From positions 248,001 through 312,000 of the forward strand of contig CATKZI010000001.1 of the NCBI GenBank assembly GCA_949841365.1: a stretch of 64,000 nt of DNA, in the 5' to 3' direction. Positions within the stretch are counted from its first letter, which is position 1; the number at the start of each line of letters is the position of its first letter. The position numbers and the translations under genes are program-made. Below the pieces are notes generated by a model. The model saw nothing but the letters and a program-made list of their open reading frames with translations. It did no database searches and had not been told where the DNA came from. The DNA is from an uncultured Candidatus Melainabacteria bacterium (GTDB lineage: Bacteria > Cyanobacteriota > Vampirovibrionia > Gastranaerophilales > Gastranaerophilaceae). Below are positions 1 through 64,000 of this stretch, piece by piece.

Positions 1-41
1 ATAAAATAATCTTTTTCATTTTAATATTATATACACAAATT

Positions 42-1721
42 TTAATTTTGCATATAGTTCTTTTGATTATTTTCATCATCCAACAAAAAATTATTCGCGT
101 TTTCTATTCCGTATTGTTCCAGTGCGAATTTGAAGCATTCTAACCAATCTATACGCTCTTCTACTTCAGGAACTTGTGCAAAAGAACGGACGACTTCAAA
201 CAACTCTTTTAAGCGAAGTTTACGCTCAAATGAGGCTTTCCTGTCACCGTAACGGTAAACATAATTGGCATTTCTGACTTCATCATCAACTTCAAGAAAA
301 CAAGTTTTCCCGTGGTCATTAACCCCGATTAACTCTCTGCCAAGCTTGAAGTATGAAATAATTTCAGCAGTTTTTTCAACCATAGGAACAATAATTTTAC
401 GGTTAATTGCATCTAAAATCATGTTCAACCGAGCTTCCTGACCGCTCACTGAGTAATTAAGCTCAGTTGCGGTACGTTCGGCAGATTGAAGGTTTCCTGC
501 CATGTTTTTGAAAATTCCGGTTGCGCTTTCAATCGTAGATTTGAAGTAATTCAAGAAATCCCAGCCGACCATTGCTTTATCAAAGCTTAAAGGCATTGGA
601 GCTGTCGGCATTAATGCTGAATCATATTCAATGATTTTGCCCGGTCTTACATCCTGTTGACCTTTAAAACATCCTTTTGGCGCAAGATAAGGAGGATTCA
701 TCATTAAAGCAAGTGCATCAATTTGTTTGTTCAAAATCGTAGATGCAAGACTGTTCAAAATCAACGCAACACGCAAAGGCGAAATACCTCTGCCTGTCTG
801 AGGTGATTCAATTATATTTGCATGGATAAACGGATTTATTACAAAGGGATTAACTTCACAGCGGATAATTTCACGTCTGCCCGCAACTGTAATTAATCTG
901 TTTTTCAACAATTTCCCGTCTGCAAGCTCAATATCTCCCCAAAATTCCAAAATCTCCAATTTATTACCGTCAATTCCATAATTTTCACTGTTTTTGTATT
1001 TTTTACCTGCCACCACTCCTTTCAAAATTTCCAATTTTCTTTCATCTAACAAATTATTTGATTTATCAGAAAACACTTCATCAAGCGTTACATAAGTTCT
1101 GTAAATTTTTGCACACTTATCCCAGTTATCGCGATTGTATTTGTCAAACACAAAATCCTCTGACTTAATATGTTTAACTTTTGCGTTGTCGTAAATCACT
1201 TTATCATCAAGAATAAAATTATTTTTATCTGGATATAATTCCTGTTCTTCTTTTGTTTTAACACGTCTTACAGACTTAATCTTTGTTTCCCAGCCGACAA
1301 AAAGCGTTGCCTCGCCCGTTTCAACAATTCCGTCAATAACTTTTTCAATCTCATCTTCAATATTCATTTGCTCAAAAGTATTTACAAGCATTGCTTTCTG
1401 TCTGTTTGCAAAACTTTGCGTCTGCGGGGTAGTTCCCGAAACATCAAACATTGCATCAGGGTGAGAATATAAATTCTCACTGATATGAGATTTTAAAGTC
1501 TGTGCAAGTTCATAAATATCGGGGAGTTCTATTCTGCTGTCCCAGCCGTTAATTTTCGGCACATCAGAGTTATAAATCGCATCTCTGATAAGTTTCATAT
1601 CCGTAAGCTGTAAACTCCTTTGATCATTAAATTTGTCGTATTTTTCAACAATACTGCTAACAAGAAATTTCTCATCAATATCTGATAGATTTTGTGTTAA
1701 ATCTTCTGCTTCAATATACAT
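42..1721 (-). CDS. Phage portal protein
   Basis: Likely the dodecameric portal through which DNA enters the capsid. The protein is about 560 residues and has the family look: an N-terminal region with conserved acidic helices, a central part with RGISPLRVALILNSLAS and MMNPPYLAPKG segments, and a helical C-terminal half (ERTATELNYSVSGQEARLN) like the portal stem and crown. I chose ATG 1721 rather than the upstream in-frame codon at 1760 because it follows AAGAAAGGGATAAAA, a good ribosome-binding site. The start overlaps the stop of the upstream acetyltransferase gene by 11 bp, so translation is probably coupled. The gene ends 41 bp from the window edge. A possible next start (ATG at 17-19, minus strand) is cut by the edge; the large terminase is expected nearby but is not seen. 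Confidence 0.8.
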   Translation of the reverse strand: MYIEAEDLTQNLSDIDEKFLVSSIVEKYDKFNDQRSLQLTDMKLIRDAIYNSDVPKINGWDSRIELPDIYELAQTLKSHISENLYSHPDAMFDVSGTTPQTQSFANRQKAMLVNTFEQMNIEDEIEKVIDGIVETGEATLFVGWETKIKSVRRVKTKEEQELYPDKNNFILDDKVIYDNAKVKHIKSEDFVFDKYNRDNWDKCAKIYRTYVTLDEVFSDKSNNLLDERKLEILKGVVAGKKYKNSENYGIDGNKLEILEFWGDIELADGKLLKNRLITVAGRREIIRCEVNPFVINPFIHANIIESPQTGRGISPLRVALILNSLASTILNKQIDALALMMNPPYLAPKGCFKGQQDVRPGKIIEYDSALMPTAPMPLSFDKAMVGWDFLNYFKSTIESATGIFKNMAGNLQSAERTATELNYSVSGQEARLNMILDAINRKIIVPMVEKTAEIISYFKLGRELIGVNDHGKTCFLEVDDEVRNANYVYRYGDRKASFERKLRLKELFEVVRSFAQVPEVEERIDWLECFKFALEQYGIENANNFLLDDENNQKNYMQN

Positions 1722-2220
1722 TTTTATCCCTTTCTTTATTTCTGCAGGAATACACTTCAATATCCTGCAATTTGTTATTTCTTAAAGTTTCACCTCTCAG
1801 TAGAGCTTCTTTTTCAAACCCAACTGATTTTAATAAAGTTTTTACCCGAAAATTTTCAGGATAAACGAGCGCCTTAATCTTTTCAAACCTGTATTTTTCA
1901 AAGCAATGTTCAAGAAAAATCCGCGCGCAAATTTTTGTGTAATCACCCCAAAAGCGTTTATCAAAACAAGTTGTAAGTTCTGCACTGTGCAGTTTTTCAT
2001 CATTGCCCCTAAAATTGTCGAGATAAACAAACCCACTCACAAAATCACCCTCGACAATTACAAAAAACAAAGAGTTGTTTATAAGATTTACAAAATAATC
2101 AAAAATCGGCAAACCGTTTTGCGCATAATCGTCATCCAAAAATTTCGAATATTTTATGTATAAAAATAAAGCCTGCTCAAAATAAGCAGGTTTCTCAAAC
2201 GGATGTAAAAATTTCGGCAT
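1711..2220 (-). CDS. GNAT-family acetyltransferase in phage block
   Basis: A 169-residue protein with a GNAT-like fold pattern: a central strand with FVIVEGDFVSGFVYLDNF, then FWGDYTKICARIFLEHCF for the acetyl-CoA helix region, and a typical C-terminal ending (ALVYPENFRVKTLLKSVGFEKEALLRGE), which in GNATs carries the late alpha-helix and 'GFEKEG' strand. The acceptor substrate is unknown. Acetyltransferases of this kind often sit near portal genes in phages of gut bacteria. It is 3 bp downstream of the next gene and overlaps the portal start, so it belongs to the same transcript. Confidence 0.7.
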   Translation of the reverse strand: MPKFLHPFEKPAYFEQALFLYIKYSKFLDDDYAQNGLPIFDYFVNLINNSLFFVIVEGDFVSGFVYLDNFRGNDEKLHSAELTTCFDKRFWGDYTKICARIFLEHCFEKYRFEKIKALVYPENFRVKTLLKSVGFEKEALLRGETLRNNKLQDIEVYSCRNKERDKNVY

Positions 2221-2223
2221 CTT

Positions 2224-2574
2224 TTAAAATTCCGCCTTTTCAAATTTCACATACGCATCATCTGTTGTAAAAGCGCTCAATTCACCTTTCAGCATGCTTT
2301 GTCTGACACTGTTTTGAAGTCCTATCAAAGCTTCTGCCTGAATACCGTTGATAAAACTTTCACATTTTGTATTTCTGTTGAAATACCTGTAAACAGAATT
2401 TTTTGAAAAAATCATCTCTCTTGGGAGCTCTTTAATCTCTGTGTAAACTTTTTTGTGCGGTTTTTGTTTTGCTTTTTCCAAATCCGCCATAAATTCTTTT
2501 TCGATTTTCATTTTAATCAAATCGTCTAAAGATGCGTTGTTCAAAAGCATCTGTTCTGCATCGTTGTTTTTCAT
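2224..2574 (-). CDS. Hypothetical phage protein, 116 aa
   Basis: I do not recognise a family. The protein is charged and mostly helical, with a Lys-rich N-terminal half and a segment SVYRYFNRNTKCESFINGIQAEAL in the middle. No signal peptide or membrane segment is seen. Translation starts at an ATG preceded by GCAGAAAGGGTAAAAAA, the end of a repeat that also occurs before other start codons here. The 3-bp gap to the acetyltransferase gene implies the same operon. Position between small terminase and portal suggests a virion-morphogenesis or connector role, but that is only inference. Confidence 0.6.
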   Translation of the reverse strand: MKNNDAEQMLLNNASLDDLIKMKIEKEFMADLEKAKQKPHKKVYTEIKELPREMIFSKNSVYRYFNRNTKCESFINGIQAEALIGLQNSVRQSMLKGELSAFTTDDAYVKFEKAEF

Positions 2575-2672
2575 TTTTTTACCCTTTCTGCCGATTTTAG
2601 TCGGACTTATTATTCTTTGGTTAGTCGCTTACGCTCCCCCTTTTACCCTTTCCGCCGATATTGGTTCGACTT
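2575..2672 (-). repeat. Tandem copies of an RBS-bearing leader repeat
   Basis: Read on the minus strand, this leader contains two related units. The first runs GTCGAACCAATATCGGCGG then AAAGGGTAAAA; the second runs GTCCGACTAAAATCGGC then AGAAAGGGTAAAAAAATG. Between them lies GGGGGAGCGTAAGCGACTAACC, related to repeats at 36544 and 63508. The AAAGGG at the end of the second unit serves as ribosome-binding site for the gene starting at 2574. Confidence 0.6.
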
Positions 2673-2700
2673 TCTATTAAACAAAATTACATAATAAAAC

Positions 2701-2733
2701 CCTCTCCCTAACCCTCTCCCTAGGAGAGGGAAC
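2701..2733. repeat. CCCTCTCC palindromic dispersed repeat
   Basis: CCCTCTCCCTAA is followed by CCCTCTCCCTAGGAGAGGG, which contains a palindrome around CTCTCCCTAGGAGAG. Repeats of this sequence type (GAGAGGGTTAGGGAGAGGG) are known as scattered elements in many bacterial genomes. Here it sits in the leader of the 2224-2574 gene, next to the RBS-bearing repeat. Confidence 0.6.
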
Positions 2734-2766
2734 AAAGTGAATATCATCAATCGTTCGTTCCCCCCT

Positions 2767-2844
2767 TTACCCTTTAGGCTTTTTCATCATATCATTTGCC
2801 TGAGCACATAATTCTTTGTACTCATTTGCACTAATTTGTGCCAT
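2767..2844 (-). CDS. Small protein, 25 aa, strong RBS
   Basis: A short open frame encoding MAQISANEYKELCAQANDMM plus KKPKG. It is preceded by AAAAAAAGGAGGTATAA directly before the ATG, a strong and well-spaced Shine-Dalgarno sequence that makes chance unlikely. The peptide is soluble and helical, with a basic tail and no membrane segment. It lies just after a terminator that ends the upstream gene. Function unknown; it could be a small phage regulator or a leader peptide. Confidence 0.5.
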   Translation of the reverse strand: MAQISANEYKELCAQANDMMKKPKG

Positions 2845-2868
2845 TTATACCTCCTTTTTTTCATTACA

Positions 2869-2896
2869 ATAAAACCGCTTTCAAAAAGCGGTTTTA
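2869..2896 (-). terminator. Intrinsic terminator
   Basis: The arms AAAACCGCTTT and AAAGCGGTTTT flank a CAA loop, with a T-rich flank on both strands. It sits about 20 bp past the stop of the 2915-3379 gene and can stop transcription in either direction. Confidence 0.8.
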
Positions 2897-2914
2897 TTAA
2901 TATAATTTTATTTA

Positions 2915-3379
2915 TTATTTCCTTGTTGTTACTGAAATTTGAAATATATCTTTATTATTTCTAAATGAACTGCCTATACCCACATCTATTTCATCATAAC
3001 GTTCATAGCCCAAGTACACACTAAATTGCATTTCATCCACATTCATACCTTCGCGAAACGGCAACGGCTCAACGGATAATATTATCTCTTTTACTTTTTC
3101 ATTAAAATATTTATTTTGATAAGTTGATATCTCCATATCCTTGATTTCGCCATCACGAGTTAAGAAAAATCTGTATGATGCACCCATGCCTCGAAGTCGA
3201 AACATCTTTTTTGCTTCCAAGGCTTCTTTCAACTTAGCGCCATAAGCTTCCATATAACCCCAATATATAGGATTGGTTTCTCTAGTAAGTTCATAACCGC
3301 ATCCATTTGGTGGTATCTCTTCACCAAACACTAACGGACAAAATATTAGACATATTAATAATAACAAAAACTTTTTCAT
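2915..3379 (-). CDS. Exported protein with TonB C-terminal-like domain
   Basis: A 154-residue protein with a clear N-terminal signal peptide (MKKFLLLLICLIFCPLVFG, cleavage probably near VFG-EE). The mature part resembles the TonB C-terminal/TonB-like fold: RFFLTRDGEIKDMEIS and a following helix (NEKVKEIILSV) then PLPFREGMN, as in free-standing TonB_C proteins. It probably acts in the envelope. It sits inside the phage block but is bounded downstream by its own terminator, so it may be an accessory (moron-like) gene rather than a virion gene. No TonB box, TM-Pro-rich linker or partner ExbBD is visible. Confidence 0.6.
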   Translation of the reverse strand: MKKFLLLLICLIFCPLVFGEEIPPNGCGYELTRETNPIYWGYMEAYGAKLKEALEAKKMFRLRGMGASYRFFLTRDGEIKDMEISTYQNKYFNEKVKEIILSVEPLPFREGMNVDEMQFSVYLGYERYDEIDVGIGSSFRNNKDIFQISVTTRK

Positions 3380-3394
3380 GAACTCATAATATAT

Positions 3395-3829
3395 CTATAT
3401 CTTACTATCGTCAAGGTTAGAAATTGTAATAATTTTTGCCTGTTTGTAATTTTCCTCGGGCTTATCCGTATAAAATCCAAGGTATTTGCAAAGACTTTCA
3501 AGAGCTTTCAAGCCGGCTGAGGTATCACGAAGTTTCTTCTTACCGGTTAAGCAACCCTCTTTATCCAAAATATCTTCTTCTTCAAGTGAAAATTCGGCAA
3601 TTTGCAATAATTTTTGTATCACATAACCCTTGTTAACACGAAGTGAAGAAATTTGAGTTTTCAATTGCAATCTGATTTCTTTTATTACATTCTCATTTGA
3701 CAAAAGTTCAGATGCTGTTGTTTTCAAATCTTTGGATTTATAACCGGCTTTTTGCGCCGAAAGCTCACCATTTAAGGTCTTTATATATTCTGTTACGAAT
3801 TTTTTCTGTTGTTGAGTTAGTTGTTTCAT
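3395..3829 (-). CDS. Phage terminase small subunit
   Basis: Recognises phage DNA and starts packaging with the large terminase. The 144-residue protein opens with LTQQQKKFVTEYIKTLNGE followed by SAQKAGYKSKDLKTTASELL, the classic N-terminal DNA-binding HTH pattern of the terminase_2 family. A central helical region (RVNKGYVIQKLLQIAEF) and a C-terminal part (TSAGLKALESLCKYLGFYTDK) match the usual layout and length. It lies 15 bp upstream of the TonB-like gene and downstream of the adaptor gene on the same strand. Confidence 0.8.
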   Translation of the reverse strand: MKQLTQQQKKFVTEYIKTLNGELSAQKAGYKSKDLKTTASELLSNENVIKEIRLQLKTQISSLRVNKGYVIQKLLQIAEFSLEEEDILDKEGCLTGKKKLRDTSAGLKALESLCKYLGFYTDKPEENYKQAKIITISNLDDSKI

Positions 3830-3941
3830 TTATGTACTTTTCTTAACAATTCTTTGTATTATTTGTATTTTCTGAAAATAAATTGTATAATAATCATGCT
3901 ATTTATATTTCGGCTAGTGTAAATCTTAACAGGAGGGGAAA

Positions 3942-4025
3942 ATGAATTTTAAACTTCCTGTTTTTTTTGCGAGCGTGCCGCTCGACCCGCCACATTGGGC
4001 ATTGTATAAATTTTACAGATTTTGA
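3942..4025 (+). CDS. Possible small ORF, 27 aa, opposite strand
   Basis: On the plus strand, AACAGGAGGGGAAAATG gives a strong ribosome-binding site and start. The 27-residue frame begins MNFKLPVFF and then runs through the dispersed GAGCGTGCCGCTC repeat, ending KFYRF. A TATAAT-like box (TTGTATAATAATC) lies about 50 bp upstream. It may be an original small gene disrupted by a repeat insertion, or a chance frame. It is the only plus-strand candidate in the phage block. Confidence 0.3.
   Translation: MNFKLPVFFASVPLDPPHWALYKFYRF
3971..4000 (+). repeat. Dispersed repeat R1, copy a
   Basis: GAGCGTGCCGCTC is a perfect inverted repeat (GAGCG-TGC-CGCTC) and is followed by GACCCGCCACATTGGG. Related copies are at 44740 (plus) and in the prepilin leader near 11522-11556 (minus). 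The GC content is far above the surroundings. Confidence 0.6.
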
Positions 4026-4087
4026 TATCGCATTTTAGATTTGATTGTGAGCGCTACCGTTTAATGCGAGCGGGAGATACGAGAAAA

Positions 4088-4726
4088 TTACCTTCGATAC
4101 ATTCTAACCGACGGCGTTTCATCAATACTCGGGCAAATTTTTGAACGCATATTTGCTAAAGCATCTTTATACATGCTCATCCAGTAACTGAAGCGAACAT
4201 GCTGAGGGTTGCCTTTCAAACGCATACATGCTCCATAAACCAGTAACGGTTCAACAAACGGCTCAGGAATAAGCGATGTATCCTCTGCATCTTCCAGCGC
4301 AAATTTTTCCTTGTTGTCAGATGATTTTGCACAATTTTTTGTATAATAAAGAACTTCTATCTTTTTCTCTTTACTAAACATTGGCAGTAAAATCTTATCA
4401 TTATACAAACTATAAGTATTTTGAGGTTGAGAATTAACAAAAAATTTCTCAAAATCTTCATAATAATCAAATTTAACCCCGTCAGCAATAAGTGCTTCTA
4501 TTCTGCCGTCAATTGTATTTTCAAGTTCGCAGGTATTTTTAGGCAGAGTTAACTCTGTTTTGCGCTGTAAAAAATTCCACCTGTCAGAATTACAAATCTC
4601 GGCATTTAATACATTGATAATATTTTTTAGTTTTTTATGATCGTTTTTGGTAAGCTCAGCAAACGCATTAACCTGTTTATAATTAAGCTCTACCAAACAT
4701 TTATTTACAAGTTCAAGATAGTTCAT
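4088..4726 (-). CDS. Phage head-tail adaptor / tail tubular A-like protein
   Basis: Probably the adaptor that joins portal to tail, like P22 gp4 or T7 gp11. The 212-residue protein starts MNYLELVNKCLVELNY, then has a long helix pair, the segment DRWNFLQRKTELTLPKNTCE, and a C-terminal helical part (VEPLLVYGACMRLKGN), the usual order for this family of podovirus adaptors. ATG 4726 was chosen over the codon at 4750 because the latter lies within the leader repeat; 4726 follows CGGAAAGGGTGAAAAGA. Family assignment rests on pattern and context only. Confidence 0.55.
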   Translation of the reverse strand: MNYLELVNKCLVELNYKQVNAFAELTKNDHKKLKNIINVLNAEICNSDRWNFLQRKTELTLPKNTCELENTIDGRIEALIADGVKFDYYEDFEKFFVNSQPQNTYSLYNDKILLPMFSKEKKIEVLYYTKNCAKSSDNKEKFALEDAEDTSLIPEPFVEPLLVYGACMRLKGNPQHVRFSYWMSMYKDALANMRSKICPSIDETPSVRMYRR

Positions 4727-4805
4727 TCTTTTCACCCTTTCCGCCGACATTGGTTCGACTTTTTATACTCCCGCCAGAGGCTAAAGCCTCCGTTTTTTAC
4801 CCTTT
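4727..4805 (-). repeat. RBS-bearing leader repeat with GAGGC palindrome
   Basis: Minus-strand order: GGAAAGGGTAAAAAA, then CGGAGGCTTTAGCCTCTGG (a hairpin repeat also at 22010 and 34949), then GTCGAACCAATGTCGGCGG and AAAGGGTGAAAAGAATG. The second AAAGGG is the ribosome-binding site of the adaptor gene. The composite looks like two stacked copies of the element before 2574. Confidence 0.6.
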
Positions 4806-4867
4806 CCACTTTCAAGAAAGAACAGCCTAAAAAGACTGCTCTTTCCCAAAAGATTTTTTAGAATTTG

Positions 4868-5464
4868 CTATTTTATAAGCCCTTTTCTCAACTGGTCCAT
4901 AATCGCACGTTCGTGCTTAGCAAATTCAGCACCACTCATTTTACCGATTTGTTCACGAGTAAAAACCAAATTTTGTGCACCGTCAGAAACTGAATTTTGT
5001 GCATTTGCACGCAATCTTTGTTTTGCGGATTCGTTTTCGCTGTTTAATGTTTTTTCGTGTTCTTGTGCTCTCAAATATTTATCGACTGCGGAATTTTCGA
5101 TTTTTTCCACTAATGCTGATATTTTTGAGATTTCATCATCATCAAAATCGACATTTGCCTGTTTCAAATAATCAAAAACATCAATTCTACCATCCTGATT
5201 AAAGAATTCAGGAGTTGGCATAACTTTCGGCTGTACCGGTTGAGGAGTTTGGACATTTTGAGCTGTGTTGTACTTTTCAAACGCCTTTTGAGTAATGTAA
5301 TTCACTAAATTGTGTCCTTGCTCTTGTGTCATAGCTCCTGTTTGTACAAGGTTTTCAATTAATTTAACATCTTGAATAACTCTCTGCTTAATGCTTTGAG
5401 CTTCATCAACAATTGCCGGATTTTGATTATCGGCTTGAGATGAAATATTTTCGATATTATTCAT
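4868..5464 (-). CDS. Phage capsid scaffolding-like protein
   Basis: A 198-residue, Gln/Glu/Asn-rich helical protein. The N-terminal part is polar (MNNIENISSQADNQNPAIV), followed by helix-forming stretches and a Pro-rich linker (TPQPVQPKVMPTPEF). The C-terminal end FTREQIGKMSGAEFAKHERA resembles the common ending of phage scaffolding proteins. ATG 5464 is chosen because GGAGGCAGAAAAAT precedes it; the longer reading frame from 5539 would run through the upstream gene. The start overlaps the upstream stop by 8 bp. Adjacent capsid gene supports the call. Confidence 0.6.
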   Translation of the reverse strand: MNNIENISSQADNQNPAIVDEAQSIKQRVIQDVKLIENLVQTGAMTQEQGHNLVNYITQKAFEKYNTAQNVQTPQPVQPKVMPTPEFFNQDGRIDVFDYLKQANVDFDDDEISKISALVEKIENSAVDKYLRAQEHEKTLNSENESAKQRLRANAQNSVSDGAQNLVFTREQIGKMSGAEFAKHERAIMDQLRKGLIK

Positions 5465-5696
5465 ATTTTTCTGCCTCCATATATTGAACCGCAAATTCCA
5501 CCGCATCATCAATAAAAGACGATAATAACAATGAAACAAGCAGTTTGAAAGGAGCAGGCACAGGAATATATTTGGTAATATATTCTACTGCCATTTTCTT
5601 CTTCTGCTGTCCTTTACAGCTTCCAAGAGTTTCCTCAGCCATAACAACAGCTGATTTTGCAAGCTCCTTTATTTTTATTCTTAAATTGTTAAGCAT
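5457..5696 (-). CDS. Small phage protein, possible LL-H-type holin
   Basis: A 79-residue protein with amphipathic helices: AVVMAEETLGSCKGQQKKKM followed by AVEYITKYIPVPAPFKLLVS and a C-terminal LLSSFIDDAVEFAVQYM. The pattern 'AEE.LG...G..KK..A..YI' followed by 'IDDAVEF' resembles the C-terminal domain of LL-H family phage holins. The N-terminal membrane helix typical of them is missing, so the role is uncertain; it could equally be a capsid accessory protein. It lies 8 bp after the capsid gene and overlaps the scaffold gene. Confidence 0.45.
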   Translation of the reverse strand: MLNNLRIKIKELAKSAVVMAEETLGSCKGQQKKKMAVEYITKYIPVPAPFKLLVSLLLSSFIDDAVEFAVQYMEAEKYE

Positions 5697-5704
5697 TTAA
5701 CCTC

Positions 5705-6598
5705 CTATGCAGTCGGTTTGCTTACGACCATTTTCGCTAACGCTTTAGGCTGAACGGTTTTTGCTCCGTATAAATACAAGCCTCTAACCAAATCAGAGAA
5801 GCTGTCTTTGTCACGCAAAGATTCAATTTTAGCTAATTGTGAAGCGAAAGTGATTGCTTCATTTGTACCTGCAAGTACATAGAATTTGCCGTCAACTGCT
5901 GTTAGGTTAGTGCTTACTAAAACGTCCATGCCTGCAATTCTGCCGATTGCGCCTTCTCTTAATGTTTCATCGGCTACATTGTGCGCACCGATAAATTCAG
6001 TACTTTGAAGCAAATATGATTCAATTGTCGGGTTAATAACTACCCATGGTCTTACTCCTGTTGATACCGCATCTGAATTTTTCAAACATAATGCAAGTTT
6101 TACAAATTGAGAGTAAATTGTAGATTTATCAAGAGAAACAGGAGTTGTATCAGAACCTACAACATTGCCTGTTGCAACATTTGCATGCATTGATAAAAGG
6201 TAAGCATCTTGAACTTCTTCAATAGCTTTTTTAGCATTTTTAAGATGAGCTTCCATAATGTCTGAGTTTGCCTGAACCTGAGCAACATCATTAATTTTGA
6301 ACGCAAAGAATTTTTTCTGGTCGATAACCAAATCCATTGAAGTCGGTTCTAATTCGCTGTAAGAAATTGAATCACTGCCCAAAGTTGAAATAGAAACTTC
6401 TGCCGGAGTAATAATTTTTACTTTATCACCCTGATTTCTAATTTCGCCTTCCCAATTTCTGTTAACACATTGAAGCATTACACATTCTTTTTCTAAAATA
6501 TTGTTTAACTTTTGGCTCCAAATTTCAGGAATAAATGCCGAATAAGCATTTGTAGATGTAGTAGTTGTTGTTGGTGTTGATGGTGTTTCGTCTGCCAT
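5705..6598 (-). CDS. Phage major capsid protein
   Basis: A 297-residue coat protein. The short Thr-rich N-terminus is followed by AYSAFIPEIWSQKLNNILEK, then NWEGEIRNQGDKVKIITPAE, a pattern common to P22-coat-like HK97-fold capsid proteins from gut phages. DLVIDQKKFFAFKINDVAQ matches the P-domain strand and helix, and the C-terminal part (MDVLVSTNLTAVDGKFYVLAGT) matches the A-domain. RBS is GAAAGGAAAAGAAAAATG. It is transcribed before, not after, the scaffold gene, which is unusual. Confidence 0.8.
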   Translation of the reverse strand: MADETPSTPTTTTTSTNAYSAFIPEIWSQKLNNILEKECVMLQCVNRNWEGEIRNQGDKVKIITPAEVSISTLGSDSISYSELEPTSMDLVIDQKKFFAFKINDVAQVQANSDIMEAHLKNAKKAIEEVQDAYLLSMHANVATGNVVGSDTTPVSLDKSTIYSQFVKLALCLKNSDAVSTGVRPWVVINPTIESYLLQSTEFIGAHNVADETLREGAIGRIAGMDVLVSTNLTAVDGKFYVLAGTNEAITFASQLAKIESLRDKDSFSDLVRGLYLYGAKTVQPKALAKMVVSKPTA

Positions 6599-6645
6599 TT
6601 TTCTTTTCCTTTCTTTTTCATTACTAAATTATATGAGTGGTGTTT

Positions 6646-8154
6646 TTAATCATCGTTATAGATTTCTCTGAATTGCAAACCTATAATCGCACAGGATTGC
6701 GTAATCCCGTCTCCCTGAATACAAAGCTGTATTGAATAATTTGATTCCGAAATTTCAGCTTTTTCCATAGTGTCCTTATTTATAGACCACACAGGAACTG
6801 ATGCATTATCAAGTGTCCAATGACAAGGCATACCCTCAGGTGTATTATCATCAGCCCAGATTAAATGTTCTTGATGAATTGAATAAATCCTTTCAATATC
6901 ATCAGAATATTCGCTGTCATAATCCTTATAAACAGAAAAATCAAAATCATTATCATATTCCGTATCCAAAAGAAAATAAAATTCATCAATCATTTTCCTG
7001 TGGTGCGGTGAAGTTATCGCCAGAAATGGAGATTTCCACATGAATTTAATCGGACTACCGTTGAAAGTTGTTCCAAAATCTTCTTTATATATCTTCCCGC
7101 TCTTGTCTGCGGTAAAAATATACCCGTCATAAACACAAGCCGTAATAATGTTTTGCGGAATTACACGTTTATACCAAGATTTATTGACGTAGTCATTTAT
7201 CCAAACAGTATTTAAATAATCATTTCCGTTATACGGGAAGAAATACCAAATCTGGTTTTTCTTTTCATAATGAAGACCTATAGCCTTCTCCAAGTTCATA
7301 AAAGATGAAAATTCTGACTTAATTTTTAAAGAAATTTCACTTCCCAACTGAATTTGATTAAGTTCTCCAACCTGTTCAAGGGCAAAAATTCCATTGCTCA
7401 AAAAATACTGTTTATTTTCAATATTGACAATTGCCCCCGAGCCGACAGCCCCTTTATCCGCAAACGGTACAATTGCGAAATCATCAGGAGATGTTCCTGT
7501 CAAAAGATACACACTGTCTTTTTTATAAACTGCAAGATAATCTTTATAAGGTTTCAATGCAGTAATTGAACCTGTATCGGTATGGAATTCGTTAATATAT
7601 CCGGCATCTCCTTCTTCGGTAAAATTATCATAAGTTCCCAGCGCCGAATAGTAAATTGTCGCATCTTTTGCAACCCATACCCTGCCTTTATAAACAGCAA
7701 ATTCACCATTGACAATGACATCACCGTTCAACTCTTTTAAATTGCAATCTACAACATCATAAGCGGCATTATTTTTTATATAAAATAAACCGTCACTTTC
7801 ACTCATTATAAGAGTACCGTTTAAGAAATTTAAAAATTTCGGAGATTTTCCCGTAAGCGTTTTATTAACTTCAGTTGTCAGACCTTTTGACTCATCATGA
7901 ATATAAACTTTTCCCGACACTGTTGTAATAACAAGTTTACACTTGTCATAAGCAGACATTTCAGAAAGTCCGGTAATTTCTTCATTGATATCCAAAAACA
8001 AAGAATTGCCATTTTGTTTGACAATTCCTCTGTTTTGAAATATTTCGACATTTTGCGAATCCGCCCAATAAACCTTTTTAGTATCAATGCCAAGTTCTGT
8101 TTTTGTCAGTGCCTGATTAATCCCGCCTGCCAGATTGTAATAAGCTGTTTCCAT
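6646..8154 (-). CDS. Phage tail hub/nozzle-like beta-propeller protein
   Basis: A 502-residue, strand-rich protein. It begins METAYYNLAGGINQALTKTE, a 'GG(I/L)N' opening typical of podovirus proteins such as tail tubular B and P22 gp10-like nozzle proteins. Repeated strand-turn-strand blades follow (KGRVWVAKDATIYYSALGTY; KPYKDYLAVYKKDSVYLLTG; VYDGYIFTADKSGKIYKED). The C-terminal part is a beta sandwich-like region. The beta-propeller call is inferred from these repeats. RBS is AAGGGGAAAATAATATG. It is 1 bp from the amidase stop, so co-translated. Confidence 0.55.
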   Translation of the reverse strand: METAYYNLAGGINQALTKTELGIDTKKVYWADSQNVEIFQNRGIVKQNGNSLFLDINEEITGLSEMSAYDKCKLVITTVSGKVYIHDESKGLTTEVNKTLTGKSPKFLNFLNGTLIMSESDGLFYIKNNAAYDVVDCNLKELNGDVIVNGEFAVYKGRVWVAKDATIYYSALGTYDNFTEEGDAGYINEFHTDTGSITALKPYKDYLAVYKKDSVYLLTGTSPDDFAIVPFADKGAVGSGAIVNIENKQYFLSNGIFALEQVGELNQIQLGSEISLKIKSEFSSFMNLEKAIGLHYEKKNQIWYFFPYNGNDYLNTVWINDYVNKSWYKRVIPQNIITACVYDGYIFTADKSGKIYKEDFGTTFNGSPIKFMWKSPFLAITSPHHRKMIDEFYFLLDTEYDNDFDFSVYKDYDSEYSDDIERIYSIHQEHLIWADDNTPEGMPCHWTLDNASVPVWSINKDTMEKAEISESNYSIQLCIQGDGITQSCAIIGLQFREIYNDD

Positions 8155-8155
8155 A

Positions 8156-8647
8156 TTATTTTCCCCTTAATTTATACCACTTAATTTTTGAACGAATAAA
8201 ACTTCCAACCTCGCCTTGAGCAACCCAAGAATAAGGCGGAATAAAGATTATATCAATTTTTCCGGCACTGGAGGTTTTAGGATTTTTTATCCCAAATTCA
8301 TAATGAGTCATTATTGTTTGCGGGGTAATTTCTATTTTATATTTTCCTGCAAGCTGTGCGCAAAGCTCCATTGTACTTTCAAATTGTTTTTTAAGTATAG
8401 GATAACTTCCGATACAATTTCGGTTCTTAAACCCTGCCATAGCACAAATAGCCACACCAATGCTTCCGGTATTTCCGCCGCCTGTGTGTGCGGCATATTT
8501 TCCAACCTTACAAACCTCGTTATCCTCAGGTTTAAATTTTCCGTTATGAACAACTCCGTCTTTATCTACTAGAAAATGATAATGCTCTTTTTCATAATCT
8601 GTAGGATAATACCCTCCCGCTGTCCAATGAATTACGATACGTTTCAT
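8156..8647 (-). CDS. N-acetylmuramoyl-L-alanine amidase (endolysin)
   Basis: Cuts the amide bond between muramic acid and L-alanine in peptidoglycan to release phage or allow entry. The 163-residue protein is a single amidase_2 domain: MKRIVIHWTAGG holds the first zinc His, HYHFLVDKDGVVHNGKF and AAHTGGGNTGSIGVAICAM follow in order, and the C-terminal MTHYEFG supplies the late His. Length is that of T7-lysozyme-like enzymes. There is no signal peptide or cell-wall-binding domain. Its start lies 56 bp inside the upstream HTH gene, with RBS AGGAATATC. Confidence 0.85.
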   Translation of the reverse strand: MKRIVIHWTAGGYYPTDYEKEHYHFLVDKDGVVHNGKFKPEDNEVCKVGKYAAHTGGGNTGSIGVAICAMAGFKNRNCIGSYPILKKQFESTMELCAQLAGKYKIEITPQTIMTHYEFGIKNPKTSSAGKIDIIFIPPYSWVAQGEVGSFIRSKIKWYKLRGK

Positions 8648-8852
8648 GATATTCCTCTAACCAATTTTTATTTAATAACTTATATATCATGACCGCGTGG
8701 GTTCTGTTTTGCGCGTGCAGTTTCAAAACAATTTTATCAATATGGTTTCTTACGGTACCATATGCAATATTCAACTTCACACCTATTTCTTTATCAGAAT
8801 AACCCAAAGCAGTCAAAGTAAGTACTTGTACTTCCTTTGGAGATAGTGCCAT
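8592..8852 (-). CDS. Stand-alone LuxR/GerE-type HTH protein
   Basis: An 86-residue protein with little beyond a GerE domain: LSPKEVQVLTLTALGYSDKE then IGVKLNIAYGTVRNHIDKIV, the typical four-helix LuxR HTH including the 'TV..H...I..KL' recognition helix. There is no receiver or sensor domain. RBS is AAAGGAATTATAGAATG. Its 3' end overlaps the amidase gene by 56 bp in another frame, so the two are coupled. It may regulate late phage genes. A second stand-alone protein of this kind is encoded at 54390-54590. Confidence 0.75.
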   Translation of the reverse strand: MALSPKEVQVLTLTALGYSDKEIGVKLNIAYGTVRNHIDKIVLKLHAQNRTHAVMIYKLLNKNWLEEYHETYRNSLDSGRVLSYRL

Positions 8853-8931
8853 TCTATAATTCCTTTTTATTTCATTTTTCTATGATAAGCATACTAAAAA
8901 ATATATAAAAATCATTCATAATATTTCCTTT

Positions 8932-8957
8932 AAAGAAAAGGGCGGATAATCCGCCCT
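8932..8957 (-). terminator. Intrinsic terminator
   Basis: On the minus strand GGGCGGATTATCCGCCC is followed by TTTTCTTT. It lies 19 bp after the stop of the 8976-9392 gene and separates it from the LuxR-amidase transcript. Confidence 0.8.
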
Positions 8958-8975
8958 CTAAAGAGTAAGATAATT

Positions 8976-9392
8976 TTAAGGATTGAGTTTTAAATCTTTA
9001 TTCTCTCTAAGCCCTATTTTCAAGGCTTTCAGATTAGAATAGCATCTTTTTTTTACACCGAATTCGTTATAATTTAAATAAAAACTTCCTGAATTAACTC
9101 TGTTATAATTAATAGGTTTTTCTTCAAATAATATAAATTTTTTTAATTTTATAAAGAATTCTCTAGCTTTTTTATTAATCTTTCTGACAACCGAAATATT
9201 ATCATCCTTATCAATCCGTGTAAGCTGAACAACTGTATGTCCGCATACAGGGCATTTAGGCAGATAATCCAATTCGCACATCAAAAAATTTTCCTGCGGA
9301 ACAAGACAAAACGACTTTGTTTTGTGTAAAGCGCCACAGCAATGAATATACCCCATATCATCCCCTGACTGTATGGTAAACGGTTTTGCCAT
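8976..9392 (-). CDS. Hypothetical Cys-rich protein, 138 aa
   Basis: I do not recognise a named family. The N-terminal half carries Cys/His pairs (HCCGALHKTKSFC, CELDYLPKCPVCGHTV) that could bind zinc; the CPVCGH knuckle is the clearest. The C-terminal half is basic and aromatic (KKLKKFILFEEKPIN, SGSFYLNYNEFGVKKRCYSN). No signal peptide or membrane helix. It is bounded by terminators on both sides and may mark the right border of the phage block. Confidence 0.55.
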   Translation of the reverse strand: MAKPFTIQSGDDMGYIHCCGALHKTKSFCLVPQENFLMCELDYLPKCPVCGHTVVQLTRIDKDDNISVVRKINKKAREFFIKLKKFILFEEKPINYNRVNSGSFYLNYNEFGVKKRCYSNLKALKIGLRENKDLKLNP

Positions 9393-9499
9393 CTTAGAGC
9401 GTGAACCTTAACCACATTTTCAGTATAACTCATTTAAAAAGTTTGAAAAGTCCACGCTTCTGCATGAATAAAACTATATCCATGTTTTCATGGGGTTAA

Positions 9500-9527
9500 T
9501 AAAAAAGCTCCCTTCAGGGAGCTTAAA
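9500..9527 (-). terminator. Intrinsic terminator of prepilin/S74 gene
   Basis: On the minus strand AAGCTCCC-TGAA-GGGAGCTT is followed by TTTTATT, starting 5 bp after the stop codon of the 9532-11619 gene. Confidence 0.85.
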
Positions 9528-9531
9528 ACTA

Positions 9532-11619
9532 TTATTTTATTTTTGCTTCAAGAGCCTTCAATCTGGCATCTAAAGCCTTATTTTGCTCTTTTAACATTTT
9601 ATTTTCTTTTTCTAACGCCGTAACTCTTGCATCAAGTTCTTTTATCGCATTGATTACAGCATAGAACATATCTTCCATACGAATAGTTAAGAAGCCGTCA
9701 GCACCTTTTTTGACTGCGTTCGGGAATACTTTTTGCAAATCCTGTGCCATAACACCAACGCGCGGAGTTTTCTTTTCATCTTTTTTGAAAGTGTAATTAA
9801 AGATTTTTAATTGACGAAGTTTTGCAAGCCCGTCAGTGTTTTCTTTACCGACATATTTCAAACGACGGTCGGAATATGTATTATACCACCCTTGTTCAGT
9901 AGAATTTATATCTGTAGGATATCCCCTCATATTATCATCGCCGCCTTTATTATCACCTTGTCGTAATACAACTAAGCCACCTCTACTATTTGCAGGACGT
10001 AAAACAGTTGCACCTTCTGAAGAATTCAAAAATACATGCTTTCCTACAACTAATTTTCCGGGAATATAAACAGTAGAATCTGCTGTTCCAAGGAATACTA
10101 TATTAGCAGAATTTGTTCCAATTGTCTGACCGGAAGAAGGTCCGGAACCTGCACCGATACAGGTTTTATTACTTCCGGATACATAATAGCAAGCACTTTT
10201 TCCAATAGCAGTATTATTTGAACCTGACCCATTGCTAAATAATGCCCATTTACCAATAGCAGTATTATTTTTACCTGTTGTATTCATATCAAGTGTAAGA
10301 TAACCGACTGCAGTATTAGCTTCACCTGTTGTGCTTCTATACAAAGCTTTATAACCGACTGCGGTATTCATATTACCTGTTGTATTCATATCAAGTGTAA
10401 GATAACCGACTGCAGTATTAGCGTCACCTGTTGTGCTTCTATACAAAGCTTTATAACCGACTGCGGTATTCATATTACCTGTTGTATTATATCCGGAAGA
10501 ATACATACCAACAGCTGTATTATATGTACCGGTTGTATTTTCTAATAATGATTCAGAACCTATAGCTGTATTACATCCGCCAGTTGTATTATTTGATAAT
10601 GTATTTGAACCAATAGCAATTAAACCTACATCATTAGCTTTACTTTTATAACCAATAGCTATACCTTCTTTAGTAGAAGCTGAAGCTTCAGAACCGATTG
10701 CTACGGAATTCTCTCCTTCTCCTGTGACACCTGCTCCTATAGCAATAGCATTATTAGCACTCCCCGATGCTCCTGAACCTATAACAACAAGATTACTCTT
10801 ATCGGATACTGCATTATTATTGGCTTCATGGCCTATGATTACGTTGTTGCTCCCTGTGGTATTGCCACTTCCGGCTCTTGTACCCAAAACGGTATTGTTA
10901 TTACCTGTTGTATTGCCTGACAATGAGGATACACCAACTGCAACATTTTGACCACCTGTTGTATTAGAAGCCAATGCACCCCAACCGATAGCTTCACTCC
11001 AGTGACCGAGAGTATTTGCACTCAAAGCATTCACACCTAAAGCGACATTATAATGACCGCTTGGTGCATTATGTTGATCTACATGAGTCATTATATTAGA
11101 ACCAATAGCTACACTGCCAAAACCTCCGTCTACATTATGACCTATAGTTATAGCTTGAATATTTTCTGTGCCAAGATTTAAACCTTCACTATTTATACGT
11201 AAATGTCCCAGAACATTATCACCGTTCTTAAATAAGAGCAAATTATCAAAATCACTATTATTAATTACCAATTTAGCATTATCGGCAGCCGCACGCTGGG
11301 TTTGACCAATATGTGCCATTTGCAAATTACCGTTGCCAAAATACGCATCCAGATTGCGACCGCCACCCTGCTGAACCCATTTCCAAGGTGAGGTTTGAAT
11401 ATTTTGATCGGCTTTCATCTTGGTAGTCATAGCTGGGGCTAAACAGGCTAGTACGATACTCATGATGAGCAAGACTACCATCATTTCAGCTAGAGTGAAA
11501 CCATCGTTAAAATTTTTCCAAAACCCAATGTGACGGGTCAAGCGGCTACGCTTGCTACGAGATGCCCCCCCCCCGAAGCTCTGTAACCATTGTGTATTAA
11601 TAGTTTTCATACGTGTCAT
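9532..11619 (-). CDS. Prepilin-like protein with beta-roll repeats and S74 chaperone
   Basis: A 695-residue surface protein with three parts. Residues 1-70 are a long type IV prepilin leader plus N-helix; DGFTLAEMMVVLLIMSIVLA is the prepilin peptidase site and hydrophobic helix. Residues about 100-520 hold many short repeats of the type NTTGxxNTAVGYxAL, as in YadA-like heads and other beta-roll adhesins. The C-terminus from Ser583 (SDRRLK) is a peptidase_S74/intramolecular chaperone domain, followed by a coiled coil (about 660-695). In phage tailspikes this domain trimerises the fibre and then cuts itself off before the Ser of S-D-x-R. A trimeric, pilus-associated adhesin is a reasonable inference. 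The leader codons contain a 10-G tract, here in frame. RBS: GGGAGTTGAAAAATG. Confidence 0.8.
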   Translation of the reverse strand: MTRMKTINTQWLQSFGGGASRSKRSRLTRHIGFWKNFNDGFTLAEMMVVLLIMSIVLACLAPAMTTKMKADQNIQTSPWKWVQQGGGRNLDAYFGNGNLQMAHIGQTQRAAADNAKLVINNSDFDNLLLFKNGDNVLGHLRINSEGLNLGTENIQAITIGHNVDGGFGSVAIGSNIMTHVDQHNAPSGHYNVALGVNALSANTLGHWSEAIGWGALASNTTGGQNVAVGVSSLSGNTTGNNNTVLGTRAGSGNTTGSNNVIIGHEANNNAVSDKSNLVVIGSGASGSANNAIAIGAGVTGEGENSVAIGSEASASTKEGIAIGYKSKANDVGLIAIGSNTLSNNTTGGCNTAIGSESLLENTTGTYNTAVGMYSSGYNTTGNMNTAVGYKALYRSTTGDANTAVGYLTLDMNTTGNMNTAVGYKALYRSTTGEANTAVGYLTLDMNTTGKNNTAIGKWALFSNGSGSNNTAIGKSACYYVSGSNKTCIGAGSGPSSGQTIGTNSANIVFLGTADSTVYIPGKLVVGKHVFLNSSEGATVLRPANSRGGLVVLRQGDNKGGDDNMRGYPTDINSTEQGWYNTYSDRRLKYVGKENTDGLAKLRQLKIFNYTFKKDEKKTPRVGVMAQDLQKVFPNAVKKGADGFLTIRMEDMFYAVINAIKELDARVTALEKENKMLKEQNKALDARLKALEAKIK
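10277..10480 (-). repeat. 102-bp tandem duplication in adhesin repeats
   Basis: Two adjacent 102-bp units (10277-10378 and 10379-10480) are almost identical and differ at about one base (GCTTCACC versus GCGTCACC). Each encodes 34 residues beginning NTTGNMNTAVGYKALYRSTT. The near-identity implies recent duplication, and copy number may vary between strains. Confidence 0.85.
11565..11574 (-). repeat. 10-nt homopolymer tract in prepilin leader
   Basis: Ten consecutive C on the plus strand, G on the coding strand, between TTC and CAT. It encodes Gly-Gly-Gly plus the first base of Ala (FGGGASRS) about 15 codons after the start of the prepilin/S74 gene. Ten bases keep the frame; 9 or 11 would shift it before the pilin signal. 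Confidence 0.9.
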
Positions 11620-11640
11620 TTTTCAACTCCCTTTTTATAC

Positions 11641-11669
11641 ATTATAACGCTTTTGAAGTCTAATATCAA
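11641..11669 (-). promoter_or_regulatory. Sigma70-type promoter of prepilin/S74 gene
   Basis: On the minus strand TTGATA (11669-11664), a 17-bp spacer and TATAAT (11646-11641) lie about 25 bp upstream of the ATG. The -35 box overlaps the stop codon region of clpB. Confidence 0.75.
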
Positions 11670-14239
11670 CCCTTTACAAAAACTAAATTATTATTTTCTA
11701 CATCTAACTTGATTTTGTCACCTTTTGCAAATTCACCTTCTAAAATTTTCATTGACATTGGGATTTCTACAAACTGTCTTATTACACGTCTTAAAGGTCT
11801 TGCACCGTATAGAGGTTCATAACCTTCATCTGCAAGGAAGTTTTTTGCGTTTTCAGTAATTTCAAGTTCAATTTCCTGATCCGCAAGACGTTTTTTCAAT
11901 GATGATGTTTGAATGTCTACAATAACCTTTAATTCATTAAGTGTTAAAGGTTTGAACATTACAATTTCATCAATACGATTCAAAAATTCCGGTTTAAATT
12001 TTTCACGCAATGCAAGGTTTAAATTCTTTTGTTTTTCGTCGGCAGACATGTTTTCATCAAGAATTACGTCACTTGCAATGTTTGATGTCATAATAATTAC
12101 GGTATTTTTAAAATCGACCAATCTTCCCTGACCGTCTGTTAATCTGCCGTCATCAAAGACTTGAAGCATCAAATTAAACACATCAGGATGCGCTTTTTCA
12201 ACTTCATCAAACAAAACAACCGAATAAGGTTTGCGTCTGACAGCCTCTGTCAATTGTCCGCCTTCTTCGTATCCTACATAACCCGCAGTAGCACCGACCA
12301 ACCTTGAAATAGAAGCTTTTTCCATAAATTCTGACATATCAATACGGACAAGTGCATCTTCATCGTTGAACAAAATATCTGCAAGTGTTTTACCGAGTTC
12401 GGTTTTACCAACCCCTGTAGGCCCTGCAAAGAAAAATGTTCCGATAGGACGTTTCGGATCGCGCAAGCCCGAACGCGACAGACGAATTGCATTTGCAATT
12501 TTTACAACCGCCTCATCCTGCCCGACAACCCGCTTGTGCATAACTTCTTCCATACCGATAAGTTTTTTGGATTCTTCTTCCATTAATTTGTTAACTGGAA
12601 TTCCCGTCCATTTTGCAACGATTGATGAAATATCATCCTCGTCAACTTCTTCTTTAATAAGTCTTTTTTTGCCTGTTTGGAAAGACTTTAATTTCTTTTC
12701 CGCATCAAGCATTTGAGAATATTTCAATTCCAGAGACGCTGTCATAGTCGGATTTTTTTTGCTGAGTTCAATTTGCGATTTTAATTTTTCAATATTGCGT
12801 TTTACGCTCGCATAAGAATCAAGAACTTTCTTTTCGGCAAGCCATTGTTCTTTGAGTTTAGAAATTTTTGCATCCAAATCCGCAATCTTTTTAACTATTT
12901 TTTCAAGTTTTTTCAAAGCTTCTGCCGAACCGTCTTTCTCCAAAGCTTTTTTGTTCATCTCTAACTGCATTTTTTCGCGGATATAAATATCAATTTCTTC
13001 AGGCATTGTATCAATCTGAATTCTTAACGCCGAAGATGCTTCATCAAGAAGGTCGATAGCTTTGTCGGGAAGGCATCTGTCAGCAATATATCTGTGAGAA
13101 AGTTTTACGGCAGAAATTATCGCACTGTCCATAATTTTAATCCCATGGAAACCTTCGTATTTATCTTTCAAACCTCTCAAGATACTGATTGTCGTATCAA
13201 CTGAGGGTTCGTCAACCATAACGGGCTGAAAACGTCTTTCCATAGCCTTATCTTTTTCAATATATTTGCGGTATTCATCAATTGTTGTCGCACCGATTAC
13301 TCTGATGCTTCCTCTTGCAAGCATTGGTTTTAAGAGGTTTCCCGCATCGGCAGAACCGTCAGATGAGCCCATACCCATAATCGTATGGATTTCATCTATA
13401 AAAAGCATTAAATCATCTGCTTTTTCTTCAATTGCTTTAAGAACTGATTTAAGACGTTCTTCAAATTCACCTCTGTATGAAGCTCCCGCAAGAAGCGCAC
13501 CCAAATCAAGCGCCAAAATCTTATCGTTTTTAAGACTTTCGGGAACATCACCCGATATAATTCTTTGCGCCAAACCCTCAATAACGGCAGTTTTACCAAC
13601 CCCCGGTTCACCAATGATTACAGGATTGTTTTTTGAACGTCTGTTCAAAATCTGGATTGTACGGCGGATTTCATCATCACGTCCGATTACGGGGTCAAGT
13701 TTGTTGTTTTTTGCACATTCTGTCAAATCCGTTGTGTATTTTGAAAGAGCATCACTTTTTTCTTCTTCTTGAGGAGTTTCCGCGACATCATCAGCGTTTA
13801 CAATATGGCTGACAACATCTGTCATTTTCTCGTAAAGTTCAAGTCTGTTTACTTTGCTCTGCTCCCAAAGAAAATTTAATGTTTTATTTTCCATTCTGAA
13901 AAGCGCCAAAAACAAATGTTCAATACTGATTTGTTCATCATTGCGTTTTTCGGCTTCTTCCTGCGCAATTTTCATCAACTTTATGGTTTCAGTGGTAAAT
14001 CCGACATCGGAAAACTTTCCGCGCGGAATATATGCACGTTTGGAAAGATAGCTGTTCAACCTATCGGCGATTTCAGGATTTCCCAATCCTACACGATCAA
14101 GAATTATCTGCGGCAAATCGTTTTGGTCGAGCATCAAAGCAAGCATTACGTGTTCAGGCATTAATTGCGGATAATTTCGTGCAACTACTATTGATTTAGC
14201 GGATTTTATAATCGCTTGAACATGATCGGTTAAAAGCAT
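11666..14239 (-). CDS. clpB: ATP-dependent disaggregase ClpB
   Basis: Hexameric AAA+ chaperone that works with DnaK to pull apart protein aggregates in the cytoplasm. From the N-terminus: a Clp N domain (MLLTDHVQAIIKSAKSIVVA), first AAA domain with Walker A GEPGVGKT and Walker B LMLFIDEIHT, a middle coiled-coil (LEKIVKKIADLDAKISKLKE and following) that is diagnostic of ClpB rather than ClpA/C, and a second AAA domain with GPTGVGKTELGKT. The C-terminal D2-small domain ends YGARPLRRVIRQFVE. Length about 857 residues is normal. ATG 14239 is preferred over a TTG at 14260 because of GGAATAAGAAAATG. Confidence 0.97.
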   Translation of the reverse strand: MLLTDHVQAIIKSAKSIVVARNYPQLMPEHVMLALMLDQNDLPQIILDRVGLGNPEIADRLNSYLSKRAYIPRGKFSDVGFTTETIKLMKIAQEEAEKRNDEQISIEHLFLALFRMENKTLNFLWEQSKVNRLELYEKMTDVVSHIVNADDVAETPQEEEKSDALSKYTTDLTECAKNNKLDPVIGRDDEIRRTIQILNRRSKNNPVIIGEPGVGKTAVIEGLAQRIISGDVPESLKNDKILALDLGALLAGASYRGEFEERLKSVLKAIEEKADDLMLFIDEIHTIMGMGSSDGSADAGNLLKPMLARGSIRVIGATTIDEYRKYIEKDKAMERRFQPVMVDEPSVDTTISILRGLKDKYEGFHGIKIMDSAIISAVKLSHRYIADRCLPDKAIDLLDEASSALRIQIDTMPEEIDIYIREKMQLEMNKKALEKDGSAEALKKLEKIVKKIADLDAKISKLKEQWLAEKKVLDSYASVKRNIEKLKSQIELSKKNPTMTASLELKYSQMLDAEKKLKSFQTGKKRLIKEEVDEDDISSIVAKWTGIPVNKLMEEESKKLIGMEEVMHKRVVGQDEAVVKIANAIRLSRSGLRDPKRPIGTFFFAGPTGVGKTELGKTLADILFNDEDALVRIDMSEFMEKASISRLVGATAGYVGYEEGGQLTEAVRRKPYSVVLFDEVEKAHPDVFNLMLQVFDDGRLTDGQGRLVDFKNTVIIMTSNIASDVILDENMSADEKQKNLNLALREKFKPEFLNRIDEIVMFKPLTLNELKVIVDIQTSSLKKRLADQEIELEITENAKNFLADEGYEPLYGARPLRRVIRQFVEIPMSMKILEGEFAKGDKIKLDVENNNLVFVKG

Positions 14240-14288
14240 TTTCTTATTCCTTTTTTTCAAATTATAAATGCTTTATAAAATCACGACA

Positions 14289-15032
14289 TCATACGATTGC
14301 TTGACTTGGGTGAATATTCAGCATCCCGCTCATCATACTTTCGTAACTGTATGTGCAAGGGGTTTCGCGGTAATATTTTTTTATAAGCTCCAAATACTCA
14401 TTGTTACTTTTGCCCAAATACTTTAAAAACACTTCCAAAGGCAGATTTCCCCCGCCTCTGCCAAGTCCGAAAACCGTAGCATCAATAGAATATGCTCCAA
14501 GCTCAACTGCTTTTAAAGAATTTACAAACGCAAGCTGTAAATTGTTATGCGCATGAAAACTTATCCGTTCAAACCCGCAATCCTCAAGGTTTTTGTAAAC
14601 CCTTTCAACATCATCTGGCATAAATGACCCAAAACTGTCGGCAAAATAAATTGAGGTTAAAATATCTTTGTTTTTCCATTTTTTTAAAAGCTCATAATCC
14701 TCAAACTTGTCAGCCGTCATAAGATGTAAAAACACCTCAAACCCTTGTGACTTAAAATTTTCAACCGCCTGAATTGCTGTTTGAATTTGGTTAGGGTAGC
14801 ATGCAACGCGGACACAGTCCGCTTCTTGAGATACAGGGCGGATGTTTTTCGCATCCACCATTACAACTGTCTTAACCTTTGATGATTTGATACATTCGGG
14901 GAAATCATATCCGACTTCAATGTAATCAATTCCTGCATTTTCAGCACAATGAAGGGTTTGAAGGATACATTCATCCGAAAAACTTTTTATATGCGAACCG
15001 TCGCGCAATGTACAATCCAAAATTTTAGTCAT
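14289..15032 (-). CDS. DRE-TIM metallolyase-like (HMGL/aldolase) protein
   Basis: A 247-residue TIM-barrel protein of the HMG-CoA lyase / 4-hydroxy-2-oxovalerate aldolase superfamily. The signature ILDCTLRDGS gives the catalytic Arg-Asp pair, and SFHAHNNLQLAFVNSLKAVE gives the metal-binding HxHN strand; GLGRGGGNLPLE matches the glycine-rich loop. It is shorter than the canonical enzymes and lacks the C-terminal communication domain. The acyl acceptor or aldol substrate cannot be told from sequence. It starts 12 bp after the ldpA-like gene, and both probably form one transcript with the beta-lactamase-like gene upstream. Confidence 0.75.
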   Translation of the reverse strand: MTKILDCTLRDGSHIKSFSDECILQTLHCAENAGIDYIEVGYDFPECIKSSKVKTVVMVDAKNIRPVSQEADCVRVACYPNQIQTAIQAVENFKSQGFEVFLHLMTADKFEDYELLKKWKNKDILTSIYFADSFGSFMPDDVERVYKNLEDCGFERISFHAHNNLQLAFVNSLKAVELGAYSIDATVFGLGRGGGNLPLEVFLKYLGKSNNEYLELIKKYYRETPCTYSYESMMSGMLNIHPSQAIV

Positions 15033-15044
15033 AATTTAATTGTA

Positions 15045-15956
15045 TCACAAAGTTTCCACAAGAGCCTTTGCGATTTTTAATGCTTCGTTAAAAACGTATT
15101 CATTGCGCAAAAAGTCCTCGCGCTCAATGTATTTGCTCACAATTTTGCGTGCATAAGTTCCGATTGCAATGCCGTTATAATTTATTCCGCACATTTTGGC
15201 AAGTTCGGCGGTTTTGGAATTTGTACCGCCAGACAGCATTATATAAACAGGTAATTTTGCATTCTGAACAATTTCCGCTGTCGCAACAGCCTGCAAAGTT
15301 GTTTTATAATCATCACTTCCACCGCTCATCGGATAACCGTCAGCCTGAACTATTGTAGAATATGGTTTGCGGTTTTTAATCATCTGTTTTATCTGCTCAA
15401 TCATTTTTTCTTCCGATAACCGTCCGCGGGCAGTACAAATACTGAGCATGCCGTCATAAACAGAGTTTATATAATCCCATTTTTCAACCCAATCGCCGTC
15501 CATAGCATGAAGTTCAATACAATCAATGCCTTCTTTGATAAGTGGCGGCAAAACCTCACTCAAATCTTTGTTTTCAGAAACAAACGAAATCGCACCATGA
15601 GTGCAAACTGAATAACATTTACCACAGCCGATGCAGCGCGCTTGCTTTACTTTGCAGTGTTTTATCGTGCGTTGCGGGCAAACTTCTTCACACTTATGGC
15701 ATCCTGCACATTTTTCGTAATTAATTTGCGCTTTACGAATGTGCGGGTCGCCTTTAATCCCGACACTTACGCACAAATACCCCTCGCGTCCCTGCAGTCC
15801 TCGTTTTGCAGCTTCAACAATTTCAGGTTTTGCAGAAAGGTCAAAAAATTTACATCCCGCTTGAGAATACAATGCAACAAGTTTTTCTACTTCTTGAGCG
15901 TCCTCGTTTCCCGCTCCGCAGACAAGTTTAAAACATTTACCTTCATCCAAAAGCAT
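15045..15956 (-). CDS. LdpA-like iron-sulfur protein
   Basis: Resembles cyanobacterial LdpA, a redox-sensing Fe-S protein that tunes circadian period in Synechococcus. The 303-residue protein starts FKLVCGAGNEDAQEVEKLVA with a TIM-barrel-like lead-in, then has two ferredoxin-type clusters: Cys83, 86, 89, 93 (CAGCHKCEEVC) and Cys108, 111, 114, 118 (CIGCGKCYSVC). The C-terminal part (IVQADGYPMSGGSDDYKTT and YIMLSGGTNSKTAELAK) matches the LdpA C-terminal domain pattern from memory. No kai or photosynthesis gene is seen here. It may act with the downstream aldolase-like protein. Start codon overlaps the upstream stop (TAATG). Confidence 0.7.
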   Translation of the reverse strand: MLLDEGKCFKLVCGAGNEDAQEVEKLVALYSQAGCKFFDLSAKPEIVEAAKRGLQGREGYLCVSVGIKGDPHIRKAQINYEKCAGCHKCEEVCPQRTIKHCKVKQARCIGCGKCYSVCTHGAISFVSENKDLSEVLPPLIKEGIDCIELHAMDGDWVEKWDYINSVYDGMLSICTARGRLSEEKMIEQIKQMIKNRKPYSTIVQADGYPMSGGSDDYKTTLQAVATAEIVQNAKLPVYIMLSGGTNSKTAELAKMCGINYNGIAIGTYARKIVSKYIEREDFLRNEYVFNEALKIAKALVETL

Positions 15957-17140
15957 TATTTCACCATATAGTTATAAATAGTTTCCGATGCTTTTACGAT
16001 AAACTCTTTGCCCAAAGGTGAATTGTGCGGACGTTTTGCAAAAATTACAACAATATATCTTTTTCCGTTCGGCGCATAAACAATTCCCGCATCTCCGAGC
16101 ATTGTGCCAATGTCGCCTGTTTTATGCAAAAATTCTGCGCCTGCGGGCAAACCTGCAGCGATTAAGCGGTTGTTATGAACATGTCCCATATAATCAAAAA
16201 TCTTTTCACGAGATGATGTGCTTAAAAAATTCGGGTTATCAATATTGTAAAGAATTGTCGCCATATCACGTGCTGTAGAATGGTTTGTACCTTGCAAGTC
16301 GGGAAGCCATGTTTTAACATAAGTATGCTTCAAGCCCCAGCGTCTGACAGCAGAATTTACATCAGTCATAGAACCCATTTGAGCCATTAACATATTTGTT
16401 GCAGAATTGTCGGATTCTGTAATCATCATTCTTGCAAGAGTGTCAATAGAATATTTTGAATTCTGTGCTTTAAACTGCAAACTTCCCGAACCCTCTGTTC
16501 TGTAATATTCTGTCAAAGGCATTTCGTCAAAAAGCTCAATCTGACCTTTTTCTATTGAACGGAAAAGCTGAACAAGTACGGGAACTTTGATTATACTTGC
16601 AGTTGCAAAGATTTCATCCGCGTTAATATCAACATAATTTCCTGTTTGATAATCCCAAACATAAACAGAAGGGTGAATAGAAGGATATGCAGATGCAAGA
16701 CCTTTCAATTGATTTTCCAATCCTGAAAGTTCATTTCCTTCTGTCAAAGCTGTCATTTCAGGCTTTTTAACCCTTGCACCTTCAAGTGAACGTATTCCCA
16801 GATACCAGTGGTTTGAAAGGTAATTTGAAGTCGGGAAAAGCAATTGTTGATAATCCGTTTTTACATTTTTGTAAGGTGTCGGATTAAACATATTTCTTGT
16901 AACTTTGTTAAACCCGTAAGGCAAAACAGTCAAAGCAAGCGCAGAAACCACAGCAACAGAAACAATTCTGTGGATTAAGTAGTTGCGTTCAATTTTTTTC
17001 TTGTCCGCAGTTAATTTGTTTGAGCGAAGCTGTGTTCCTCTTTGAGGAGTTTGTCTTTCAACAGTATGCAAAGGTGTATTGTACTCGCGTCTTGCATAAT
17101 ATCGATTGTCATAATATTCCCGTCTTGCTAATTCCGGCAT
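15956..17140 (-). CDS. Membrane-anchored class A beta-lactamase-fold serine hydrolase
   Basis: A 394-residue protein: polar N-terminus rich in Tyr/Arg (1-55), one membrane helix (about 58-78, SVAVVSALALTVLPYGF), then a periplasmic serine-hydrolase domain. The three family motifs are present: S182-x-x-K185 in TASIIKVPVL, S243-D-N in TESDNSATN, and K340-T-G in HKTGD. The omega-loop region (KTWLPDLQGTNHSTARDM) does not show the Glu166-x-x-x-Asn of true class A lactamases, so drug hydrolysis is doubtful and a peptidoglycan-related or penicillin-binding role is possible. RBS GGGAGGATTTATG. First gene of a likely three-gene operon. Confidence 0.75.
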   Translation of the reverse strand: MPELARREYYDNRYYARREYNTPLHTVERQTPQRGTQLRSNKLTADKKKIERNYLIHRIVSVAVVSALALTVLPYGFNKVTRNMFNPTPYKNVKTDYQQLLFPTSNYLSNHWYLGIRSLEGARVKKPEMTALTEGNELSGLENQLKGLASAYPSIHPSVYVWDYQTGNYVDINADEIFATASIIKVPVLVQLFRSIEKGQIELFDEMPLTEYYRTEGSGSLQFKAQNSKYSIDTLARMMITESDNSATNMLMAQMGSMTDVNSAVRRWGLKHTYVKTWLPDLQGTNHSTARDMATILYNIDNPNFLSTSSREKIFDYMGHVHNNRLIAAGLPAGAEFLHKTGDIGTMLGDAGIVYAPNGKRYIVVIFAKRPHNSPLGKEFIVKASETIYNYMVK

Positions 17141-17240
17141 AAATCCTCCCCAATCACAAATGTATTATTATTTTACTTCACATAAATTTAAATGGCAAGC
17201 AAGTTTACATTTTTAGGTTATAATATTTTACATTAAGAAG

Positions 17241-17382
17241 AAAACGGGAACGAACGTTAGTTAAATTTAGAAACAGATCCCGCATCTAGTGCGGGATGAC
17301 GAAAATTTAGAATGACGAAAAAGTGAGTGACTGACCAAAATATTCAAAGTAGCACCAATATTTACGGAAAGGGTTAAAAAAA
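17241..17382 (+). repeat. Mosaic of dispersed repeats upstream of HIT gene
   Basis: AAAACGGGAACGAACG (compare 36544) is followed by the hairpin ATCCCGCA-TCTAG-TGCGGGAT at 17277-17297 with flanking GACGAAAATTTAGAATGACG, a common type of scattered bacterial repeat. GTGAGTGACTGACCAAAAT matches the repeat at 63508. It ends GCACCAATATTTACGG then AAAGGGTTAAAAAAA before the ATG, the RBS-bearing unit also seen at 2575, 4727 and 36566. Confidence 0.65.
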
Positions 17383-17697
17383 ATGGAAGATTGTATATTT
17401 TGCAAAATAATTAACGGAGATTTTAACACAGAATTTGTTTACGAAAACGAACACGTTGTCGTATTCAAAGATATTAACCCGAAAGCTCCCGTACATCTTC
17501 TTGTTGTACCGAGAGTTCACGTAGCATCACTCAACGAACTTGAAGATAAAAATCTTATGGGCGAACTTTTACAGGCTGTAAAAGAAACTACAAAAAAAAT
17601 AGGTTTAAAATCATATAAAACATTGATTAACACAGGCAAAGAAGCAGGTCAGGAAGTTTTCCACCTGCACGTACATATATTAGGAAATAAAGGATAA
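17383..17697 (+). CDS. HIT-family nucleotide hydrolase
   Basis: A 104-residue HINT-like protein that likely hydrolyses AMP-linked amines or related nucleotides. It begins DCIFCKIINGDFNTEFVYEN, the typical HINT opening, and ends with the histidine triad EVFHLHVHILGNKG, whose middle His is the nucleophile. Length is normal. The RBS (AAAGGG) comes from the dispersed leader repeat. It is 10 bp upstream of speE and heads a run of plus-strand metabolic genes. Confidence 0.9.
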   Translation: MEDCIFCKIINGDFNTEFVYENEHVVVFKDINPKAPVHLLVVPRVHVASLNELEDKNLMGELLQAVKETTKKIGLKSYKTLINTGKEAGQEVFHLHVHILGNKG

Positions 17698-17707
17698 GGA
17701 ATAAAAA

Positions 17708-18559
17708 ATGAAAAACGGAATAGAAAACGGATATTACCACGAAATTACACCATCAGGCTTCGGTATTGCAATCAAAGCAGGAAAAGTTTTGTACTCAAAA
17801 CAATCAGAGTTTCAAAAAGTTGAAGTGTTTGAAACAGAATCTGCACTCGGTAGAGTTTTAACCCTTGACGATTTGATGATGACAACAGAAGGCGACGAAT
17901 ATCATTACCACGAAATGATTGCACATATTCCGATGATGCATCACAAAAACCCTGAAAGCGTTCTTGTAATCGGAGGCGGCGATGGCGGAACAGTTAGAGA
18001 AGTTTTGAAACACAAAACAGTTAAAAAAGTTGTTCTGGCTGAAATCGACGGACTTGTAATCGATGCGTGCAAAGAATTTTTACCGACAATTTCATGCGGA
18101 CTTTCTGACCCGAGAGTTGATATTCAGGTAGTTGATGCAATCGATTTTATCAAAGACAAAAAAAATGAATATGATATCGTACTTATTGACTCTACTGACC
18201 CGATGGGCCCCGGTGAGGGATTGTTTACGGAAGAATTTTATACAAACGTTAAAAACTCGCTGAAAGAAGGCGGAATTGTTGCTGCACAATCTGAAAGCCC
18301 GTTTGTTAATAAAGAAGAAATCAAAAAAATGTACAATTTGCTTAAAAAAGTATTCCCTGTATGTGATACTTATACATCAAATATTCCGACATACCCCGGC
18401 GGTTATTGGGCTTGGGCATTCTGTTCGGTAAATGTAAAACCACTATCTTATTTTGCAGATGACAGATATGAAGATATCGTAAAAACTTGCAAAATCTATA
18501 ACAAAGATTACCACAATGCAAGATTTGCACTGCCAAATTACTTGAAAGAGTTGTTATGA
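17708..18559 (+). CDS. speE: Spermidine synthase (polyamine aminopropyltransferase)
   Basis: Transfers aminopropyl from decarboxylated SAM to putrescine. The 283-residue protein has the N-terminal beta-strand domain and a Rossmann methyltransferase-like domain: VLVIGGGDGGTVREVLKH binds the SAM-derived donor, VVLAEIDGLVID gives the acidic ribose-binding strand, and DIVLIDSTDPMGPGEGLFT holds the gatekeeping loop with the catalytic Asp. Length is standard. It overlaps the following Nudix gene by 4 bp. The decarboxylase at 43315-44739 could feed the same pathway; a SAM decarboxylase is not in the window. Confidence 0.95.
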   Translation: MKNGIENGYYHEITPSGFGIAIKAGKVLYSKQSEFQKVEVFETESALGRVLTLDDLMMTTEGDEYHYHEMIAHIPMMHHKNPESVLVIGGGDGGTVREVLKHKTVKKVVLAEIDGLVIDACKEFLPTISCGLSDPRVDIQVVDAIDFIKDKKNEYDIVLIDSTDPMGPGEGLFTEEFYTNVKNSLKEGGIVAAQSESPFVNKEEIKKMYNLLKKVFPVCDTYTSNIPTYPGGYWAWAFCSVNVKPLSYFADDRYEDIVKTCKIYNKDYHNARFALPNYLKELL

Positions 18560-19086
18560 ACTTTGAAGAAAAAACTTTAAATTCACAAACTGTTTACGAC
18601 GGTAAAATAATTACGGTTCTGAAAGATGATGTCGAAGTCGCTGACGGACACAAATCTTTCAGAGAAGTCGTAAAACATTCCGGCGGAGTTGTTGTTTTAG
18701 CAATTCATGAGGATAAAATCCTTTTTGTAAAACAATTCCGCTATCCGATGAAAGAAGTCTTGCTCGAACTTCCCGCAGGTAAGCTTGAAAAAGGCGAAAA
18801 TCCGTTTTTTGCCGCACAAAGAGAACTGGAGGAAGAAACAGGATATTGCGCGGATAAATGGACTGATTTGGGATTTGTCTACACATCTCCGGGGTACAGT
18901 GACGAAAAACTTTATCTTTTCAAAGCGGAAAACCTTCATTTTACACAGTGTCACCCCGATGAGGGCGAAATTTTACAACCGCTTGAAATCAAAATCAGTG
19001 ATGCCGTAAAAATGATTAATAATGGTGAAATTAACGACGCAAAAACACTTTGTGCGTTTTTTAGGGGAATGCCATGTCAAAAATAA
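18556..19086 (+). CDS. Nudix hydrolase, ADP-ribose pyrophosphatase type
   Basis: A 176-residue enzyme that likely splits ADP-ribose or similar nucleoside diphosphate sugars. The Nudix box is GKLEKGENPFFAAQREL followed by EEETGY, matching GX5EX7REUXEEXGU. Upstream VVVLAIHEDKILFVKQFRYP is the usual strand pair of the ADPRase subgroup, and downstream YTSPGYSDEKLYLF fits its substrate loop. It overlaps speE by 4 bp at its start and the HAD gene by 13 bp at its end, so the three are co-translated. Confidence 0.9.
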   Translation: MNFEEKTLNSQTVYDGKIITVLKDDVEVADGHKSFREVVKHSGGVVVLAIHEDKILFVKQFRYPMKEVLLELPAGKLEKGENPFFAAQRELEEETGYCADKWTDLGFVYTSPGYSDEKLYLFKAENLHFTQCHPDEGEILQPLEIKISDAVKMINNGEINDAKTLCAFFRGMPCQK

Positions 19087-19880
19087 AAATGATTGCGACA
19101 GATATTGACGGAACGATTATTGATTGGAATTTGGGCGACTTTACCCCAAACGTCAAAAAATGCATCAAAAATCTTTGCGCAAGCGGAGTAAAAGTGGTTC
19201 TTGTCACAGGCAGAATGCATTGTGCCTGTGACCACATTGTCAACGAACTCGGACTTGATACCCCTGTTGTATCCTATCAGGGCGGTTTAATCAAAGACAA
19301 AGACGGAAATACTCTTTATCAGCAAAATTTGAATGCAAATTATGCAAAACAAATCATAAAATGGGCGCGGGATAATGATATTCATATCAATCTCTACATT
19401 GACGATAAATTATATGTGGAAAAAGACAATGACTTTGTAAAAAAATACACAGACGGCAAGTTTGTACCCTACACTGTATGCTCATTTGACACTCTTGAAA
19501 TCGACAATGTTAACAAAATTCTTGCAATTGACTACAATGATGCAGAAAAAGTTACAGGCTGGGTAAATGAATTACAAAATAAATTCCCCGAACTCTACAT
19601 TGTAAAATCAACTCCGTTTTTCTGTGAAATCGGAAGCAACAAGGCTAAAAAATCACTCGGTGTGGAATTTCTTGCCAACAAATGGGGAATGAAAAAAGAA
19701 GAAATTCTAACAATCGGCGACCAGAATAACGACATTGAACTTTTAAAATCAGGCGGGATTAAAGTTGCTATGGGAAACGGCACACCCGAATTAAAAGAAT
19801 GTGCCGATTTCATAACTGATACCGTTCAAAATGACGGATTTGTAAAAGCTGTTGAAAAATTTATTTTTCGGGAACAGTAA
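19074..19880 (+). CDS. Cof-type HAD-family sugar/nucleotide phosphatase
   Basis: A 268-residue HAD phosphatase of the Cof/YbiV class. Motif I is IATDIDGTIID with the nucleophile Asp; VVLVTGRMH is motif II; a C2 cap lies between; the C-terminal TIGDQNNDIELLKSGGIKVA is motif IV with the Mg-binding acids. Substrate is not evident; family members act on sugar phosphates, FMN or pyridoxal phosphate. It starts inside the Nudix gene and its stop overlaps the convergent YbjQ-like gene by 20 bp. Confidence 0.9.
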   Translation: MSKIKMIATDIDGTIIDWNLGDFTPNVKKCIKNLCASGVKVVLVTGRMHCACDHIVNELGLDTPVVSYQGGLIKDKDGNTLYQQNLNANYAKQIIKWARDNDIHINLYIDDKLYVEKDNDFVKKYTDGKFVPYTVCSFDTLEIDNVNKILAIDYNDAEKVTGWVNELQNKFPELYIVKSTPFFCEIGSNKAKKSLGVEFLANKWGMKKEEILTIGDQNNDIELLKSGGIKVAMGNGTPELKECADFITDTVQNDGFVKAVEKFIFREQ

Positions 19881-20379
19881 ATTTCGTTCCGCATCTTAAA
19901 CAGAACACCTGTAATCCCGGTTCATCATCATCAACATCATCAAAACCTTTGATGTGAACTTCTCCTTTTTCATCGGTTTCTACTCTGTATTTTGTTCCGC
20001 ATTTCGGACATACTACAAATTTATAACCGTTAATATCATGAATTTGTCCTATCGGACTATCATCTGTTTTTGGTTTTCTTGTATAAGCTTCAAGATTAAT
20101 CTTATGAGGAGTTTCAACCCTTGCAACACCGTCAATCGGGTCAGCTATTACCGCATTACCGTAAGCTGTTGCTTCCTGAGTTGTTCCCGATACAGGATAA
20201 ATTTCCATTTTGAAATTTATAACCGCTGTCGCACCAAGTTTTGCAGCATTATCTGTCATCTTTTTAAGTGCAACCTGACGGAAACCTGCACCTTCCGTTG
20301 AATTGCATACTCCAAATACAACATCTTTGTATTCTGCAATTTTGTATCCGTGTAAATTTTCACCAGCTGAAACTAACAT
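19861..20379 (-). CDS. YbjQ-type domain protein with C-terminal zinc ribbon
   Basis: A 172-residue protein. The N-terminal part (GENLHGYKIAEYKDVVFGVC, then MTDNAAKLGATAVINFKMEI and ATAYGNAVI) matches the YbjQ/DUF74 fold, a pentameric domain of unknown function. The C-terminal part has two Cys pairs, CPKCGTKYRV and CLRCGTKFTV, forming a likely zinc ribbon. It is a paralogue of the gene immediately upstream (20379-21059) and shares the acidic linker DVDDDEPGLQ. Start and stop overlap by one base, so the two are co-translated and may form mixed oligomers. Confidence 0.7.
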   Translation of the reverse strand: MLVSAGENLHGYKIAEYKDVVFGVCNSTEGAGFRQVALKKMTDNAAKLGATAVINFKMEIYPVSGTTQEATAYGNAVIADPIDGVARVETPHKINLEAYTRKPKTDDSPIGQIHDINGYKFVVCPKCGTKYRVETDEKGEVHIKGFDDVDDDEPGLQVFCLRCGTKFTVPEK

Positions 20380-21059
20380 TATTTAACCTCCGGGATTGTA
20401 AATTTTGTACCACATTTTAAACAGTAAATTTGCATACCCGGCTCTGCATCATCAACATCTTCAAGCCCTCTGATATGAGATTTACCACTTTCATCAACAT
20501 CAACTTTATATTTAGTTCCGCATGTCGGACATACTACAAATCTAAATCCTGCATTTTCTAAAATTTGTCCTTCAGGAGATTCTTCATAAGTCTTCTCAGG
20601 TAAAAAATTTGTTTTTCCTGCAGTATAAGCATCAACAAATTCTGCTAAAATATTACCCAAACCGCCTGTCGGAACATAATTTTTAATAGGTCTTATAACA
20701 ACCGCATTCCCATACGCTACTATTTCTGCGTTACCTGCATATGTCGAATTTATAATTTCAAATCTAAAATTGATAACAGCGTTTGCACCTAACTTCCTTG
20801 CAGAATCTAAAAGTCTTTCTAAAGCTCTTTTTCTTGATTCATCAGAAAGCTCGGTATATGAAGTTAATTCTCCGCCAATAAACTGTTTAAAGCCCATAAA
20901 GAAATCTTGAACAAAATCTTTAGAACGCATTGAAATACCCCAGACCATTCCTTTATAATCCATAATTTCATAGCCCTGAAAATTTTCTTTTTCAGTAACT
21001 AAAATTCTATGTCCAACCTCAGGACGAGTTCCTGATAATAAATCTTCCCGATTAATCAT
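20379..21059 (-). CDS. YbjQ-type domain protein with zinc ribbon, paralogue
   Basis: A 226-residue paralogue of the next gene. It has the same order: ENFQGYEIMDYKGMVWGIS, then DSARKLGANAVINFRFEIIN and IVAYGNAVVI (YbjQ-like domain), then a zinc ribbon with CPTCGTKYKV and CLKCGTKFTI. It carries an extra insert around residues 45-75 (FFMGFKQFIGGELTSYTEL), as in longer YbjQ relatives. Function is unknown. RBS is AAAAGGAGAAGATTTAATG. The pair looks like a local tandem duplication. Confidence 0.7.
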   Translation of the reverse strand: MINREDLLSGTRPEVGHRILVTEKENFQGYEIMDYKGMVWGISMRSKDFVQDFFMGFKQFIGGELTSYTELSDESRKRALERLLDSARKLGANAVINFRFEIINSTYAGNAEIVAYGNAVVIRPIKNYVPTGGLGNILAEFVDAYTAGKTNFLPEKTYEESPEGQILENAGFRFVVCPTCGTKYKVDVDESGKSHIRGLEDVDDAEPGMQIYCLKCGTKFTIPEVK

Positions 21060-21132
21060 TAAATCTTCTCCTTTTAGAATCAGAATATTATAAATTTACA
21101 TTTTGCACATCCTATGTTAATATTAGATAGAA

Positions 21133-21603
21133 ATGTACAGAATTGGTTTAGGATACGATATTCATAAATTAACAGAAGGCAGAGATTTAATAATCGGCGG
21201 AGTTAAAATAACGCATGAAAAAGGACTGCTCGGGCATTCTGATGCAGATGTTTTAATCCACGCAATAATTGACGCAATGCTCGGTGCATTGTGTCTGTCA
21301 GATATAGGAACACTTTTCCCGGATACTGATGATTTGTATAAAGATGCCGACAGCACTGTTTTGCTAAAAAAAGTCTATGAACTTATAAAAGAAAAGGGCT
21401 ACAAAATCTCCAACCTTGACAGCAACATTATTGCTCAACGTCCGAAAATGATGCCTTATATTCCAAAGATGAAAGAAATTTTGTCAAAAATCTTGGAAAC
21501 AGAAGAAATTTCAATCAAGGCAAAAACTAACGAAAAAATGGATGCCGTCGGCAACGAGCTTGCTATTGAAGCTCATGCTGTTGTTTTACTTAATCTTGTA
21601 TAA
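21133..21603 (+). CDS. ispF: 2-C-methyl-D-erythritol 2,4-cyclodiphosphate synthase
   Basis: Step five of the MEP isoprenoid pathway, making MEcPP from CDP-ME 2-phosphate. The 156-residue protein has the IspF signatures: GYDIHKL with the zinc-binding Asp-x-His at the N-terminus, GLLGHSDADVLIHAIIDAML, FPDTDDLYKDADS, and near the end IKAKTNEKMDAVGNELAIEA. Length is typical of a stand-alone IspF trimer subunit. Start ATG 21133 follows a weak RBS (TAGATAGAA). It is transcribed divergently from the YbjQ pair. Confidence 0.96.
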   Translation: MYRIGLGYDIHKLTEGRDLIIGGVKITHEKGLLGHSDADVLIHAIIDAMLGALCLSDIGTLFPDTDDLYKDADSTVLLKKVYELIKEKGYKISNLDSNIIAQRPKMMPYIPKMKEILSKILETEEISIKAKTNEKMDAVGNELAIEAHAVVLLNLV

Positions 21604-21676
21604 TTGAGTTTCTTATAGAAAACGTATGGACAACATCATTTTCTTTTGTTACCATAAGATACTATAAGGAGAAATT

Positions 21677-22021
21677 ATGGATTTAGAACAGCTTCCTAAA
21701 TGTCCTGTTGAAACAACACTGGCACTTATCGGTGAAAAATGGAAAATACTTATTATCAGGGATTTGCTTAACGGTACAAAACGTTTTGGCGAATTAAAAC
21801 AGGTTTGCAGCGGAATTTCACAGAAAGTTCTTACAACAAATTTACGTTCAATGGAAGATGCGGGACTTGTTACAAGAAAAGTTTTTCCCGAAGTTCCGCC
21901 AAGGGTTGAATACACTCTGACAGATGTCGGATACAGTCTTGCACCTGTTTTAAATGCTATGGCAAGCTGGGGAACTGATTATAAAACATTCTTGAAACTG
22001 TTAAAAAAACAGAGGCTTTAG
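21677..22021 (+). CDS. HxlR-family transcriptional regulator
   Basis: A 114-residue winged-helix regulator. CPVETTLALIGEKWKILIIR is the classic HxlR opening, followed by DLLNGTKRFGELKQVCSGIS and QKVLTTNLRSMEDAGLVTRK, then the wing VPPRVEYTLTDVGYSLAPVL. The N-terminal Cys can act as a redox sensor in some members. RBS AAGGAGAAATTATG. Its last codons (QRL-stop) are formed by the dispersed GAGGC palindrome, so this repeat has become part of the coding end. Confidence 0.9.
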   Translation: MDLEQLPKCPVETTLALIGEKWKILIIRDLLNGTKRFGELKQVCSGISQKVLTTNLRSMEDAGLVTRKVFPEVPPRVEYTLTDVGYSLAPVLNAMASWGTDYKTFLKLLKKQRL

Positions 22022-22028
22022 CCTCTGG
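22010..22028. repeat. GAGGC palindromic repeat, copy at HxlR 3' end
   Basis: CAGAGGCTTTAGCCTCTGG is an imperfect palindrome with copies at 4774-4792 and 34949-34967 (CCAGAGGCTAAAGCCTCCG). Here it supplies the stop codon of the HxlR gene and could act as a weak hairpin terminator. The following 22029-22176 stretch holds nothing else that I can support. Confidence 0.65.
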
Positions 22029-22176
22029 CAAGACGTAATAAAATCTAACCCATATCGTCAAAGAGGGTAGAAAACATAGCCGATAAGGTAATTTATTCTC
22101 AAGATTTAAATTATATATAATAATTCAATAGCAAAAAATTTTTTTTGCATGTTATTATATAAATAGGAGAATTTAA

Positions 22177-22785
22177 ATGAAAACAAAAATGACTTTGCCA
22201 AAAATAGACAACACTCATTTAACATTACTTTTTCCAAATATGAGTTCTGAAACAAAAGAGAAAATTGTTTACCGCAAAAACGGAAAATCAATTGATAAAG
22301 TTATTGAATTTGATGCCAAAACAGGTTCAAAGATTAAAACAACTCATTACGATTATTTTGACGACAAAAAAATACGTTCAATTGATGAATTTGACAAACA
22401 AACAGGCAAGAAAATCCGTACTATTAATTATGTTTTGTATAAATCAATAGACGAATATGATATTGAAAGCGGTAAAAAATTACGTACTATTAATTATAAT
22501 GTAAAAGATGAAACAAAAATTTCATCTATTCAGGAATACGACCTTGAAACAGGTAAAATTATAACAGTTTCAATATACAAACGTGACGGAAAAACTATCA
22601 GTATTATAAAAAGAATTGATCCGGTAACAGAAAAAGTTACAAATTGGGTTAATGATAATACAAAAAAACCGTTTGAACCCGTTAAATTTACAACAAGATG
22701 TTACGATAATATCAAAATGAAAAATGATGAAGAAAAAGAAGATATTGCAAAACTGATTGATAATTTATACAGTAATGCTTTTTAA
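22177..22785 (+). CDS. Protein with YD-TGK-type repeats (DUF2963-like)
   Basis: A 202-residue protein built of repeats of about 18-22 residues, each like 'SIDEFDKQTGKKIRTINY': residues around 40-60 (IEFDAKTGSKIKTTHYDYFD), then DEFDKQTGKKIRTINY, DEYDIESGKKLRTINY, QEYDLETGKIITVSIY, and KRIDPVTEKVTNW. This looks like the DUF2963/YD-type strand-turn repeats found in phytoplasmas and some gut bacteria. There is no signal peptide. RBS TAGGAGAATTTAAATG. Function unknown; it may bind partners through a beta-sheet scaffold. It is 4 bp convergent with the next gene. Confidence 0.6.
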   Translation: MKTKMTLPKIDNTHLTLLFPNMSSETKEKIVYRKNGKSIDKVIEFDAKTGSKIKTTHYDYFDDKKIRSIDEFDKQTGKKIRTINYVLYKSIDEYDIESGKKLRTINYNVKDETKISSIQEYDLETGKIITVSIYKRDGKTISIIKRIDPVTEKVTNWVNDNTKKPFEPVKFTTRCYDNIKMKNDEEKEDIAKLIDNLYSNAF

Positions 22786-23342
22786 TCTAAGCTTTCTTCA
22801 ACAAATTTTTGCGGATTTTCAATAATAAATTCCAAATCCTGAGGAGCTTTTACGCTTCCATAATCTCTTTTTTCACCGTTATTTATATATGATACAAATG
22901 CGTAATCAAACATTCTGCCCATAGTGCTCTGTGTTAAACCCACTACATCTGTTTCATCCAGCGGAATATCTGCTTCTTCAGGGTTTAAAACACCGACTTT
23001 CACATGTATAAATTTGTTTGTGATTATCATTCTGTCAGATTTATATCTGGCAATCGGATAGAATATAAATCCCAATAGTGCAAACATTACAATCCAACTG
23101 AAAAAACTGTGGGTATTTAAGAAAATGTTCCAGAAATAGAAAAAGAACAACGGTGTCAAAAATACGGGTAAAACAAGATCAATCCAATGTTTTTTGACAA
23201 CATACAAAACAACTTCTTCAATGTCATCTGCGATGTTTACTTTTGGTTCAACTGTTTTAACTTCATTATGCAAGTTAAATCCGCAGTATCTGCAAAAATT
23301 ATCATTTTCTTTTACTTCTTTACCACAGTTGGAACAAAACAT
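22782..23342 (-). CDS. Zinc-ribbon membrane protein with bacterial PH-like domain
   Basis: A 186-residue protein. The N-terminus has a double zinc ribbon, CSNCGKEVKENDNFCRYCGF. Two membrane helices follow (LVLPVFLTPLFFFYFWNIFL and FFSWIVMFALLGFIFYPIAR), then a C-terminal bPH2/DUF304-like domain (DRMIITNKFIHVKVGVLNPE, with DIPLDETDVVGLTQS). Such proteins are membrane-bound and of unknown function. ATG 23342 is chosen because GTGGAGAAAAGAATG gives an RBS; the upstream TTG at 23372 lacks one. Confidence 0.75.
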   Translation of the reverse strand: MFCSNCGKEVKENDNFCRYCGFNLHNEVKTVEPKVNIADDIEEVVLYVVKKHWIDLVLPVFLTPLFFFYFWNIFLNTHSFFSWIVMFALLGFIFYPIARYKSDRMIITNKFIHVKVGVLNPEEADIPLDETDVVGLTQSTMGRMFDYAFVSYINNGEKRDYGSVKAPQDLEFIIENPQKFVEESLD

Positions 23343-23425
23343 TCTTTTCTCCACTATATTATTTCCGTTCAAATATTAACATACGATTTGACTTTAGTCA
23401 ATGTGCGTAATACCATGGAAATACT

Positions 23426-24334
23426 ATGAATAAACAAGAACTTTTAGACCTTTATAATATGGAACTTGATGAACTTTTAAAAATTTCATCAAAATATGTA
23501 AAAAACGAAATAGAATTTTGCTCGCTTATCAATGCACGCAACGGAAAATGTTCACAAAACTGCAAATACTGTGCACAAAGCTCACATTATTGCACAAACA
23601 TTGAAAGCTACCCTCTGGTATCTGTAGATGAAGTAAAAAAAGTTGCACTGGAAGCAAAATCACACAAAGCATCAAGATTTGCAATCGTAACCTCGGGCAG
23701 AACTCCTGATGAAGGCAGAGATTTTCAAATTGAACTTGATATGATTAAGGAAATCAACAAAATTGAAGGGTTAAAATCCTGCGCATCAATCGGAATTTTA
23801 AACGAGGAGCAGGCAAAACAGCTTGCTGATGCCGGTTTAAAAAGGTTTCATCACAATATAAACACTTCAAAATCATATTATCCTGAAGTTTGCACAACTC
23901 ACAGCTGGGATGACAGATTAAATACTTGTAAACTCGTAAAAAAATATGGAATGGAACTTTGCTGCGGTGTAATTCTCGGAATGGGTGAAAGTATTGAACA
24001 ACGTGTAGAAATGGCTCTTGAGCTTGCAGAAATTCAACCTGATTCAATACCGATTAATATTTTGATGCCGATTCCCGAAACTCCGTTTGAAAACTATTTA
24101 GATAAAATTGACGAAGAAAATGTTTTGAGAACTCTTGCTGTTTTCAAAATTGCAAATCCAAAATCCGTACTTCGTTTTTGCGGCGGCAGAATGAGATTAT
24201 CCGAAGAAAACCAGAAAAAAGCATTAAATACATGCGTTGAAGGGATTATGGTCGGCAATTATCTGACAACTGTCGGAAAAGCTCCGGAAGAAGATATTAA
24301 AAACGTCACAGAACTTGGAAAAACTATTATCTGA
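23426..24334 (+). CDS. bioB: Biotin synthase
   Basis: Radical SAM enzyme that inserts sulfur into dethiobiotin. The 302-residue protein has the SAM cluster motif CSQNCKYCAQSSHY (Cys-x3-Cys-x2-Cys), then SRFAIVTSGRTP, the substrate-binding FHHNINTSKSYYPEVCTTHS, and LRFCGGRMRLSEENQK near the end with the Arg that binds the [2Fe-2S] cluster. Length is slightly short but complete. Start ATG 23426 lacks a clear RBS. Its end overlaps convergent dnaN by 8 bp. The BioD-like gene is on the other side of dnaN. Confidence 0.95.
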   Translation: MNKQELLDLYNMELDELLKISSKYVKNEIEFCSLINARNGKCSQNCKYCAQSSHYCTNIESYPLVSVDEVKKVALEAKSHKASRFAIVTSGRTPDEGRDFQIELDMIKEINKIEGLKSCASIGILNEEQAKQLADAGLKRFHHNINTSKSYYPEVCTTHSWDDRLNTCKLVKKYGMELCCGVILGMGESIEQRVEMALELAEIQPDSIPINILMPIPETPFENYLDKIDEENVLRTLAVFKIANPKSVLRFCGGRMRLSEENQKKALNTCVEGIMVGNYLTTVGKAPEEDIKNVTELGKTII

Positions 24335-25448
24335 TTTGTACAGGCATAATCAAGCAAACGTAATCTTCTTCGTTATTCGGTTTGAACATTGTTGCTGAAA
24401 GCGGTGTGTTCAAGCCTACTTTAACTATGTCACTGTCAATGTTTTTCAATGCTTCCAATACAAATTTGTAGTTGAATGCAATCGTTAATTCTTCACCTGT
24501 ATAATCAATATCAAAATTTTCTTCAGATTTACCGGAATCCGGTGTATCTGCAGTAAGTTTCAAGTTATTATGACTGAATTCAAGTTTTACGATACTTGTT
24601 TTTTCGTTAACCATAATTGATACACGTTCTAAAGCTGAAATCATTTGAGAAACATTTACTAATGCTTCTTTCGGGCTTTCTTGCGGAATTAACTGGTTAT
24701 ATTTCGGGAATTGTCCTGATAATAATCTTGAAACAGTTAATGTTTTTTCTGATTTGATAATAATTTTAGCATCTTGTGTATAAATTTTTACTGCTTCTTC
24801 ATCAATGAACGAACTCATTTTAATAAATTCGTTCAATGTTTTAGACGGAATAATCAATTGTTTTGCATGATTGTCTTTATTATCAATAGTTTCGCGGACT
24901 CTTGCAAGTCTGTTTCCGTCAGTTGATGCAATTTCCATAACATTTGATGAAATATCGCAGACAATACCTGACAAAAGATTGCTTGTTTCGTAGCTAGCAG
25001 CCGCAAAACCTGCTTGTTTAACTGCTTTTACAAAAGGTCTGATTGAAATATCAAAACCTTCTTCTTCTTTAACCTGAACATTTGAAAATTCAGGCGGAAA
25101 TTCTGATGCTGAAATACCAATGATATCAAATTTTGAATTTTGGCAGGTTATATTTACTGTAGTTTCACCTTCGTTCATTTCAAAAGTGATTAATTTGTCG
25201 CCAAGTTTTGATACGATTTCGTTTAGGGTTTTTGAAGGTAATGTAATTTTACCCATCTCTTCCACCTGTGCATCAACTTCTGCAATGACAGTATAATCTA
25301 AATCTGTTGCAACAAGTTTGATTGTAGCTTTATCGATTGTTTCAATTAAAATATTCATCAAAACAGGCTGTAAAGCTTTGACAGATGTAGCTCTTTCAAC
25401 AATCTTAATTCCGTTATATAAATCTTCTTTTTTAACAACAAATTTCAT
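24327..25448 (-). CDS. dnaN: DNA polymerase III beta subunit (sliding clamp)
   Basis: Ring-shaped clamp that holds the replicative polymerase on DNA. The 373-residue protein has the three tandem clamp domains; MKFVVKKEDLYNGIKIVERA opens domain I, SGIVCDISSNVMEIASTDGN lies in domain II, and the C-terminal FNYKFVLEALKNIDSDIVKV to the end YVCLIMPVQIR matches the usual 'MPVRL' tail. RBS AAAAGGGAGTATAAAATG. It sits directly downstream of the probable replication origin. Confidence 0.97.
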   Translation of the reverse strand: MKFVVKKEDLYNGIKIVERATSVKALQPVLMNILIETIDKATIKLVATDLDYTVIAEVDAQVEEMGKITLPSKTLNEIVSKLGDKLITFEMNEGETTVNITCQNSKFDIIGISASEFPPEFSNVQVKEEEGFDISIRPFVKAVKQAGFAAASYETSNLLSGIVCDISSNVMEIASTDGNRLARVRETIDNKDNHAKQLIIPSKTLNEFIKMSSFIDEEAVKIYTQDAKIIIKSEKTLTVSRLLSGQFPKYNQLIPQESPKEALVNVSQMISALERVSIMVNEKTSIVKLEFSHNNLKLTADTPDSGKSEENFDIDYTGEELTIAFNYKFVLEALKNIDSDIVKVGLNTPLSATMFKPNNEEDYVCLIMPVQIR

Positions 25449-25469
25449 TTTATACTCCCTTTTCTTAGA

Positions 25470-25721
25470 TTATATTCTACTGAAAGAATAATTACAATAA
25501 TATAAATAATAATATATATATTAATTAATAATAGTAATAATAAGCTCCAAATATTTGTAGAAAACCAATGGAAACTATTATTATTACTGCATTTATTATT
25601 GTAGAAAATTAAGTAGAAAATTCGTAATAATAATAATGGGAATTGTAGAAAACTCAATTTTCACCAAATTCTTGTAGAAAACTCATGAGTTTTCTACTTC
25701 TTTCTACAATGTTTTCTACAA
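25470..25721. other. Probable chromosomal replication origin (oriC)
   Basis: The 297-bp gap between dnaN and the BioD-like gene holds at least eight 9-mers of the type TTTTCTACA or its complement: exact copies at 25556-25564, 25600-25608, 25644-25652, 25673-25681 and 25712-25720, and one-mismatch copies at 25612-25620, 25690-25698 and 25700-25708. They resemble the cyanobacterial DnaA box TTTTCCACA. A 24-bp perfect palindrome spans 25674-25697. Next to them is a long AT-only stretch (25480-25545) that could melt. In Synechococcus the origin also lies upstream of dnaN. Confidence 0.75.
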
Positions 25722-25745
25722 TCATTTTTCTGTTATTATATTCAT

Positions 25746-26444
25746 ATGTTAGAACTGTATGTTACGGGTGTTGAACAAAAGAACGATAAAATTTTTGCAA
25801 CCACAGGACTTGCTGCAACAATGCAAAGCCTTGGTTACGGTACGGGTGTTTATAAACCTGTAGAAGTTGGTGCACAGGAAAGCGGCGGTTATTTGCAGTC
25901 AAAAGATTTGTTGTTTGTAAAAGCACACGATATACATATTAAAACTTATTTTACTTATTTGTTGAAAGAAGAAATTTCTCCGATACTTTCTGCAGCAAAT
26001 GAAAAAATTATTGTAGAAAAAAATATTATAAATCGTGACTTTGATACAATTAAAAATGAAAATGAATGCTTGATTGTGGACGGGTTGTGGGGGCTTGCAA
26101 CTCCGTACGGTAAAAACTTTTTGGAAGAAGATGTGGTGAAAAGTTTGAATTTACCTTTGCTTTTGACTGTTTCTGCAGAAAATTCGGATTTGAATAACGC
26201 ACTTCTTTCGATTAACAGAGCAAAAGAACTTAATCTTCGCGGAGTTATAGTTAATAATTATAATGAAAATTCTATCAGTAAAAAATTATTGCCAAAAATG
26301 CTTGAAGAATATACTGACGCAAAAGTTTTGGGTACATTACCGCATTTTGAGAATAATGTTTCATCAAGTGATTTAATAACAGAAATTCTAAATGGAGTTG
26401 ATATTGAAAAAGTCTTTGATATCAATATTGCAAAATTGCGGTAA
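25746..26444 (+). CDS. Dethiobiotin synthetase-like protein, degenerate P-loop
   Basis: A 232-residue BioD-type P-loop protein. It keeps the fold signs: LELYVTG at the first strand, YKPVEVGAQ (compare KPVQTG, carrying the substrate-binding Lys), CLIVDGLWGLATPYG (compare VEGAGG) and RGVIVNNYNE. The P-loop itself reads GVEQKNDKI instead of GTDTGVGKT, losing the glycines and the Thr but keeping a Lys. It may still serve biotin synthesis with bioB, or have another role. It starts 25 bp past the origin cluster; no clear RBS is present. Confidence 0.65.
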   Translation: MLELYVTGVEQKNDKIFATTGLAATMQSLGYGTGVYKPVEVGAQESGGYLQSKDLLFVKAHDIHIKTYFTYLLKEEISPILSAANEKIIVEKNIINRDFDTIKNENECLIVDGLWGLATPYGKNFLEEDVVKSLNLPLLLTVSAENSDLNNALLSINRAKELNLRGVIVNNYNENSISKKLLPKMLEEYTDAKVLGTLPHFENNVSSSDLITEILNGVDIEKVFDINIAKLR

Positions 26445-26446
26445 GA

Positions 26447-27292
26447 TTAATTATTAATCGAAAAATAAACTTCTTTAAGACGCTTTTTGCTTATGTGAGT
26501 GTAAAGCTGTGTTGTTGATACATTGCTGTGTCCGAGAAGTTCCTGCACAACCCTTAAATCCGCTCCGTTTTCAAGCAAATGTGTGGCAAAACTGTGACGA
26601 AGTGTGTGAGGTGAAATAGTTTTGTGTAATTTTTTTCCCTGATTGTGGATAAATGTGTAAACTTCCTGACGCGTAATCTCTTTTCCGTGCTCATTTATTA
26701 ATAATTTTGTGGATTTTTTATTACATTTTTGTAAGAAAAAATCACGTTCAGGTAAATATTTTTTTATTGCGCCGATAGCTTTTGTCCCGAGCGGAACAAC
26801 TCTGTCTTTAGAACCTTTTCCCGTACATTCCAAAAATTTTCCTTTTAAGTCGTAATCATTAATTTTCAGGTTTGTAAGTTCCGACACTCTAAGTCCGCAC
26901 CCGTAAAGAAGTTCAACAATTACCGTTTCAAGTTTTGAAAGATTTTGGTTTAGAATATCTTCTATTTCCGCAATACTTATAACTTTTGGAAGTTTTTGCG
27001 GAATTTTAGGCTGTTCAAGAGTCAGGGCGGGATTTGTGTTTATTATTTCATTATTACATGCCCATTTGAAAATTCCGCGGATTGATGCAATTTTGCGCAT
27101 TATACTTGTCGGTGAATACTTTTTTTCATGAAGGTTTCTGATATAAGCATTAATTTGAGTTCTCTGAATATTTTTGAAGTCACCGCAAAAATCCAAAAAA
27201 TCGCTCAAATCTCTCCTGTAAGCATCAAGTGTGTTTTGCGACAAGCCTTTTTCTATTTCCAGATAATCAAGGTATTCGGATAACGTTTGCAT
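26447..27292 (-). CDS. xerD: Tyrosine recombinase XerC/XerD type
   Basis: Site-specific recombinase that resolves chromosome dimers at dif with a partner. The about 281-residue protein has an N-terminal SAM-like core-binding domain (LSEYLDYLEIEKGLSQNTLD) and the catalytic domain with Arg in GCGLRVSELTNL, HTLRHSFATHLL (His-x-x-Arg) and LGHSNVSTTQLYTH with the nucleophilic Tyr near the end. Length is right for Xer. A GTG at 27295 directly precedes the ATG, so the exact start is unsure by one codon. The name XerD rather than XerC is tentative. Confidence 0.85.
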   Translation of the reverse strand: MQTLSEYLDYLEIEKGLSQNTLDAYRRDLSDFLDFCGDFKNIQRTQINAYIRNLHEKKYSPTSIMRKIASIRGIFKWACNNEIINTNPALTLEQPKIPQKLPKVISIAEIEDILNQNLSKLETVIVELLYGCGLRVSELTNLKINDYDLKGKFLECTGKGSKDRVVPLGTKAIGAIKKYLPERDFFLQKCNKKSTKLLINEHGKEITRQEVYTFIHNQGKKLHKTISPHTLRHSFATHLLENGADLRVVQELLGHSNVSTTQLYTHISKKRLKEVYFSINN

Positions 27293-27395
27293 CACTAAAT
27301 TATACTACATATTACGTTTAATGACAATCGGATTTTATATGGTATAATAATGAACAAAATGATATGTTTATCGTTTTATTATCGGAGGGAAAATA

Positions 27396-27866
27396 ATGAA
27401 AAAAATATTATCTTTATTTATAGTAATGATTATGACAGCTGTAATGGCATTTGCAGATGATGCACAGGAAGCTTTAAAATTCTTTAACAGCTATGTAGCT
27501 GCCGCAAATTCATACAGCCCGACAGTTGCAACAATGTATTCACCGAATGCAAAAATTATCAGACAGGTTATCAAACCCGACGGAACTCTGGTAAATGTTA
27601 ACACTGATACTGCAACTTATATTAAACAAATGAAACTTGGTCAGGCAGGCGCAAAACTTAGAGGATACAAAAACACTTACACTAATATCTCTGTTGCAAA
27701 TGCAGGAAACGGCGCGTATAAGGTAAGCTCTTTAAGACAGCCTTCAGGTGAAAATTACAAACTTAAAACATATATGATTGTAAAACGTGAAAACGGTGCT
27801 TGGAAAATTACCGAAGAAATGATGCAGACAAAGGTACAAACATTCTTAAAATACGCAAAGAAATAA
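27396..27866 (+). CDS. Exported NTF2-like small protein
   Basis: A 156-residue protein with a signal peptide (MKKILSLFIVMIMTAVMAFA, cleaved near AFA-DD). The mature part looks like an NTF2/SnoaL-type cone: AQEALKFFNSYVAAANSYSP, then VATMYSPNAKIIRQVIKPDG and a C-terminal strand pair KTYMIVKRENGAWKITEEMM. It is probably periplasmic or secreted; ligand unknown. RBS GGAGGGAAAATAATG. The aroC gene begins 2 bp after its stop. Confidence 0.65.
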   Translation: MKKILSLFIVMIMTAVMAFADDAQEALKFFNSYVAAANSYSPTVATMYSPNAKIIRQVIKPDGTLVNVNTDTATYIKQMKLGQAGAKLRGYKNTYTNISVANAGNGAYKVSSLRQPSGENYKLKTYMIVKRENGAWKITEEMMQTKVQTFLKYAKK

Positions 27867-27868
27867 CT

Positions 27869-28915
27869 ATGCTTACAAAATTCAGATTTTTAACAGCGGG
27901 AGAAAGTCACGGAAAGTGCTTAACCGCAATAATAGAAGGTATTCCGTCAGGGTTTGAAATAGACCCTGACTTTATCAATGCCGAGCTTAAACGCCGTCAG
28001 GGCGGATACGGCAGAGGCGCGAGAATGAATATTGAAAGCGACACCGTAGAAATTACATCAGGTGTTCGCTTCGGCAAGACTCTCGGCTCACCCGTAACGC
28101 TTGTAATCCAAAATAAAGATTGGGAAAACTGGCAAAAGATTATGAGCATTTATCCCAAAGATTTTACCGACGAAAAATCTTTCACAAAATGCCGTCCCGG
28201 ACACGCAGATTATGCAGGAAGCATAAAATATAATGCAAAAGATTTAAGAGATATTCTTGAACGTTCAAGTGCCCGCAAAACAGCAATAGAAGTTGCAGTC
28301 GGTGCGGTTGCAAAACAAATTTTGAAACAATTTGATATTACCTGTTCATCAAGAATTTTACAAATCGGAGATGCAAAAGAAAATTTTGAACAAGAAATCG
28401 ACAGAGCAAAAGAAGCAGGTGATACGTTAGGCGGAAAATTTGAGGTTGTATATGAAAATTTGCCTGTCGGCTTAGGTTCTCATGTTCACTGGGACAGAAT
28501 GCTTGACGGCAAAATTGCACAGGCTGTAATGAGTATTCCTGCCGTAAAATCTGTTACAATCGGCAATCATCATGCATATAAAATGCTTGGAAGCGAATAT
28601 CACGATCAAATGTATCTTGAAAACGGTGAAATTGTCCGCAAAACTAACAATGCAGGCGGTGTGGAAGGCGGAATGACAAACGGAGAACCTCTTGTAGTTA
28701 CAGCTGTGATGAAGCCTATTCCGACATTAAGAAAACCGTTAAATACGGTAGATTTGTCAGAAATGAACGAATGTGAAGCTCATTTTGAGCGTTCAGATAC
28801 CTGTGCGGTTGAAGCATGTTCTGTTGTTGCAGAGGCGAGAATTGCCTGTGTGCTTGCGGATGAGCTGCTTTTGAAATTTGGCGGTGACAGTTTATCAGAA
28901 ATGAAAAAAAGATAG
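27869..28915 (+). CDS. aroC: Chorismate synthase
   Basis: Last step of the shikimate pathway, EPSP to chorismate, using reduced FMN. The about 348-residue protein begins FRFLTAGESHGKCLTAIIEG, the family signature, followed by RRQGGYGRGARMNIESDTVE and CRPGHADYAGSIKYNAKDLR, and ends with SDTCAVEACSVVAEARIACV. ATG 27869 is the correct start; the longer frame from 27800 runs through the previous gene. It is translationally close to the NTF2-like gene. Confidence 0.95.
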   Translation: MLTKFRFLTAGESHGKCLTAIIEGIPSGFEIDPDFINAELKRRQGGYGRGARMNIESDTVEITSGVRFGKTLGSPVTLVIQNKDWENWQKIMSIYPKDFTDEKSFTKCRPGHADYAGSIKYNAKDLRDILERSSARKTAIEVAVGAVAKQILKQFDITCSSRILQIGDAKENFEQEIDRAKEAGDTLGGKFEVVYENLPVGLGSHVHWDRMLDGKIAQAVMSIPAVKSVTIGNHHAYKMLGSEYHDQMYLENGEIVRKTNNAGGVEGGMTNGEPLVVTAVMKPIPTLRKPLNTVDLSEMNECEAHFERSDTCAVEACSVVAEARIACVLADELLLKFGGDSLSEMKKR

Positions 28916-28930
28916 ATATTTTTACGGGTT

Positions 28931-28959
28931 GACAAACCATATATTTTATGTTATAAAAT
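28931..28959 (+). promoter_or_regulatory. Strong sigma70-type promoter
   Basis: TTGACA (28931-28936), a 17-bp spacer and TATAAA (28954-28959), a near-consensus match. It fires towards the 29136 gene but is followed within about 25 bp by a terminator hairpin. Confidence 0.8.
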
Positions 28960-28982
28960 ATGTGGGGTAAATGTATATTTAT

Positions 28983-29010
28983 AAGTCTTGTTATTCGACA
29001 AGACTTTCTC
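28983..29010 (+). terminator. Terminator or attenuator hairpin
   Basis: AAGTCTTGT-TATTCG-ACAAGACTT is followed by TCTCTTTG. Placed just after a strong promoter, it would give an RNA of about 45 nt or attenuate transcription into 29136-29771. It may also end the aroC transcript. The remainder up to 29135 is AT-rich with no gene. Confidence 0.7.
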
Positions 29011-29135
29011 TTTGTTTAAAGTGTGTTTTTTTGATTTGTAAACTTAATGTAACAAATCAAAATTTTTATTAAAGTTTTCCAAAAACATGACCGAGATAAA
29101 AATTACGGACAATATGTTAAATTGGAGGTAATAAA

Positions 29136-29489
29136 TTGAATTCAAAATTAGAAGCAGCAATCGACAGCAATGTTGTTGCAAACGGGATTATGCATGACTT
29201 AATTGATGTCGACCGAATGGAAAAAATGCTGGAATGTGAGCTTAGTTCGTCAGATTTGTTCCGAATTGACTGTGCAATTTTATCGCATTTGAGAGATACA
29301 ACAGATTTTTCACGAGATTTACTTGAACAATTAGAAGCCGGAAAATTTGAAACCGTTATGGTTAAACCCCAAAAATCACTCGATATGGAATTACAAAGTA
29401 TTCAACAAGAAGCTATCATGGATATTACAATGCCAATGCAGCAATTATTTGATGACATGGTAGGGTTGGTGTCAGAAGCGTTAATATAA
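29136..29489 (+). CDS. Acidic helical protein, 117 aa, unknown
   Basis: I do not recognise a family. Start is a TTG supported by TTGGAGGTAATAAATTG, a strong RBS. The protein is Met/Asp/Glu-rich and all-helical, with MHDLIDVDRMEKMLECELSS and LSHLRDTTDFSRDLLEQLEA. Its C-terminal TMPMQQLFDDMVGLVSEAL matches the end of the next protein (TEPIKNLFDDVLNFVSKL), so the two share a C-terminal module. No membrane segment or signal. It probably forms a pair with the neighbour; a role as binding partners is speculation. Confidence 0.6.
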   Translation: MNSKLEAAIDSNVVANGIMHDLIDVDRMEKMLECELSSSDLFRIDCAILSHLRDTTDFSRDLLEQLEAGKFETVMVKPQKSLDMELQSIQQEAIMDITMPMQQLFDDMVGLVSEALI

Positions 29490-29498
29490 GGAGTTCAT

Positions 29499-29771
29499 AT
29501 GAATATAGAAGAAACACTGGAAATTGATTATTCCAAAATTACACCTGTCGATGTATCAGAAACTATGATTTTATCACAAGAGTTACTAGACAAATATGCA
29601 ATTGTTATTGACGAAACCAAGATTGAAAAAATTATTGCAGAAATGCCTGAAGCTCATACAATAACTATGGAAGAAAAACTGCAATATATCAAGAAAATTC
29701 TTGATTATGACGTAACAGAACCTATCAAAAACCTGTTTGATGATGTTTTGAATTTTGTAAGTAAACTGTAA
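29499..29771 (+). CDS. Acidic helical protein, 90 aa, paralogue of previous
   Basis: A 90-residue acidic protein beginning MNIEETLEIDYSKITPVDVS. It shares with its neighbour a C-terminal helix ending NLFDDVLNFVSKL. The middle part (MEEKLQYIKKILDYDVTEPI) is amphipathic. RBS AAGGAGTTCATATG. Both are under the promoter at 28931. The stop directly abuts the convergent der stop. Function unknown. Confidence 0.6.
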   Translation: MNIEETLEIDYSKITPVDVSETMILSQELLDKYAIVIDETKIEKIIAEMPEAHTITMEEKLQYIKKILDYDVTEPIKNLFDDVLNFVSKL

Positions 29772-31100
29772 TTATTTACTTTTCTCTGAACGTTCACGTA
29801 CAGATAATTTTACGGGTGTTCCGAAGAAACCGAAAGCTTCACGCAGTTTGTTTTCGACATAACGTTTATAATGATCTTTCATCAAATCTGCGTTATTTGC
29901 AAAGATTACAATATGCGGAGGCTGAACACCTGTTTGAGTTACATACATGATTTTCAACCGCTTGCCTTTTGAAGATGCAGGCGGATTGAGCATGTAAGCT
30001 TCTTTAATAATTTTGTTCAACAAACCTGTTGAAATACGTTTTGTGCATTCGGCATAAACATTTTCAGCTTCAACAAAGATTTGGTTTAACCTTTGTTTAG
30101 TTACTGCTGAGATATAAATTTTTGGTGCATATTCTAAAAACGGGATATCATTTGCAAGTTTTTTATTATATTGGTTAATTGTATTTGACTGCTTGTCTTC
30201 AATCAAATCCCATTTGTTAATCGCAATAATAATCCCTTTGCCTGCTTCTGTGATAATAGATGCAATTTTTTTGTCCTGGTCTGAAATTCCTTCTTTTGCA
30301 TCAATTACAAGAAGTGCAACGTCGCAATCTCTGATAGAACGGATTGCACGGTCTACGGCAAATTTTTCAACGCCCCAGTCGACTTTTGCTTTTTTTCTGA
30401 TACCTGCAGTATCAACAATAATAAATTCTCTGTCTTTATAAGTTATTGAACTGTCGATGCTGTCGCGGGTTGTGCCTGAAACATCAGAAACAATTACACG
30501 GTTTTCATTTAATAAAGCGTTTACGATAGAAGATTTTCCCGCATTTGGTCGTCCGACAATTGCAATTTTAATTGTATTATCTTCTTCTTGTTCAATATCG
30601 CGTTCAAAATCTTCTGTCACAAGGTCTAACAAATCCCCTACACCGCCGGAGCCGTGAAGTGCCGAAATACCGATAGGTTCACCGATTGCAAGTGAATAGA
30701 AATCATTTACCATAAGCAAGCTTTCTGGATTATCCGATTTGTTAACCGCTAAAAATACAGGTTTTCCCGACTGGCGCAAAATGTTTGCAATATCATAATC
30801 TACAGGGTTAACACCTTCTTTTCCGTCAACGATAAAAATAATTTTATCAGCTTCTTCGCAGGCAATTTTTGCCTGATCAAAAATAGAAAGCATAATTTCA
30901 TCTTCATCACCGGGGATAATTCCGCCCGTGTCGATTACGGTGAAAATTTTATTTTGCCATTCGACGTCAAAATAAATTCTGTCGCGCGTAACCCCCGGTA
31001 AATCGTCAACGATAGAGTTTCTTGTACCTATCAAACGATTTACAAATGTTGATTTTCCGACGTTTGGACGTCCTACTATTGCTACAATCGGTTTACTCAT
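29772..31100 (-). CDS. der: Ribosome assembly GTPase Der (EngA)
   Basis: Double GTPase needed for 50S ribosome assembly. The 442-residue protein has two G domains: the first with GRPNVGKST, DTGG and NKSD; the second with GRPNAGKSS, DTAG and NKWD, and a C-terminal KH-like domain (KIMYVTQTGVQPPHIVIFAN then FGFFGTPVKLSVRERS). The order and length match Der exactly. It is convergent with the 29499 gene. Confidence 0.97.
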   Translation of the reverse strand: MSKPIVAIVGRPNVGKSTFVNRLIGTRNSIVDDLPGVTRDRIYFDVEWQNKIFTVIDTGGIIPGDEDEIMLSIFDQAKIACEEADKIIFIVDGKEGVNPVDYDIANILRQSGKPVFLAVNKSDNPESLLMVNDFYSLAIGEPIGISALHGSGGVGDLLDLVTEDFERDIEQEEDNTIKIAIVGRPNAGKSSIVNALLNENRVIVSDVSGTTRDSIDSSITYKDREFIIVDTAGIRKKAKVDWGVEKFAVDRAIRSIRDCDVALLVIDAKEGISDQDKKIASIITEAGKGIIIAINKWDLIEDKQSNTINQYNKKLANDIPFLEYAPKIYISAVTKQRLNQIFVEAENVYAECTKRISTGLLNKIIKEAYMLNPPASSKGKRLKIMYVTQTGVQPPHIVIFANNADLMKDHYKRYVENKLREAFGFFGTPVKLSVRERSEKSK

Positions 31101-31182
31101 AGAATAAATTGTAACACAAAATTAACATGCAGGCAAAAATTAATATTCACAGATATTATATTTTTTGAAAGGTAGTTTAAAC

Positions 31183-33348
31183 ATGTATATAGCCCCTGTA
31201 AATAGTAGTGTAGAATTTTCAGCACGCAAGCCTGTTAAAAGAAATCAAAATGTTTCCCGGCCACAGGAAAATAACAATAAAAAGACCGCAGGTCTTGTCA
31301 TAGCAACAGCATTGGCTGCAGCAACTCTCGGTGGTGCTATTGCTCACCACAGAGCATCAAAAGCTGGTTCTGCGGTTGAAGACGGGCTTCGCAGAGAGTT
31401 AAAAAGATTATATAACAGTGCTCCTTATTCTGAAAACAGATCATTAAGAGAACAATTGGCAAATTTAACTTCTGATAATGAAGCATTAAACAATGCAAAT
31501 CGGGCATTACGTAAAACAATTGAAGAAACAAAAGCAAAATTTACTGATATCTTTGAAGGCGATTTAGCTCCAAAAGAAGTACGCGAAAGAATCCTTGAAA
31601 GATTAAGAAGAACAATAAATGAAGGTGATTACGGCTACGATATCGCAAATCCGCCCGTTACAGGCAAAAAAGGACCGTCCTCTCATCTGCCTGTCGCAGG
31701 AGAAATTCCTTTGCCGTCGGCAGTTGGAACTACAAACAGAGCAGGCATGATAGATTTACATATTCCTCAAATCGGAAGTGACGGAAGATTTAGTTTAGAA
31801 CTTCCTATGGGTGAAGCAAGAATATCAACAATGCCGTCTAAAAATTTCAAATCCAGAAAAGGTGAAATCGGTATTTCCGAGGAATATTCAGAGGCTGTAA
31901 GATGGAACAGCGATAAAGTTGCACGTGATATTATGCAAAACTTCTATGATGGTCACGGACAAACTCTTGACGGTGTAAGAATGGTATTTACACCTGCAGG
32001 AAACGGCAGATACAGAGTCAGAATTGACGGAAAATCAACTTATACTCCTGATAAAGCCGTAATTCTCGGAGCTTCGGGAAAACGCGGTAATACAAATTCT
32101 GCAGGCGGCTACGGTGAAGGCTTAAAAATGGCTGTAATAAAACTGTTAAAAGATTACGGCTCCGGTGATGTAAAAGTTGCATCAGATAACTGGCAGGCAT
32201 TATTTAACCTTGAAAAAAGTGACCTTTGCGATGAACGTTTACTTTCATATTCTCTTGACAGAGTAGAACCGTTTAACGGAAACTTTATAGAATTTGAAAC
32301 AGACAGTATGGAATTGTTGCAATCATTGAGAAAAACAGTTAACCGCTTCTATCATTCAAGCAATCCTGATTTCAGATGTCCTGATTTTGAAAACGATCTT
32401 ATGGGTATAAAAGTTTTACCTGAAGGTCAAAGGGGCGGAATTTATATTGCTGGTCAAAGATTTGAATTTGACGGCGATTTTGACGGACTTGACGGTGTTA
32501 CAATATTTATCAAACCGAATTTGAACAAAATTTCTGTTCTTGACCAATCCCGTGACAGAATTTCTCTAAACAAATCTAATTTAGATGAAATTGCAATGTG
32601 GCTTGCACGTAATAACGGTATGTCCGCTGATGACAAAGCAAAACTTTTAAAATCATTGGAAAGTTATTGGGATCATAAAAATTATAGTCAAGAAGGTCCG
32701 ATGGACAGTTTTGTTGAAAATTTCTTAAGCTATATAGACCAAAGAGATGTAGTTAAAAGATTGCACATACGCTTCCCTGAAAAATATGTTGCTTATTCTT
32801 CTGCCTCACCTGAAGTTGTAAGAGATTTGAGAATAAACGGATATAAGGTGTGTCAACCGGGATTTTCAAATATCGGAATGCCGACAATTCGTGATGTTTT
32901 AGGTGATGCAAGAGCACATGATGTTGTTATCCCGAATGATGTTCAGAAAAAGAAAATACTTATACTTAAAGAAGCATTAAGAAAACTTTCTCCTGCATTG
33001 AAAGACAAACATTTTACGGCAAGTGAACTTGATGCACATATCTATATGTTTGACAGAACCGCATCACGCGACAGAAGACTGCATTCTAATTGTAATGCAG
33101 AAGCAATTCTTGACAACGGTGTTTCAAAAGGTTTCTGGATTGATAAAGGTTATCTTGACAGAGCAAGTTTCAATGATGTATTAGAAACAGCACTTCATGA
33201 ACTTTCGCACAAAGCAGGCGGTGATGAAAGCGCTGAATTTTCATACAAATTGACAGATGTTAACGCAGATGCAATCGGTCATTTGCTTAATGATATCAAA
33301 TCAAGAAATGAAATTCAGGCTCTGGCGTCATTGTGGAGCAGCCTCTAA
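31183..33348 (+). CDS. Membrane GHKL-ATPase-like/zincin fusion protein
   Basis: A 721-residue protein of unusual layout. Residues 1-35 are polar and basic; 36-54 form a hydrophobic helix (AGLVIATALAAATLGGAIA). Then comes a coiled coil (about 65-125). Residues about 230-460 resemble a GHKL ATPase: VARDIMQNFYDG (N-box, 247-257) and SAGGYGEGLKMAVI (G2-like box, 306-319). The C-terminal region has a zinc protease motif HELSH at 672-676 with nearby Glu682/685 as possible third ligand. It might be a membrane-tethered protease with a nucleotide-driven module. No family name comes to mind. ATG 31183 follows GAAAGGTAGTTTAAAC; the TTG at 31165 is less likely. Confidence 0.6.
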   Translation: MYIAPVNSSVEFSARKPVKRNQNVSRPQENNNKKTAGLVIATALAAATLGGAIAHHRASKAGSAVEDGLRRELKRLYNSAPYSENRSLREQLANLTSDNEALNNANRALRKTIEETKAKFTDIFEGDLAPKEVRERILERLRRTINEGDYGYDIANPPVTGKKGPSSHLPVAGEIPLPSAVGTTNRAGMIDLHIPQIGSDGRFSLELPMGEARISTMPSKNFKSRKGEIGISEEYSEAVRWNSDKVARDIMQNFYDGHGQTLDGVRMVFTPAGNGRYRVRIDGKSTYTPDKAVILGASGKRGNTNSAGGYGEGLKMAVIKLLKDYGSGDVKVASDNWQALFNLEKSDLCDERLLSYSLDRVEPFNGNFIEFETDSMELLQSLRKTVNRFYHSSNPDFRCPDFENDLMGIKVLPEGQRGGIYIAGQRFEFDGDFDGLDGVTIFIKPNLNKISVLDQSRDRISLNKSNLDEIAMWLARNNGMSADDKAKLLKSLESYWDHKNYSQEGPMDSFVENFLSYIDQRDVVKRLHIRFPEKYVAYSSASPEVVRDLRINGYKVCQPGFSNIGMPTIRDVLGDARAHDVVIPNDVQKKKILILKEALRKLSPALKDKHFTASELDAHIYMFDRTASRDRRLHSNCNAEAILDNGVSKGFWIDKGYLDRASFNDVLETALHELSHKAGGDESAEFSYKLTDVNADAIGHLLNDIKSRNEIQALASLWSSL

Positions 33349-34901
33349 GATTTTTTTGAACCTTTATCGGCAAGCTCGGAATCCAATCTTAAAAATACAG
33401 GTTTGATATCCTCTTTTGAGATAAGTTTTCCAACCTTAATGCTGTCTGCTGTCAAATCGTCAAGTTTTGTGCTCAAATCAAATGACAATTGTCTTGCCAT
33501 ATCTTTTGCAATATTCGGGCAGTACGGATAAATTAATGATGCGATTACACACATTACATCAAGTACGTTTGTCAAAACTTGTCCGCACTCAACCATTTTT
33601 TCTTCTTTTGCCAATGTCCAAGGTGCGTTATCCTGAACATATTTGTTTGTTGCATCAACAAGCGAAATTATTTCTAAACCTGCTTCTGCAAGTTCAAAGT
33701 TGTCAAAGTGGTTTTTAACGATTTGAACTGTTCCTAATGCTTTTTTAGCTAAAAGATTTTCAGCCTTAAATTCAGCTTTAACTTCACCGTCAAAATATTT
33801 CACAAGCATTGAAAGGGTTCTGTTCAAAAGATTGCCCATGCTGTTTGCAAGGTGCGCGTTAACTTTTTCTTTAAAATCGTCATCTGAATAGTTTCCGTCA
33901 CGTCCGCAAGGCGCAGATGTTGCCATATAATATCTGAATGCATCAGGATATTCCATATTAAAGTTTTCCAATACAGATGTTGGAGAAACTACGTTGCCCA
34001 AAGATTTTGACATTTTAGTTTCGTCAATCGTAATCCAACCGTGTGCAAAAATGTGTTTTGGCAAAGGTAAATCCAACGCCATCAAAAATGCAGGCCAGTA
34101 GATACTGTGGAATTTCAAAATATCTTTACCGATTACGTGAACATCACACGGCCAGTATTTTTTGAAATCGTCAGAATTTTCGTCATAACCAAGAGCCGTG
34201 ATATAGTTTGAAAGTGCATCAATCCAAACATAAATTGATTGTTCGTCGTCGCCCAAAACATCAATACCCCATTGAACATTTGATTTTGCACGTGATACGG
34301 AGATGTCTTGAATATCTTCCAACTGGTTCAAAACTTCATTAGCTCTGAATTCAGGCAGAATAAAATCAGGATGGTCTTTAATATGTTTGATGATTGCATC
34401 TTTGTATTTTGAAAGTTTAAAGAAATAATTTTCTTCTTTTACAACTTCGGGTTTTTTCAAGTGGTCAGGGCAAAGTCCGTCTTCTGTCAAATCTTTAGGA
34501 TTCAAAAAGCATTCGCAGCCCGAACAATATAATCCTTCATAAGAATGTTTGTAAATATCGCCCTGTTTCAATAATTTATCAAAGATATGCTGAACTGCAA
34601 CTTCGTGATAATCGTCAGTAGTTCTGATAAATTTTGTATAATCAATATCTAAAGCTTTCCACGCATCTTTAAATTTTTGTGCATTCATATCGCACAATTC
34701 TTTAGGTGTAATCCCTTGTGATGCTGCGGTTTTTTGGATTTTAATCCCGTGTTCGTCAGTACCTGTCAAGAAATAAACATCATCACATCTTTGTGAATAA
34801 TGTCTTGCAATTACGTCAGTTAATATTTTTTCATAGGCGTGACCGATGTGCGGAGCGCCGTTTACATAATCTATTGCTGTTGTTATATAATATCTATTCA
34901 T
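33345..34901 (-). CDS. metG: Methionyl-tRNA synthetase
   Basis: Class I aminoacyl-tRNA synthetase charging Met. The 518-residue protein has the HIGH motif in NGAPHIGHAYEKILTDVI, a zinc knuckle in the connective region (YCSGCECFLNPKDLTEDGLC), KMSKS in ETKMSKSLGN, and an anticodon-binding helical domain. It ends without the C-terminal EMAP-like tRNA-binding domain found in E. coli MetG, as in many bacteria with the short form. Convergent with the zincin fusion gene, overlapping by 4 bp. Confidence 0.97.
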   Translation of the reverse strand: MNRYYITTAIDYVNGAPHIGHAYEKILTDVIARHYSQRCDDVYFLTGTDEHGIKIQKTAASQGITPKELCDMNAQKFKDAWKALDIDYTKFIRTTDDYHEVAVQHIFDKLLKQGDIYKHSYEGLYCSGCECFLNPKDLTEDGLCPDHLKKPEVVKEENYFFKLSKYKDAIIKHIKDHPDFILPEFRANEVLNQLEDIQDISVSRAKSNVQWGIDVLGDDEQSIYVWIDALSNYITALGYDENSDDFKKYWPCDVHVIGKDILKFHSIYWPAFLMALDLPLPKHIFAHGWITIDETKMSKSLGNVVSPTSVLENFNMEYPDAFRYYMATSAPCGRDGNYSDDDFKEKVNAHLANSMGNLLNRTLSMLVKYFDGEVKAEFKAENLLAKKALGTVQIVKNHFDNFELAEAGLEIISLVDATNKYVQDNAPWTLAKEEKMVECGQVLTNVLDVMCVIASLIYPYCPNIAKDMARQLSFDLSTKLDDLTADSIKVGKLISKEDIKPVFLRLDSELADKGSKKS

Positions 34902-34948
34902 TCTTTTTGCCCTCTTTGTAGATTTTTGTGAAATTTTGTCTATTGCCT

Positions 34949-34967
34949 CCAGAGGCTAAAGCCTCCG
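34949..34967. repeat. GAGGC palindromic repeat
   Basis: CCAGAGGCTAAAGCCTCCG, third copy of the hairpin repeat (others at 4774 and 22010). It lies between metG and the membrane glycosyltransferase gene, so it may act as the latter's terminator, although the T-run is short. Confidence 0.6.
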
Positions 34968-34982
34968 TTTCTCCTCATAAAA

Positions 34983-36458
34983 TTATTTTAACATAAAAAT
35001 ATTATACCTATAGCCGTCATCAATAATACTAATAAGCTCGTAATTTTCCTGAACAAACCCGCAAAAATCAAGTGCATAATCTTTGCAAATATATTCAAAA
35101 CCGTAATCTCTCATATTCAAGTTGTTTAAAATTATGTATTTTGGCGGATTTTGGCTGAAATGTTCAATAATTTTATCCTCTCCGAAAGTTTCGACATACA
35201 AAGGAAGCATAGAGTTATAAAATCCGTCGGATTGTCTGTTTGCAAGGAAATTTATCATCATTCCCTCAGGAAAAACAACAACTTTATCGGTCGGTTTTGT
35301 GTTTTCTTTTACATAATCAACGATTTTGTCGGGCATTTTTGCGTAAGAACCAAGATTATTGAATACAAATATAAACGCACTCAATAAAATAAAATAAATT
35401 CCGACGACTTTGTCAAACCTTCGCGGAAGAAGGGACAACAACGCAATCAACAAAATCGAAACGTAATATGTGCCATAACTTCCCATAATCAACAACCAGA
35501 AAACTTTTGCACTTACTAAAAGTACAGAAACCGTTAAAAAATTCCAATTTTTAAACCAAATTGCAATAAATAACAAAATTGGCAAAAATCCGAACATTAC
35601 TTTTGCTTCCAAGAAAATTACAGCCAAAATAAAAGAAATAATTGTGATTATTTTTTTGTCTTTCCAAGTGCCGAAAAGTATTCCGCCAAAAGGAACTGCG
35701 AATTTTAAAAACAAAACTAAATCCGTTAATAAAGCTTTCGGGTGAAAATATATTCCGCTGTTCTGGTAAAAATATGTCAGGGTCTTACTTTTTGCCATAT
35801 TTTTTACAATAGTAAGCGAATTGATTAAATCCGAAATTTGCAAACCCTGTATAAATAAAATTCCAAAACTTAAAATCGGTACAGAAACAAAGCTCAACAA
35901 AGCTTTCCAATCTTTTTGCTTAAAGATTAAAAACAAAATAACAAATCCGTAAAGCAAAAAATCGTATTTGCAGGTTATGCAAACGCCGGCTAAAAGCGCC
36001 GAAAGCCACAATTTATCCTTTATAAAATAAAGCGAATAAATAAACGCAATCAACCCGTACAAAACCGCCCACGAATACGGAAAATGAAAATTAAATATGC
36101 TTGTTGTAGTTATACCGACCGCAATCGTAAACAAACCGAGTGAAAAGCTCAAAAACTTTGACATATAACGGTTTGCCAGTAAATATACACCGCTTACAGT
36201 CAATAGCGAACAAACCGCCCCCGCGCCAAACAATGTAGAAAGTTTTGCTCCGAAAATTTTATATAAAACCGCATTAATCTGATATGCCAAAGGGCCGTAA
36301 ATATTAAATAAATCCTTGTATAAAACGTCACCTGCAAGAATTCTTTCGGGATAATAAACCTCACGCCCGAAATCAATCAACCAGCCCGAGTAATGTCCCA
36401 GAAACATTGCCAAACCCGCTATACACAAAATCCACAAAATTATAAGATATTTATTCAT
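34983..36458 (-). CDS. Polytopic membrane GT-C-type glycosyltransferase-like protein
   Basis: A 491-residue integral membrane protein with about ten hydrophobic segments. The first extracytoplasmic loop reads WLIDFGREVYYPERILAGD followed by VLYKDLFNIYGPLAYQINAV, the layout of GT-C enzymes (PMT/ArnT-like) that move sugars from polyprenyl phosphates; the DFGRE acidic residue would be the catalytic base. The C-terminal soluble tail (QNPPKYIILNNLNMRDYGFE) is typical of this class. It probably adds sugars to lipids or proteins at the periplasmic face; acceptor unknown. Confidence 0.7.
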   Translation of the reverse strand: MNKYLIILWILCIAGLAMFLGHYSGWLIDFGREVYYPERILAGDVLYKDLFNIYGPLAYQINAVLYKIFGAKLSTLFGAGAVCSLLTVSGVYLLANRYMSKFLSFSLGLFTIAVGITTTSIFNFHFPYSWAVLYGLIAFIYSLYFIKDKLWLSALLAGVCITCKYDFLLYGFVILFLIFKQKDWKALLSFVSVPILSFGILFIQGLQISDLINSLTIVKNMAKSKTLTYFYQNSGIYFHPKALLTDLVLFLKFAVPFGGILFGTWKDKKIITIISFILAVIFLEAKVMFGFLPILLFIAIWFKNWNFLTVSVLLVSAKVFWLLIMGSYGTYYVSILLIALLSLLPRRFDKVVGIYFILLSAFIFVFNNLGSYAKMPDKIVDYVKENTKPTDKVVVFPEGMMINFLANRQSDGFYNSMLPLYVETFGEDKIIEHFSQNPPKYIILNNLNMRDYGFEYICKDYALDFCGFVQENYELISIIDDGYRYNIFMLK

Positions 36459-36543
36459 ATTACAAAATTTAACAAAAATTTATATAAAAAGCAATTTTTG
36501 TCAAAAAAATAACTTTATATACATGTAAAAGGTTGAAAGGTTA

Positions 36544-36619
36544 AACGGGAACGAGCGTATGCGAAGTGACATACCAATATCCTTAAAGTTCCTGAATAGT
36601 AATTGCAAAGGGTTAAAAA
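36544..36619 (+). repeat. Dispersed repeats ending in RBS
   Basis: ACGGGAACGAGCGTATGCG and AAGTGACATACCAATAT match the repeats at 17241 and 63508. It ends AATTGCAAAGGGTTAAAAA before the ATG of the next gene, the same RBS-bearing tail as before the HIT, adaptor and 2224 genes. Confidence 0.65.
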
Positions 36620-37078
36620 ATGTCTGCAAATTGGGCGAATAATTTAGATATGTTAGCGCAAAACGGTGTTTTGGATTTTGATGCCGCATCATTTGTAACA
36701 GGTCAAGCTCCAAGATATGTCGGTGCGCCGTCACTTCCGCCATCACCTTATGTCGGCCCGCCGCTTCCGCCTGCTCCCGCTCTCAGTCAGCCTCAGGTAG
36801 ATGAGTTTCATCAGAAAAAAGCTAAAATCCCTCCAAAAGAAGAACAAAACAAAGATTACATAAAAAATCCAACCTGGAAAAAATGGGTATTCGGTGCGTT
36901 AGCCGTTGCAACACTTGGTGTTGGAATTTGGAAATTCAAATCTATGACCAAATGGGTTAAAAACACATTTAATAAAATAAACTGGAAATCAACAAAGAAA
37001 TTCTTTATTGATAAAGGCAAAGCAATCGGTAAATTTTTCACAGACGGTTGGAAAAAACTGTTTAAAAAGAAACCGTAA
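36620..37078 (+). CDS. Proline-rich single-pass protein with basic tail, 152 aa
   Basis: No family recognised. Order: a short N-terminal helix (MSANWANNLDMLAQNGVLDF), a Pro-rich region (PPSPYVGPPLPPAPALSQ), one membrane helix (WVFGALAVATLGVGIWKF) and a Lys/Trp-rich amphipathic tail with repeated motifs (STKKFFIDKGKAIGKFFTDG, ending KKLFKKKP). The basic tail could lie on the membrane or bind DNA or phospholipid. A clean terminator follows, so it is a monocistronic unit. Confidence 0.6.
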   Translation: MSANWANNLDMLAQNGVLDFDAASFVTGQAPRYVGAPSLPPSPYVGPPLPPAPALSQPQVDEFHQKKAKIPPKEEQNKDYIKNPTWKKWVFGALAVATLGVGIWKFKSMTKWVKNTFNKINWKSTKKFFIDKGKAIGKFFTDGWKKLFKKKP

Positions 37079-37107
37079 AAAGCTCCCCCGATAAGGGAGC
37101 TTTTTTA
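37079..37107 (+). terminator. Intrinsic terminator
   Basis: AAGCTCCC-CCGATA-AGGGAGCTTTTTT starts immediately after the stop codon of the 36620-37078 gene. It resembles the terminator at 9500. Confidence 0.9.
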
Positions 37108-37113
37108 CAATTG

Positions 37114-37386
37114 TTAAATATCAATTAACGTAAACTCATCCCCGAGTTCATCTTCAATCATCTTTGCAAATTCGGAAAATTTTATTCCTAAAGCTTCTGC
37201 AGTTTTCCAAATAGTACTAAATTGAGGGTCGGTTTCACCATTTTCAAGTCTGCTCAAATTTCCGCTATATAAATCATATTCATTTGCAAGTTTATTACCT
37301 GAAGTTTGTTTATTCTCACGAAGTTGTCTAACAAGTTTTCCGACAATTTTCTTAAAATGTAAAATTTTTTCTTTTCTATCTTGCAT
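37114..37386 (-). CDS. XRE-family HTH regulator
   Basis: A 90-residue protein with one Cro/C1-type HTH: VGKLVRQLRENKQTSGNKLA then NEYDLYSGNLSRLENGETDP and FSTIWKTAEALGIKFSEFAK. The acidic C-terminus (MIEDELGDEFTLIDI) may oligomerise. The gene is divergent from the DUF1796 gene, with AT-rich DNA between them, so it may regulate itself or the neighbour. Confidence 0.85.
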   Translation of the reverse strand: MQDRKEKILHFKKIVGKLVRQLRENKQTSGNKLANEYDLYSGNLSRLENGETDPQFSTIWKTAEALGIKFSEFAKMIEDELGDEFTLIDI

Positions 37387-37481
37387 AAAAAAATAATAAT
37401 AGGTATATTATTTAACAGTTCTGCGAATTCACAGAGGAGATTTTTATTTAATTTATTTTTTCATTTAAAAGGAGAAATACT

Positions 37482-37991
37482 ATGACTAACCTGCTACATG
37501 CCAAAATGTTCATTTGCAAGTTTTTGACTTTCTGGATTATGTCCAAAAAAAACAGAAAACTTGCACGTGAGTTTCTATTCGGATTTTCGTTTACAGATTA
37601 TGTCCGATTTAAAAATGCAAATTACCATATTGTATCTTTAGGTGATAGTTGTCTTACTAAAACTTTAATGGTTGCAACAGGATTTAAACCTCGCAGATTT
37701 TATGGAGAAAAGTCTTGCCCGTTTGATTTGTGTTGTTCAAGAAATTTTAACAGAATAACAGAATTAATCGAAAATGACTTTGAAGGATTTTTTAACAGTA
37801 TTGATATGGATAAGTTCCCGCACGATGAAAAATTTAACTTTGTTCATTTCAAAAAACGATATGAAAAAAGAATACAAAACTTTTTAGATATTGAACAATC
37901 AAACAAAAAAGTATATTACATTTATTCTAATTACTCATCAGTGCCTGATACAAAAGATATTACAAAACTTTACGAAGTGTTGAAAGGATAA
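37482..37991 (+). CDS. DUF1796 papain-like domain protein, possibly truncated
   Basis: A 169-residue protein. The core (YHIVSLGDSCLTKTLMVATG, then KSCPFDLCCSRNFNRITELI and YIYSNYSSVPDTKDITKLYE) matches DUF1796, proposed to be a papain-like cysteine hydrolase with the Cys in GDSC. The usual continuation after the 'YEVL' strand is missing. The reading frame one base over continues about 30 residues past the stop (KFKQYDNKFTIFREYMRKEL), so a frameshift near 37985 may have cut the gene. RBS AAAGGAGAAATACTATG. Confidence 0.65.
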   Translation: MTNLLHAKMFICKFLTFWIMSKKNRKLAREFLFGFSFTDYVRFKNANYHIVSLGDSCLTKTLMVATGFKPRRFYGEKSCPFDLCCSRNFNRITELIENDFEGFFNSIDMDKFPHDEKFNFVHFKKRYEKRIQNFLDIEQSNKKVYYIYSNYSSVPDTKDITKLYEVLKG

Positions 37992-38057
37992 ATTTAAGCA
38001 ATACGACAATAAATTTACAATATTTAGGGAATATATGAGAAAAGAACTCAAAAAAAA

Positions 38058-38981
38058 TTATTCTATGCGTTTAACTTTTTGAACAATTTTGTCAATGATA
38101 GAAAGGTTTGCAAGGTCGTCGCGAATTTCTTGAGCTTTGCGCGAAAGCTGATTATACACTTGCGAATTTATTTCCCCGCCGATTAAAATCAATACTGATG
38201 TGTAATAAAGCCAAACCATTAGTACCGCAAACGCACCGATTGTACCGTAAACCATATTGTATGTTTTGAGGTTGTTTACATAAATCGAAAATCCCCAAGA
38301 CCCGATTAACCAGAAAGTTGTAAAAAACCAGGTTCCCGGAATTGCGCTTTTACGTTTAAATCTTTCGTTTCCTCTCAAATCAGGTAAAATATAATAACTT
38401 AAAAAAGCCATTAAGAACAATGCCGCAAATGCAACAGGCCAGCGGAGTGTTAAAAGAGTTATTGCAACGCCTGTTGACATGTGGAAATGGCTTACCATAA
38501 GGTTAATGATTGCTTTACCGAATACGATTAAGTTTATACTCAAAAACATTACCATAGTGTCGACAAATACCATTAATAGTGACAAAAGTCTTGTATATAC
38601 AAGGTTTCTGGTTTCCGTAACTTTGTAAGCTCTGTTCAAACCTTTTAAAACGACCGCAATACCGTTTGTTGAAAGAACAAGGGTTACGCAAAAACCGATA
38701 ATTGCAATAAGTCTGCCGTGAGAGAAAATCATAGCTTCCGACAGCACGGTATTAATCAAATTCATAGCCTGTTCGGGCATGAATGTTGCAAGAAAGCGCA
38801 AAATCGGTGTCATCATAGATTTGTGCCCCATCCAGCTGAACACGGAAGTTAAAAACAACATAAAAGGAAAAATTCCGATAACCATCATAAATCCCATTTC
38901 TGCAGCCATTCCGTAGAAATCGTTTTTTATGACAGATATGATTAATCTTTTTAAACCTCTTATAAAATCTTTAAATTTCAT
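38058..38981 (-). CDS. YihY/BrkB-family membrane protein
   Basis: A 307-residue inner-membrane protein with about six helices. The family signature is seen in MAAEMGFMMVIGIFPFMLFL, then LSTNGIAVVLKGLNRAYKVT, and VYGTIGAFAVLMVWLYYTSV followed by LIGGEINSQV near the end. YihY was once thought to be RNase BN; its role is unclear and some members may be transporters. It overlaps the upstream DHH phosphoesterase gene by 11 bp. Confidence 0.9.
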   Translation of the reverse strand: MKFKDFIRGLKRLIISVIKNDFYGMAAEMGFMMVIGIFPFMLFLTSVFSWMGHKSMMTPILRFLATFMPEQAMNLINTVLSEAMIFSHGRLIAIIGFCVTLVLSTNGIAVVLKGLNRAYKVTETRNLVYTRLLSLLMVFVDTMVMFLSINLIVFGKAIINLMVSHFHMSTGVAITLLTLRWPVAFAALFLMAFLSYYILPDLRGNERFKRKSAIPGTWFFTTFWLIGSWGFSIYVNNLKTYNMVYGTIGAFAVLMVWLYYTSVLILIGGEINSQVYNQLSRKAQEIRDDLANLSIIDKIVQKVKRIE

Positions 38982-39936
38982 GTTTTTTTATTTCTTCCAA
39001 CATTTTTTTCACAGCTTCATCAACAGGAGCTTTGATTGTACAGCCTGATGCGAATTTATGTCCGCCTCCGCCGAAAACTTCACAGATTTGTGCAACATCT
39101 GCAAATTTACTACGCATTGAAAATTTTGTTCCACCCGATTTCATCTCTTTTGCAACAAAAGCGATTTGAGTTGTAATGATTGCACGTAACTTTTCAGTCA
39201 AACCTTCCATACACTCATCATTTGCGCCGAATTTTTCCATATCTTTTCGGTAAACTACGGTATATGCAAGCTTGTCGTCATATAAAAATTTTGCCTTGCT
39301 AATGCAATGTGTCTGAAACATTACAAGAGTTTTGCTGTCCGATTCATAAACTTTTTTGTAAATATCAGAGGGGTTAACCCCGATTTCAACAAGTTTTGAA
39401 GCACATTCAAAAGTCTCCGGTTTTGTGTTGTCAAACCTGAAAGAGCCTGTATCTGTAAGGATTGCGGTATATAGACAAATTGCGGTATCAAGATTGATTT
39501 TCCACCCCATTTTTTCAAAGTATTTGAATAGAACTTCACCTGTAGAGCTTGCATTCGGATTAATAATATTCAAATCCGCATAACCGTTGTTTGTTTTGTG
39601 GTGGTCAATATTTGCAGTGTGTTTAGCTTTTTCGAAAAGAATTCCCGCATCGCAAATTCTATCAAATGCTGCAACATCAACATTTATAACAAGGTCGTAT
39701 TCTCTTGATTTATCAATATCATCAAGACTTTTGACTAAATTTATGTTTGGCAGATATTCATAAACGCTCGGAACTTTTGAAACAGCGAGCATATCGCATT
39801 TCTTTTTAAAATTTTCATAAATTGCACTATATAATCCGCACATTGAACCTAAAGTGTCCCCGTCGGGGTTTACGTGTGAGATAATTAATATATTTTTGGA
39901 CGATTTTATGATATCATTTAATTTAGTGCAATCCAT
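38971..39936 (-). CDS. DHH-family phosphoesterase (NrnA-like)
   Basis: Likely degrades short oligonucleotides or pAp/cyclic-dinucleotide products. The 321-residue protein has DHH motifs in order: ISHVNPDGDTLGSMCGLYSA, VINVDVAAFDRI, NIDHHKTNNGYAD, a linker, and the DHHA1 C-terminal GGGHKFASGCTIKAPVDE. Length and layout match NrnA (nanoRNase/pAp phosphatase). Mn2+ is the usual metal. It is transcribed with the YihY-like gene and divergent from the DUF721 gene by 22 bp. Confidence 0.9.
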   Translation of the reverse strand: MDCTKLNDIIKSSKNILIISHVNPDGDTLGSMCGLYSAIYENFKKKCDMLAVSKVPSVYEYLPNINLVKSLDDIDKSREYDLVINVDVAAFDRICDAGILFEKAKHTANIDHHKTNNGYADLNIINPNASSTGEVLFKYFEKMGWKINLDTAICLYTAILTDTGSFRFDNTKPETFECASKLVEIGVNPSDIYKKVYESDSKTLVMFQTHCISKAKFLYDDKLAYTVVYRKDMEKFGANDECMEGLTEKLRAIITTQIAFVAKEMKSGGTKFSMRSKFADVAQICEVFGGGGHKFASGCTIKAPVDEAVKKMLEEIKKHEI

Positions 39937-39958
39937 TCTTTAATATTAACATAAAAAA

Positions 39959-40297
39959 ATGAAAAAGGTTTTATACACAGATTTTGTAACAACAGAAACG
40001 CTCGTAGAGGAGCTTTTCGGCAATAATAAAGAAATAAAAAAAGCCATTACGCGCAGTAATTTGTATAAGTTTTGGTCAAAAGTTGCGGGCGAAAAGTTTG
40101 CACAGCGTTCAAAACCTTATTCAATGATGGGCGGCGGGGTAATGGTTATTGCGTGCGAAAACGCAATTGTTGCACAGGAGCTTACTCTTAGAAAAACACA
40201 GCTTCTGGTAAAGTTTGAACCTTATTTAAAATCGTTAAAAATGAACGTTAAAGATTTGCGTTTTGACCCGAAAAAATGGGTGGTGGAAACAGTATAA
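39959..40297 (+). CDS. DUF721 (DciA-like) protein
   Basis: A 112-residue DUF721 protein. The fold signs are SNLYKFWSKVAGEKFAQRSK, then GGVMVIACENAIVAQELTLR and KTQLLVKFEPYLKSLKMNVK, typical of the KH-like DciA domain that can load DnaB helicase in bacteria lacking DnaC/DnaI. dnaB itself is at 55157-56533. No RBS is obvious. It is 36 bp upstream of hisS. Confidence 0.8.
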   Translation: MKKVLYTDFVTTETLVEELFGNNKEIKKAITRSNLYKFWSKVAGEKFAQRSKPYSMMGGGVMVIACENAIVAQELTLRKTQLLVKFEPYLKSLKMNVKDLRFDPKKWVVETV

Positions 40298-40333
40298 TTT
40301 GACAATTGAGCTTCAAATTTATATAATAACCTT

Positions 40334-41563
40334 ATGGCAAAGATTATTAAAGTTTTAAAAGGAACAAAAGACATTTTACCTCAAGAAGCCGAAATGTGGC
40401 ACAAACTTGAAAAAAATGCATTGGAAATATTTACAAAATACGGTTACAAAGAAATCAGAACCCCGATATTTGAGATGACCGAACTTTTTGCGCGCGGTGT
40501 CGGCGATACAACCGATATTGTAAACAAAGAAATGTACACCTTTGAAAAGAGTGAACGCTCATTGACGCTTCGCCCCGAAAACACTGCAGGTGTTGTACGT
40601 TCATTTATTGAAAACGGTATGGCAAGATTATCAGCTCCCGTAAAACTCTGGTACAAAGGTCCGATGTTCAGATACGAACGTCCGCAGGCAGGCAGACAAA
40701 GACAGTTTCATCAGGTTGGTGTGGAAATGTTCGGGATAAAAGAACCTTCTGCCGATGCCGAAGTTATTGTTATGGCAACGGAATATTTAAAATCATTAGG
40801 TTTGAATGATTTGGAAGTTGAGATTAATTCTCTCGGTTGTCCGACTTGTCGTGAAGAATACAAAAAAAGAATTAAAGAGGTTTTGAAACCCGAGTTTGAA
40901 AACTTGTGCGAGGACTGCCAAAACAGATATGAAAAAAATCCTTTAAGACTTTTGGACTGCAAGGTTGAAAGCTGTAAAGAAATTTTCTCAAAACCCGAAA
41001 TTCAAAAAGTTATCCAATCGGATTTTATCTGCGAGGAATGTGCCGAGCATTACAAAACCTTGAAATCATATTTGGATAAACTTAATGTTAAATATGTTGA
41101 AAACAAACTTCTTGTCAGAGGTTTGGACTATTATAACAGAACAGTTTTTGAGATTAAGTCAAACAATCTCGGTTCGCAAAATGCAGTATGCGGCGGCGGA
41201 AGATATGACAGTTTAGTCAGAAACCTTGGCGGAGAGGACACTCCGGCTGTCGGATGGGCAATGGGTATGGAACGTTTAAACTCATTACTGCCTGAAATTG
41301 AACCTCAAAAACTTGACGGTTATGTTGTTTCAAATTCACCCGCTGATGCATTTTTATTTGCTCAGGAACTGAGAGCGAAAGGTTATAATGTTGAATTTGA
41401 TTTAGCAAACAAAAAATTCACAAAACAGCTTGAAAAAGCTTCCAAATGTGCAAAATATGCATTAATTTTGGGTGAAGATGAGATTAAATCAGGAACAGTT
41501 TCGGTCAAAAATCTTGAAACATCAGAACAGGTTACAATTAATAGAAATGAGATAGAATTATGA
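40334..41563 (+). CDS. hisS: Histidyl-tRNA synthetase
   Basis: Class II synthetase for His. The 409-residue protein begins VLKGTKDILPQEAEMWHKLE, has motif 2 in WYKGPMFRYERPQAGRQRQF, the histidine-specific LLVRGLDYYNRTVFEIKSNN, and GGGRYDSLVRNLGGED, followed by the C-terminal anticodon-binding domain. Cys pairs around residues 168-240 (CPTCREEY, CEDCQNRYEK, CEECAEHYK) look like an added zinc-binding insert. It overlaps the next gene by 4 bp (ATGA). Confidence 0.96.
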   Translation: MAKIIKVLKGTKDILPQEAEMWHKLEKNALEIFTKYGYKEIRTPIFEMTELFARGVGDTTDIVNKEMYTFEKSERSLTLRPENTAGVVRSFIENGMARLSAPVKLWYKGPMFRYERPQAGRQRQFHQVGVEMFGIKEPSADAEVIVMATEYLKSLGLNDLEVEINSLGCPTCREEYKKRIKEVLKPEFENLCEDCQNRYEKNPLRLLDCKVESCKEIFSKPEIQKVIQSDFICEECAEHYKTLKSYLDKLNVKYVENKLLVRGLDYYNRTVFEIKSNNLGSQNAVCGGGRYDSLVRNLGGEDTPAVGWAMGMERLNSLLPEIEPQKLDGYVVSNSPADAFLFAQELRAKGYNVEFDLANKKFTKQLEKASKCAKYALILGEDEIKSGTVSVKNLETSEQVTINRNEIEL

Positions 41564-41877
41564 ATTTAGATGAGATTGTTTTAAAGCTCTGTACAAGTTT
41601 TAACCGCACATTTACTGATTTCAAAGGCATTTATGCTTTTGGTGAATGTGTTCAGGGTGAACTTGACGACGATATTGAACTCGTTGCATTATTTGATGTT
41701 GAGGACAAAGCTAAACGCGAACAAATTTGGCCGATTGTGGGCAAAATCGAAACTGAATATGATGTTTGTATTGACTTGTATCCATATACCGATGAAACTT
41801 TCAAAAAAGATGAGTATATTTATGATGAGGTTATGGAAGAAGGCGTATTTTATAATAATAAAGGAGTAAAACAATGA
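41560..41877 (+). CDS. Nucleotidyltransferase-like small protein
   Basis: A 105-residue protein resembling a minimal MNT/polymerase-beta nucleotidyltransferase: FKGIYAFGECVQGELDDDIE corresponds to the G-S...SDID strand with acids, and ETEYDVCIDLYPYTDE to the third Asp strand. The GS motif is weak (GE), so activity is uncertain. It is fused tightly to hisS (4-bp overlap) and to the following small gene (4-bp overlap). Confidence 0.6.
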   Translation: MNLDEIVLKLCTSFNRTFTDFKGIYAFGECVQGELDDDIELVALFDVEDKAKREQIWPIVGKIETEYDVCIDLYPYTDETFKKDEYIYDEVMEEGVFYNNKGVKQ

Positions 41878-42062
41878 GCCAGATTACTATACGTTCAGAC
41901 AGAAAAGACGATTACAAATTCTTCTACAAAGGTGATGAAGTAGTTTTGGGTGCAGGTAAAATCATCAGTATTGCAACAGGATTAGATGATGTTGTATTAC
42001 CGACTTGCGAAATGAAAATTATCAACAACCTTATCGTCATAAAAGGCGGAGAAAAAGAATAA
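41874..42062 (+). CDS. Small beta-strand protein, 62 aa, unknown
   Basis: A 62-residue protein, SQITIRSDRKDDYKFFYKGD followed by GAGKIISIATGLDDVVLPTC, with alternating strand pattern. No family recognised. It is the last gene of the hisS operon (ATGA overlap with the previous gene) and meets the porin gene tail to tail with 1 bp between. Preserved overlaps suggest a real gene. Confidence 0.55.
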   Translation: MSQITIRSDRKDDYKFFYKGDEVVLGAGKIISIATGLDDVVLPTCEMKIINNLIVIKGGEKE

Positions 42063-42063
42063 G

Positions 42064-43251
42064 TTATAATACAAACTGTGTTCCGAGGATAATTCTGTGA
42101 CTGTCGTCCATGTTTTGATTGTCACAGAAAATGTAGTTCAAAATTACACGCAGTGACTGACCTTTAATAAACCAGTTTACACCTGCTGTGTATTCGCGTC
42201 TTTGGTCGTTTGCAATATCTCTGTTTGGGTCAAATTGATCGTAGCGTGCGATTAACTGCAAGCGCGGATGAATTTTGTAGCCGAGGGTATAATTAAAACC
42301 TTCGGCTTTATTTGTACTTACCCTTGTTCCGTTGTAGCCGTCTGCGATGCCGTATTCAAAGTTTGTCCATAATTTTTTGTATTTGTAACCGACATAAACA
42401 CTTCCGACAGTGTAATCGGTCTTATTATGACCTGCGTTTAAACCTCCGCCCAAAACAAGTTTTCCGTATCTGCCATCGGTTTTTCCGAAAGGTTTTATGT
42501 TTATCCAGCCAGTAAATTCAGGGCCTGCAAAGGGGGTTCTGAAATATCTGTCGGATGAATTAAATGCCATGCTGTAATCCATCAGAGAATAGTCGCCGAC
42601 TAACCTTACACCGAGTGCGCGGGTTGAGCCGAAATTTCTTGCGATTTGAGAACGGGTTACAAATGGTAGAATATAAGAGCTTGAACCGCCTTCTTTACCG
42701 ATTTGGTTTCTTGAATATCCGATAACGACCCTGTGGTGCGGAATGTTATTGTTTACAATATATGCATCTGCAATAAAATTTTGCATATAGTTTAAATCAT
42801 TTTTTGGTAATGGGTTAAAGCCTATTTTAAAATCGGTTTTTGTATTCTTGAATTTACCGATTGCTCCGACCTGCAGAGTATCTATATTATATTCTGTATC
42901 ATAATCCCCGCTGTTCCATAGCCCTGATAAGTTTCCGCGGTATGCCCCGAAATATTGAATTTTTGAAACAGGACCTTTTTTATAACGGTAAGTCAGCTCC
43001 TCTTTCAGTAAAAATGTCGGAACATCTGTTCTTGTAATATCTTTGTTTATAATTTTTCCCATTAAAGTGTCATCATCAATTTTGCCGTCATCATCTTTAT
43101 CCCAGTCAAAACTTTCAAAGATTGAGAATTCGGATTCCACGTTGTCTTCTGCCTCGATTTCTTTTTTTGCTTCCAGATGTATAGCATCTTCCGCGTATGA
43201 AAAACCCGAGGTGAAAAAAAGTATTAATAATGATAGAAAAATTTTGTTCAC
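42064..43251 (-). CDS. Outer-membrane beta-barrel porin-like protein
   Basis: About 395 residues. A signal peptide (VNKIFLSLLILFFTSGFSYA) precedes an acidic linker with an EF-like DWDKDDDGKIDDDT segment, then a long run of amphipathic strands (KIQYFGAYRGNLSGLW, VGSVYVGYKYKKLWTNFEYG, PRLQLIARYDQFDPNRDI) ending HRIILGTQFVL with the C-terminal aromatic-like end of a porin. It resembles phosphate-selective porin O/P types. Start: a GTG at 43251 puts the signal peptide at the N-terminus; the longer frame to 43335 has no sensible start. Solute unknown. Confidence 0.7.
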   Translation of the reverse strand: MNKIFLSLLILFFTSGFSYAEDAIHLEAKKEIEAEDNVESEFSIFESFDWDKDDDGKIDDDTLMGKIINKDITRTDVPTFLLKEELTYRYKKGPVSKIQYFGAYRGNLSGLWNSGDYDTEYNIDTLQVGAIGKFKNTKTDFKIGFNPLPKNDLNYMQNFIADAYIVNNNIPHHRVVIGYSRNQIGKEGGSSSYILPFVTRSQIARNFGSTRALGVRLVGDYSLMDYSMAFNSSDRYFRTPFAGPEFTGWINIKPFGKTDGRYGKLVLGGGLNAGHNKTDYTVGSVYVGYKYKKLWTNFEYGIADGYNGTRVSTNKAEGFNYTLGYKIHPRLQLIARYDQFDPNRDIANDQRREYTAGVNWFIKGQSLRVILNYIFCDNQNMDDSHRIILGTQFVL

Positions 43252-43314
43252 AATTATTAATGTATCATAAAATTTGTGCAAAAAAAATTTTTTTTGGTGT
43301 ATATTATTATAACT

Positions 43315-44739
43315 ATGACAAATGTAACAAGACAAGAAAAATCATCCAAGATACATGCCCCAATTGTAGAAGCGTTAAAAAAAGCTTATGAAACCCCGTC
43401 TTATCAGTTTCATATTCCGGGGCACACAAGAGGTAACGGTTCTTTGCCCGAGTTTAAAAAACTTATCGGCAAAAAGGCGCTTTCTATTGATACAACTGAT
43501 GAATTTGACGGTCTTGGAACATTACATCCCGCAACAGGCCCTATAAAAGAAGCTCAGGAATTGGCTGCAAAAGCTTTCGGGGCTAAAAAAACTTTCTTCT
43601 TATTGAACGGGTCTACTGCAGGAAACCTAGCTCTTGGGATGGCTTTGACCAAAAAAGGCAAAAAAATTATTACAAACAGAAATTGCCACCGTTCGATTTT
43701 AACAGGCATGATTATTTCGGGTGCAGAACCTGTATGGCTTATTCCAAACCGCTTTGAAGAATGGGGAATTTGGGGTAATGTTACGCCTGAAATGGTAGAA
43801 ACAATGCTTGAAAAAACTCCCGATGCAGGCATGGTTTGGATTACAAACCCAACTTACGAAGGGGTTGTATCTGACGTGAAATCGATTGCGCAGGTATGTA
43901 AAAAACATAACGTTCCGTTGATTGTCGATGAAGCGCATGCATGTTTGTGGAATTTCAACAATCACCTTCCGACATCTGCCTTAAAACTTGGCGCTGATGC
44001 TGTAGTTCACTCTTTGCACAAAACAGGCGGAAGTATGAGCCAGAGTTCAATGCTTCATATTGCGGAAAATTCGACACTTGATGTTGATGCGGTTGAAAAA
44101 GCTTTGAAATTATTGCATACAACAAGTCCTTCATTGATGCTTCTTGCAAGCCTTGACTCTGCCCGTGCAAACCTTGACAGTCCTCGTGGCAGAAAACAGC
44201 TTGAACGCGCTGTACAAAACGCAAAATATCTCAGACGCGAGATAGATAAACTTGAACATATTCACGATTTGAAACCTGATTTTGGGTATAAAACAGATAT
44301 TACAAAAGTGTTTATCCGAGATGACAGACTATCAGGCAAACGTCTTGAATCAATTCTTGAAATTGATTTTAATATAGAAGTTGAAAGCGCATCTGATGCG
44401 GGTCTTTTGATTTTGTCAAATATCGGAAACACGCGTGCAGATATGCAGTATCTGGTAAAATGCCTTCAACAAATTGATAAGACAAATTACACTGATATTT
44501 GCTATCTTGAAAAGAAAAAATACATGCCGATGTTAACCCCGATTATCAAAATGACATTGCGCGAGGCTTACTATTCTCACAAAGAAGTTGTATCAAAAGC
44601 AGACGCAGTCGGCAGAATTTCCGCAGAAGTAATCGCAGAATGCCCGCCGGGGATTGCAGTACTTTTGCCGGGTGAATTGATTACCGAAGAACATATTCCG
44701 TATCTGGTTGATTACGATACAATTGAAGTAATCAAATAG
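43315..44739 (+). CDS. PLP-dependent Orn/Lys/Arg decarboxylase
   Basis: A fold-type I, AAT-like decarboxylase of 474 residues. PSYQFHIPGHTRGNG opens the major domain; LNGSTAGNLALGMAL binds PLP; VDEAHACLWNF supplies the Asp, and HSLHKTGGSMSQSS the Schiff-base Lys. The C-terminal domain ends ECPPGIAVLLPGELITEEHI. Cyanobacteria use such enzymes as arginine or lysine decarboxylases; with speE at 17708 it may begin polyamine synthesis. The exact amino acid is not resolvable. ATG 43315 is preferred over 43276. Confidence 0.88.
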   Translation: MTNVTRQEKSSKIHAPIVEALKKAYETPSYQFHIPGHTRGNGSLPEFKKLIGKKALSIDTTDEFDGLGTLHPATGPIKEAQELAAKAFGAKKTFFLLNGSTAGNLALGMALTKKGKKIITNRNCHRSILTGMIISGAEPVWLIPNRFEEWGIWGNVTPEMVETMLEKTPDAGMVWITNPTYEGVVSDVKSIAQVCKKHNVPLIVDEAHACLWNFNNHLPTSALKLGADAVVHSLHKTGGSMSQSSMLHIAENSTLDVDAVEKALKLLHTTSPSLMLLASLDSARANLDSPRGRKQLERAVQNAKYLRREIDKLEHIHDLKPDFGYKTDITKVFIRDDRLSGKRLESILEIDFNIEVESASDAGLLILSNIGNTRADMQYLVKCLQQIDKTNYTDICYLEKKKYMPMLTPIIKMTLREAYYSHKEVVSKADAVGRISAEVIAECPPGIAVLLPGELITEEHIPYLVDYDTIEVIK

Positions 44740-44767
44740 GAGCGTGCCGCTCCACCCGCCCAATAGG
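44740..44767 (+). repeat. Dispersed repeat R1, copy c
   Basis: GAGCGTGCCGCTCCACCCGCC followed by CAATAGG, directly after the decarboxylase stop codon. Same inverted repeat as at 3971. It may act as a transcription-attenuating hairpin. Confidence 0.6.
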
Positions 44768-44834
44768 TATCTGAATAATTATCTCTTTACCTTTTATGTA
44801 ATATTTGTTATAATGAACAAAAAAGGTTGGTTAT

Positions 44835-46616
44835 ATGAGAATAAATAATGTTTCTTCAAGTACATCTAAACAATCAATTGTTTCGTTGTCTGTAATTCTT
44901 TCAATTTTTGTAATCGGGTTTATTGTATTGTGTTGTTTTTTTACACCGATGCAATTATTTCAGATGATTTTAGGTATAGAAGATTGGTATGACAAATTTT
45001 GGATAGTTTTTATGGTTTTTGTTGTTCCTGTTTTGCTTTTATGGGCATTAATTGCTGAAATAAAACACAGAAATAAAATGATGAAATTCTTAAACCAAGG
45101 TTTTAAACTTAAGTATGTTGATTTTTTACAGGGAAGAATAGATTTCTGTTTTATAGACCCGAAATATAATTTTACCTGCGGATATGAAGATATTGAAAGT
45201 TTGGATATGAACTTAGAGACAGTATTGAGAACCCATAAAGGTCAAACTTTTATTCTTTTACAAGAAGTTGAATTAAAGTTTAAAGTGCTTAACGGCAAAA
45301 CTTTTTCAATTAGCAATACTCCGCTTCAACCTGTTAAGTTTCTTTATAAACTTATTGATTATACCAGAGGTATTCAAAATTTTTCTTATCAATTTACAGG
45401 TGCAGGTGTAAATGATGATTTGAAAGAAAGAATTGATGATTATCGCAAAAAAGGATGCAGGCAAATACTTTCTACTGTTCAGGAAAATTCTTATAAATTT
45501 ATGTCATTAATGTTTTTTGCTATATCATTGGTTTTTATATTTATGTTTTGGGATATTATTAATGAAATAATTGTAAAAGGTGACTTTGGAATAATTTTTG
45601 TATTTTTGCCAAGTTTAGTACTTATAATTATTACTGCTGTTTTGGATGCATTTTTAATTGCAGATAAAGTTAATGACAGAAAATTTGGTATAAACCGTAA
45701 ATCTAAGGAATTAATAGGAAAAATTCCCTGCGAGCTTATTGTTGCTGTACAGCTCATAACAATTATCGTATTAGGGTTTATTATTTGCAAACCGTTAATA
45801 TTTTCGATTAATGACAACAAGATATTAAATGCAAATAGTGAATTTAAAGAACTCTGGGTAAATCCGCCGTCTGAATATAATAATTTAAGAAAAGATGAGA
45901 TTTACAGTCTGAGAAAAGCTTACGTGAAAGATTCACTCTTTGATACAGATGACTATGAACCGAATGAAAGAGTTTTTGGACAAATTCAGGATTACAAACC
46001 CTGGTGGGGGTCACAAAAATGCAGACCGCTTAATTATTCAGGGGATTATCATGAAAGCATAGAAGGTGAATCAAAACAAAGCATTCAAATTAACAATCCA
46101 AATGCTCTTGTCGGTTTGAGTTCCCCTTATATTCCTTGGGATGTGGAGGAAAATGCAGATTTTTGCAATTCGGAATATTCAAGGTTTATTCCAAAAGCTT
46201 TGAAATACAGCAAAAAAGATAATTTAATAGTTGCAGAATATGAAGTTTCAAAAGAATTTCCAAACATATATGTGAATATATCGGGTAAAGGGTACAGATA
46301 CCCTATACAATTATCAGGCTTAAATGCTCTGGATTTCGGATACAAATATATTTATGCGTTTGATACCAAAAATATTGATATGACGTATTCTGATAATATA
46401 ACTCAAACTCCAGGAATGTTTAGAGATTATATTCACGTTGGCGGAAGTTGCGGTTATGAAGGCGGATGCAATAATATATCACCTATGCAAAACGATAAAA
46501 TGATATCTGTAAAAGCTTTACCTGCAGAGATTAACCTCAAACTCTGGAAAAAACAACCCCATGATAAATATTCAAAAGCTGATATGTATTACAGGATAAT
46601 ATTTAAAGAACAATAA
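44835..46616 (+). CDS. Membrane protein with extracytoplasmic C-terminal domain, 593 aa
   Basis: No family recognised. Four or five hydrophobic helices are visible: residues about 20-45 (VILSIFVIGFIVLCCFFTPM), 55-75 (FWIVFMVFVVPVLLLWALIA), 220-240, 255-275 (IIFVFLPSLVLIIITAVLDA) and 310-330. Between the second and third lies a PH-like segment (KFKVLNGKTFSISNTPLQPV). The 250-residue C-terminal part is soluble, rich in Tyr/Pro/Asn, with a Cys-rich GGSCGYEGGCNN loop. It is probably outside the cytoplasm. A strong terminator follows. Confidence 0.55.
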   Translation: MRINNVSSSTSKQSIVSLSVILSIFVIGFIVLCCFFTPMQLFQMILGIEDWYDKFWIVFMVFVVPVLLLWALIAEIKHRNKMMKFLNQGFKLKYVDFLQGRIDFCFIDPKYNFTCGYEDIESLDMNLETVLRTHKGQTFILLQEVELKFKVLNGKTFSISNTPLQPVKFLYKLIDYTRGIQNFSYQFTGAGVNDDLKERIDDYRKKGCRQILSTVQENSYKFMSLMFFAISLVFIFMFWDIINEIIVKGDFGIIFVFLPSLVLIIITAVLDAFLIADKVNDRKFGINRKSKELIGKIPCELIVAVQLITIIVLGFIICKPLIFSINDNKILNANSEFKELWVNPPSEYNNLRKDEIYSLRKAYVKDSLFDTDDYEPNERVFGQIQDYKPWWGSQKCRPLNYSGDYHESIEGESKQSIQINNPNALVGLSSPYIPWDVEENADFCNSEYSRFIPKALKYSKKDNLIVAEYEVSKEFPNIYVNISGKGYRYPIQLSGLNALDFGYKYIYAFDTKNIDMTYSDNITQTPGMFRDYIHVGGSCGYEGGCNNISPMQNDKMISVKALPAEINLKLWKKQPHDKYSKADMYYRIIFKEQ

Positions 46617-46642
46617 GACGGGAAAATTTTCCCGTCTTATTG
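46616..46642 (+). terminator. Intrinsic terminator
   Basis: AAGACGGGAAAA directly followed by TTTTCCCGTCTT and TTGTTT forms a 12-bp stem with no loop beyond AATT. It starts at the stop codon of the 44835-46616 gene. Confidence 0.85.
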
Positions 46643-46697
46643 TTTATCTTATTTCCGATATATATTAAGTTTATCCAAAACTTAATGTGTCGAGTGG

Positions 46698-46791
46698 AGC
46701 GGATTGCCGGCAGAGGGCTGAAGTCATCAGCTCTGCTGATGCGTGCCCGTTTATCGACGGCAACCAAGCGCGGCTACGCTCCTGTCTTGGA
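46698..46791 (-). repeat. Structured dispersed repeat R2, copy a
   Basis: On the minus strand: GCGTAGCCGCGCTTGGTTG, CCGTCGATAAACGGG, an inner hairpin ATCAGC-AGA-GCTGAT, CCCTCTGCCGG and CAATCCGCT. The outer arms GGTTGCCG/CGGCAATCC pair. The related copy at 49741-49861 keeps the outer arms but has a different inner hairpin. The 46792-46893 remainder is GC-richer than the surroundings and contains many GAGCG/CGCTC motifs but no convincing gene. Confidence 0.6.
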
Positions 46792-46893
46792 TTTGCTCCA
46801 CGCTCACAGAGTTTCGCTCTTTGCACATTCGTGCATTCCGCTCAATCTGCTCGCTATCCGAATTTCGCTATGCTCCATCCGTCCGCAAATCCG

Positions 46894-47127
46894 CTAGTCA
46901 AATACGTAATCAATGATTGCAGCTTCTCTTGCGCGTTTGATTGCTCTAACAATCATTCTTTGATGTTTAGCACAGTTGCCTGTAATTCTTCTTGGAATAA
47001 TTTTACCTGCTTCTGTCAAGTATCTTTTCAACTTTGCTGCATCTTTGTAGTCGATTGTTTCAACTTTGTCTGCGCAAAGACTGCAATTTTTACGTTTTTT
47101 CTTGTCGTCGTTATTTTGTCTTGCCAT
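46894..47127 (-). CDS. rpsR: 30S ribosomal protein S18
   Basis: A 77-residue S18 with [20 protein letters not shown] (zinc-type Cys pair CSLC), [20 protein letters not shown] and [20 protein letters not shown], matching the whole family. It is the third gene of the rpsF-ssb-rpsR operon. Its last codons overlap a short repeat (CCGTCCGCAAATCCGCTAG) similar to that at the ssb end (CCGTTCGCAAATCCATTAG). Confidence 0.97.
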
Positions 47128-47189
47128 TTCGTTTTTTTAACCTTTCTAGCCAATTATTTTGTTACTTATTAAATCCGTTCGCAAATCCA

Positions 47190-47591
47190 TTAGAACGGAA
47201 TTTCGTCCTCGTTGATAAGTTCGTTAGACATATCGTCTGATTCAAACTTAACGATTTCTTCTGTTCCAAAATCAGAATTGGAAGAAACAGCTCCGCCTTC
47301 ACCCATTCTTTCGATTGTGTTAGCGTCTATTTCATAAATTCTTTTTTCAGAACCGTCATCCATTTTAACTGTTGCTGTTTGAAGTCTGCCTTCAACCAGA
47401 ACTCTGTCGCCTTTTGAAATTGAAGAAACAACTTCATCAAGAGCATTACGTCTTGAAACAACTCTCATGAGAATTTCTTCTCTTTCGCCGATATTAAGAA
47501 CAAACCCTGACACCGCAATATTGTTTTGTGTAAAACGTTTTTCCGGTGCTCTGTAAACTGTTCCTGTTACTACTGATTTTGCAAGTGACAT
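47190..47591 (-). CDS. ssb: Single-stranded DNA-binding protein
   Basis: A 133-residue SSB. The OB-fold is seen in SVVTGTVYRAPEKRFTQNNI, AVSGFVLNIGEREEILMRVV, KGDRVLVEGRLQTATVKMDD and a strand ending IYEIDANTIERM. The acidic tail ends NELINEDEIPF, the DxIPF tip that recruits partner proteins. It lies between rpsF and rpsR, as in many bacteria. Confidence 0.95.
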   Translation of the reverse strand: MSLAKSVVTGTVYRAPEKRFTQNNIAVSGFVLNIGEREEILMRVVSRRNALDEVVSSISKGDRVLVEGRLQTATVKMDDGSEKRIYEIDANTIERMGEGGAVSSNSDFGTEEIVKFESDDMSNELINEDEIPF

Positions 47592-47594
47592 TAA

Positions 47595-47876
47595 TTACAC
47601 TCCTAAAAACATAGTTCTTAAAATGTTGTCGTTCAATTTTAATTGACGTCTGAATTCAGCAACGCTTTCTTCAGGCAAGCTTAAAGTTGAAGTTACAAAA
47701 AATCCGTCTCTGAAATTTTGAACATCATAAGCTAATTTTTTTCTGCCTGTTTTGTCTGTAGATTCAACTTTACCTTTCATATCGGCAACCAATTTACCTA
47801 ATGATTCGATAGCTTTATCTACTTCTTCTGCATCTAAATTTGGTTTAAATACAGTTAATAATTCGTAGTTTTTCAT
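47595..47876 (-). CDS. rpsF: 30S ribosomal protein S6
   Basis: A 93-residue S6: MKNYELLTVFKPNLDAEEVD, then KGKVESTDKTGRKKLAYDVQ and FRDGFFVTSTLSLPEESVAE, with the C-terminal FRRQLKLNDNILRTMFLGV. First gene of the operon with ssb 3 bp downstream. RBS AGGAGAAAATTTAAGATG. Confidence 0.97.
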   Translation of the reverse strand: MKNYELLTVFKPNLDAEEVDKAIESLGKLVADMKGKVESTDKTGRKKLAYDVQNFRDGFFVTSTLSLPEESVAEFRRQLKLNDNILRTMFLGV

Positions 47877-47933
47877 CTTAAATTTTCTCCTATTCTAGTG
47901 TATGTTCCAATCATATCATGGAAATACGAATTT

Positions 47934-48767
47934 TTACAAGATGTAATCAGCAATAAAGCTGTAATTTGCCGAGCCGATAAGGAAAATATCTTTTTCTTTA
48001 TCTTCCTTAGAACCTTGCCATTCAACAAATACAGGCCCGCCTAAAAGATTTACTTTAACTTTTTGTTCTGTTAAGTTATTTAAAACACATGCCACAACTG
48101 ATGCGCATGCACCTGTTCCGCAGGCTAAAGTTATACCGCATCCGCGTTCATAAACACGCATATCAATTTCCATTTTTGATTTGATTTTAACAAATTCCGT
48201 ATTTGTTTTTTCGGGAAAATATTCGTGTTTTTCTATAACAGGTCCGTATTTTACGGCAAGTTCCATCGGGTCGTCGTTTGTAATAATTACACAGTGCGGG
48301 TTTCCCATAGAAACAGGGAAAATTTCAAATTCTTTATCAAGCGCGGTAAGTTTGCGTTCGCCAAAAAACGGGATTTTTTTATCTTCCAAAATCGGTTTTC
48401 CCATATTAACCCTGATAAGTCCGTTATCTAAAAGTTCAGGTTTGATAACGCCTGCAAGGGTTTGTACACTGAATGCTTTTTTATTGACAAGTTTGTTATC
48501 ATAAGCGTATTTGGCAAAACATCTCATTCCGTTTCCGCACATTTGAGCGGTTGAACCGTCGGAATTATAAAAATACCAGCCTAAATCAGTATCTTTTGTT
48601 GTTGTATCAGGTACTATCATACCGTCAGCGCCAACACCAAAGTTTCTGTCGCAAACTTTTTTGGCAAGTTCATTCATTTTCATGCCTGTTTTTTCAAATT
48701 CTGCATAATCAATTATGACAAAATCGTTTCCGCATCCTTGCATTTTAGTTAATTTAATTGTTTTCAT
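47934..48767 (-). CDS. dapF: Diaminopimelate epimerase
   Basis: Converts LL- to meso-diaminopimelate for lysine and peptidoglycan. The 277-residue protein has both catalytic cysteines: STAQMCGNGMRCFAKYAYDN (first Cys) and GITLACGTGACASVVACVLN (second Cys), plus the opening KLTKMQGCGNDFVIIDYAEF and FPVSMGNPHCVIIT. Its presence indicates a DAP-type cell wall. A terminator and the tRNA-Ser gene lie upstream. Confidence 0.97.
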   Translation of the reverse strand: MKTIKLTKMQGCGNDFVIIDYAEFEKTGMKMNELAKKVCDRNFGVGADGMIVPDTTTKDTDLGWYFYNSDGSTAQMCGNGMRCFAKYAYDNKLVNKKAFSVQTLAGVIKPELLDNGLIRVNMGKPILEDKKIPFFGERKLTALDKEFEIFPVSMGNPHCVIITNDDPMELAVKYGPVIEKHEYFPEKTNTEFVKIKSKMEIDMRVYERGCGITLACGTGACASVVACVLNNLTEQKVKVNLLGGPVFVEWQGSKEDKEKDIFLIGSANYSFIADYIL

Positions 48768-48785
48768 TATTACCTCATATACTAA

Positions 48786-48808
48786 AAAAGTCCCGAAAGG
48801 GACTTTTA
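48786..48808 (-). terminator. Intrinsic terminator after tRNA-Ser
   Basis: Minus strand AAAAGTCCC-TTTC-GGGACTTTTTT, directly downstream of the tRNA 3' end and 18 bp upstream of dapF. It ends the tRNA transcript. Confidence 0.9.
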
Positions 48809-48813
48809 TTAAA

Positions 48814-48903
48814 TGGAGGAGGAGGTGGGATTCGAACCCACGGTACGCGTGAACGTACGACAGTTTTCAAGACTGCTCCAATCAACCGCTCTGGCACTCC
48901 TCC
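48814..48903 (-). tRNA. tRNA-Ser (UGA anticodon)
   Basis: A 7-bp acceptor stem GGAGGAG/CTCCTCC, D-arm CCAGAGCGGTTGATTGGAG, anticodon loop CTTGAAA between CAGT and ACTG giving UGA, a long variable arm (GTCGTACGTTCACGCGTACC) as required for class II tRNA-Ser, and T-arm GTGGGTTCGAATCCCAC. CCA is encoded. The base before CCA reads U rather than the usual G73 of tRNA-Ser. Confidence 0.93.
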
Positions 48904-48965
48904 AGAATTTGTATTGGACATAATTTTATTGTATTAAATAAATCTTATTTGTCAAGATATTTATT

Positions 48966-49808
48966 TTACCATGGGTAGTCAGATGTAATTTGCCATCCGT
49001 CTTGCATTATCAATGCACTGCAATAATAACCGCCATATCTGTCTGTGTTATTTTTATTACAACCTTTCAAACCTGTTAACCATTCTATTGTTTCACATTC
49101 GGGAGGGTAACACCATCTGTCATTATCGTTACCTGTCAAAATATTTCGTGATAATCCGCTTCCCGAAGGTTCAAGTCTATTATTTTTAGGGTTAATTACA
49201 AATGAGAAAACATCCTTACCAACTATGTTGTTTTTAATTTTATTATCTATATCTAAAAGTAAATAAAGTCTGTTTTCGTAAATTGAAACTTTAAATACAG
49301 TTCCATTTTTTATTCTATACGGTTTACCGCTGGTATAATAAGCAAAAAAACTTTCTTTTCCGCCCAAAGACCATATTGTACCATATTCATACTGCTTAAA
49401 AGGTTTACCTCCCCCATCAATATATGGTATAATATATTTTTCTGTAATTAATTGTGATTTTTCTGACAAATCAGAAATATTCTCAAATTCAGTAATCCAA
49501 TTTAAAGTATTACCATTATCATTAACAGAACGTGTAATTAAATTTGAAAATGTACTATATTCCGATTTTAATTTATTTACTGTAACATTTTTTTGATGAT
49601 TTGCAATCAAATTTGGTATTGTGATGGCTGCCACAACTCCGATAATACCTAAAGTAATTAAAACTTCCGCAAGTGTAAAGCCCATATGCTTGTTTGCTTC
49701 GCCTCGCGTTCTACGGCACCGGTCACAATCAAAACGAAAAGCGGATTGTCGGTAGAGGGTGTTGCTGTTTTGCTGTGCAAAACACAAAAACCCGTTTAGC
49801 GCCGACAA
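48966..49808 (-). CDS. Type IV prepilin-like protein (frame-shifted start)
   Basis: A pilin/pseudopilin with HMGFTLAEVLITLGIIGVVA (peptidase site G|F and N-helix) then AITIPNLIANHQKNVTVNKL. The C-terminal domain holds Cys residues near CYPPECETIEWLTGLKGC that may pair. The frame is open upstream of 49808 to a C10 tract. A promoter, RBS (AAAGGAGTTTGAGT) and ATG at 49909 precede that tract, but with ten C they run into a TAA; with eleven C they would join this frame. As sequenced, expression would need the TTG at 49808 or the inner ATG before GFTLAEV. The leader region is built from repeat R2. Confidence 0.75.
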   Translation of the reverse strand: MSALNGFLCFAQQNSNTLYRQSAFRFDCDRCRRTRGEANKHMGFTLAEVLITLGIIGVVAAITIPNLIANHQKNVTVNKLKSEYSTFSNLITRSVNDNGNTLNWITEFENISDLSEKSQLITEKYIIPYIDGGGKPFKQYEYGTIWSLGGKESFFAYYTSGKPYRIKNGTVFKVSIYENRLYLLLDIDNKIKNNIVGKDVFSFVINPKNNRLEPSGSGLSRNILTGNDNDRWCYPPECETIEWLTGLKGCNKNNTDRYGGYYCSALIMQDGWQITSDYPW

Positions 49809-49861
49809 CCAAGCTGCGTGGTTTCCGTTTATGATTGTTCGTCTGTCGCTACGCTCCTGCC
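49741..49861 (-). repeat. Structured dispersed repeat R2, copy b
   Basis: Minus strand: GCAGGAGCGTAGCGACAG, GCTTGGTTGTCGGCG, TAAACGGG, inner hairpin GTTTTGC-ACA-GCAAAAC, CCCTCTACCGACAATCCGCT. Outer arms and flanks match copy a (46698), while the inner hairpin differs in sequence but is conserved in shape. It encodes most of the prepilin leader. Confidence 0.6.
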
Positions 49862-49873
49862 TACGCTCGGCTC

Positions 49874-49883
49874 GGGGGGGGGG
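49874..49883 (-). repeat. 10-nt homopolymer tract in second prepilin gene
   Basis: Ten consecutive G on the plus strand (C on the coding strand) between CTC and CAG. It sits 26-35 bases into the frame that starts at ATG 49909. Ten C give frame OFF (stop after about 24 codons), eleven C give frame ON. Confidence 0.9.
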
Positions 49884-49929
49884 CAGTTCAATGATACAAA
49901 TTTTAACATACTCAAACTCCTTTGTTATT

Positions 49930-49958
49930 AGTATAAATTATTTTATAGAAATTTTCAA
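49930..49958 (-). promoter_or_regulatory. Sigma70-type promoter of second prepilin gene
   Basis: Minus strand TTGAAA (49958-49953), a 17-bp spacer and TATACT (49935-49930), then AAAGGAGTTTGAGTATG with the ATG at 49909. It overlaps the 3' end of the aminotransferase gene. Confidence 0.7.
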
Positions 49959-51104
49959 TCTTTTTATAAATTTTTCCAATCTGTCGATTGCGATTTTGAG
50001 GTTTTCCATCGAATATGCGTAAGATATTCTCAAAAATCCTTCCCCGCTTGCGCCAAATGCAGTTCCCGGAACAACTGCAACTTTTTCTTCGTGCAAAAAT
50101 TTGGTTGCAAATTCTTCGCTTGTCATGCCAAATTCTTTTATGCAGGGGAAAACGTAAAATGCACCGTAAGGTTCAAAGCATTCAAGTCTCATTTCTTTAA
50201 ATCTGCTTAAAAGAAATCGTCTGCGTTGATTATATGCCTGACGCATTTCGGCAATATCGTCATCACCGTTTTTTAACGCTTCGATTGCGCCGTACTGGCT
50301 TGTTGTAGGGGCACACATTATGGCAAACTGGTGAATTTTTGTCATTTGTTTAATGATTTCTGCGGGTGCGCAGGCATAACCCAAACGCCAGCCTGTCATT
50401 GCGTATGCTTTTGAAAATCCGTTGATAAGGATTGTGCGTTCTTTCATGCCTTCAATTGAAGTTATTGAAACATGTTTGCCCTTATATGTGAGTTCTGCAT
50501 AAATTTCGTCAGACATTACGAGGATATCTTTTTCAATAATAATTTTTGCGATTGCCTCAAGGTCGGCTTGTTCCATAATTGCGCCTGTCGGGTTATTCGG
50601 ATATGGTAAAATCAAAACTTTTGTTTTATCCGTAATCGCATTTTTTAACTCTTGAGGAGTAAGTCTGAATTCATTTTCGGCTTTAAGGTCTATGATAACA
50701 GGTTTTGCACCTGCAAGAAGTGCGCAGGGTTCATAAGAAACATAAGAAGGCTGCGGGATTATAACCTCATCGCCTGCATTTATAACTGCGCGAAGTCCGA
50801 TATCAATGGCTTCCGAACCGCCGACGGTTACAAGAATTTCGCTCATCGGGTCGTAGTGAACTTTTTGTGAGCGCATCAAGTAATTGCTGATTTCAGAACG
50901 CAAATCCTTCAACCCCGCATTTGATGTGTAGAATGTTTTACCTTTTTCAAGTGCAAAAATTCCCTCATCTCTAATATGCCAAGGCGTATCAAAATCGGGT
51001 TCGCCGACACCGAGTGAAATTGCATCTTTCATTTCGCTTACTATATCAAAAAATTTTCTTATTCCTGACGGTTTTATTTCCTCAACAACTTTTGACAACT
51101 TCAT
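49938..51104 (-). CDS. Class I/II aminotransferase
   Basis: A 388-residue PLP aminotransferase, probably aspartate/aromatic type (AspC/PatA-like). Key segments: AISLGVGEPDFDTP, VTVGGSEAIDIGLRAV, ILPYPNNPTGAIM (Asn-Pro-x-Gly motif), VMSDEIYAEL and GFSKAYAMTGWRLGYACAPA with the Schiff-base Lys. Arg near LRISYAYSMENL binds the carboxylate. It overlaps the Lrp-family regulator gene by 4 bp (ATGA), which suggests local control by amino acids. Confidence 0.92.
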   Translation of the reverse strand: MKLSKVVEEIKPSGIRKFFDIVSEMKDAISLGVGEPDFDTPWHIRDEGIFALEKGKTFYTSNAGLKDLRSEISNYLMRSQKVHYDPMSEILVTVGGSEAIDIGLRAVINAGDEVIIPQPSYVSYEPCALLAGAKPVIIDLKAENEFRLTPQELKNAITDKTKVLILPYPNNPTGAIMEQADLEAIAKIIIEKDILVMSDEIYAELTYKGKHVSITSIEGMKERTILINGFSKAYAMTGWRLGYACAPAEIIKQMTKIHQFAIMCAPTTSQYGAIEALKNGDDDIAEMRQAYNQRRRFLLSRFKEMRLECFEPYGAFYVFPCIKEFGMTSEEFATKFLHEEKVAVVPGTAFGASGEGFLRISYAYSMENLKIAIDRLEKFIKRLKISIK

Positions 51105-51586
51105 GGGGTTATAATTTCTCTTTCTTCTTCATTGTTAGCCTTATTCATTATTGTACCATGGTCTTTGTATTTTTTCAGAATAAAGTGGGTTGCAGTGCTT
51201 AAAACTCTGTCAAGTGTGGACAATTTATCTGTTACAAAGTTTGAAATTTCTTTGAGTGATTTTTCTTCAATAGTTACCATAAGGTCGTAACCGCCTGAAA
51301 TTAAATAAACAGATTTAACCTCAGGGTAGTTGTAAATTCTTTCTGCTATTTTGTCAAACCCTTGACCGCGCTGGGGTGTAACTTTTACTTCAATAAGTGC
51401 CGTAACTTTTTCAATATTGGTTTTTTCCCAATTGATAAGCGTGTGATATCCGCCGATAACCCCGTCTTTTTCAAGTGCACAAATTTCATTAGCCGCGTCA
51501 ATTTCCGAAATACCGAGCATTGCGGCAAGTTCTTTCAAATCAATTCTGCTGTTTTTTTCTATAATTGACAGTAATTCTTCTTTCAT
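51101..51586 (-). CDS. Lrp/AsnC-family transcriptional regulator
   Basis: A 161-residue Lrp-type protein. The HTH (NSRIDLKELAAMLGISEIDA, ANEICALEKDGVIGGYHTLI) is followed by a RAM ligand-binding domain (KVTALIEVKVTPQRGQGFDK, VYLISGGYDLMVTIEEKSLK). The effector is likely an amino acid. It leads the operon with the aminotransferase; RBS AGGGAGAAATAATATG. Confidence 0.92.
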   Translation of the reverse strand: MKEELLSIIEKNSRIDLKELAAMLGISEIDAANEICALEKDGVIGGYHTLINWEKTNIEKVTALIEVKVTPQRGQGFDKIAERIYNYPEVKSVYLISGGYDLMVTIEEKSLKEISNFVTDKLSTLDRVLSTATHFILKKYKDHGTIMNKANNEEEREIITP

Positions 51587-51725
51587 ATTATTTCTCCCTG
51601 CAAAATAATTTTATAATAAAAATGTAAAAAATTATCAAAATTTTTATGTTGCGGTTATAATATAATTGTATTCATGACACCAAATCAAATTAAATAATAA
51701 AGAATTACCAAAAAGGAGGTAACAC

Positions 51726-53324
51726 ATGGAAACATTTGGTATTGAGAAATTTGGGATTATAGGCCCGAAAGCAGTTTATCGCAACTTGACACCTGCTCAG
51801 TTGACAGAAGCTGCATTACGTTTAGGTGAAGGTTCTTTGAGCAACACAGGTGCTCTTGTTGTAACAACAGGAAAATACACAGGCCGTTCTCCTAAAGACA
51901 AATTTATCGTTGATACAGACGGTATCCACAACGAAATCGCATGGGGTAAAGTAAACCGCCCTATCAGCAGAGAAAGATTTAACTCTATTAAAGGTAAAAT
52001 CGCTGCTTACTTACAAAACAGAGAAATATTTATTTTCGACGGTTTTGCAGGTGCTGACAAAACTTACACTCAAAAATTCCGTGTAATCAACGAAATGGCA
52101 AGCCAAAACTTGTTTATCCACCAATTATTAATCAGACCTACAGCAGAAGAATTGGCTAACTACGGTCAACCTGATTACACAATTCTTTGTGCTCCCGGTT
52201 TCAAATGCGACCCTGAAGTTGACGGCGTAAACTCTGAAGCTTGTATCGCTATCGACTACGAAGCTCACGAAATTATCATCTGCGGTTCACAATACGCAGG
52301 CGAAATCAAAAAATCAGTATTCGCTACAATGAACTACGTTATGACTAAGAAAAACGTACTTCCTATGCACTGTTCAGCTAACATGGATCCAAAAACAGGC
52401 GAAACAGCAGTATTCTTTGGTTTGTCAGGAACTGGTAAAACAACTTTATCAGCAGATCCTAACCGTAAATTAATCGGTGATGACGAACACGGCTGGTCAC
52501 CTGACGGTGTATTCAACTTTGAAGGCGGCTGCTATGCAAAATGTATTAACCTTGACCCTGAACACGAACCTGATATCTACAACGCTATCAAATTCGGTTC
52601 ATTGGTTGAAAACGTTGTTATGGATCCTGAAACAAGAGAATTTGATTTCTGTGACGGTTCTTTAACAGAAAACACTCGTGTAGGTTATCCTATCAACTAT
52701 ATTAACAACGCTCAAATTCCTTCAAAAGGCGGAATTCCGAAAGTTGTAGTATTCTTGACAGCTGATGCATTCGGCGTATTGCCTCCGATTTCAAGATTGT
52801 ACAAAAACGCTGCTATGTACCACTTTGTGACAGGTTTCACATCTAAACTTGCAGGTACTGAAAGAGGCGTTACAGAACCACAACCTACATTCTCAACATT
52901 ATTCGGCGAACCGTTCATGCCAATGGATGCTTCAGTTTATGCTGAAATGTTAGGTGAAAAACTTGACAAATATGGAACAAAAGTTTACTTAGTAAACACA
53001 GGTTGGGCAGGCGGTTCAGCATCTATGGGTGCTAAACGTATGAAACTTGCTTACACAAGAGCTATGGTAACAGCTGCATTGAACGGTTCATTTGATTCAA
53101 TCGAATTCAAACACCACGATGTATTCAATGTAGATTATCCTACATCTTGTCCTGACGTTCCTGCTGAAATGCTTGATGCACGCGGAATGTGGGCAGATAA
53201 AAATGCTTATGATGAACAAGCTAACAAACTTGCTCAAATGTTTGCTGATAACTTTGCAGCAAAATATCCAAACATGCCTGCAGAAATCGTTAATGCAGGT
53301 CCTAAAGCATTGTCTGCTAGATAG
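51726..53324 (+). CDS. pckA: Phosphoenolpyruvate carboxykinase (ATP)
   Basis: Interconverts oxaloacetate + ATP and PEP + CO2 + ADP. The 532-residue protein has the kinase-1a P-loop FFGLSGTGKTTLSADPNRKL, the signature LIGDDEHGWSPDGVFNFEGG and the upstream RSPKDKF substrate segment. Length and motifs are canonical for the ATP type. RBS AAAAAGGAGGTAACACATG is very strong and the codon use (AAC, GTA, TCA-rich) differs from many neighbours, fitting high expression. A clear terminator follows. In gut fermenters it can run toward oxaloacetate. Confidence 0.97.
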   Translation: METFGIEKFGIIGPKAVYRNLTPAQLTEAALRLGEGSLSNTGALVVTTGKYTGRSPKDKFIVDTDGIHNEIAWGKVNRPISRERFNSIKGKIAAYLQNREIFIFDGFAGADKTYTQKFRVINEMASQNLFIHQLLIRPTAEELANYGQPDYTILCAPGFKCDPEVDGVNSEACIAIDYEAHEIIICGSQYAGEIKKSVFATMNYVMTKKNVLPMHCSANMDPKTGETAVFFGLSGTGKTTLSADPNRKLIGDDEHGWSPDGVFNFEGGCYAKCINLDPEHEPDIYNAIKFGSLVENVVMDPETREFDFCDGSLTENTRVGYPINYINNAQIPSKGGIPKVVVFLTADAFGVLPPISRLYKNAAMYHFVTGFTSKLAGTERGVTEPQPTFSTLFGEPFMPMDASVYAEMLGEKLDKYGTKVYLVNTGWAGGSASMGAKRMKLAYTRAMVTAALNGSFDSIEFKHHDVFNVDYPTSCPDVPAEMLDARGMWADKNAYDEQANKLAQMFADNFAAKYPNMPAEIVNAGPKALSAR

Positions 53325-53343
53325 TTCTATTTATATAGAAACA

Positions 53344-53371
53344 AAAAAGCCTCGCTTATGCGGGGCTTTTT
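53344..53371 (+). terminator. Intrinsic terminator of pckA
   Basis: AAAGCCTCGC-TTAT-GCGGGGCTTTTTTT, 20 bp after the pckA stop codon. Confidence 0.95.
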
Positions 53372-53435
53372 TTATGTTACAAAAAATTAAACTTTATTAA
53401 AGTTTTTATAAGTTTCTGCCGTTAATATTAATACT

Positions 53436-54350
53436 ATGAGTTTAGTTATCGATACAAATCTTAAATATCTGCAGACAGTTTTAGGGATTAATGAGGTCAA
53501 ATTTCAGACACAGTATGCAAATTTGTCTGTTGAGGAAATTCTTGAAGCGGAAGCTGCTGAAGGTAATCAACAAGCAATTAAGCTTGCTCAGGAAATTTTA
53601 AATGACGTTAACCTTGTTATAAAACTTTTTGATTTAGCTGATGCCAATAACAAATATATGATTTTAAGAGAATTAAATTCTCAGGAATTAGAGCAGTTTT
53701 TGCCTGAAATGGAAGAAGAGGACATGCTTCAAGGTCTGTTTTTCTTTACTCAGGATAAGTTAATGAAAATGTTAGAGGAACTTCCGTCGGAACAGCTTGT
53801 AAATACTGTTTTTGAAATGTTTTCTCAAGAAGAAATTGTTCAATTAATGCCTGAAGAACAATTGGATAAATTTTTGACAAGTACTGATATTGATAAAAAC
53901 AAGATTTTAAAACACATGCAATCTATTCCGCCCGAATACGTTGCACAGGTGTTGGAACAGATTACGGGTGAAGCTGTTGATGATGATATGGACAGCATTG
54001 ATCTTGCAAAACAGTTCGGACAATTAAATCCGCTTGAGTATCAGGATGCTTTGAGAGCTTTTCAGCCTACACAAAAACAACAATTGGTTTTATCTTTGGG
54101 CAAAGAGCACAACGAATGGTTCCAGCTTTTTGATGCGCATGCTTATACTAATATTATCAATCGTGAAAAACAGCAGCCAGAAGTTGTTAAGGCAATGTCT
54201 GTCATTGAGCCCGAACATATTGAAAAAATGTTGAAAGAACTTCCGGATGATTTATTGGCAATTGTTATTACTCAATTGGATACCGATAAATTTGCAGATA
54301 TTTTAATGGATAAATTTCCTGAAGTTATTGCAAGTGCAATTCTGAAATAA
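53436..54350 (+). CDS. Acidic helical protein with MgtE_N/FliG-like repeats
   Basis: A 304-residue all-helical acidic protein. Segments such as ELNSQELEQFLPEMEEEDML, EELPSEQLVNTVFEMFSQEE and IEKMLKELPDDLLAIVITQL resemble MgtE N-terminal or FliG-like superhelical repeats, usually used in binding. No channel domain of MgtE follows, so it is not a magnesium transporter. No signal or membrane helix. The function is unknown; a flagellar or scaffold link is speculative. It is followed by a small LuxR-type gene in the same direction. Confidence 0.55.
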   Translation: MSLVIDTNLKYLQTVLGINEVKFQTQYANLSVEEILEAEAAEGNQQAIKLAQEILNDVNLVIKLFDLADANNKYMILRELNSQELEQFLPEMEEEDMLQGLFFFTQDKLMKMLEELPSEQLVNTVFEMFSQEEIVQLMPEEQLDKFLTSTDIDKNKILKHMQSIPPEYVAQVLEQITGEAVDDDMDSIDLAKQFGQLNPLEYQDALRAFQPTQKQQLVLSLGKEHNEWFQLFDAHAYTNIINREKQQPEVVKAMSVIEPEHIEKMLKELPDDLLAIVITQLDTDKFADILMDKFPEVIASAILK

Positions 54351-54389
54351 TTTGACATTATCTGATAAATAGCCTATAATTCGCTTTGT

Positions 54390-54590
54390 ATGCAGAAAAA
54401 ATTAACCGAGCGTGAAAAAAAAATTTTATATTTAGTGGCTATTGGTTATTCTAATAATAAAATTGCTTCAATATTATATTTTGGAGTTGATACCATAAAA
54501 GCAGATATGAAATCGATATTAAAAAAACTTTCGGCAAACAACAGTGCGGAAGCTGTTGGTATTGCTTTTCGCATGGGAATTATTGATTAA
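54390..54590 (+). CDS. Stand-alone LuxR-type HTH protein, 66 aa
   Basis: A 66-residue protein that is only a GerE domain: LTEREKKILYLVAIGYSNNK then IASILYFGVDTIKADMKSIL and KKLSANNSAEAVGIAFRMGI. Like the phage protein at 8592-8852, it has no sensor domain. It overlaps the convergent CinA-type gene by 11 bp. RBS is weak. It may be a regulator activated by partners or a fragment of a longer response regulator, but no receiver-like sequence precedes it. Confidence 0.75.
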   Translation: MQKKLTEREKKILYLVAIGYSNNKIASILYFGVDTIKADMKSILKKLSANNSAEAVGIAFRMGIID

Positions 54591-55083
54591 GTATTTCCAG
54601 TGCAAAGGATAGTGCGGTTTCCGAGAACATGTATTTCATATTTTTGCGATTATATTTGGGGTTGAGTCTAAATTCTTTTACCGTAATATTTCCGTTGTAT
54701 CCGCAGGCAATATAGATTAAGCCCACGGGTTTATTTTCGCTTGATGACGGGCCTGCAACTCCTGTTGTGCATAGTACGACATCACTTCCTGTAAGTTTTA
54801 TTAAGCCTTCTGCCATTTCTCTCGCACATTCTGCGCTTACTGCACCGTAAGTTTTTAAAGTTTCTTCCGAAACATTTAAAAATCTTTGTTTTGCTTCGTT
54901 TGAATATGTAACAAAGTTTGCTTTTATATATGCGGAACTTCCCGCCATATCAGTCAGGCGAGAGCTTAACAGTCCGCCTGTACAGGATTCTGCCGTAGAG
55001 ATTTGCAGAGCATTGCGCAGAAGGATTTTTGCCAGTTCGGAAGCTTTATTTGATTTTTTAAGTTTTAATAACAAATTTTGCAT
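54580..55083 (-). CDS. CinA C-terminal domain protein (NMN amidase-like)
   Basis: A 167-residue protein that is the CinA/PncC domain alone: LQISTAESCTGGLLSSRLTD with the catalytic Ser, GSSAYIKANFVTYSNEAKQR, SAECAREMAEGLIKLTGSDV and LCTTGVAGPSSSENKPVGLI. PncC removes ammonia from nicotinamide mononucleotide to recycle pyridine nucleotides. The PnuC-like gene at 59940 also concerns nicotinamide nucleosides. Confidence 0.92.
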   Translation of the reverse strand: MQNLLLKLKKSNKASELAKILLRNALQISTAESCTGGLLSSRLTDMAGSSAYIKANFVTYSNEAKQRFLNVSEETLKTYGAVSAECAREMAEGLIKLTGSDVVLCTTGVAGPSSSENKPVGLIYIACGYNGNITVKEFRLNPKYNRKNMKYMFSETALSFALEILNQ

Positions 55084-55156
55084 ACTATTAAGTTTTTACA
55101 AACAATCTGTTTTGTCAATATTCATGTTTGTGTAATCATGTGACTAGGAGAAAAGC

Positions 55157-56533
55157 ATGGCTGTCAGAGAAAAAGAAAACAATTTAGGATTATTACCCCA
55201 GAATATTGAAGCGGAAGAAGCCGTACTCGGTGCAATTTTAGTTAATCCGAACGTTATAACTAAGGTTGTAGAAATGTTAAAACCTGAAAGTTTTTACAAG
55301 CCCGCGCACAAACATATTTATGAAGCCATGCTTCAATTGTTTAATACAAACGAAAGAATTGATATTGTATCTGTATCTGATGTTTTGAATTATAATTCAA
55401 AACTCGAAACAATTGGCGGACGTGCGTTTGTAAATGATTTGTGCTACAAAACGATTACAACCTCAAATATTGAATACTATGCAAAAATTATTCAGGAAAA
55501 AGCTATTAAAAGAGCTTTAATCAACGCGGGTTCTGAGATTGTATCTTTCGGATATGATGTAAATCCTATTGACCAATCTCTTGACAGTGCGGAAAAGCTT
55601 ATTTTTGATATAGCTTCCAAAAAAGCGACAACAGATTTGGTACATGTTAAAGATTTAGTACTGAATACTTATGAAAAGATTGAATACCGTTATGAGCATA
55701 AAGATGAATTGACGGGTGTTCCGACAGGTTTTTACGAGCTTGATGCTATTTTAAACGGCTTGCAAAGATCTGACCTTTTAATCCTTGCTGCTCGTCCTGC
55801 GATGGGTAAAACCGCATTTGCGCTAAACATTGCACAAAATGTCGCATTGCGCGCAAAAACTCCTGTTGCGATATTCTCACTTGAAATGTCAAAGGATCAG
55901 TTGATGCAGCGTATGTTGTGTTCTGAGGCTGAAATTGATTCTCAAAGAGTTAAAACGGGTAACGTTCAAAGCAAAGACTGGGAAAAACTTGCTTCCGCAA
56001 TGAATTCTTTTGCACAAGCTCCGATTTATATCGACGATACGTCAGGCTGTACGATTACGGATATCCGTGCGAAGTGCAGAAGATTAAAAATGCAGGAAAA
56101 AGATTTGGGTTTAATCCTTATCGACTACCTTCAGTTAATGGAAAGTTCAAGCCGAGAAGACCGTATGCAGCAGATTTCTGCAATATCAAGAGGTTTGAAA
56201 ATTCTTGCAAAAGAACTTGATGTTCCGGTAATCGCATTGTCACAGCTTTCACGTGCGGTAGAATCAAGAACGGATAAACGTCCGATGCTTTCGGATTTGA
56301 GAGAATCAGGTTCTATTGAGCAGGATGCCGATATTGTAATGTTTATTTATCGTGATGAGTATTACAGAAAAGCAGAAGACGGTGAAGATGAAGCCGTTGC
56401 AAAAGCGCAGTCTAAAGGGGAATCCGAGATTATTATTGCAAAACACAGAAACGGTTCTGTCGGAACTGTTAAACTTCTGTTCCAGGGCAATATTACAAAA
56501 TTCAAAAATCCGATTAAAACAGATGCGTTCTAA
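55157..56533 (+). CDS. dnaB: Replicative DNA helicase DnaB
   Basis: Hexameric helicase that unwinds the fork. The 458-residue protein has the DnaB N-terminal domain (LLPQNIEAEEAVLGAILVNP) and a RecA-like core with Walker A LLILAARPAMGKTAFALNIA, IFSLEMSKDQLMQRM, Walker B LGLILIDYLQLM, and the end SESEIIIAKHRNGSVGTVKL region. No intein is seen. RBS TAGGAGAAAAGCATG. It overlaps the next HTH gene by 11 bp. Confidence 0.97.
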   Translation: MAVREKENNLGLLPQNIEAEEAVLGAILVNPNVITKVVEMLKPESFYKPAHKHIYEAMLQLFNTNERIDIVSVSDVLNYNSKLETIGGRAFVNDLCYKTITTSNIEYYAKIIQEKAIKRALINAGSEIVSFGYDVNPIDQSLDSAEKLIFDIASKKATTDLVHVKDLVLNTYEKIEYRYEHKDELTGVPTGFYELDAILNGLQRSDLLILAARPAMGKTAFALNIAQNVALRAKTPVAIFSLEMSKDQLMQRMLCSEAEIDSQRVKTGNVQSKDWEKLASAMNSFAQAPIYIDDTSGCTITDIRAKCRRLKMQEKDLGLILIDYLQLMESSSREDRMQQISAISRGLKILAKELDVPVIALSQLSRAVESRTDKRPMLSDLRESGSIEQDADIVMFIYRDEYYRKAEDGEDEAVAKAQSKGESEIIIAKHRNGSVGTVKLLFQGNITKFKNPIKTDAF

Positions 56534-56750
56534 GCAGTATTCAGAACTTGGAAAATATATAAAAAATGAACGAAAAAAGTTGAACATATCGTTGAACGAA
56601 TTTGCGCTTATTACCGATGTTGATTCTGCTATTTTGTCACGTATAGAAAATCTTAAACAAGATATTAAAATGAATGTTTTAAGAAAAATTGCTAATGGTT
56701 TTAATAAGACACCTGCTCAATTTTTGACTGAATTTGAAAACTCTAAATAA
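56523..56750 (+). CDS. XRE-family HTH protein, 75 aa
   Basis: A 75-residue Cro/C1-type HTH: YSELGKYIKNERKKLNISLN, EFALITDVDSAILSRIENLK and IKMNVLRKIANGFNKTPAQF. ATG 56523 lies inside the end of dnaB; the longer frame from 56352 is an alternate frame of dnaB. This overlap suggests translational coupling and perhaps control linked to replication. Confidence 0.8.
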   Translation: MRSKQYSELGKYIKNERKKLNISLNEFALITDVDSAILSRIENLKQDIKMNVLRKIANGFNKTPAQFLTEFENSK

Positions 56751-56856
56751 CTGCGCCTCGCATTAAATGTTGTAAAATTTTATATAAAGTCTAATGAGGG
56801 ACTTCGTCGCCACTTGACAAATACAACAAAATCGGAAATAATGTAAATATCAGGGC

Positions 56857-56878
56857 GGAGCAAGTTGACGCTTGCCCC
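56857..56878. other. Hairpin downstream of xre gene
   Basis: GGAGCAAG-TTGACG-CTTGCCCC with TTTAAAA following on the plus strand. It may be a weak terminator for the dnaB-xre transcript or part of a structured leader for the minus-strand small ORF. The 56751-56850 stretch holds nothing clear. Confidence 0.45.
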
Positions 56879-56891
56879 TTTAAAAGCCCCG

Positions 56892-56957
56892 TTACTTGGT
56901 TATTAGAACTAGCAGTATTAATAAAATTATTGCTAGTTCTTCTGTATTAATAACCAT
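56892..56957 (-). CDS. Tiny hydrophobic peptide, 21 aa, very strong RBS
   Basis: On the minus strand GGAAGGGGGTGATAAAATG gives an excellent Shine-Dalgarno and ATG. The frame encodes MVINTEELAIILLILL then VLITK and stops with TAA. It is one membrane-spanning helix with acidic N-terminus and a Lys end. The coding DNA itself folds into a long hairpin: outer arms GGTTATTA/TAATAACC (56898/56948) and inner arms AGAACTAGCA/TGCTAGTTCT (56905/56931). Size and hydrophobicity resemble type I toxins or small membrane regulators; no antitoxin RNA is proven. Confidence 0.5.
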   Translation of the reverse strand: MVINTEELAIILLILLVLITK

Positions 56958-57086
56958 TTTATCACCCCCTTCCTCTATCGGTTTAACAAATTTTAAGTTC
57001 GTGCCGCAGAGTTATGGATTGTGATTCGGGCTTACCCAAAAATATAATATCATAAATATAAACAAAAGGCAATATTTTTAAAACTT

Positions 57087-59897
57087 CTAGTTAATCAATT
57101 TAGCGATAGAAGCTATTGTTTCAGGAAAATATTGCTGCCAATATTGTGCTCTTACAGCTTGAACATCATTATGAGGATGAGTGTTTAAGAGTGTGTTTGT
57201 TTCTGCTATACCTTCTATTAAAGGGTTTCCTGCATGAAGTAAACCACCTGTATAATGGTGATCGGATGTAAAGTATCCTATTAAATCAAGCTGGCTTTCA
57301 GAGAAATTACTTCTGAATGCTTCGCGTTCTTTATTATATGTTTCTAAAAGTTTAGGGTCTGAGTTGATTTGTTCTGCAATTTCTGAAAATAGAAGTCTGT
57401 CTTTTGCATGACCGAATTCGTGAAGAATTATTCCCAAATCTTCCATATCTTTGCCGATTGAAATCTGTTTTTTATAGGGTGAGAAGCTTGCACCTGTATA
57501 ATATTTTTTATAGCTTATGTTTTTTAATCCTGTTTCATGGATTTTGAACAGTTCATCACCCGAAAATTGTTTCAACAGCGGAATAAGACTTTTTTCTGAC
57601 CCTTCAGTAAGTTCTGAAAGATTTAAAGTTATTGTTTTTTGTGTATTTTCATTTGTGACGATAAAGCTGTTATTTTCAATTTTTATGTCGTATGCAACTC
57701 CGTTTTTAGATGTTCTGTAATGATTTTCAGATAATGTTTCATATGTTGTAGACTGGTTCATCAAAGTTTTGCCGTCTTTATTTATAATTTTATAATCTGT
57801 TATTGTATTTCCGTTATTGTCTGTTTCAAAACGGTAAATTGTTCTTGTTCCGTCAAGAGATTCCATATTTTTTTCGATAATTTCATGACCGTCTTTGATG
57901 TATGCGTTTGAGATAATTTCTTCTCTGCCGTCGGGATAAACTTTTTTTATGTTGAGTGCACCTCTTACGGGTGACTGTTCCATAACATCTCTATAAATTT
58001 CATTGCCTGCGTCATCAAAATGTTTTATTGTTTGTGATTGTAAAACTTCTAAATCACGGTAATAACCTGTATCTTTTTTGCGGAAAACAATGGTTGTTTC
58101 GGTGTTATTGCCGTAATCATGCTGGGTTTTTGTGATGTTGTAGCGGGTTTCGGAAACTTGTATATTGGTTATGGGTTTTTTATTTGTAAAATCATAAAGA
58201 AGAATATTTTTATTTTCTTCTGTACCTGATGAAATTTCAATTCTGCCTTTTATATTAGGATTTGATGCAATATCAACTGTTTCAAGTCTGTGTTTCTGCA
58301 TATATTTACGCATAAATTCTTTGAATGCCAAAAGGTCTGCTTCATTAGTATATTGAAACATTGCAGTAACCTGTTCAGGTTTTAAGCCCAATTCTTCAAG
58401 GTTTACACGTTCAAGTATTTTGGCTGCTTCGGGGTTAGGGCAGATTCCGATGAGGTTATCCAAAACATCTCTTGATTGAGTGGCATATTTGTTTGATAAG
58501 AGCTCTTCAAAAGCGTCCAGAATGTTGGGAACAACTGTTCTTTGAGGGATATTATTTTTTGAACGAGTTGCAAAATCTATTATAAGCATTAAGCCGTCCG
58601 CATCAAGTTTATCGGGATTATATGTGCCGTTTTCCCATTCCATAGTTAACAGGCGGTGAAAAACGGTAAGTGCTTTGTCGTCTTCTTCCAGCGAAAATCT
58701 TGAACTTAGGGTTTCAACAATATCCATTTTGCGATAACGGCTTGTATAAATTTCTTTGTATCTGTTAAGATTTTCAAAACTGAATTGACCTTTTTTATCA
58801 CCCGCTTTGTAGATTGAAGCGTTCAATATTTTTTCTAATTCTTCAGGCTGAAACATGTCACAAACCCTTGAAAGAATTTTTGTATTTTCTTCTGTTAACA
58901 TTTCAGGGGTGAGTTTTATTTTTTCCATTAACATTTTCAATACATCTTCTCTGCCTTTTGTAATATTTGTAAGTGTTCTTGCAAAACCGATGTTTGCTTC
59001 GTTAAATTCAAGGTTGAGAGTTTGCATATTTCTCATAATATATTCAAACTGTTTATCATCTTTAATTGTGCTTGCAATATTAATAATGTTTTGTTTTTGT
59101 TCTTTTGGTACATTGCGAACCATAGCTTTTAAAGAATATGAACCCCGTCTGTTACCGAAAGTTTCATCAAATGTGCGCATAATTTCAATATTCTCTGCAT
59201 CAAAAGTACCGTCAGGGTTTTTGCCTGTATATATATTTGCTAAGATATTATGAATTTTTTCCTCACCGTTATTATGTTCTCTGAGGTATTTAATTGCTTC
59301 TTCAGAAAAATTTCCTTCACCGTCTTTTACGGCATTAAAAATGCGTTCAGGGCATCGTGACATATATTGTTTAAAAGTAGGGATGTCTTGCTCAAAAACT
59401 TCTATAAGATTTTCGTTAAAGTTTCCGTTTTTATCTTTTAACATTGTGAGTATCTGTTGAAAGTTAGTACCTGAACCCCAACATTCTCTTTGTGTTCCCA
59501 TAAAATTGTCGATTAATCCGAGTGCGCGGTAGTTTAGTTTACCGTTTTCTTTGGCATTTGCAAAAATTCCTCTTGCAATAATGACAGGCTGTCCTTTTTC
59601 TTGAAAGCTTTTTAATATTTCGAAAGCTCTTTCGCTTAATTGTGAGGTTTCATCACAAAATGCAGAGAAAATATCATCGATTATATCTGTACGTATAAAT
59701 CCTGTGCTTTTTAACCATTCTACAAATTTAGATTTGGGTATAAATTTTCCTTTAAAAGGAATATTATTATATGCACGCAAAGTGTTTGCAGAAACCGAAG
59801 GCAGATTTTTTGTTTCTGTAATTGGGTTTTCTGCCAAAACTTCGTTTTTGACACCATTGGCAGGAATATTTATTTTTTGCGCACGACTAATCTTCAC
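57087..59897 (-). CDS. Large orphan protein with C-terminal zincin domain, 936 aa
   Basis: A 936-residue protein of lineage-specific type. The N-terminus (residues 1-55) ends with NIPFKGKFIPKSKFVEW. The middle (about 60-530) is helical and repeat-like, with EF-like KDKNGNFNENLIEVFE and KDGEGNFSEEAIKYLREHNN units (about 36-40 residues each), recalling TPR or other superhelical modules. Residues about 560-790 are strand-rich with YD-type turns (YRFETDNNGNTITDYKIINK). The C-terminus has a zinc protease motif HEFGH at 826-830 and a late Glu in LIEGIAETNT (about 899). No signal peptide is visible. Start is GTG 59897 with no clear RBS, so the true start is uncertain. It may be a secreted effector or an internal protease. 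Confidence 0.6.
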   Translation of the reverse strand: MKISRAQKINIPANGVKNEVLAENPITETKNLPSVSANTLRAYNNIPFKGKFIPKSKFVEWLKSTGFIRTDIIDDIFSAFCDETSQLSERAFEILKSFQEKGQPVIIARGIFANAKENGKLNYRALGLIDNFMGTQRECWGSGTNFQQILTMLKDKNGNFNENLIEVFEQDIPTFKQYMSRCPERIFNAVKDGEGNFSEEAIKYLREHNNGEEKIHNILANIYTGKNPDGTFDAENIEIMRTFDETFGNRRGSYSLKAMVRNVPKEQKQNIINIASTIKDDKQFEYIMRNMQTLNLEFNEANIGFARTLTNITKGREDVLKMLMEKIKLTPEMLTEENTKILSRVCDMFQPEELEKILNASIYKAGDKKGQFSFENLNRYKEIYTSRYRKMDIVETLSSRFSLEEDDKALTVFHRLLTMEWENGTYNPDKLDADGLMLIIDFATRSKNNIPQRTVVPNILDAFEELLSNKYATQSRDVLDNLIGICPNPEAAKILERVNLEELGLKPEQVTAMFQYTNEADLLAFKEFMRKYMQKHRLETVDIASNPNIKGRIEISSGTEENKNILLYDFTNKKPITNIQVSETRYNITKTQHDYGNNTETTIVFRKKDTGYYRDLEVLQSQTIKHFDDAGNEIYRDVMEQSPVRGALNIKKVYPDGREEIISNAYIKDGHEIIEKNMESLDGTRTIYRFETDNNGNTITDYKIINKDGKTLMNQSTTYETLSENHYRTSKNGVAYDIKIENNSFIVTNENTQKTITLNLSELTEGSEKSLIPLLKQFSGDELFKIHETGLKNISYKKYYTGASFSPYKKQISIGKDMEDLGIILHEFGHAKDRLLFSEIAEQINSDPKLLETYNKEREAFRSNFSESQLDLIGYFTSDHHYTGGLLHAGNPLIEGIAETNTLLNTHPHNDVQAVRAQYWQQYFPETIASIAKLIN

Positions 59898-59939
59898 ATG
59901 TATAATAACGCTTTCTTGTACGGATAATTGCCATGTAAT

Positions 59940-60620
59940 TTAAGATTTATTAAGCTCCTTATGCCATGTAAAATAAAAGTAAACAGCTAATACAAAATAT
60001 GTTCCCCACATTATAACGGTAGAATAAGCATGTTCGCCTTTGATTACAATATTTGTCCACATAATGAAAGACAAACCGTTTACGACCATCCAAATTACCC
60101 ACTGTTCAATACAGCGTCTGACAGTCAAATACATTCCCAAAATTGATAAAAATGTTGTAATACCGTCGATTACAGGGCTTTTGTCATTGAAATATGCAAG
60201 GATAAAACTTGTCGTGATACATCCCAAAATCCCTATAACAAAAAGTTTTGCGCGCTCAGGCATGGAAAGATGTGTTTTTATAATCTCTTTTGATTTACTT
60301 TCCAAATGCTTTCTCCATCTGAAAATTCCCAAAACCTGCATCGGGATGTAATAGCATAAATAAAGGAGCATATTTCCCCAGAGAGCGTTGCTGAAAGAAA
60401 GCCAAATGTAGCACCATGAGCCCATAAGTCCGAAAAAATAACAGGAAATTTTACCTTTTCCCGCAATAGTTGTATATAAAATTCCGCAAACAGCCGAGCA
60501 AACGGCAATCGGATTGTCTTTTGTAAAAATCGCATTAATGAAAATAAAGGTAAAGACAGCTAAAAGTCCGATTACTTCATAAATTTTCCAACCTTGTAAT
60601 TCTTTTTGTATTATTTTCAT
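59940..60620 (-). CDS. pnuC: PnuC-like nicotinamide riboside transporter
   Basis: A 226-residue membrane protein with about seven helices. FFGLMGSWCYIWLSFSNALW and GNMLLYLCYYIPMQVLGIFR contain the conserved Trp-rich core of PnuC transporters; WMVVNGLSFIMWTNIVIKG is the second conserved stretch. It takes up nicotinamide riboside (or a related vitamin) by facilitated diffusion. The start is either ATG 60620 or 60629; neither has a strong RBS. It is divergent from the 60646 gene by a short gap. Confidence 0.85.
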   Translation of the reverse strand: MKIIQKELQGWKIYEVIGLLAVFTFIFINAIFTKDNPIAVCSAVCGILYTTIAGKGKISCYFFGLMGSWCYIWLSFSNALWGNMLLYLCYYIPMQVLGIFRWRKHLESKSKEIIKTHLSMPERAKLFVIGILGCITTSFILAYFNDKSPVIDGITTFLSILGMYLTVRRCIEQWVIWMVVNGLSFIMWTNIVIKGEHAYSTVIMWGTYFVLAVYFYFTWHKELNKS

Positions 60621-60645
60621 TATGAGCATTGTATAATAAATTGCG

Positions 60646-61542
60646 ATGAAAGTACAGTCGATTTACACTAACAAATTTTTGAAAAAGGGATTAGAATTTG
60701 CCTCAGACAGAAGTGCATTGTTTGTAGGGTCAGTTTCTCTTGCACTCTCGACTGTTGCAAGACCTATTGCGATTATGTCGACCCCGAAAACAGATAAAGA
60801 AAACAAAAAATACGCCTGCGCCCGCTCGCTTGCATCTTCTGCAATAGGTTACGGATTGATGCTTGGTGTTTCTATGCCTGTATCAAACGCAATCAAAAAA
60901 ATTAACGATAACCCAGCAAAGTATTTGAAACCGACGACCGTAAAACATCTTTCAGCTCCGAAAAAATTCAATTTTGCAACACAATTGTTTAATCTCGGGG
61001 TCGGATTTTTAATCGCAGTACCAAAATCTGTTTTGACCTGTAAGCTTATTCCTCCTTTTATGTCGAAAGTTTTTCCTAAAAAAGAGAATAAAGATGTTTC
61101 ATTCACCGGAAATCTTTCAAAAGGTATCGGCAAACTTATTGATACAAAAGCCGTACAAAAGTTGACCGATAAATTTCATAATACCAACTTTGAACAGCAT
61201 ATAATGTGCCTGATTGATGCTTTTGCTACGGGTGTATTCATGACACAGACCGCAAAAAGTAAAAAAATCGAACAAGACCGCAAAAAAGCTTTGATGTATA
61301 ATGCGGCAATTTCAACAGGCTTGTGTATAGGCGCATCTTATGTTCTGGATAAAGCACTCAAAAAACCGACAGAAAAATTTATTGAAAACTTCCGCAAAGC
61401 AAACAAAAATTCGCCGAAACTTGAAAAATATGTTCAGGGTATAAAAATTGCAAAACCTGCATTGATTTTAGGCGGAATTTATTATATCGCAATCCCGTTT
61501 GTTTCAACATTTCTTGCCGATAGATTTGATAAACGTAAATAA
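60646..61542 (+). CDS. Hypothetical membrane protein, 298 aa
   Basis: No family recognised. Hydrophobic segments appear around residues 22-45 (ALFVGSVSLALSTVARPIAI), 65-85 (LASSAIGYGLMLGVSMPVS), 115-135 (FNLGVGFLIAVPKSVLTCKL), 180-200, 220-240 and 275-295 (ALILGGIYYIAIPFVSTFLA). It is basic (many Lys). The segment NKDVSFTGNLSKGIGK has the FTG/FKG-type motif seen in other orphan proteins of this lineage, such as that at 57087. Function unknown. It is followed by another orphan with membrane ends. Confidence 0.55.
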   Translation: MKVQSIYTNKFLKKGLEFASDRSALFVGSVSLALSTVARPIAIMSTPKTDKENKKYACARSLASSAIGYGLMLGVSMPVSNAIKKINDNPAKYLKPTTVKHLSAPKKFNFATQLFNLGVGFLIAVPKSVLTCKLIPPFMSKVFPKKENKDVSFTGNLSKGIGKLIDTKAVQKLTDKFHNTNFEQHIMCLIDAFATGVFMTQTAKSKKIEQDRKKALMYNAAISTGLCIGASYVLDKALKKPTEKFIENFRKANKNSPKLEKYVQGIKIAKPALILGGIYYIAIPFVSTFLADRFDKRK

Positions 61543-61623
61543 ATGTTACGATTAATTTAATACCCGACAAAAATTTTTATGTTTTTACTTTATTATGGTG
61601 TGAAATTGAAAGGGAAAAATATT

Positions 61624-62445
61624 ATGACAGTAGGTGCAGTAAATAATAATCAACAACAAACTTATGCAGTACCGGCAATGGCGGCAGGTCTTGCGACAGG
61701 TGCAATTGCAGGCGGAACTTACGGTTATCTTTCAAAACAGTGGCTTAAAGACGGTGATATTACAGATACGTTCGTTAAAGAAGCTGATAAAAAAATTACA
61801 AATATGTATAAAGACGGCAATAAACAAATTGTTGACGATTTGAAAAAAATGCAGGAAACAGGCAGTATAGACGGTGTTTCTGAAGTTTTTAGATATACTT
61901 TTAAGGATGATGGTTTAACAACAATGACTGCAGAACAAAGAAAAGCATTTGTTAAAAATCTTTTGCAAGAAAATGGTGTTAAAAATTTAGATGAATTTTT
62001 GAAAAATACAAATACATTTGCAGATTTGGAATCAGTTAACAGTTTGACTAAACATGCCAAAAAATTTAAACATTTATCAGAAGATACATCAGTTGAAGAA
62101 TTAAATAAATTATTAAAAGAAACAAAATTGGACATTGTATTCGGAACTGCGACTAAAGAAAACAAAACATTAATAATTAAAACTGTACAAATAGCAAATC
62201 AGGGCGCAATTGATGCTGCTAAACTTGAAAGAAAAGCTCTTATTTTAGAACATGTTGATGTAAAGAAAAAATCTATGAAAGATTTAGCAGCAAATGCTGA
62301 TTACGAAACAAAATCAGTTTATAAAGCAATTAAAAAAGCAATCAGAAATACAAACCTGAAAGCTGCAGCTAAATGGGGCGCAATCGGTGCAGGTGTTCTT
62401 GGTGCTGTTGGTCTTGGCGTTGGCGCAATGAATAAAAAATCTTAG
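61624..62445 (+). CDS. Hypothetical protein with Gly-rich terminal helices, 273 aa
   Basis: No family recognised. N-terminal TYAVPAMAAGLATGAIAGGT and C-terminal AAAKWGAIGAGVLGAVGLGV are Gly/Ala-rich membrane helices of the glycine-zipper kind. The middle (about 50-230) is a charged helical region (KEADKKITNMYKDGNKQIVD, LSEDTSVEELNKLLKETKLD). ATG 61624 follows AAAGGGAAAAATATT; the longer frame from 61579 has no RBS. It may be a membrane-spanning scaffold. The stop overlaps the convergent GNAT gene by 4 bp. Confidence 0.55.
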   Translation: MTVGAVNNNQQQTYAVPAMAAGLATGAIAGGTYGYLSKQWLKDGDITDTFVKEADKKITNMYKDGNKQIVDDLKKMQETGSIDGVSEVFRYTFKDDGLTTMTAEQRKAFVKNLLQENGVKNLDEFLKNTNTFADLESVNSLTKHAKKFKHLSEDTSVEELNKLLKETKLDIVFGTATKENKTLIIKTVQIANQGAIDAAKLERKALILEHVDVKKKSMKDLAANADYETKSVYKAIKKAIRNTNLKAAAKWGAIGAGVLGAVGLGVGAMNKKS

Positions 62446-63455
62446 TTTTTCAACGGCAAATATGATTGCGGATAATTATAATCCTCTTTGAACCCGATAT
62501 TTCTATACATTTTTAATGCTTGGAAATTGTTGGTTTCGGTTGTCGTATTTACTTCCACAATCGGTTTTTCGCCGTTGTCTGCCCATTCAATCAGTTTTTC
62601 AACTGATTTTTTCAAGAGATGTTTTGATAAACCCTTGCCCTGAAAATCTTTTTTAATAGATACAATCGGAATATTTGCAATTGACCCGCCTGTAAGGTTC
62701 ATAAAACAAAATCCCACGGGTTCGTCTTTGTATAAAATTATGCTCGTTGCCTCGGGCAAAAATTCCGCGTAAATGTTTTCAACAATTTTTGAAATAATAT
62801 CTTTTGTACCCTCAATTGTTTTAAATCTCGGGTCAAAAAGTGCGTCAGCACTGGTTTCAAAACCTTCCTGAACAACTTCTACCGCATCATCAAAGTATTT
62901 GTTATCCCATTCAACGACTTTGTAATCTTCCGGTAATTCAGGAATTTCAGCCATTTTCAGGATTTCGCGGGAATTTGTTCCGGACATAAAAAATCTCAAA
63001 ACAGCAATGCCTACAAACTTAAATCCGTACAATGCAATATCGCCGATTAAATCTTTTTGCGCACCGAGCATCGGATAACATACGATTTTGTCAGCTCTTT
63101 CGGATTTGGTAAGCTCAAGAAACTTTTTAACCAAATACATTGCGCGCTCTTGCATATTTTCCATTTTAAAACAATGGATTATGTTAAGCTCAATAGCCTC
63201 TGAAATCGCTGTTGTATATACCAAAAACGCAACGGGAATTGAATCCTCAAACAGAACAAGACAATCTATAAGGTTTTTTTCGACAGCTTCCGTAAAATCC
63301 TCAAATCCCAATGGTTCAAGCTCAAATGAATATTCGTCGATTGCTCTGGTTCTGAAATCTTCGTAAACAGGTGCAAAACCTTTATAATCATTTTTGGTTA
63401 AAAGTCTTGCTTCAAATTTATTATCATCTTTTTCTGCGTGTTGGTAGGGTTGCAT
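62442..63455 (-). CDS. Double GNAT-domain acetyltransferase-like protein
   Basis: A 337-residue protein with two GNAT-like halves. The N-terminal half (FEARLLTKNDYKGFAPVYED, IPVAFLVYTTAISEAIELN) is divergent; the C-terminal half has PVGFCFMNLTGG, SIKKDFQGKGLSKHLLKKSV with the acetyl-CoA motif (Q/RxxGxG/A as DFQGKGL), and NNFQALKMYRNIGFKEDYNY as the typical ending. It probably acetylates an amine; substrate unknown. Confidence 0.75.
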   Translation of the reverse strand: MQPYQHAEKDDNKFEARLLTKNDYKGFAPVYEDFRTRAIDEYSFELEPLGFEDFTEAVEKNLIDCLVLFEDSIPVAFLVYTTAISEAIELNIIHCFKMENMQERAMYLVKKFLELTKSERADKIVCYPMLGAQKDLIGDIALYGFKFVGIAVLRFFMSGTNSREILKMAEIPELPEDYKVVEWDNKYFDDAVEVVQEGFETSADALFDPRFKTIEGTKDIISKIVENIYAEFLPEATSIILYKDEPVGFCFMNLTGGSIANIPIVSIKKDFQGKGLSKHLLKKSVEKLIEWADNGEKPIVEVNTTTETNNFQALKMYRNIGFKEDYNYPQSYLPLKN

Positions 63456-63507
63456 GTTAATTCCTTTTTTTATCCTCTGTGACGATTTCTTACAAATTTA
63501 CTATATG

Positions 63508-63540
63508 TTGGTCAGTCACTTCGCTTTGCTCGTTTCCGTT
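63508..63540 (-). repeat. Dispersed repeat R3, copy upstream of GNAT gene region
   Basis: Minus strand AACGGAAACGAGCAAAGCG followed by AAGTGACTGACCAA, matching 36544-36577 and parts of 17241-17345. It ends at the stop codon of the GTP cyclohydrolase gene and lies between it and the GNAT gene. Confidence 0.65.
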
Positions 63541-64000
63541 AGAATAAATGGTGCATTTTTTCTTTTTTGGTTTCCATATACCGTTGATTGTAGTCATTAA
63601 TATACGGTTCTATTTTAACTATATCATGCACTGTCAATCCGTAACCGTTCAAACCGACGATTTTTTTCGGGTTATTTGTAATGAGGTTAAAATTGTTAAA
63701 TCCCAAATCGAGAATAATCTGTGCGCCCATGCCGTAATCTCTCAAATCAGCTTTGAACCCGAGCGAAAGGTTTGCTTCGACCGTATCTTGTCCGCATTCT
63801 TGAAGCTTGTAGGCTTTAATCTTGTTGATAATTCCGATACCTCTGCCCTCATGGCCTTTCATATAAATCAGCGCGCCTTTGCCGTATTCGTCAATCATTT
63901 TCAGAGCGCTGTGGAGCTGGTAATTGCAGTCACATTTAAGGCTTCCGAAAATGTCGCCCGTCAAACATTCGCTGTGAACGCGGATTAGCGGAATTTTATC
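63539..64000 (-). CDS. ribA: GTP cyclohydrolase II (RibA domain), 5' part off window
   Basis: First step of riboflavin synthesis from GTP. The frame is open through the right edge ([20 protein letters not shown]). The zinc-binding cysteines are in [18 protein letters not shown], followed by [40 protein letters not shown] and [19 protein letters not shown], the normal RibA order to the end. Whether an N-terminal RibB (DHBP synthase) domain precedes it cannot be seen. Confidence 0.93.

Follow-up and report, generated by a model that had tools for sequence, protein, structure and literature searches.

Poly-G tracts in the leaders of type IV prepilin-like genes are probably simple-sequence contingency switches that act through slippage phase variation on a prepilin repertoire whose default state would be OFF, with the gene for an S74-domain prepilin as an ON exception. 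This reading was preferred because it explains together the classes of genes that carry the tracts, their reading frames, the purifying selection acting on them and the differences in tract length. The window, i.e. the whole stretch of 64,000 nucleotides that was analyzed (G000:C1:248001-312000), belongs to a draft genome of 1.69 Mb (G000), whose analyzed sequence consists of the stretches around tracts and prepilin matches.

The Two Tracts of the Window

With ten G residues, the gene at 9532-11619 contains an open frame of 695 amino acids whose product carries, in this order, a G10-bearing leader, the GFTLAE signal, YadA-head repeats and, at its C terminus, an S74 domain (Pfam N_methyl, YadA_head and Peptidase_S74; Table 1). 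The ATG occupies positions 11617-11619, G10 begins 45 nt (15 codons) downstream of it, and 62 nt separate the tract from GFTLAE, in agreement with the original prediction of a frame-preserving G10 run about 15 codons past the start and before the prepilin signal. Because the match to N_methyl (PF07963) reached 26.8 bits against a cut-off of 21.2, the product is, judging from its sequence, a type IV prepilin-like protein; its leader is unusually long. A change of tract length had been expected to silence this adhesin-like gene, and the frames bear this out, since nine G residues lead to a stop 8 codons past the tract and eleven to a stop 2 codons past it. A paralogue (L016:1589-3550) also encodes YadA-head repeats and an S74 domain and is also ON at G10; the two genes are among the minority of prepilins that are ON at this length. 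Both paralogues join a prepilin signal to YadA-head repeats, with an S74 chaperone domain at the C-terminal end. Among the unassigned ORFs near the S74 gene in the window, a phage head-tail connector match that is weak and below the cut-off (42-1760) and an amidase (8156-8647) suggest an adjoining prophage or remnant.

The second tract (49874-49883) sits between the ATG (49907-49909) and the GFTLAE signal of another prepilin gene, in which an ATG directly 5' of GFTLAE constitutes a possible but weak internal start. The window contains six overlapping G8 matches, from both tracts, versus 0.17 in dinucleotide shuffles, which upholds the view that two such tracts are unlikely to have arisen by chance. 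The two prepilins had also been pictured as alike; the likeness holds for the G10/C10 run in the leader and does not extend to coding strand and state, the first gene being G-coding and ON and the second C-coding and OFF.

Table 1. Positions of the features discussed, numbered from the first nucleotide of the window.
Feature	Position	Strand	Basis
Adhesin-like gene (prepilin, YadA-head, S74), ON with ten G	9532..11619	-	ORF and Pfam
Prepilin signal GFTLAE	11485..11502	-	Translation
3' flank of G10, CATCTCGTAGC, matching the motif C[A/G]-N-GC	11554..11564	-	Motif statistics
G10 tract, in the coding strand	11565..11574	-	Sequence
Leader, from the ATG up to the tract, with CTTC at its end	11575..11619	-	Start and ribosome-binding site
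dnaN, landmark near the switch in GC skew and tract strand (probable origin region)	24327..25448	-	Tract listing, skew and gene match
Second prepilin gene, ATG 49907-49909; OFF as assembled, one more base needed	48966..49909	-	ORF and start
Second tract, a plus-strand G10 that the minus-strand prepilin carries as C10 in its coding strand	49874..49883	+	Sequence
Flank of the second tract, G strand, CAGTTCAATGATAC	49884..49897	+	Sequence

Genome-wide Distribution of the Tracts

The genome contains 50 tracts of at least 8 G residues, and 39 of them lie between a start codon provided with a ribosome-binding site and the GFTLAE signal of prepilin genes. Random placement would yield about 0.6 such cases, according to our own estimate based on 63 prepilin starts, the number of N_methyl matches in the genome, and about 300 bp for each start in 1.69 Mb. 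The enrichment near prepilin starts that a scan for runs of at least 8 had been proposed to test is evident. Nor were there many runs unrelated to surface genes, as would have spoken against the prediction: the tracts outside prepilins are mostly found in surface-polysaccharide and similar genes, i.e. glycosyltransferase, TupA-type, acyltransferase, hexapeptide transferase, DUF2142 and PMP-repeat genes, to which relatives add epimerase and pyruvyltransferase genes, and a few tracts (for example L027 and L053) fit neither the prepilin nor the surface-gene pattern. Glycosyltransferases, acyltransferases and similar classes are common among phase-variable genes. The tracts display three properties of contingency loci, namely, at least 8 identical bases within a reading frame, a length that switches between full product and early stop, and a location mostly in surface genes.

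Where a prepilin lacks a tract, its leader is in most cases short (MKKGFTLAE, for example) and the gene is in frame. Two others, L263 (G000:C5:19320) and L264 (C6:121198), contain a C tract that is interrupted, as in CCCCTCCCCC; the former is in frame, and the latter appears to be locked out of frame. Small palindromic GC-rich units (GCTACGCACGTAGC; GGTCAAGCGGCTACGCTTG, both orientations) were also observed within prepilin leaders (window 11533-11560, L257, L265, L271, L041 and L049), and in L257 and L265 they are accompanied by a duplicated FTLAE stretch and resemble in-frame insertions.

Reading Frame and Selection

At the assembled lengths, 34 of the 39 tract-bearing prepilins of the genome are OFF. 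Six species of the genus together provided 136 prepilins with well-supported starts and no N, of which 126 need a length of 11 (or 8 or 14) to be in frame (p = 6e-48 against one third, a value that treats as independent genes some of which are related copies). At length 10, 115 prepilins of these species are one base short, none is one base over, and 6 are ON. The distances from start to tract and from tract to signal are each found in any of the three phases and offset one another, whether the gene is G-coding or C-coding, and for this reason the relation between frame and length looks selected and not simply inherited. That the genes are ON at 11 rather than at 9 may be favored because longer tracts revert more readily. 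In contrast to the prepilins, most tract-bearing polysaccharide enzymes are ON at G10.

Pairs of prepilins in which both copies are OFF (19 pairs, two species) showed a median dN/dS of 0.14 and never a value of 1 or more, although the comparison is rough, since many dS values are above 1. With a dN/dS of about 0.14 in such pairs, the OFF prepilins are not pseudogenes and are evidently expressed at times. Translation from an internal start behind the tract was considered as a way around the OFF frame and discarded, since no usable start codon is present there in 105 of 124 OFF genes.

These results also bear on a reading of the tracts as chance, low-complexity coding or an artefact of assembly. 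The assemblies are drafts, and G runs are hard to sequence, so that their recorded lengths can be wrong (PMC9187656), but read errors cannot yield the enrichment at prepilin starts, the tuning of the frame, the dN/dS values, the pattern in several species or the order of strands along contigs. The tests of frame and selection already disprove the simple form of this explanation, and overall we regard it as scarcely credible.

Tract Length and Flank

A length of exactly 10 was found in 163 of 188 tracts (87%) of the six species, a near-uniformity that is odd for free slippage. Genes ON at 10 and genes OFF at 10 both show this length, which points to a set-point at 10, and not only to selection for the OFF state. 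Lengths of 9, 11, 12 and 13 also occur, 11 being ON. The recent duplicates L190 (length 11, ON) and L191 (length 10, OFF) of one genome are almost identical in their flanks, and tract length also varies between some close orthologues, though most are 10. Loss of mismatch repair was rejected as a cause of unusual mutability, because G000 and almost all of its relatives possess MutS. Insertion of a mobile unit was likewise rejected as the origin of the tracts in this clade, since in the one orthologous set found the site of the L019 gene measures 10 nt, free of indels, in G000, G028 and G011 (GGGGGGGGGG, GAGATAGGGG and GGGGGAGGGG, respectively); two of the orthologues carry a broken tract that is still ten bases long.

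The tracts are embedded in the motif TC-G10-C[A/G]-N5-9-GC. On the G strand, a C (mostly TC) precedes the tract, C and then A or G follow it, and AGC or GC is located about 7-12 bases past it. The motif was found in G-coding prepilins, in C-coding prepilins and in unrelated genes. In the latter (n = 22), C is the next base in 22 of 22 tracts, and GC is present at +7 to +12 in 16 of 22, whereas the background has a mean of 3.6 and a maximum of 9. The motif goes along with the length, since 10 was observed in 164 of 178 tracts with the motif versus 13 of 26 tracts devoid of it (p = 7e-7). Many G-coding prepilins have the stop codon of their OFF frame within the flank; as the reason for the flank, however, such a stop was rejected, because it leaves the C-coding and unrelated genes unexplained. 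In the literature searched (open-licence papers only), no description of the flank rule was found.

Strand and Replication

The G strand of the tracts is constant on each contig of G000, except for one switch along C1, which is located between the two tracts of the window and coincides with dnaN and with the minimum of the cumulative GC skew. Considering dnaN and the skew, we infer that the switch point is the replication origin; a search for the DnaA-box pattern gave no clear cluster. A single strand switch within a contig was found among the first 100 tracts listed for G026, and a similar constancy, with few exceptions, was observed in G031 and G025. When GC skew was regressed on coding strand, the G strand gave a positive intercept in six of six species (0.012 to 0.068), and therefore the G run lies on the leading strand irrespective of the direction of the gene. 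The same regression gave no positive G-strand intercept in the sister genera G033 and G034, and in G033, unlike the six species, the strand of the tracts has no replication component. A by-product of gene orientation was discounted as the source of the strand pattern, since the G strand has a coding fraction of about 0.5. A leading-strand rule for tracts was not found described in the literature searched (open-licence papers only).

The main rival to slippage phase variation is a bypass at the RNA level, according to which the DNA would stay at G10 while a fraction of ribosomes that shift by -1, or of transcripts with an extra base, would provide a steady low expression of all prepilins. The 115 genes one base short at length 10, with none one over, the nearly constant tract length and the purifying selection on OFF genes would agree with such a bypass. 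However, no common slippery RNA, as expected for programmed -1 frameshifting or transcriptional slippage, was found among the 136 prepilins, whose mRNA reads G10 in 87 cases and C10 in 49 (six species; 36% C-coding). Moreover, the strand of the tracts goes with replication, several genes that are ON at 10 have nevertheless retained the tract, and lengths other than 10 exist, including the ON length of 11. Taking both sides together, an RNA-level bypass seems unlikely.

The strict leading-strand orientation and the presence of a DNA-level motif in unrelated genes could also suit a different explanation, in which tract and flank would be foremost a polar DNA signal promoting recombination between prepilin genes and the effect on the frame would be secondary. 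Known polar motifs of the chromosome, such as Chi and KOPS, are biased to the leading strand, frequent, and independent of gene class and reading frame. The tract motif shares the leading-strand bias with them and differs in being tied to one gene class and to the reading frame and in its low copy number, with only about 50 copies in 1.69 Mb, nearly all within genes. Since, in addition, the frame is tuned to tract length in 126 of 136 prepilins and the unrelated genes bearing the motif have no recombination partner, we consider a recombination signal improbable, more so than a bypass at the RNA level.

Relatives and Known Systems

Almost every genome sampled from the genus has tracts of at least 9 G residues, with counts from 0 to 176; two further genera of the family have 35 and 13, and elsewhere in the order such tracts are nearly absent. 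Almost no G tracts occur in G010, G012, G021, G023, G027 and G029, species of the same genus. G033, of a sister genus, and G006, of the same genus, resemble the species with the motif in having poly-G in prepilin leaders and differ from them in that tract lengths range from 9 to 15 and the motif is mostly missing. One closer relative, from the colon of a water deer, was identified through ClpB at 68% identity. An LdpA_C domain protein of the window (15045-15956), a cyanobacterial-type gene, hints at the lineage, tentatively a non-photosynthetic one within the cyanobacteria (Vampirovibrionia). G000 gave no rRNA match, and none of 58 genomes contained the cyanobacterial 16S primer pattern, perhaps because the rRNA genes are missing from the assemblies. 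A literature search on such lineages combined with phase variation or prepilins retrieved nothing relevant (open-licence papers only).

In Campylobacter, a PhasomeIt survey of poly-G/C tracts placed C on the coding strand in 5% and reported a length of 9 in 53% and of 10 in 26% (PMC6321876). Both systems have many tracts of at least 8 G, an AT-rich genome, surface genes and frame-dependent ON/OFF states, but here 36% of the prepilin tracts are C-coding, 87% of tracts are exactly 10 long, the orientation is bound to replication, and a flank motif is present. A measured switch of sortase-dependent pili by G-tract slippage has been described for two pilus loci of Bifidobacterium breve (PMC9187656). 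That organism and the present one are gut bacteria with a G tract early in the pilin gene and a common OFF length, which slippage turns ON in B. breve. In contrast with B. breve, the present case concerns putative switches in about 40 type IV prepilin-like genes, together with strand and flank rules.

Proposed Mechanism and Significance

In the proposed slippage phase variation, slippage at the G10 located between start codon and prepilin signal would shift the reading frame. G10 would be the resting length and G11 an occasional one, and the gain of a single base would switch on a few of the about 40 prepilins at a time, giving rise to cells with different pilus or adhesin sets. The S74 prepilins and the surface enzymes would behave in the reverse manner, being ON at G10 and turned OFF by the gain of a base.

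The orientation and the flank might act, although this part is weaker, at the DNA level during replication, when the G run would sit in the lagging-strand template, and might determine both why the tracts are ten long and in which direction they slip. An effect linked to replication is the simplest reading of the strand and flank rules, because the two coding orientations have no protein or RNA sequence in common. Only tentatively, and with more doubt than confidence, we propose that slippage is directed, such that a replication-linked recognition of the motif would keep the tract at ten and mostly add one base, and the prepilins that are ON at eleven would be read out a few at a time.

If the proposed switching is true, the uncultured bacteria of this genus would possess a large pilin repertoire that is OFF by default, with switches standardized in length, frame, strand and flank. 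The constant replication strand would offer a rare opportunity to learn from a natural system how repeat slippage depends on fork polarity and on sequence context, for which the sister genus with its ordinary variable tracts would provide a built-in comparison.

Follow-up and report, generated by a model that had tools for sequence, protein, structure and literature searches.

A probable phase-variable minor pilin of Candidatus Gastranaerophilales combining a prepilin signal, a YadA-like beta-roll and a C-terminal S74 domain

CofB of the CFA/III pilus and TcpB of the toxin-coregulated pilus are trimeric minor pilins located at the pilus tip; both are prepilin-anchored, and their beta-rich C-terminal part forms the homotrimer (PMC9565799). 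Another variable surface component, PilV of IncI plasmid thin pili, is a type IV minor pilin and an adhesin (PMC9045228), and its variation results from site-specific inversion of C-terminal cassettes. The C-terminal domain of phage endosialidase, the phage neck appendage protein and the ICA domain of MYRF follow a beta-structured fibre and act as Ser-Lys self-cleaving trimerisation domains; in MYRF, cleavage needs the pair S578 and K583 (PMC3742443). Trimeric autotransporter adhesins, such as YadA and BpaC, carry YadA-like head repeats and a C-terminal barrel anchor. In the poly-G contingency loci of Campylobacter and Neisseria, the tract is found close to the 5' end of genes for surface proteins, with a length peak at about 9–10; 79% of the Campylobacter poly-G/C tracts are 9 or 10 long (PMC6321876).

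The gene described here resembles each of these systems in part. It was found in a 64,000-nucleotide stretch (hereafter, the window) of the genome of a member of Candidatus Gastranaerophilales, and its features are listed in Table 1. While the parts are known, their combination is new, and the most surprising part is a mostly OFF repertoire of dozens of prepilin genes. Nothing relevant linking S74 domains to pilins or prepilins, or concerning phase variation in Gastranaerophilales, was found in the literature searched, outside of which most subscription journals lay, nor was a genome-wide phase-variable pilin repertoire like this one found there. The first-pass annotation of this DNA likewise knew of no described system with such a layout.

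Table 1. Features of the S74-prepilin locus and of a second tract-controlled prepilin gene (window coordinates)
Feature	Position	Strand	Basis
S74-prepilin gene, 695 aa	9532..11619	(-)	ORF; Pfam S74, N_methyl, YadA_head
Sigma-70-like promoter, own, TTGATA-17-TATAAT	11641..11669	(-)	consensus scan, 11/12 matches
Intrinsic-terminator-like hairpin	9505..9524	(-)	
G10 tract after the ATG and before the prepilin signal, in frame (ON)	11565..11574	(-)	sequence, tract table
Leader/signal segment, common to other tract prepilins and intergenic repeat 3969-4015	11486..11543	(-)	blastn, 79-87% identity
Prepilin cleavage site G40/FTLAE and hydrophobic N-helix (residues 40-65)	11425..11502	(-)	N_methyl, TIGR02532, predicted helix
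NTTG/NTAVG beta-roll, YadA-head-like	10027..11049	(-)	AF2, Foldseek, profile to 7o23 and 1p9h
Peptidase_S74 (ICA) domain, Ser583-Asp-Arg-Arg-Leu-Lys588	9709..9873	(-)	Pfam, 52.7 bits
C-terminal coiled coil (residues 648-694)	9538..9678	(-)	predicted helix
Second tract-controlled prepilin of the window, OFF by one base	48966..49909	(-)	ATG 49909, C10 tract 49874-49883

As the first-pass annotation had read it, a single frame encodes the prepilin signal, the YadA-head repeats, the S74 domain and the coiled coil. The C-terminal position of the S74 domain was confirmed by the HMM match (PF13884; E 5e-14, cut-off 22), which spans the whole domain (positions 1–58 of 58). The matches to N_methyl (PF07963; E 3.6e-6, 26.8 bits, cut-off 21.2), YadA_head (PF05658; E 2e-5, 25.1 bits) and the NCBIfam prepilin domain TIGR02532 were also above their cut-offs, which are the curated ones for the Pfam families. 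The prepilin signal is of class III, with the motif [G/A]-F-T-L-x-E followed by a hydrophobic helix, cleavage between G40 and F41, and Glu5 represented by E45; the motif is kept in relatives. All 37 relatives compared contain the S74 domain, and the catalytic pair Ser583/Lys588 is invariant in them; its spacing of five residues is the same as that of S578/K583 in MYRF. The residue number given for the serine in the first-pass annotation was correct.

The profile built from these 37 relatives matched solved structures of the BpaC, YadA and BoaA heads, the MYRF ICA domain and, at the N-terminus, pilins. The C-terminal part searched alone matched MYRF ICA (7dc3, E 8e-7), a phage tail fibre and the neck appendage (3gud). 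AlphaFold2 predicted a helix at residues 43–65, a beta-roll with pLDDT mostly of 75–94 and a long C-terminal helix, while the S74 core (in two monomer runs) and the beta strands at residues 79–150 following the N-helix were modelled with low confidence. Foldseek matched the beta-roll with BpaC (E 1e-5); other YadA-like heads (BoaA, YadA) gave weaker matches. An alpha/beta pilin domain was not recognisable between the helix and the beta-roll, and Pfam gave no match to the YadA_anchor barrel at the C-terminus, which is occupied by S74 and the coiled coil. The protein shares with YadA and BpaC the head repeats, by both profile and fold, but differs from them in having an N-terminal prepilin signal and no C-terminal barrel anchor. 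With the phage and MYRF proteins it shares what its sequence predicts to be a self-cleaving trimerisation domain placed after a beta-structured fibre, with the Ser-Lys spacing kept; unlike in those proteins, the domain is found on a prepilin-type bacterial chain and is presumably periplasmic. CofB and TcpB, which contain or are predicted to contain a pilin domain, have neither an S74 chaperone nor a YadA-like roll, and we know of no homopolymer switch in them.

The prepilin signal was found in 35 of 35 Gastranaerophilales S74 ORFs with a complete 5' end, a count that follows a strict rule and covers only S74 genes with a readable 5' end in related Gastranaerophilales genomes, and in none of 62 viral S74 ORFs. 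Since all 35 genes carry the signal and no viral one does, the fusion did not arise by chance, and a chance or misassembled fusion was rejected. Further S74 genes outside the strict rule bear the signal as well. With start sites set by Shine-Dalgarno score, the signal is in frame in all tract-less S74 genes except L092, and the possibility that almost every relative would carry it out of frame was not borne out. S74 genes were present in 49 of the 98 sampled genomes of the family and in 21 of 36 genera, with up to 12 per genome. The assemblies are drafts, and contig ends truncate several of the S74 genes. S74 matches were also obtained in four genomes of other families of the class; no prepilin signal was found in the stretches examined from these genomes, but in two of the four the contig ends before the gene start is reached.

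Three different S74-prepilin genes are grouped in several relatives, as an overlapping tandem in L274 and L275 and close by each other in L271 and L276, with a similar arrangement in L290; the products of such groups might form hetero-oligomers or stacked tip subunits. The tract-less prepilin genes L016 and L028 contain the signal twice (FTLAE...GFTLAE), which looks like the insertion of a segment within it.

The source genome (G000; 1.69 Mb, 99% complete) contains three S74 genes: the present one, a second next to an NAD-kinase-like gene and a third located at the end of a contig. Genes for PilB-, PilC- and secretin-like proteins, a small PilP-like ORF and PilT were identified, indicating type IV pilus (T4P) machinery. 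The present gene is flanked on one side by a prophage encoding terminase, portal, major head protein and amidase, and PHROG returned tail-fibre matches; it could accordingly be the tail-fibre gene of this prophage. However, the second copy and the copies in relatives sit among housekeeping genes, relatives carry S74-prepilins without any prophage, and viral S74 genes lack the prepilin signal. The gene also has its own promoter, located in the 46-bp gap after a Clp ATPase gene, and a terminator-like site. Prophage ownership was rejected on the housekeeping context of the other copies and these control sites, and we consider it very improbable. The prophage-like block itself (window 1-9392, C1:245540-257392, L292) is compact, about 12 kb long, ends beside the S74 gene and comprises genes for a large terminase, a head-tail connector, a major head protein, tail-like proteins and an amidase.

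Taken together, the domains, the catalytic dyad, the conserved fusion and the T4P genes make a trimeric, S74-chaperoned fibre bearing a type IV pilin signal well supported at the sequence level. This much of the first-pass annotation stands, but its picture was incomplete: the gene belongs to a multi-copy family of the order rather than being a single-gene oddity, functional precedents exist, and neither the poly-G switch nor the approximately 39 tract-controlled prepilin genes of the genome had been noticed.

The G10 tract keeps the S74 gene in frame. G/C tracts of at least 8 bp are overrepresented in the genome, with 50 observed where 2.7–3.8 would be expected. For 39 of the 50, a prepilin signal follows downstream on the same strand at a distance of up to about 200 bp (binomial p ~1e-85). 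The coding strand carries G in 22 and C in 17 of these 39 tracts, and in 34 the length is exactly 10 bp, as read from one consensus sequence per species. Five of the 39 genes are ON; two of them are the S74 genes whose 5' end can be read, and the remaining three encode other prepilins. The other 34 are OFF, 33 of them being one base short. In the OFF genes, the peptide in the ATG frame has a median length of 17 aa, whereas the ORF after the motif is intact, with a median of 228 aa. That these silent ORFs have stayed intact would be difficult to account for if they were never expressed, and the reading of OFF prepilins as pseudogenes is disfavoured. The pilin repertoire of the genome is probably phase-variable, as judged from its sequence.

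Genes for sugar modification, such as glycosyltransferases and acyltransferases, are among the usual phase-variable classes. Further G/C10-11 tracts in the source genome, at C1:360419, C1:361366, C4:97736, C4:110321 and C7:12349 (L055, L056, L113, L114 and L124), lie in ORFs that by eye resemble glycosyltransferases, acyltransferases and large repetitive proteins. Short dispersed repeats, some of them palindromic, were found at window positions 3969-4076, 11486-11543, 44741-44783 and 49665-49873 and in L332 and L333; in several genes they fall inside the coding leader, after the tract and before the prepilin signal, and they are also found in intergenic DNA.

The same tract design was found in other genomes of the family, with different leaders and tract lengths. 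In G114, 17 genes are OFF at G10 and three are ON at G11; in G006, 14 are OFF at G8 and one is ON at G9; G040 has 17 OFF and 11 ON genes with tracts of G9–G11. About 17 S74 genes bear a tract, eight being ON and nine OFF. The tract is absent from most S74-prepilins of other genera, so that switching would be a trait of particular lineages. In the pairs L287/L288 and L332/L333, the sequences are near identical downstream of the G tract and different upstream, as if the tract were a recombination junction.

These data bear on the alternative that the protein is a real fibre of the type IV pilin class, while G/C10 is a fixed slippery site at which -1 ribosomal frameshifting or transcriptional slippage yields a set fraction of product with no switching of the DNA. 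The uniform length of 34 of the 39 tracts would also fit a fixed frameshift site, and the offset of 33 tract genes, seen in G114 and G006 as well, could be corrected by a -1 shift. On the other hand, Campylobacter tracts peak at 9–10, which makes uniform length compatible with slipped-strand changes, and the S74 gene of the window has the correct frame with its G10 tract, without any shift. The offsets in G040 are mixed (13/11/4), and the tracts in L023, L025 and L334 are interrupted. Near-identical copies differ by one G: in G114, L199 (G11, ON) and L200 (G10, OFF) have a 197-bp leader region that is 97% identical, and the S74 pair of L285 has near-identical leaders with G10 in the ON copy and G11 in the OFF copy. 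Similar tracts on sugar-modification-like genes also speak against a fixed site, which we regard as unlikely. Slipped-strand switching of the tracts would make the S74-prepilins a functional parallel to PilV as variable pilin adhesins, with variation arising by tract slippage over many whole genes instead of cassette inversion. It would likewise place them beside the Campylobacter and Neisseria loci, from which they differ in that the tracts serve mostly one gene family, with about 39 prepilin paralogues in the one genome, nearly all OFF.

The best explanation, which we consider reasonably probable, is that the gene encodes a homotrimeric minor pilin subject to phase variation, folded with the help of S74, self-cleaved, assembled by the T4P system and switched by the tract; most likely it is an adhesin at the tip of the pilus. 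Translation in frame through G10 would give a preprotein that the prepilin helix retains in the inner membrane. In the periplasm, the outer part of this preprotein would adopt a trimeric beta-roll fold like that of YadA, with the C-terminal S74 domain as the template, and S74 would then cut itself off before Ser583. After removal of the leader behind G40 by prepilin peptidase, the trimer could be taken over by the PilB/PilC machine, which would drive it through the secretin at the tip of a pilus. Slipped-strand changes of the G tract would turn the gene off and on, and the tract would decide which cells make the protein. The gene would belong to the genome-wide set of about 39 tract-controlled prepilins, most of them OFF at any time.

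Another possibility is that the prepilin helix does no more than anchor the protein in the inner membrane, or belongs to a pseudopilin, so that the trimer is periplasmic or envelope-spanning and is not displayed on a pilus. A recognisable pilin alpha/beta domain is missing, and, with about 490 residues, the beta-rich part that follows the helix is large for a subunit of the shaft. Nevertheless, Glu5 and the cleavage site are conserved, and a T4P machine with a secretin is present. Phase variation usually affects surface-exposed structures, which also favours display. Moreover, the trimeric bulky pilins CofB and TcpB sit at the tip (PMC9565799). Confinement to the envelope therefore seems improbable to us, and a phase-variable tip pilin is preferred.

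More tentatively, and with rather less confidence than for the single protein, these genes may represent a new class of type IV pilins: trimeric tip adhesins with a self-cleaving phage-type chaperone as assembly template and three prepilin-helix anchors, which in some lineages belong to a mostly OFF repertoire of dozens of poly-G/C-controlled pilin genes with few members shown per cell. If true, type IV pilin secretion, a YadA-type shaft and a phage S74 trimeriser would be joined in one chain, and the use of S74 would be extended to pilus biogenesis. A large phase-variable pilin repertoire would then exist in mostly uncultured gut bacteria and would give a gut commensal a tract-based equivalent of antigenic variation. 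The finding offers a concrete way of testing how members of the Gastranaerophilales change their surface in the gut.
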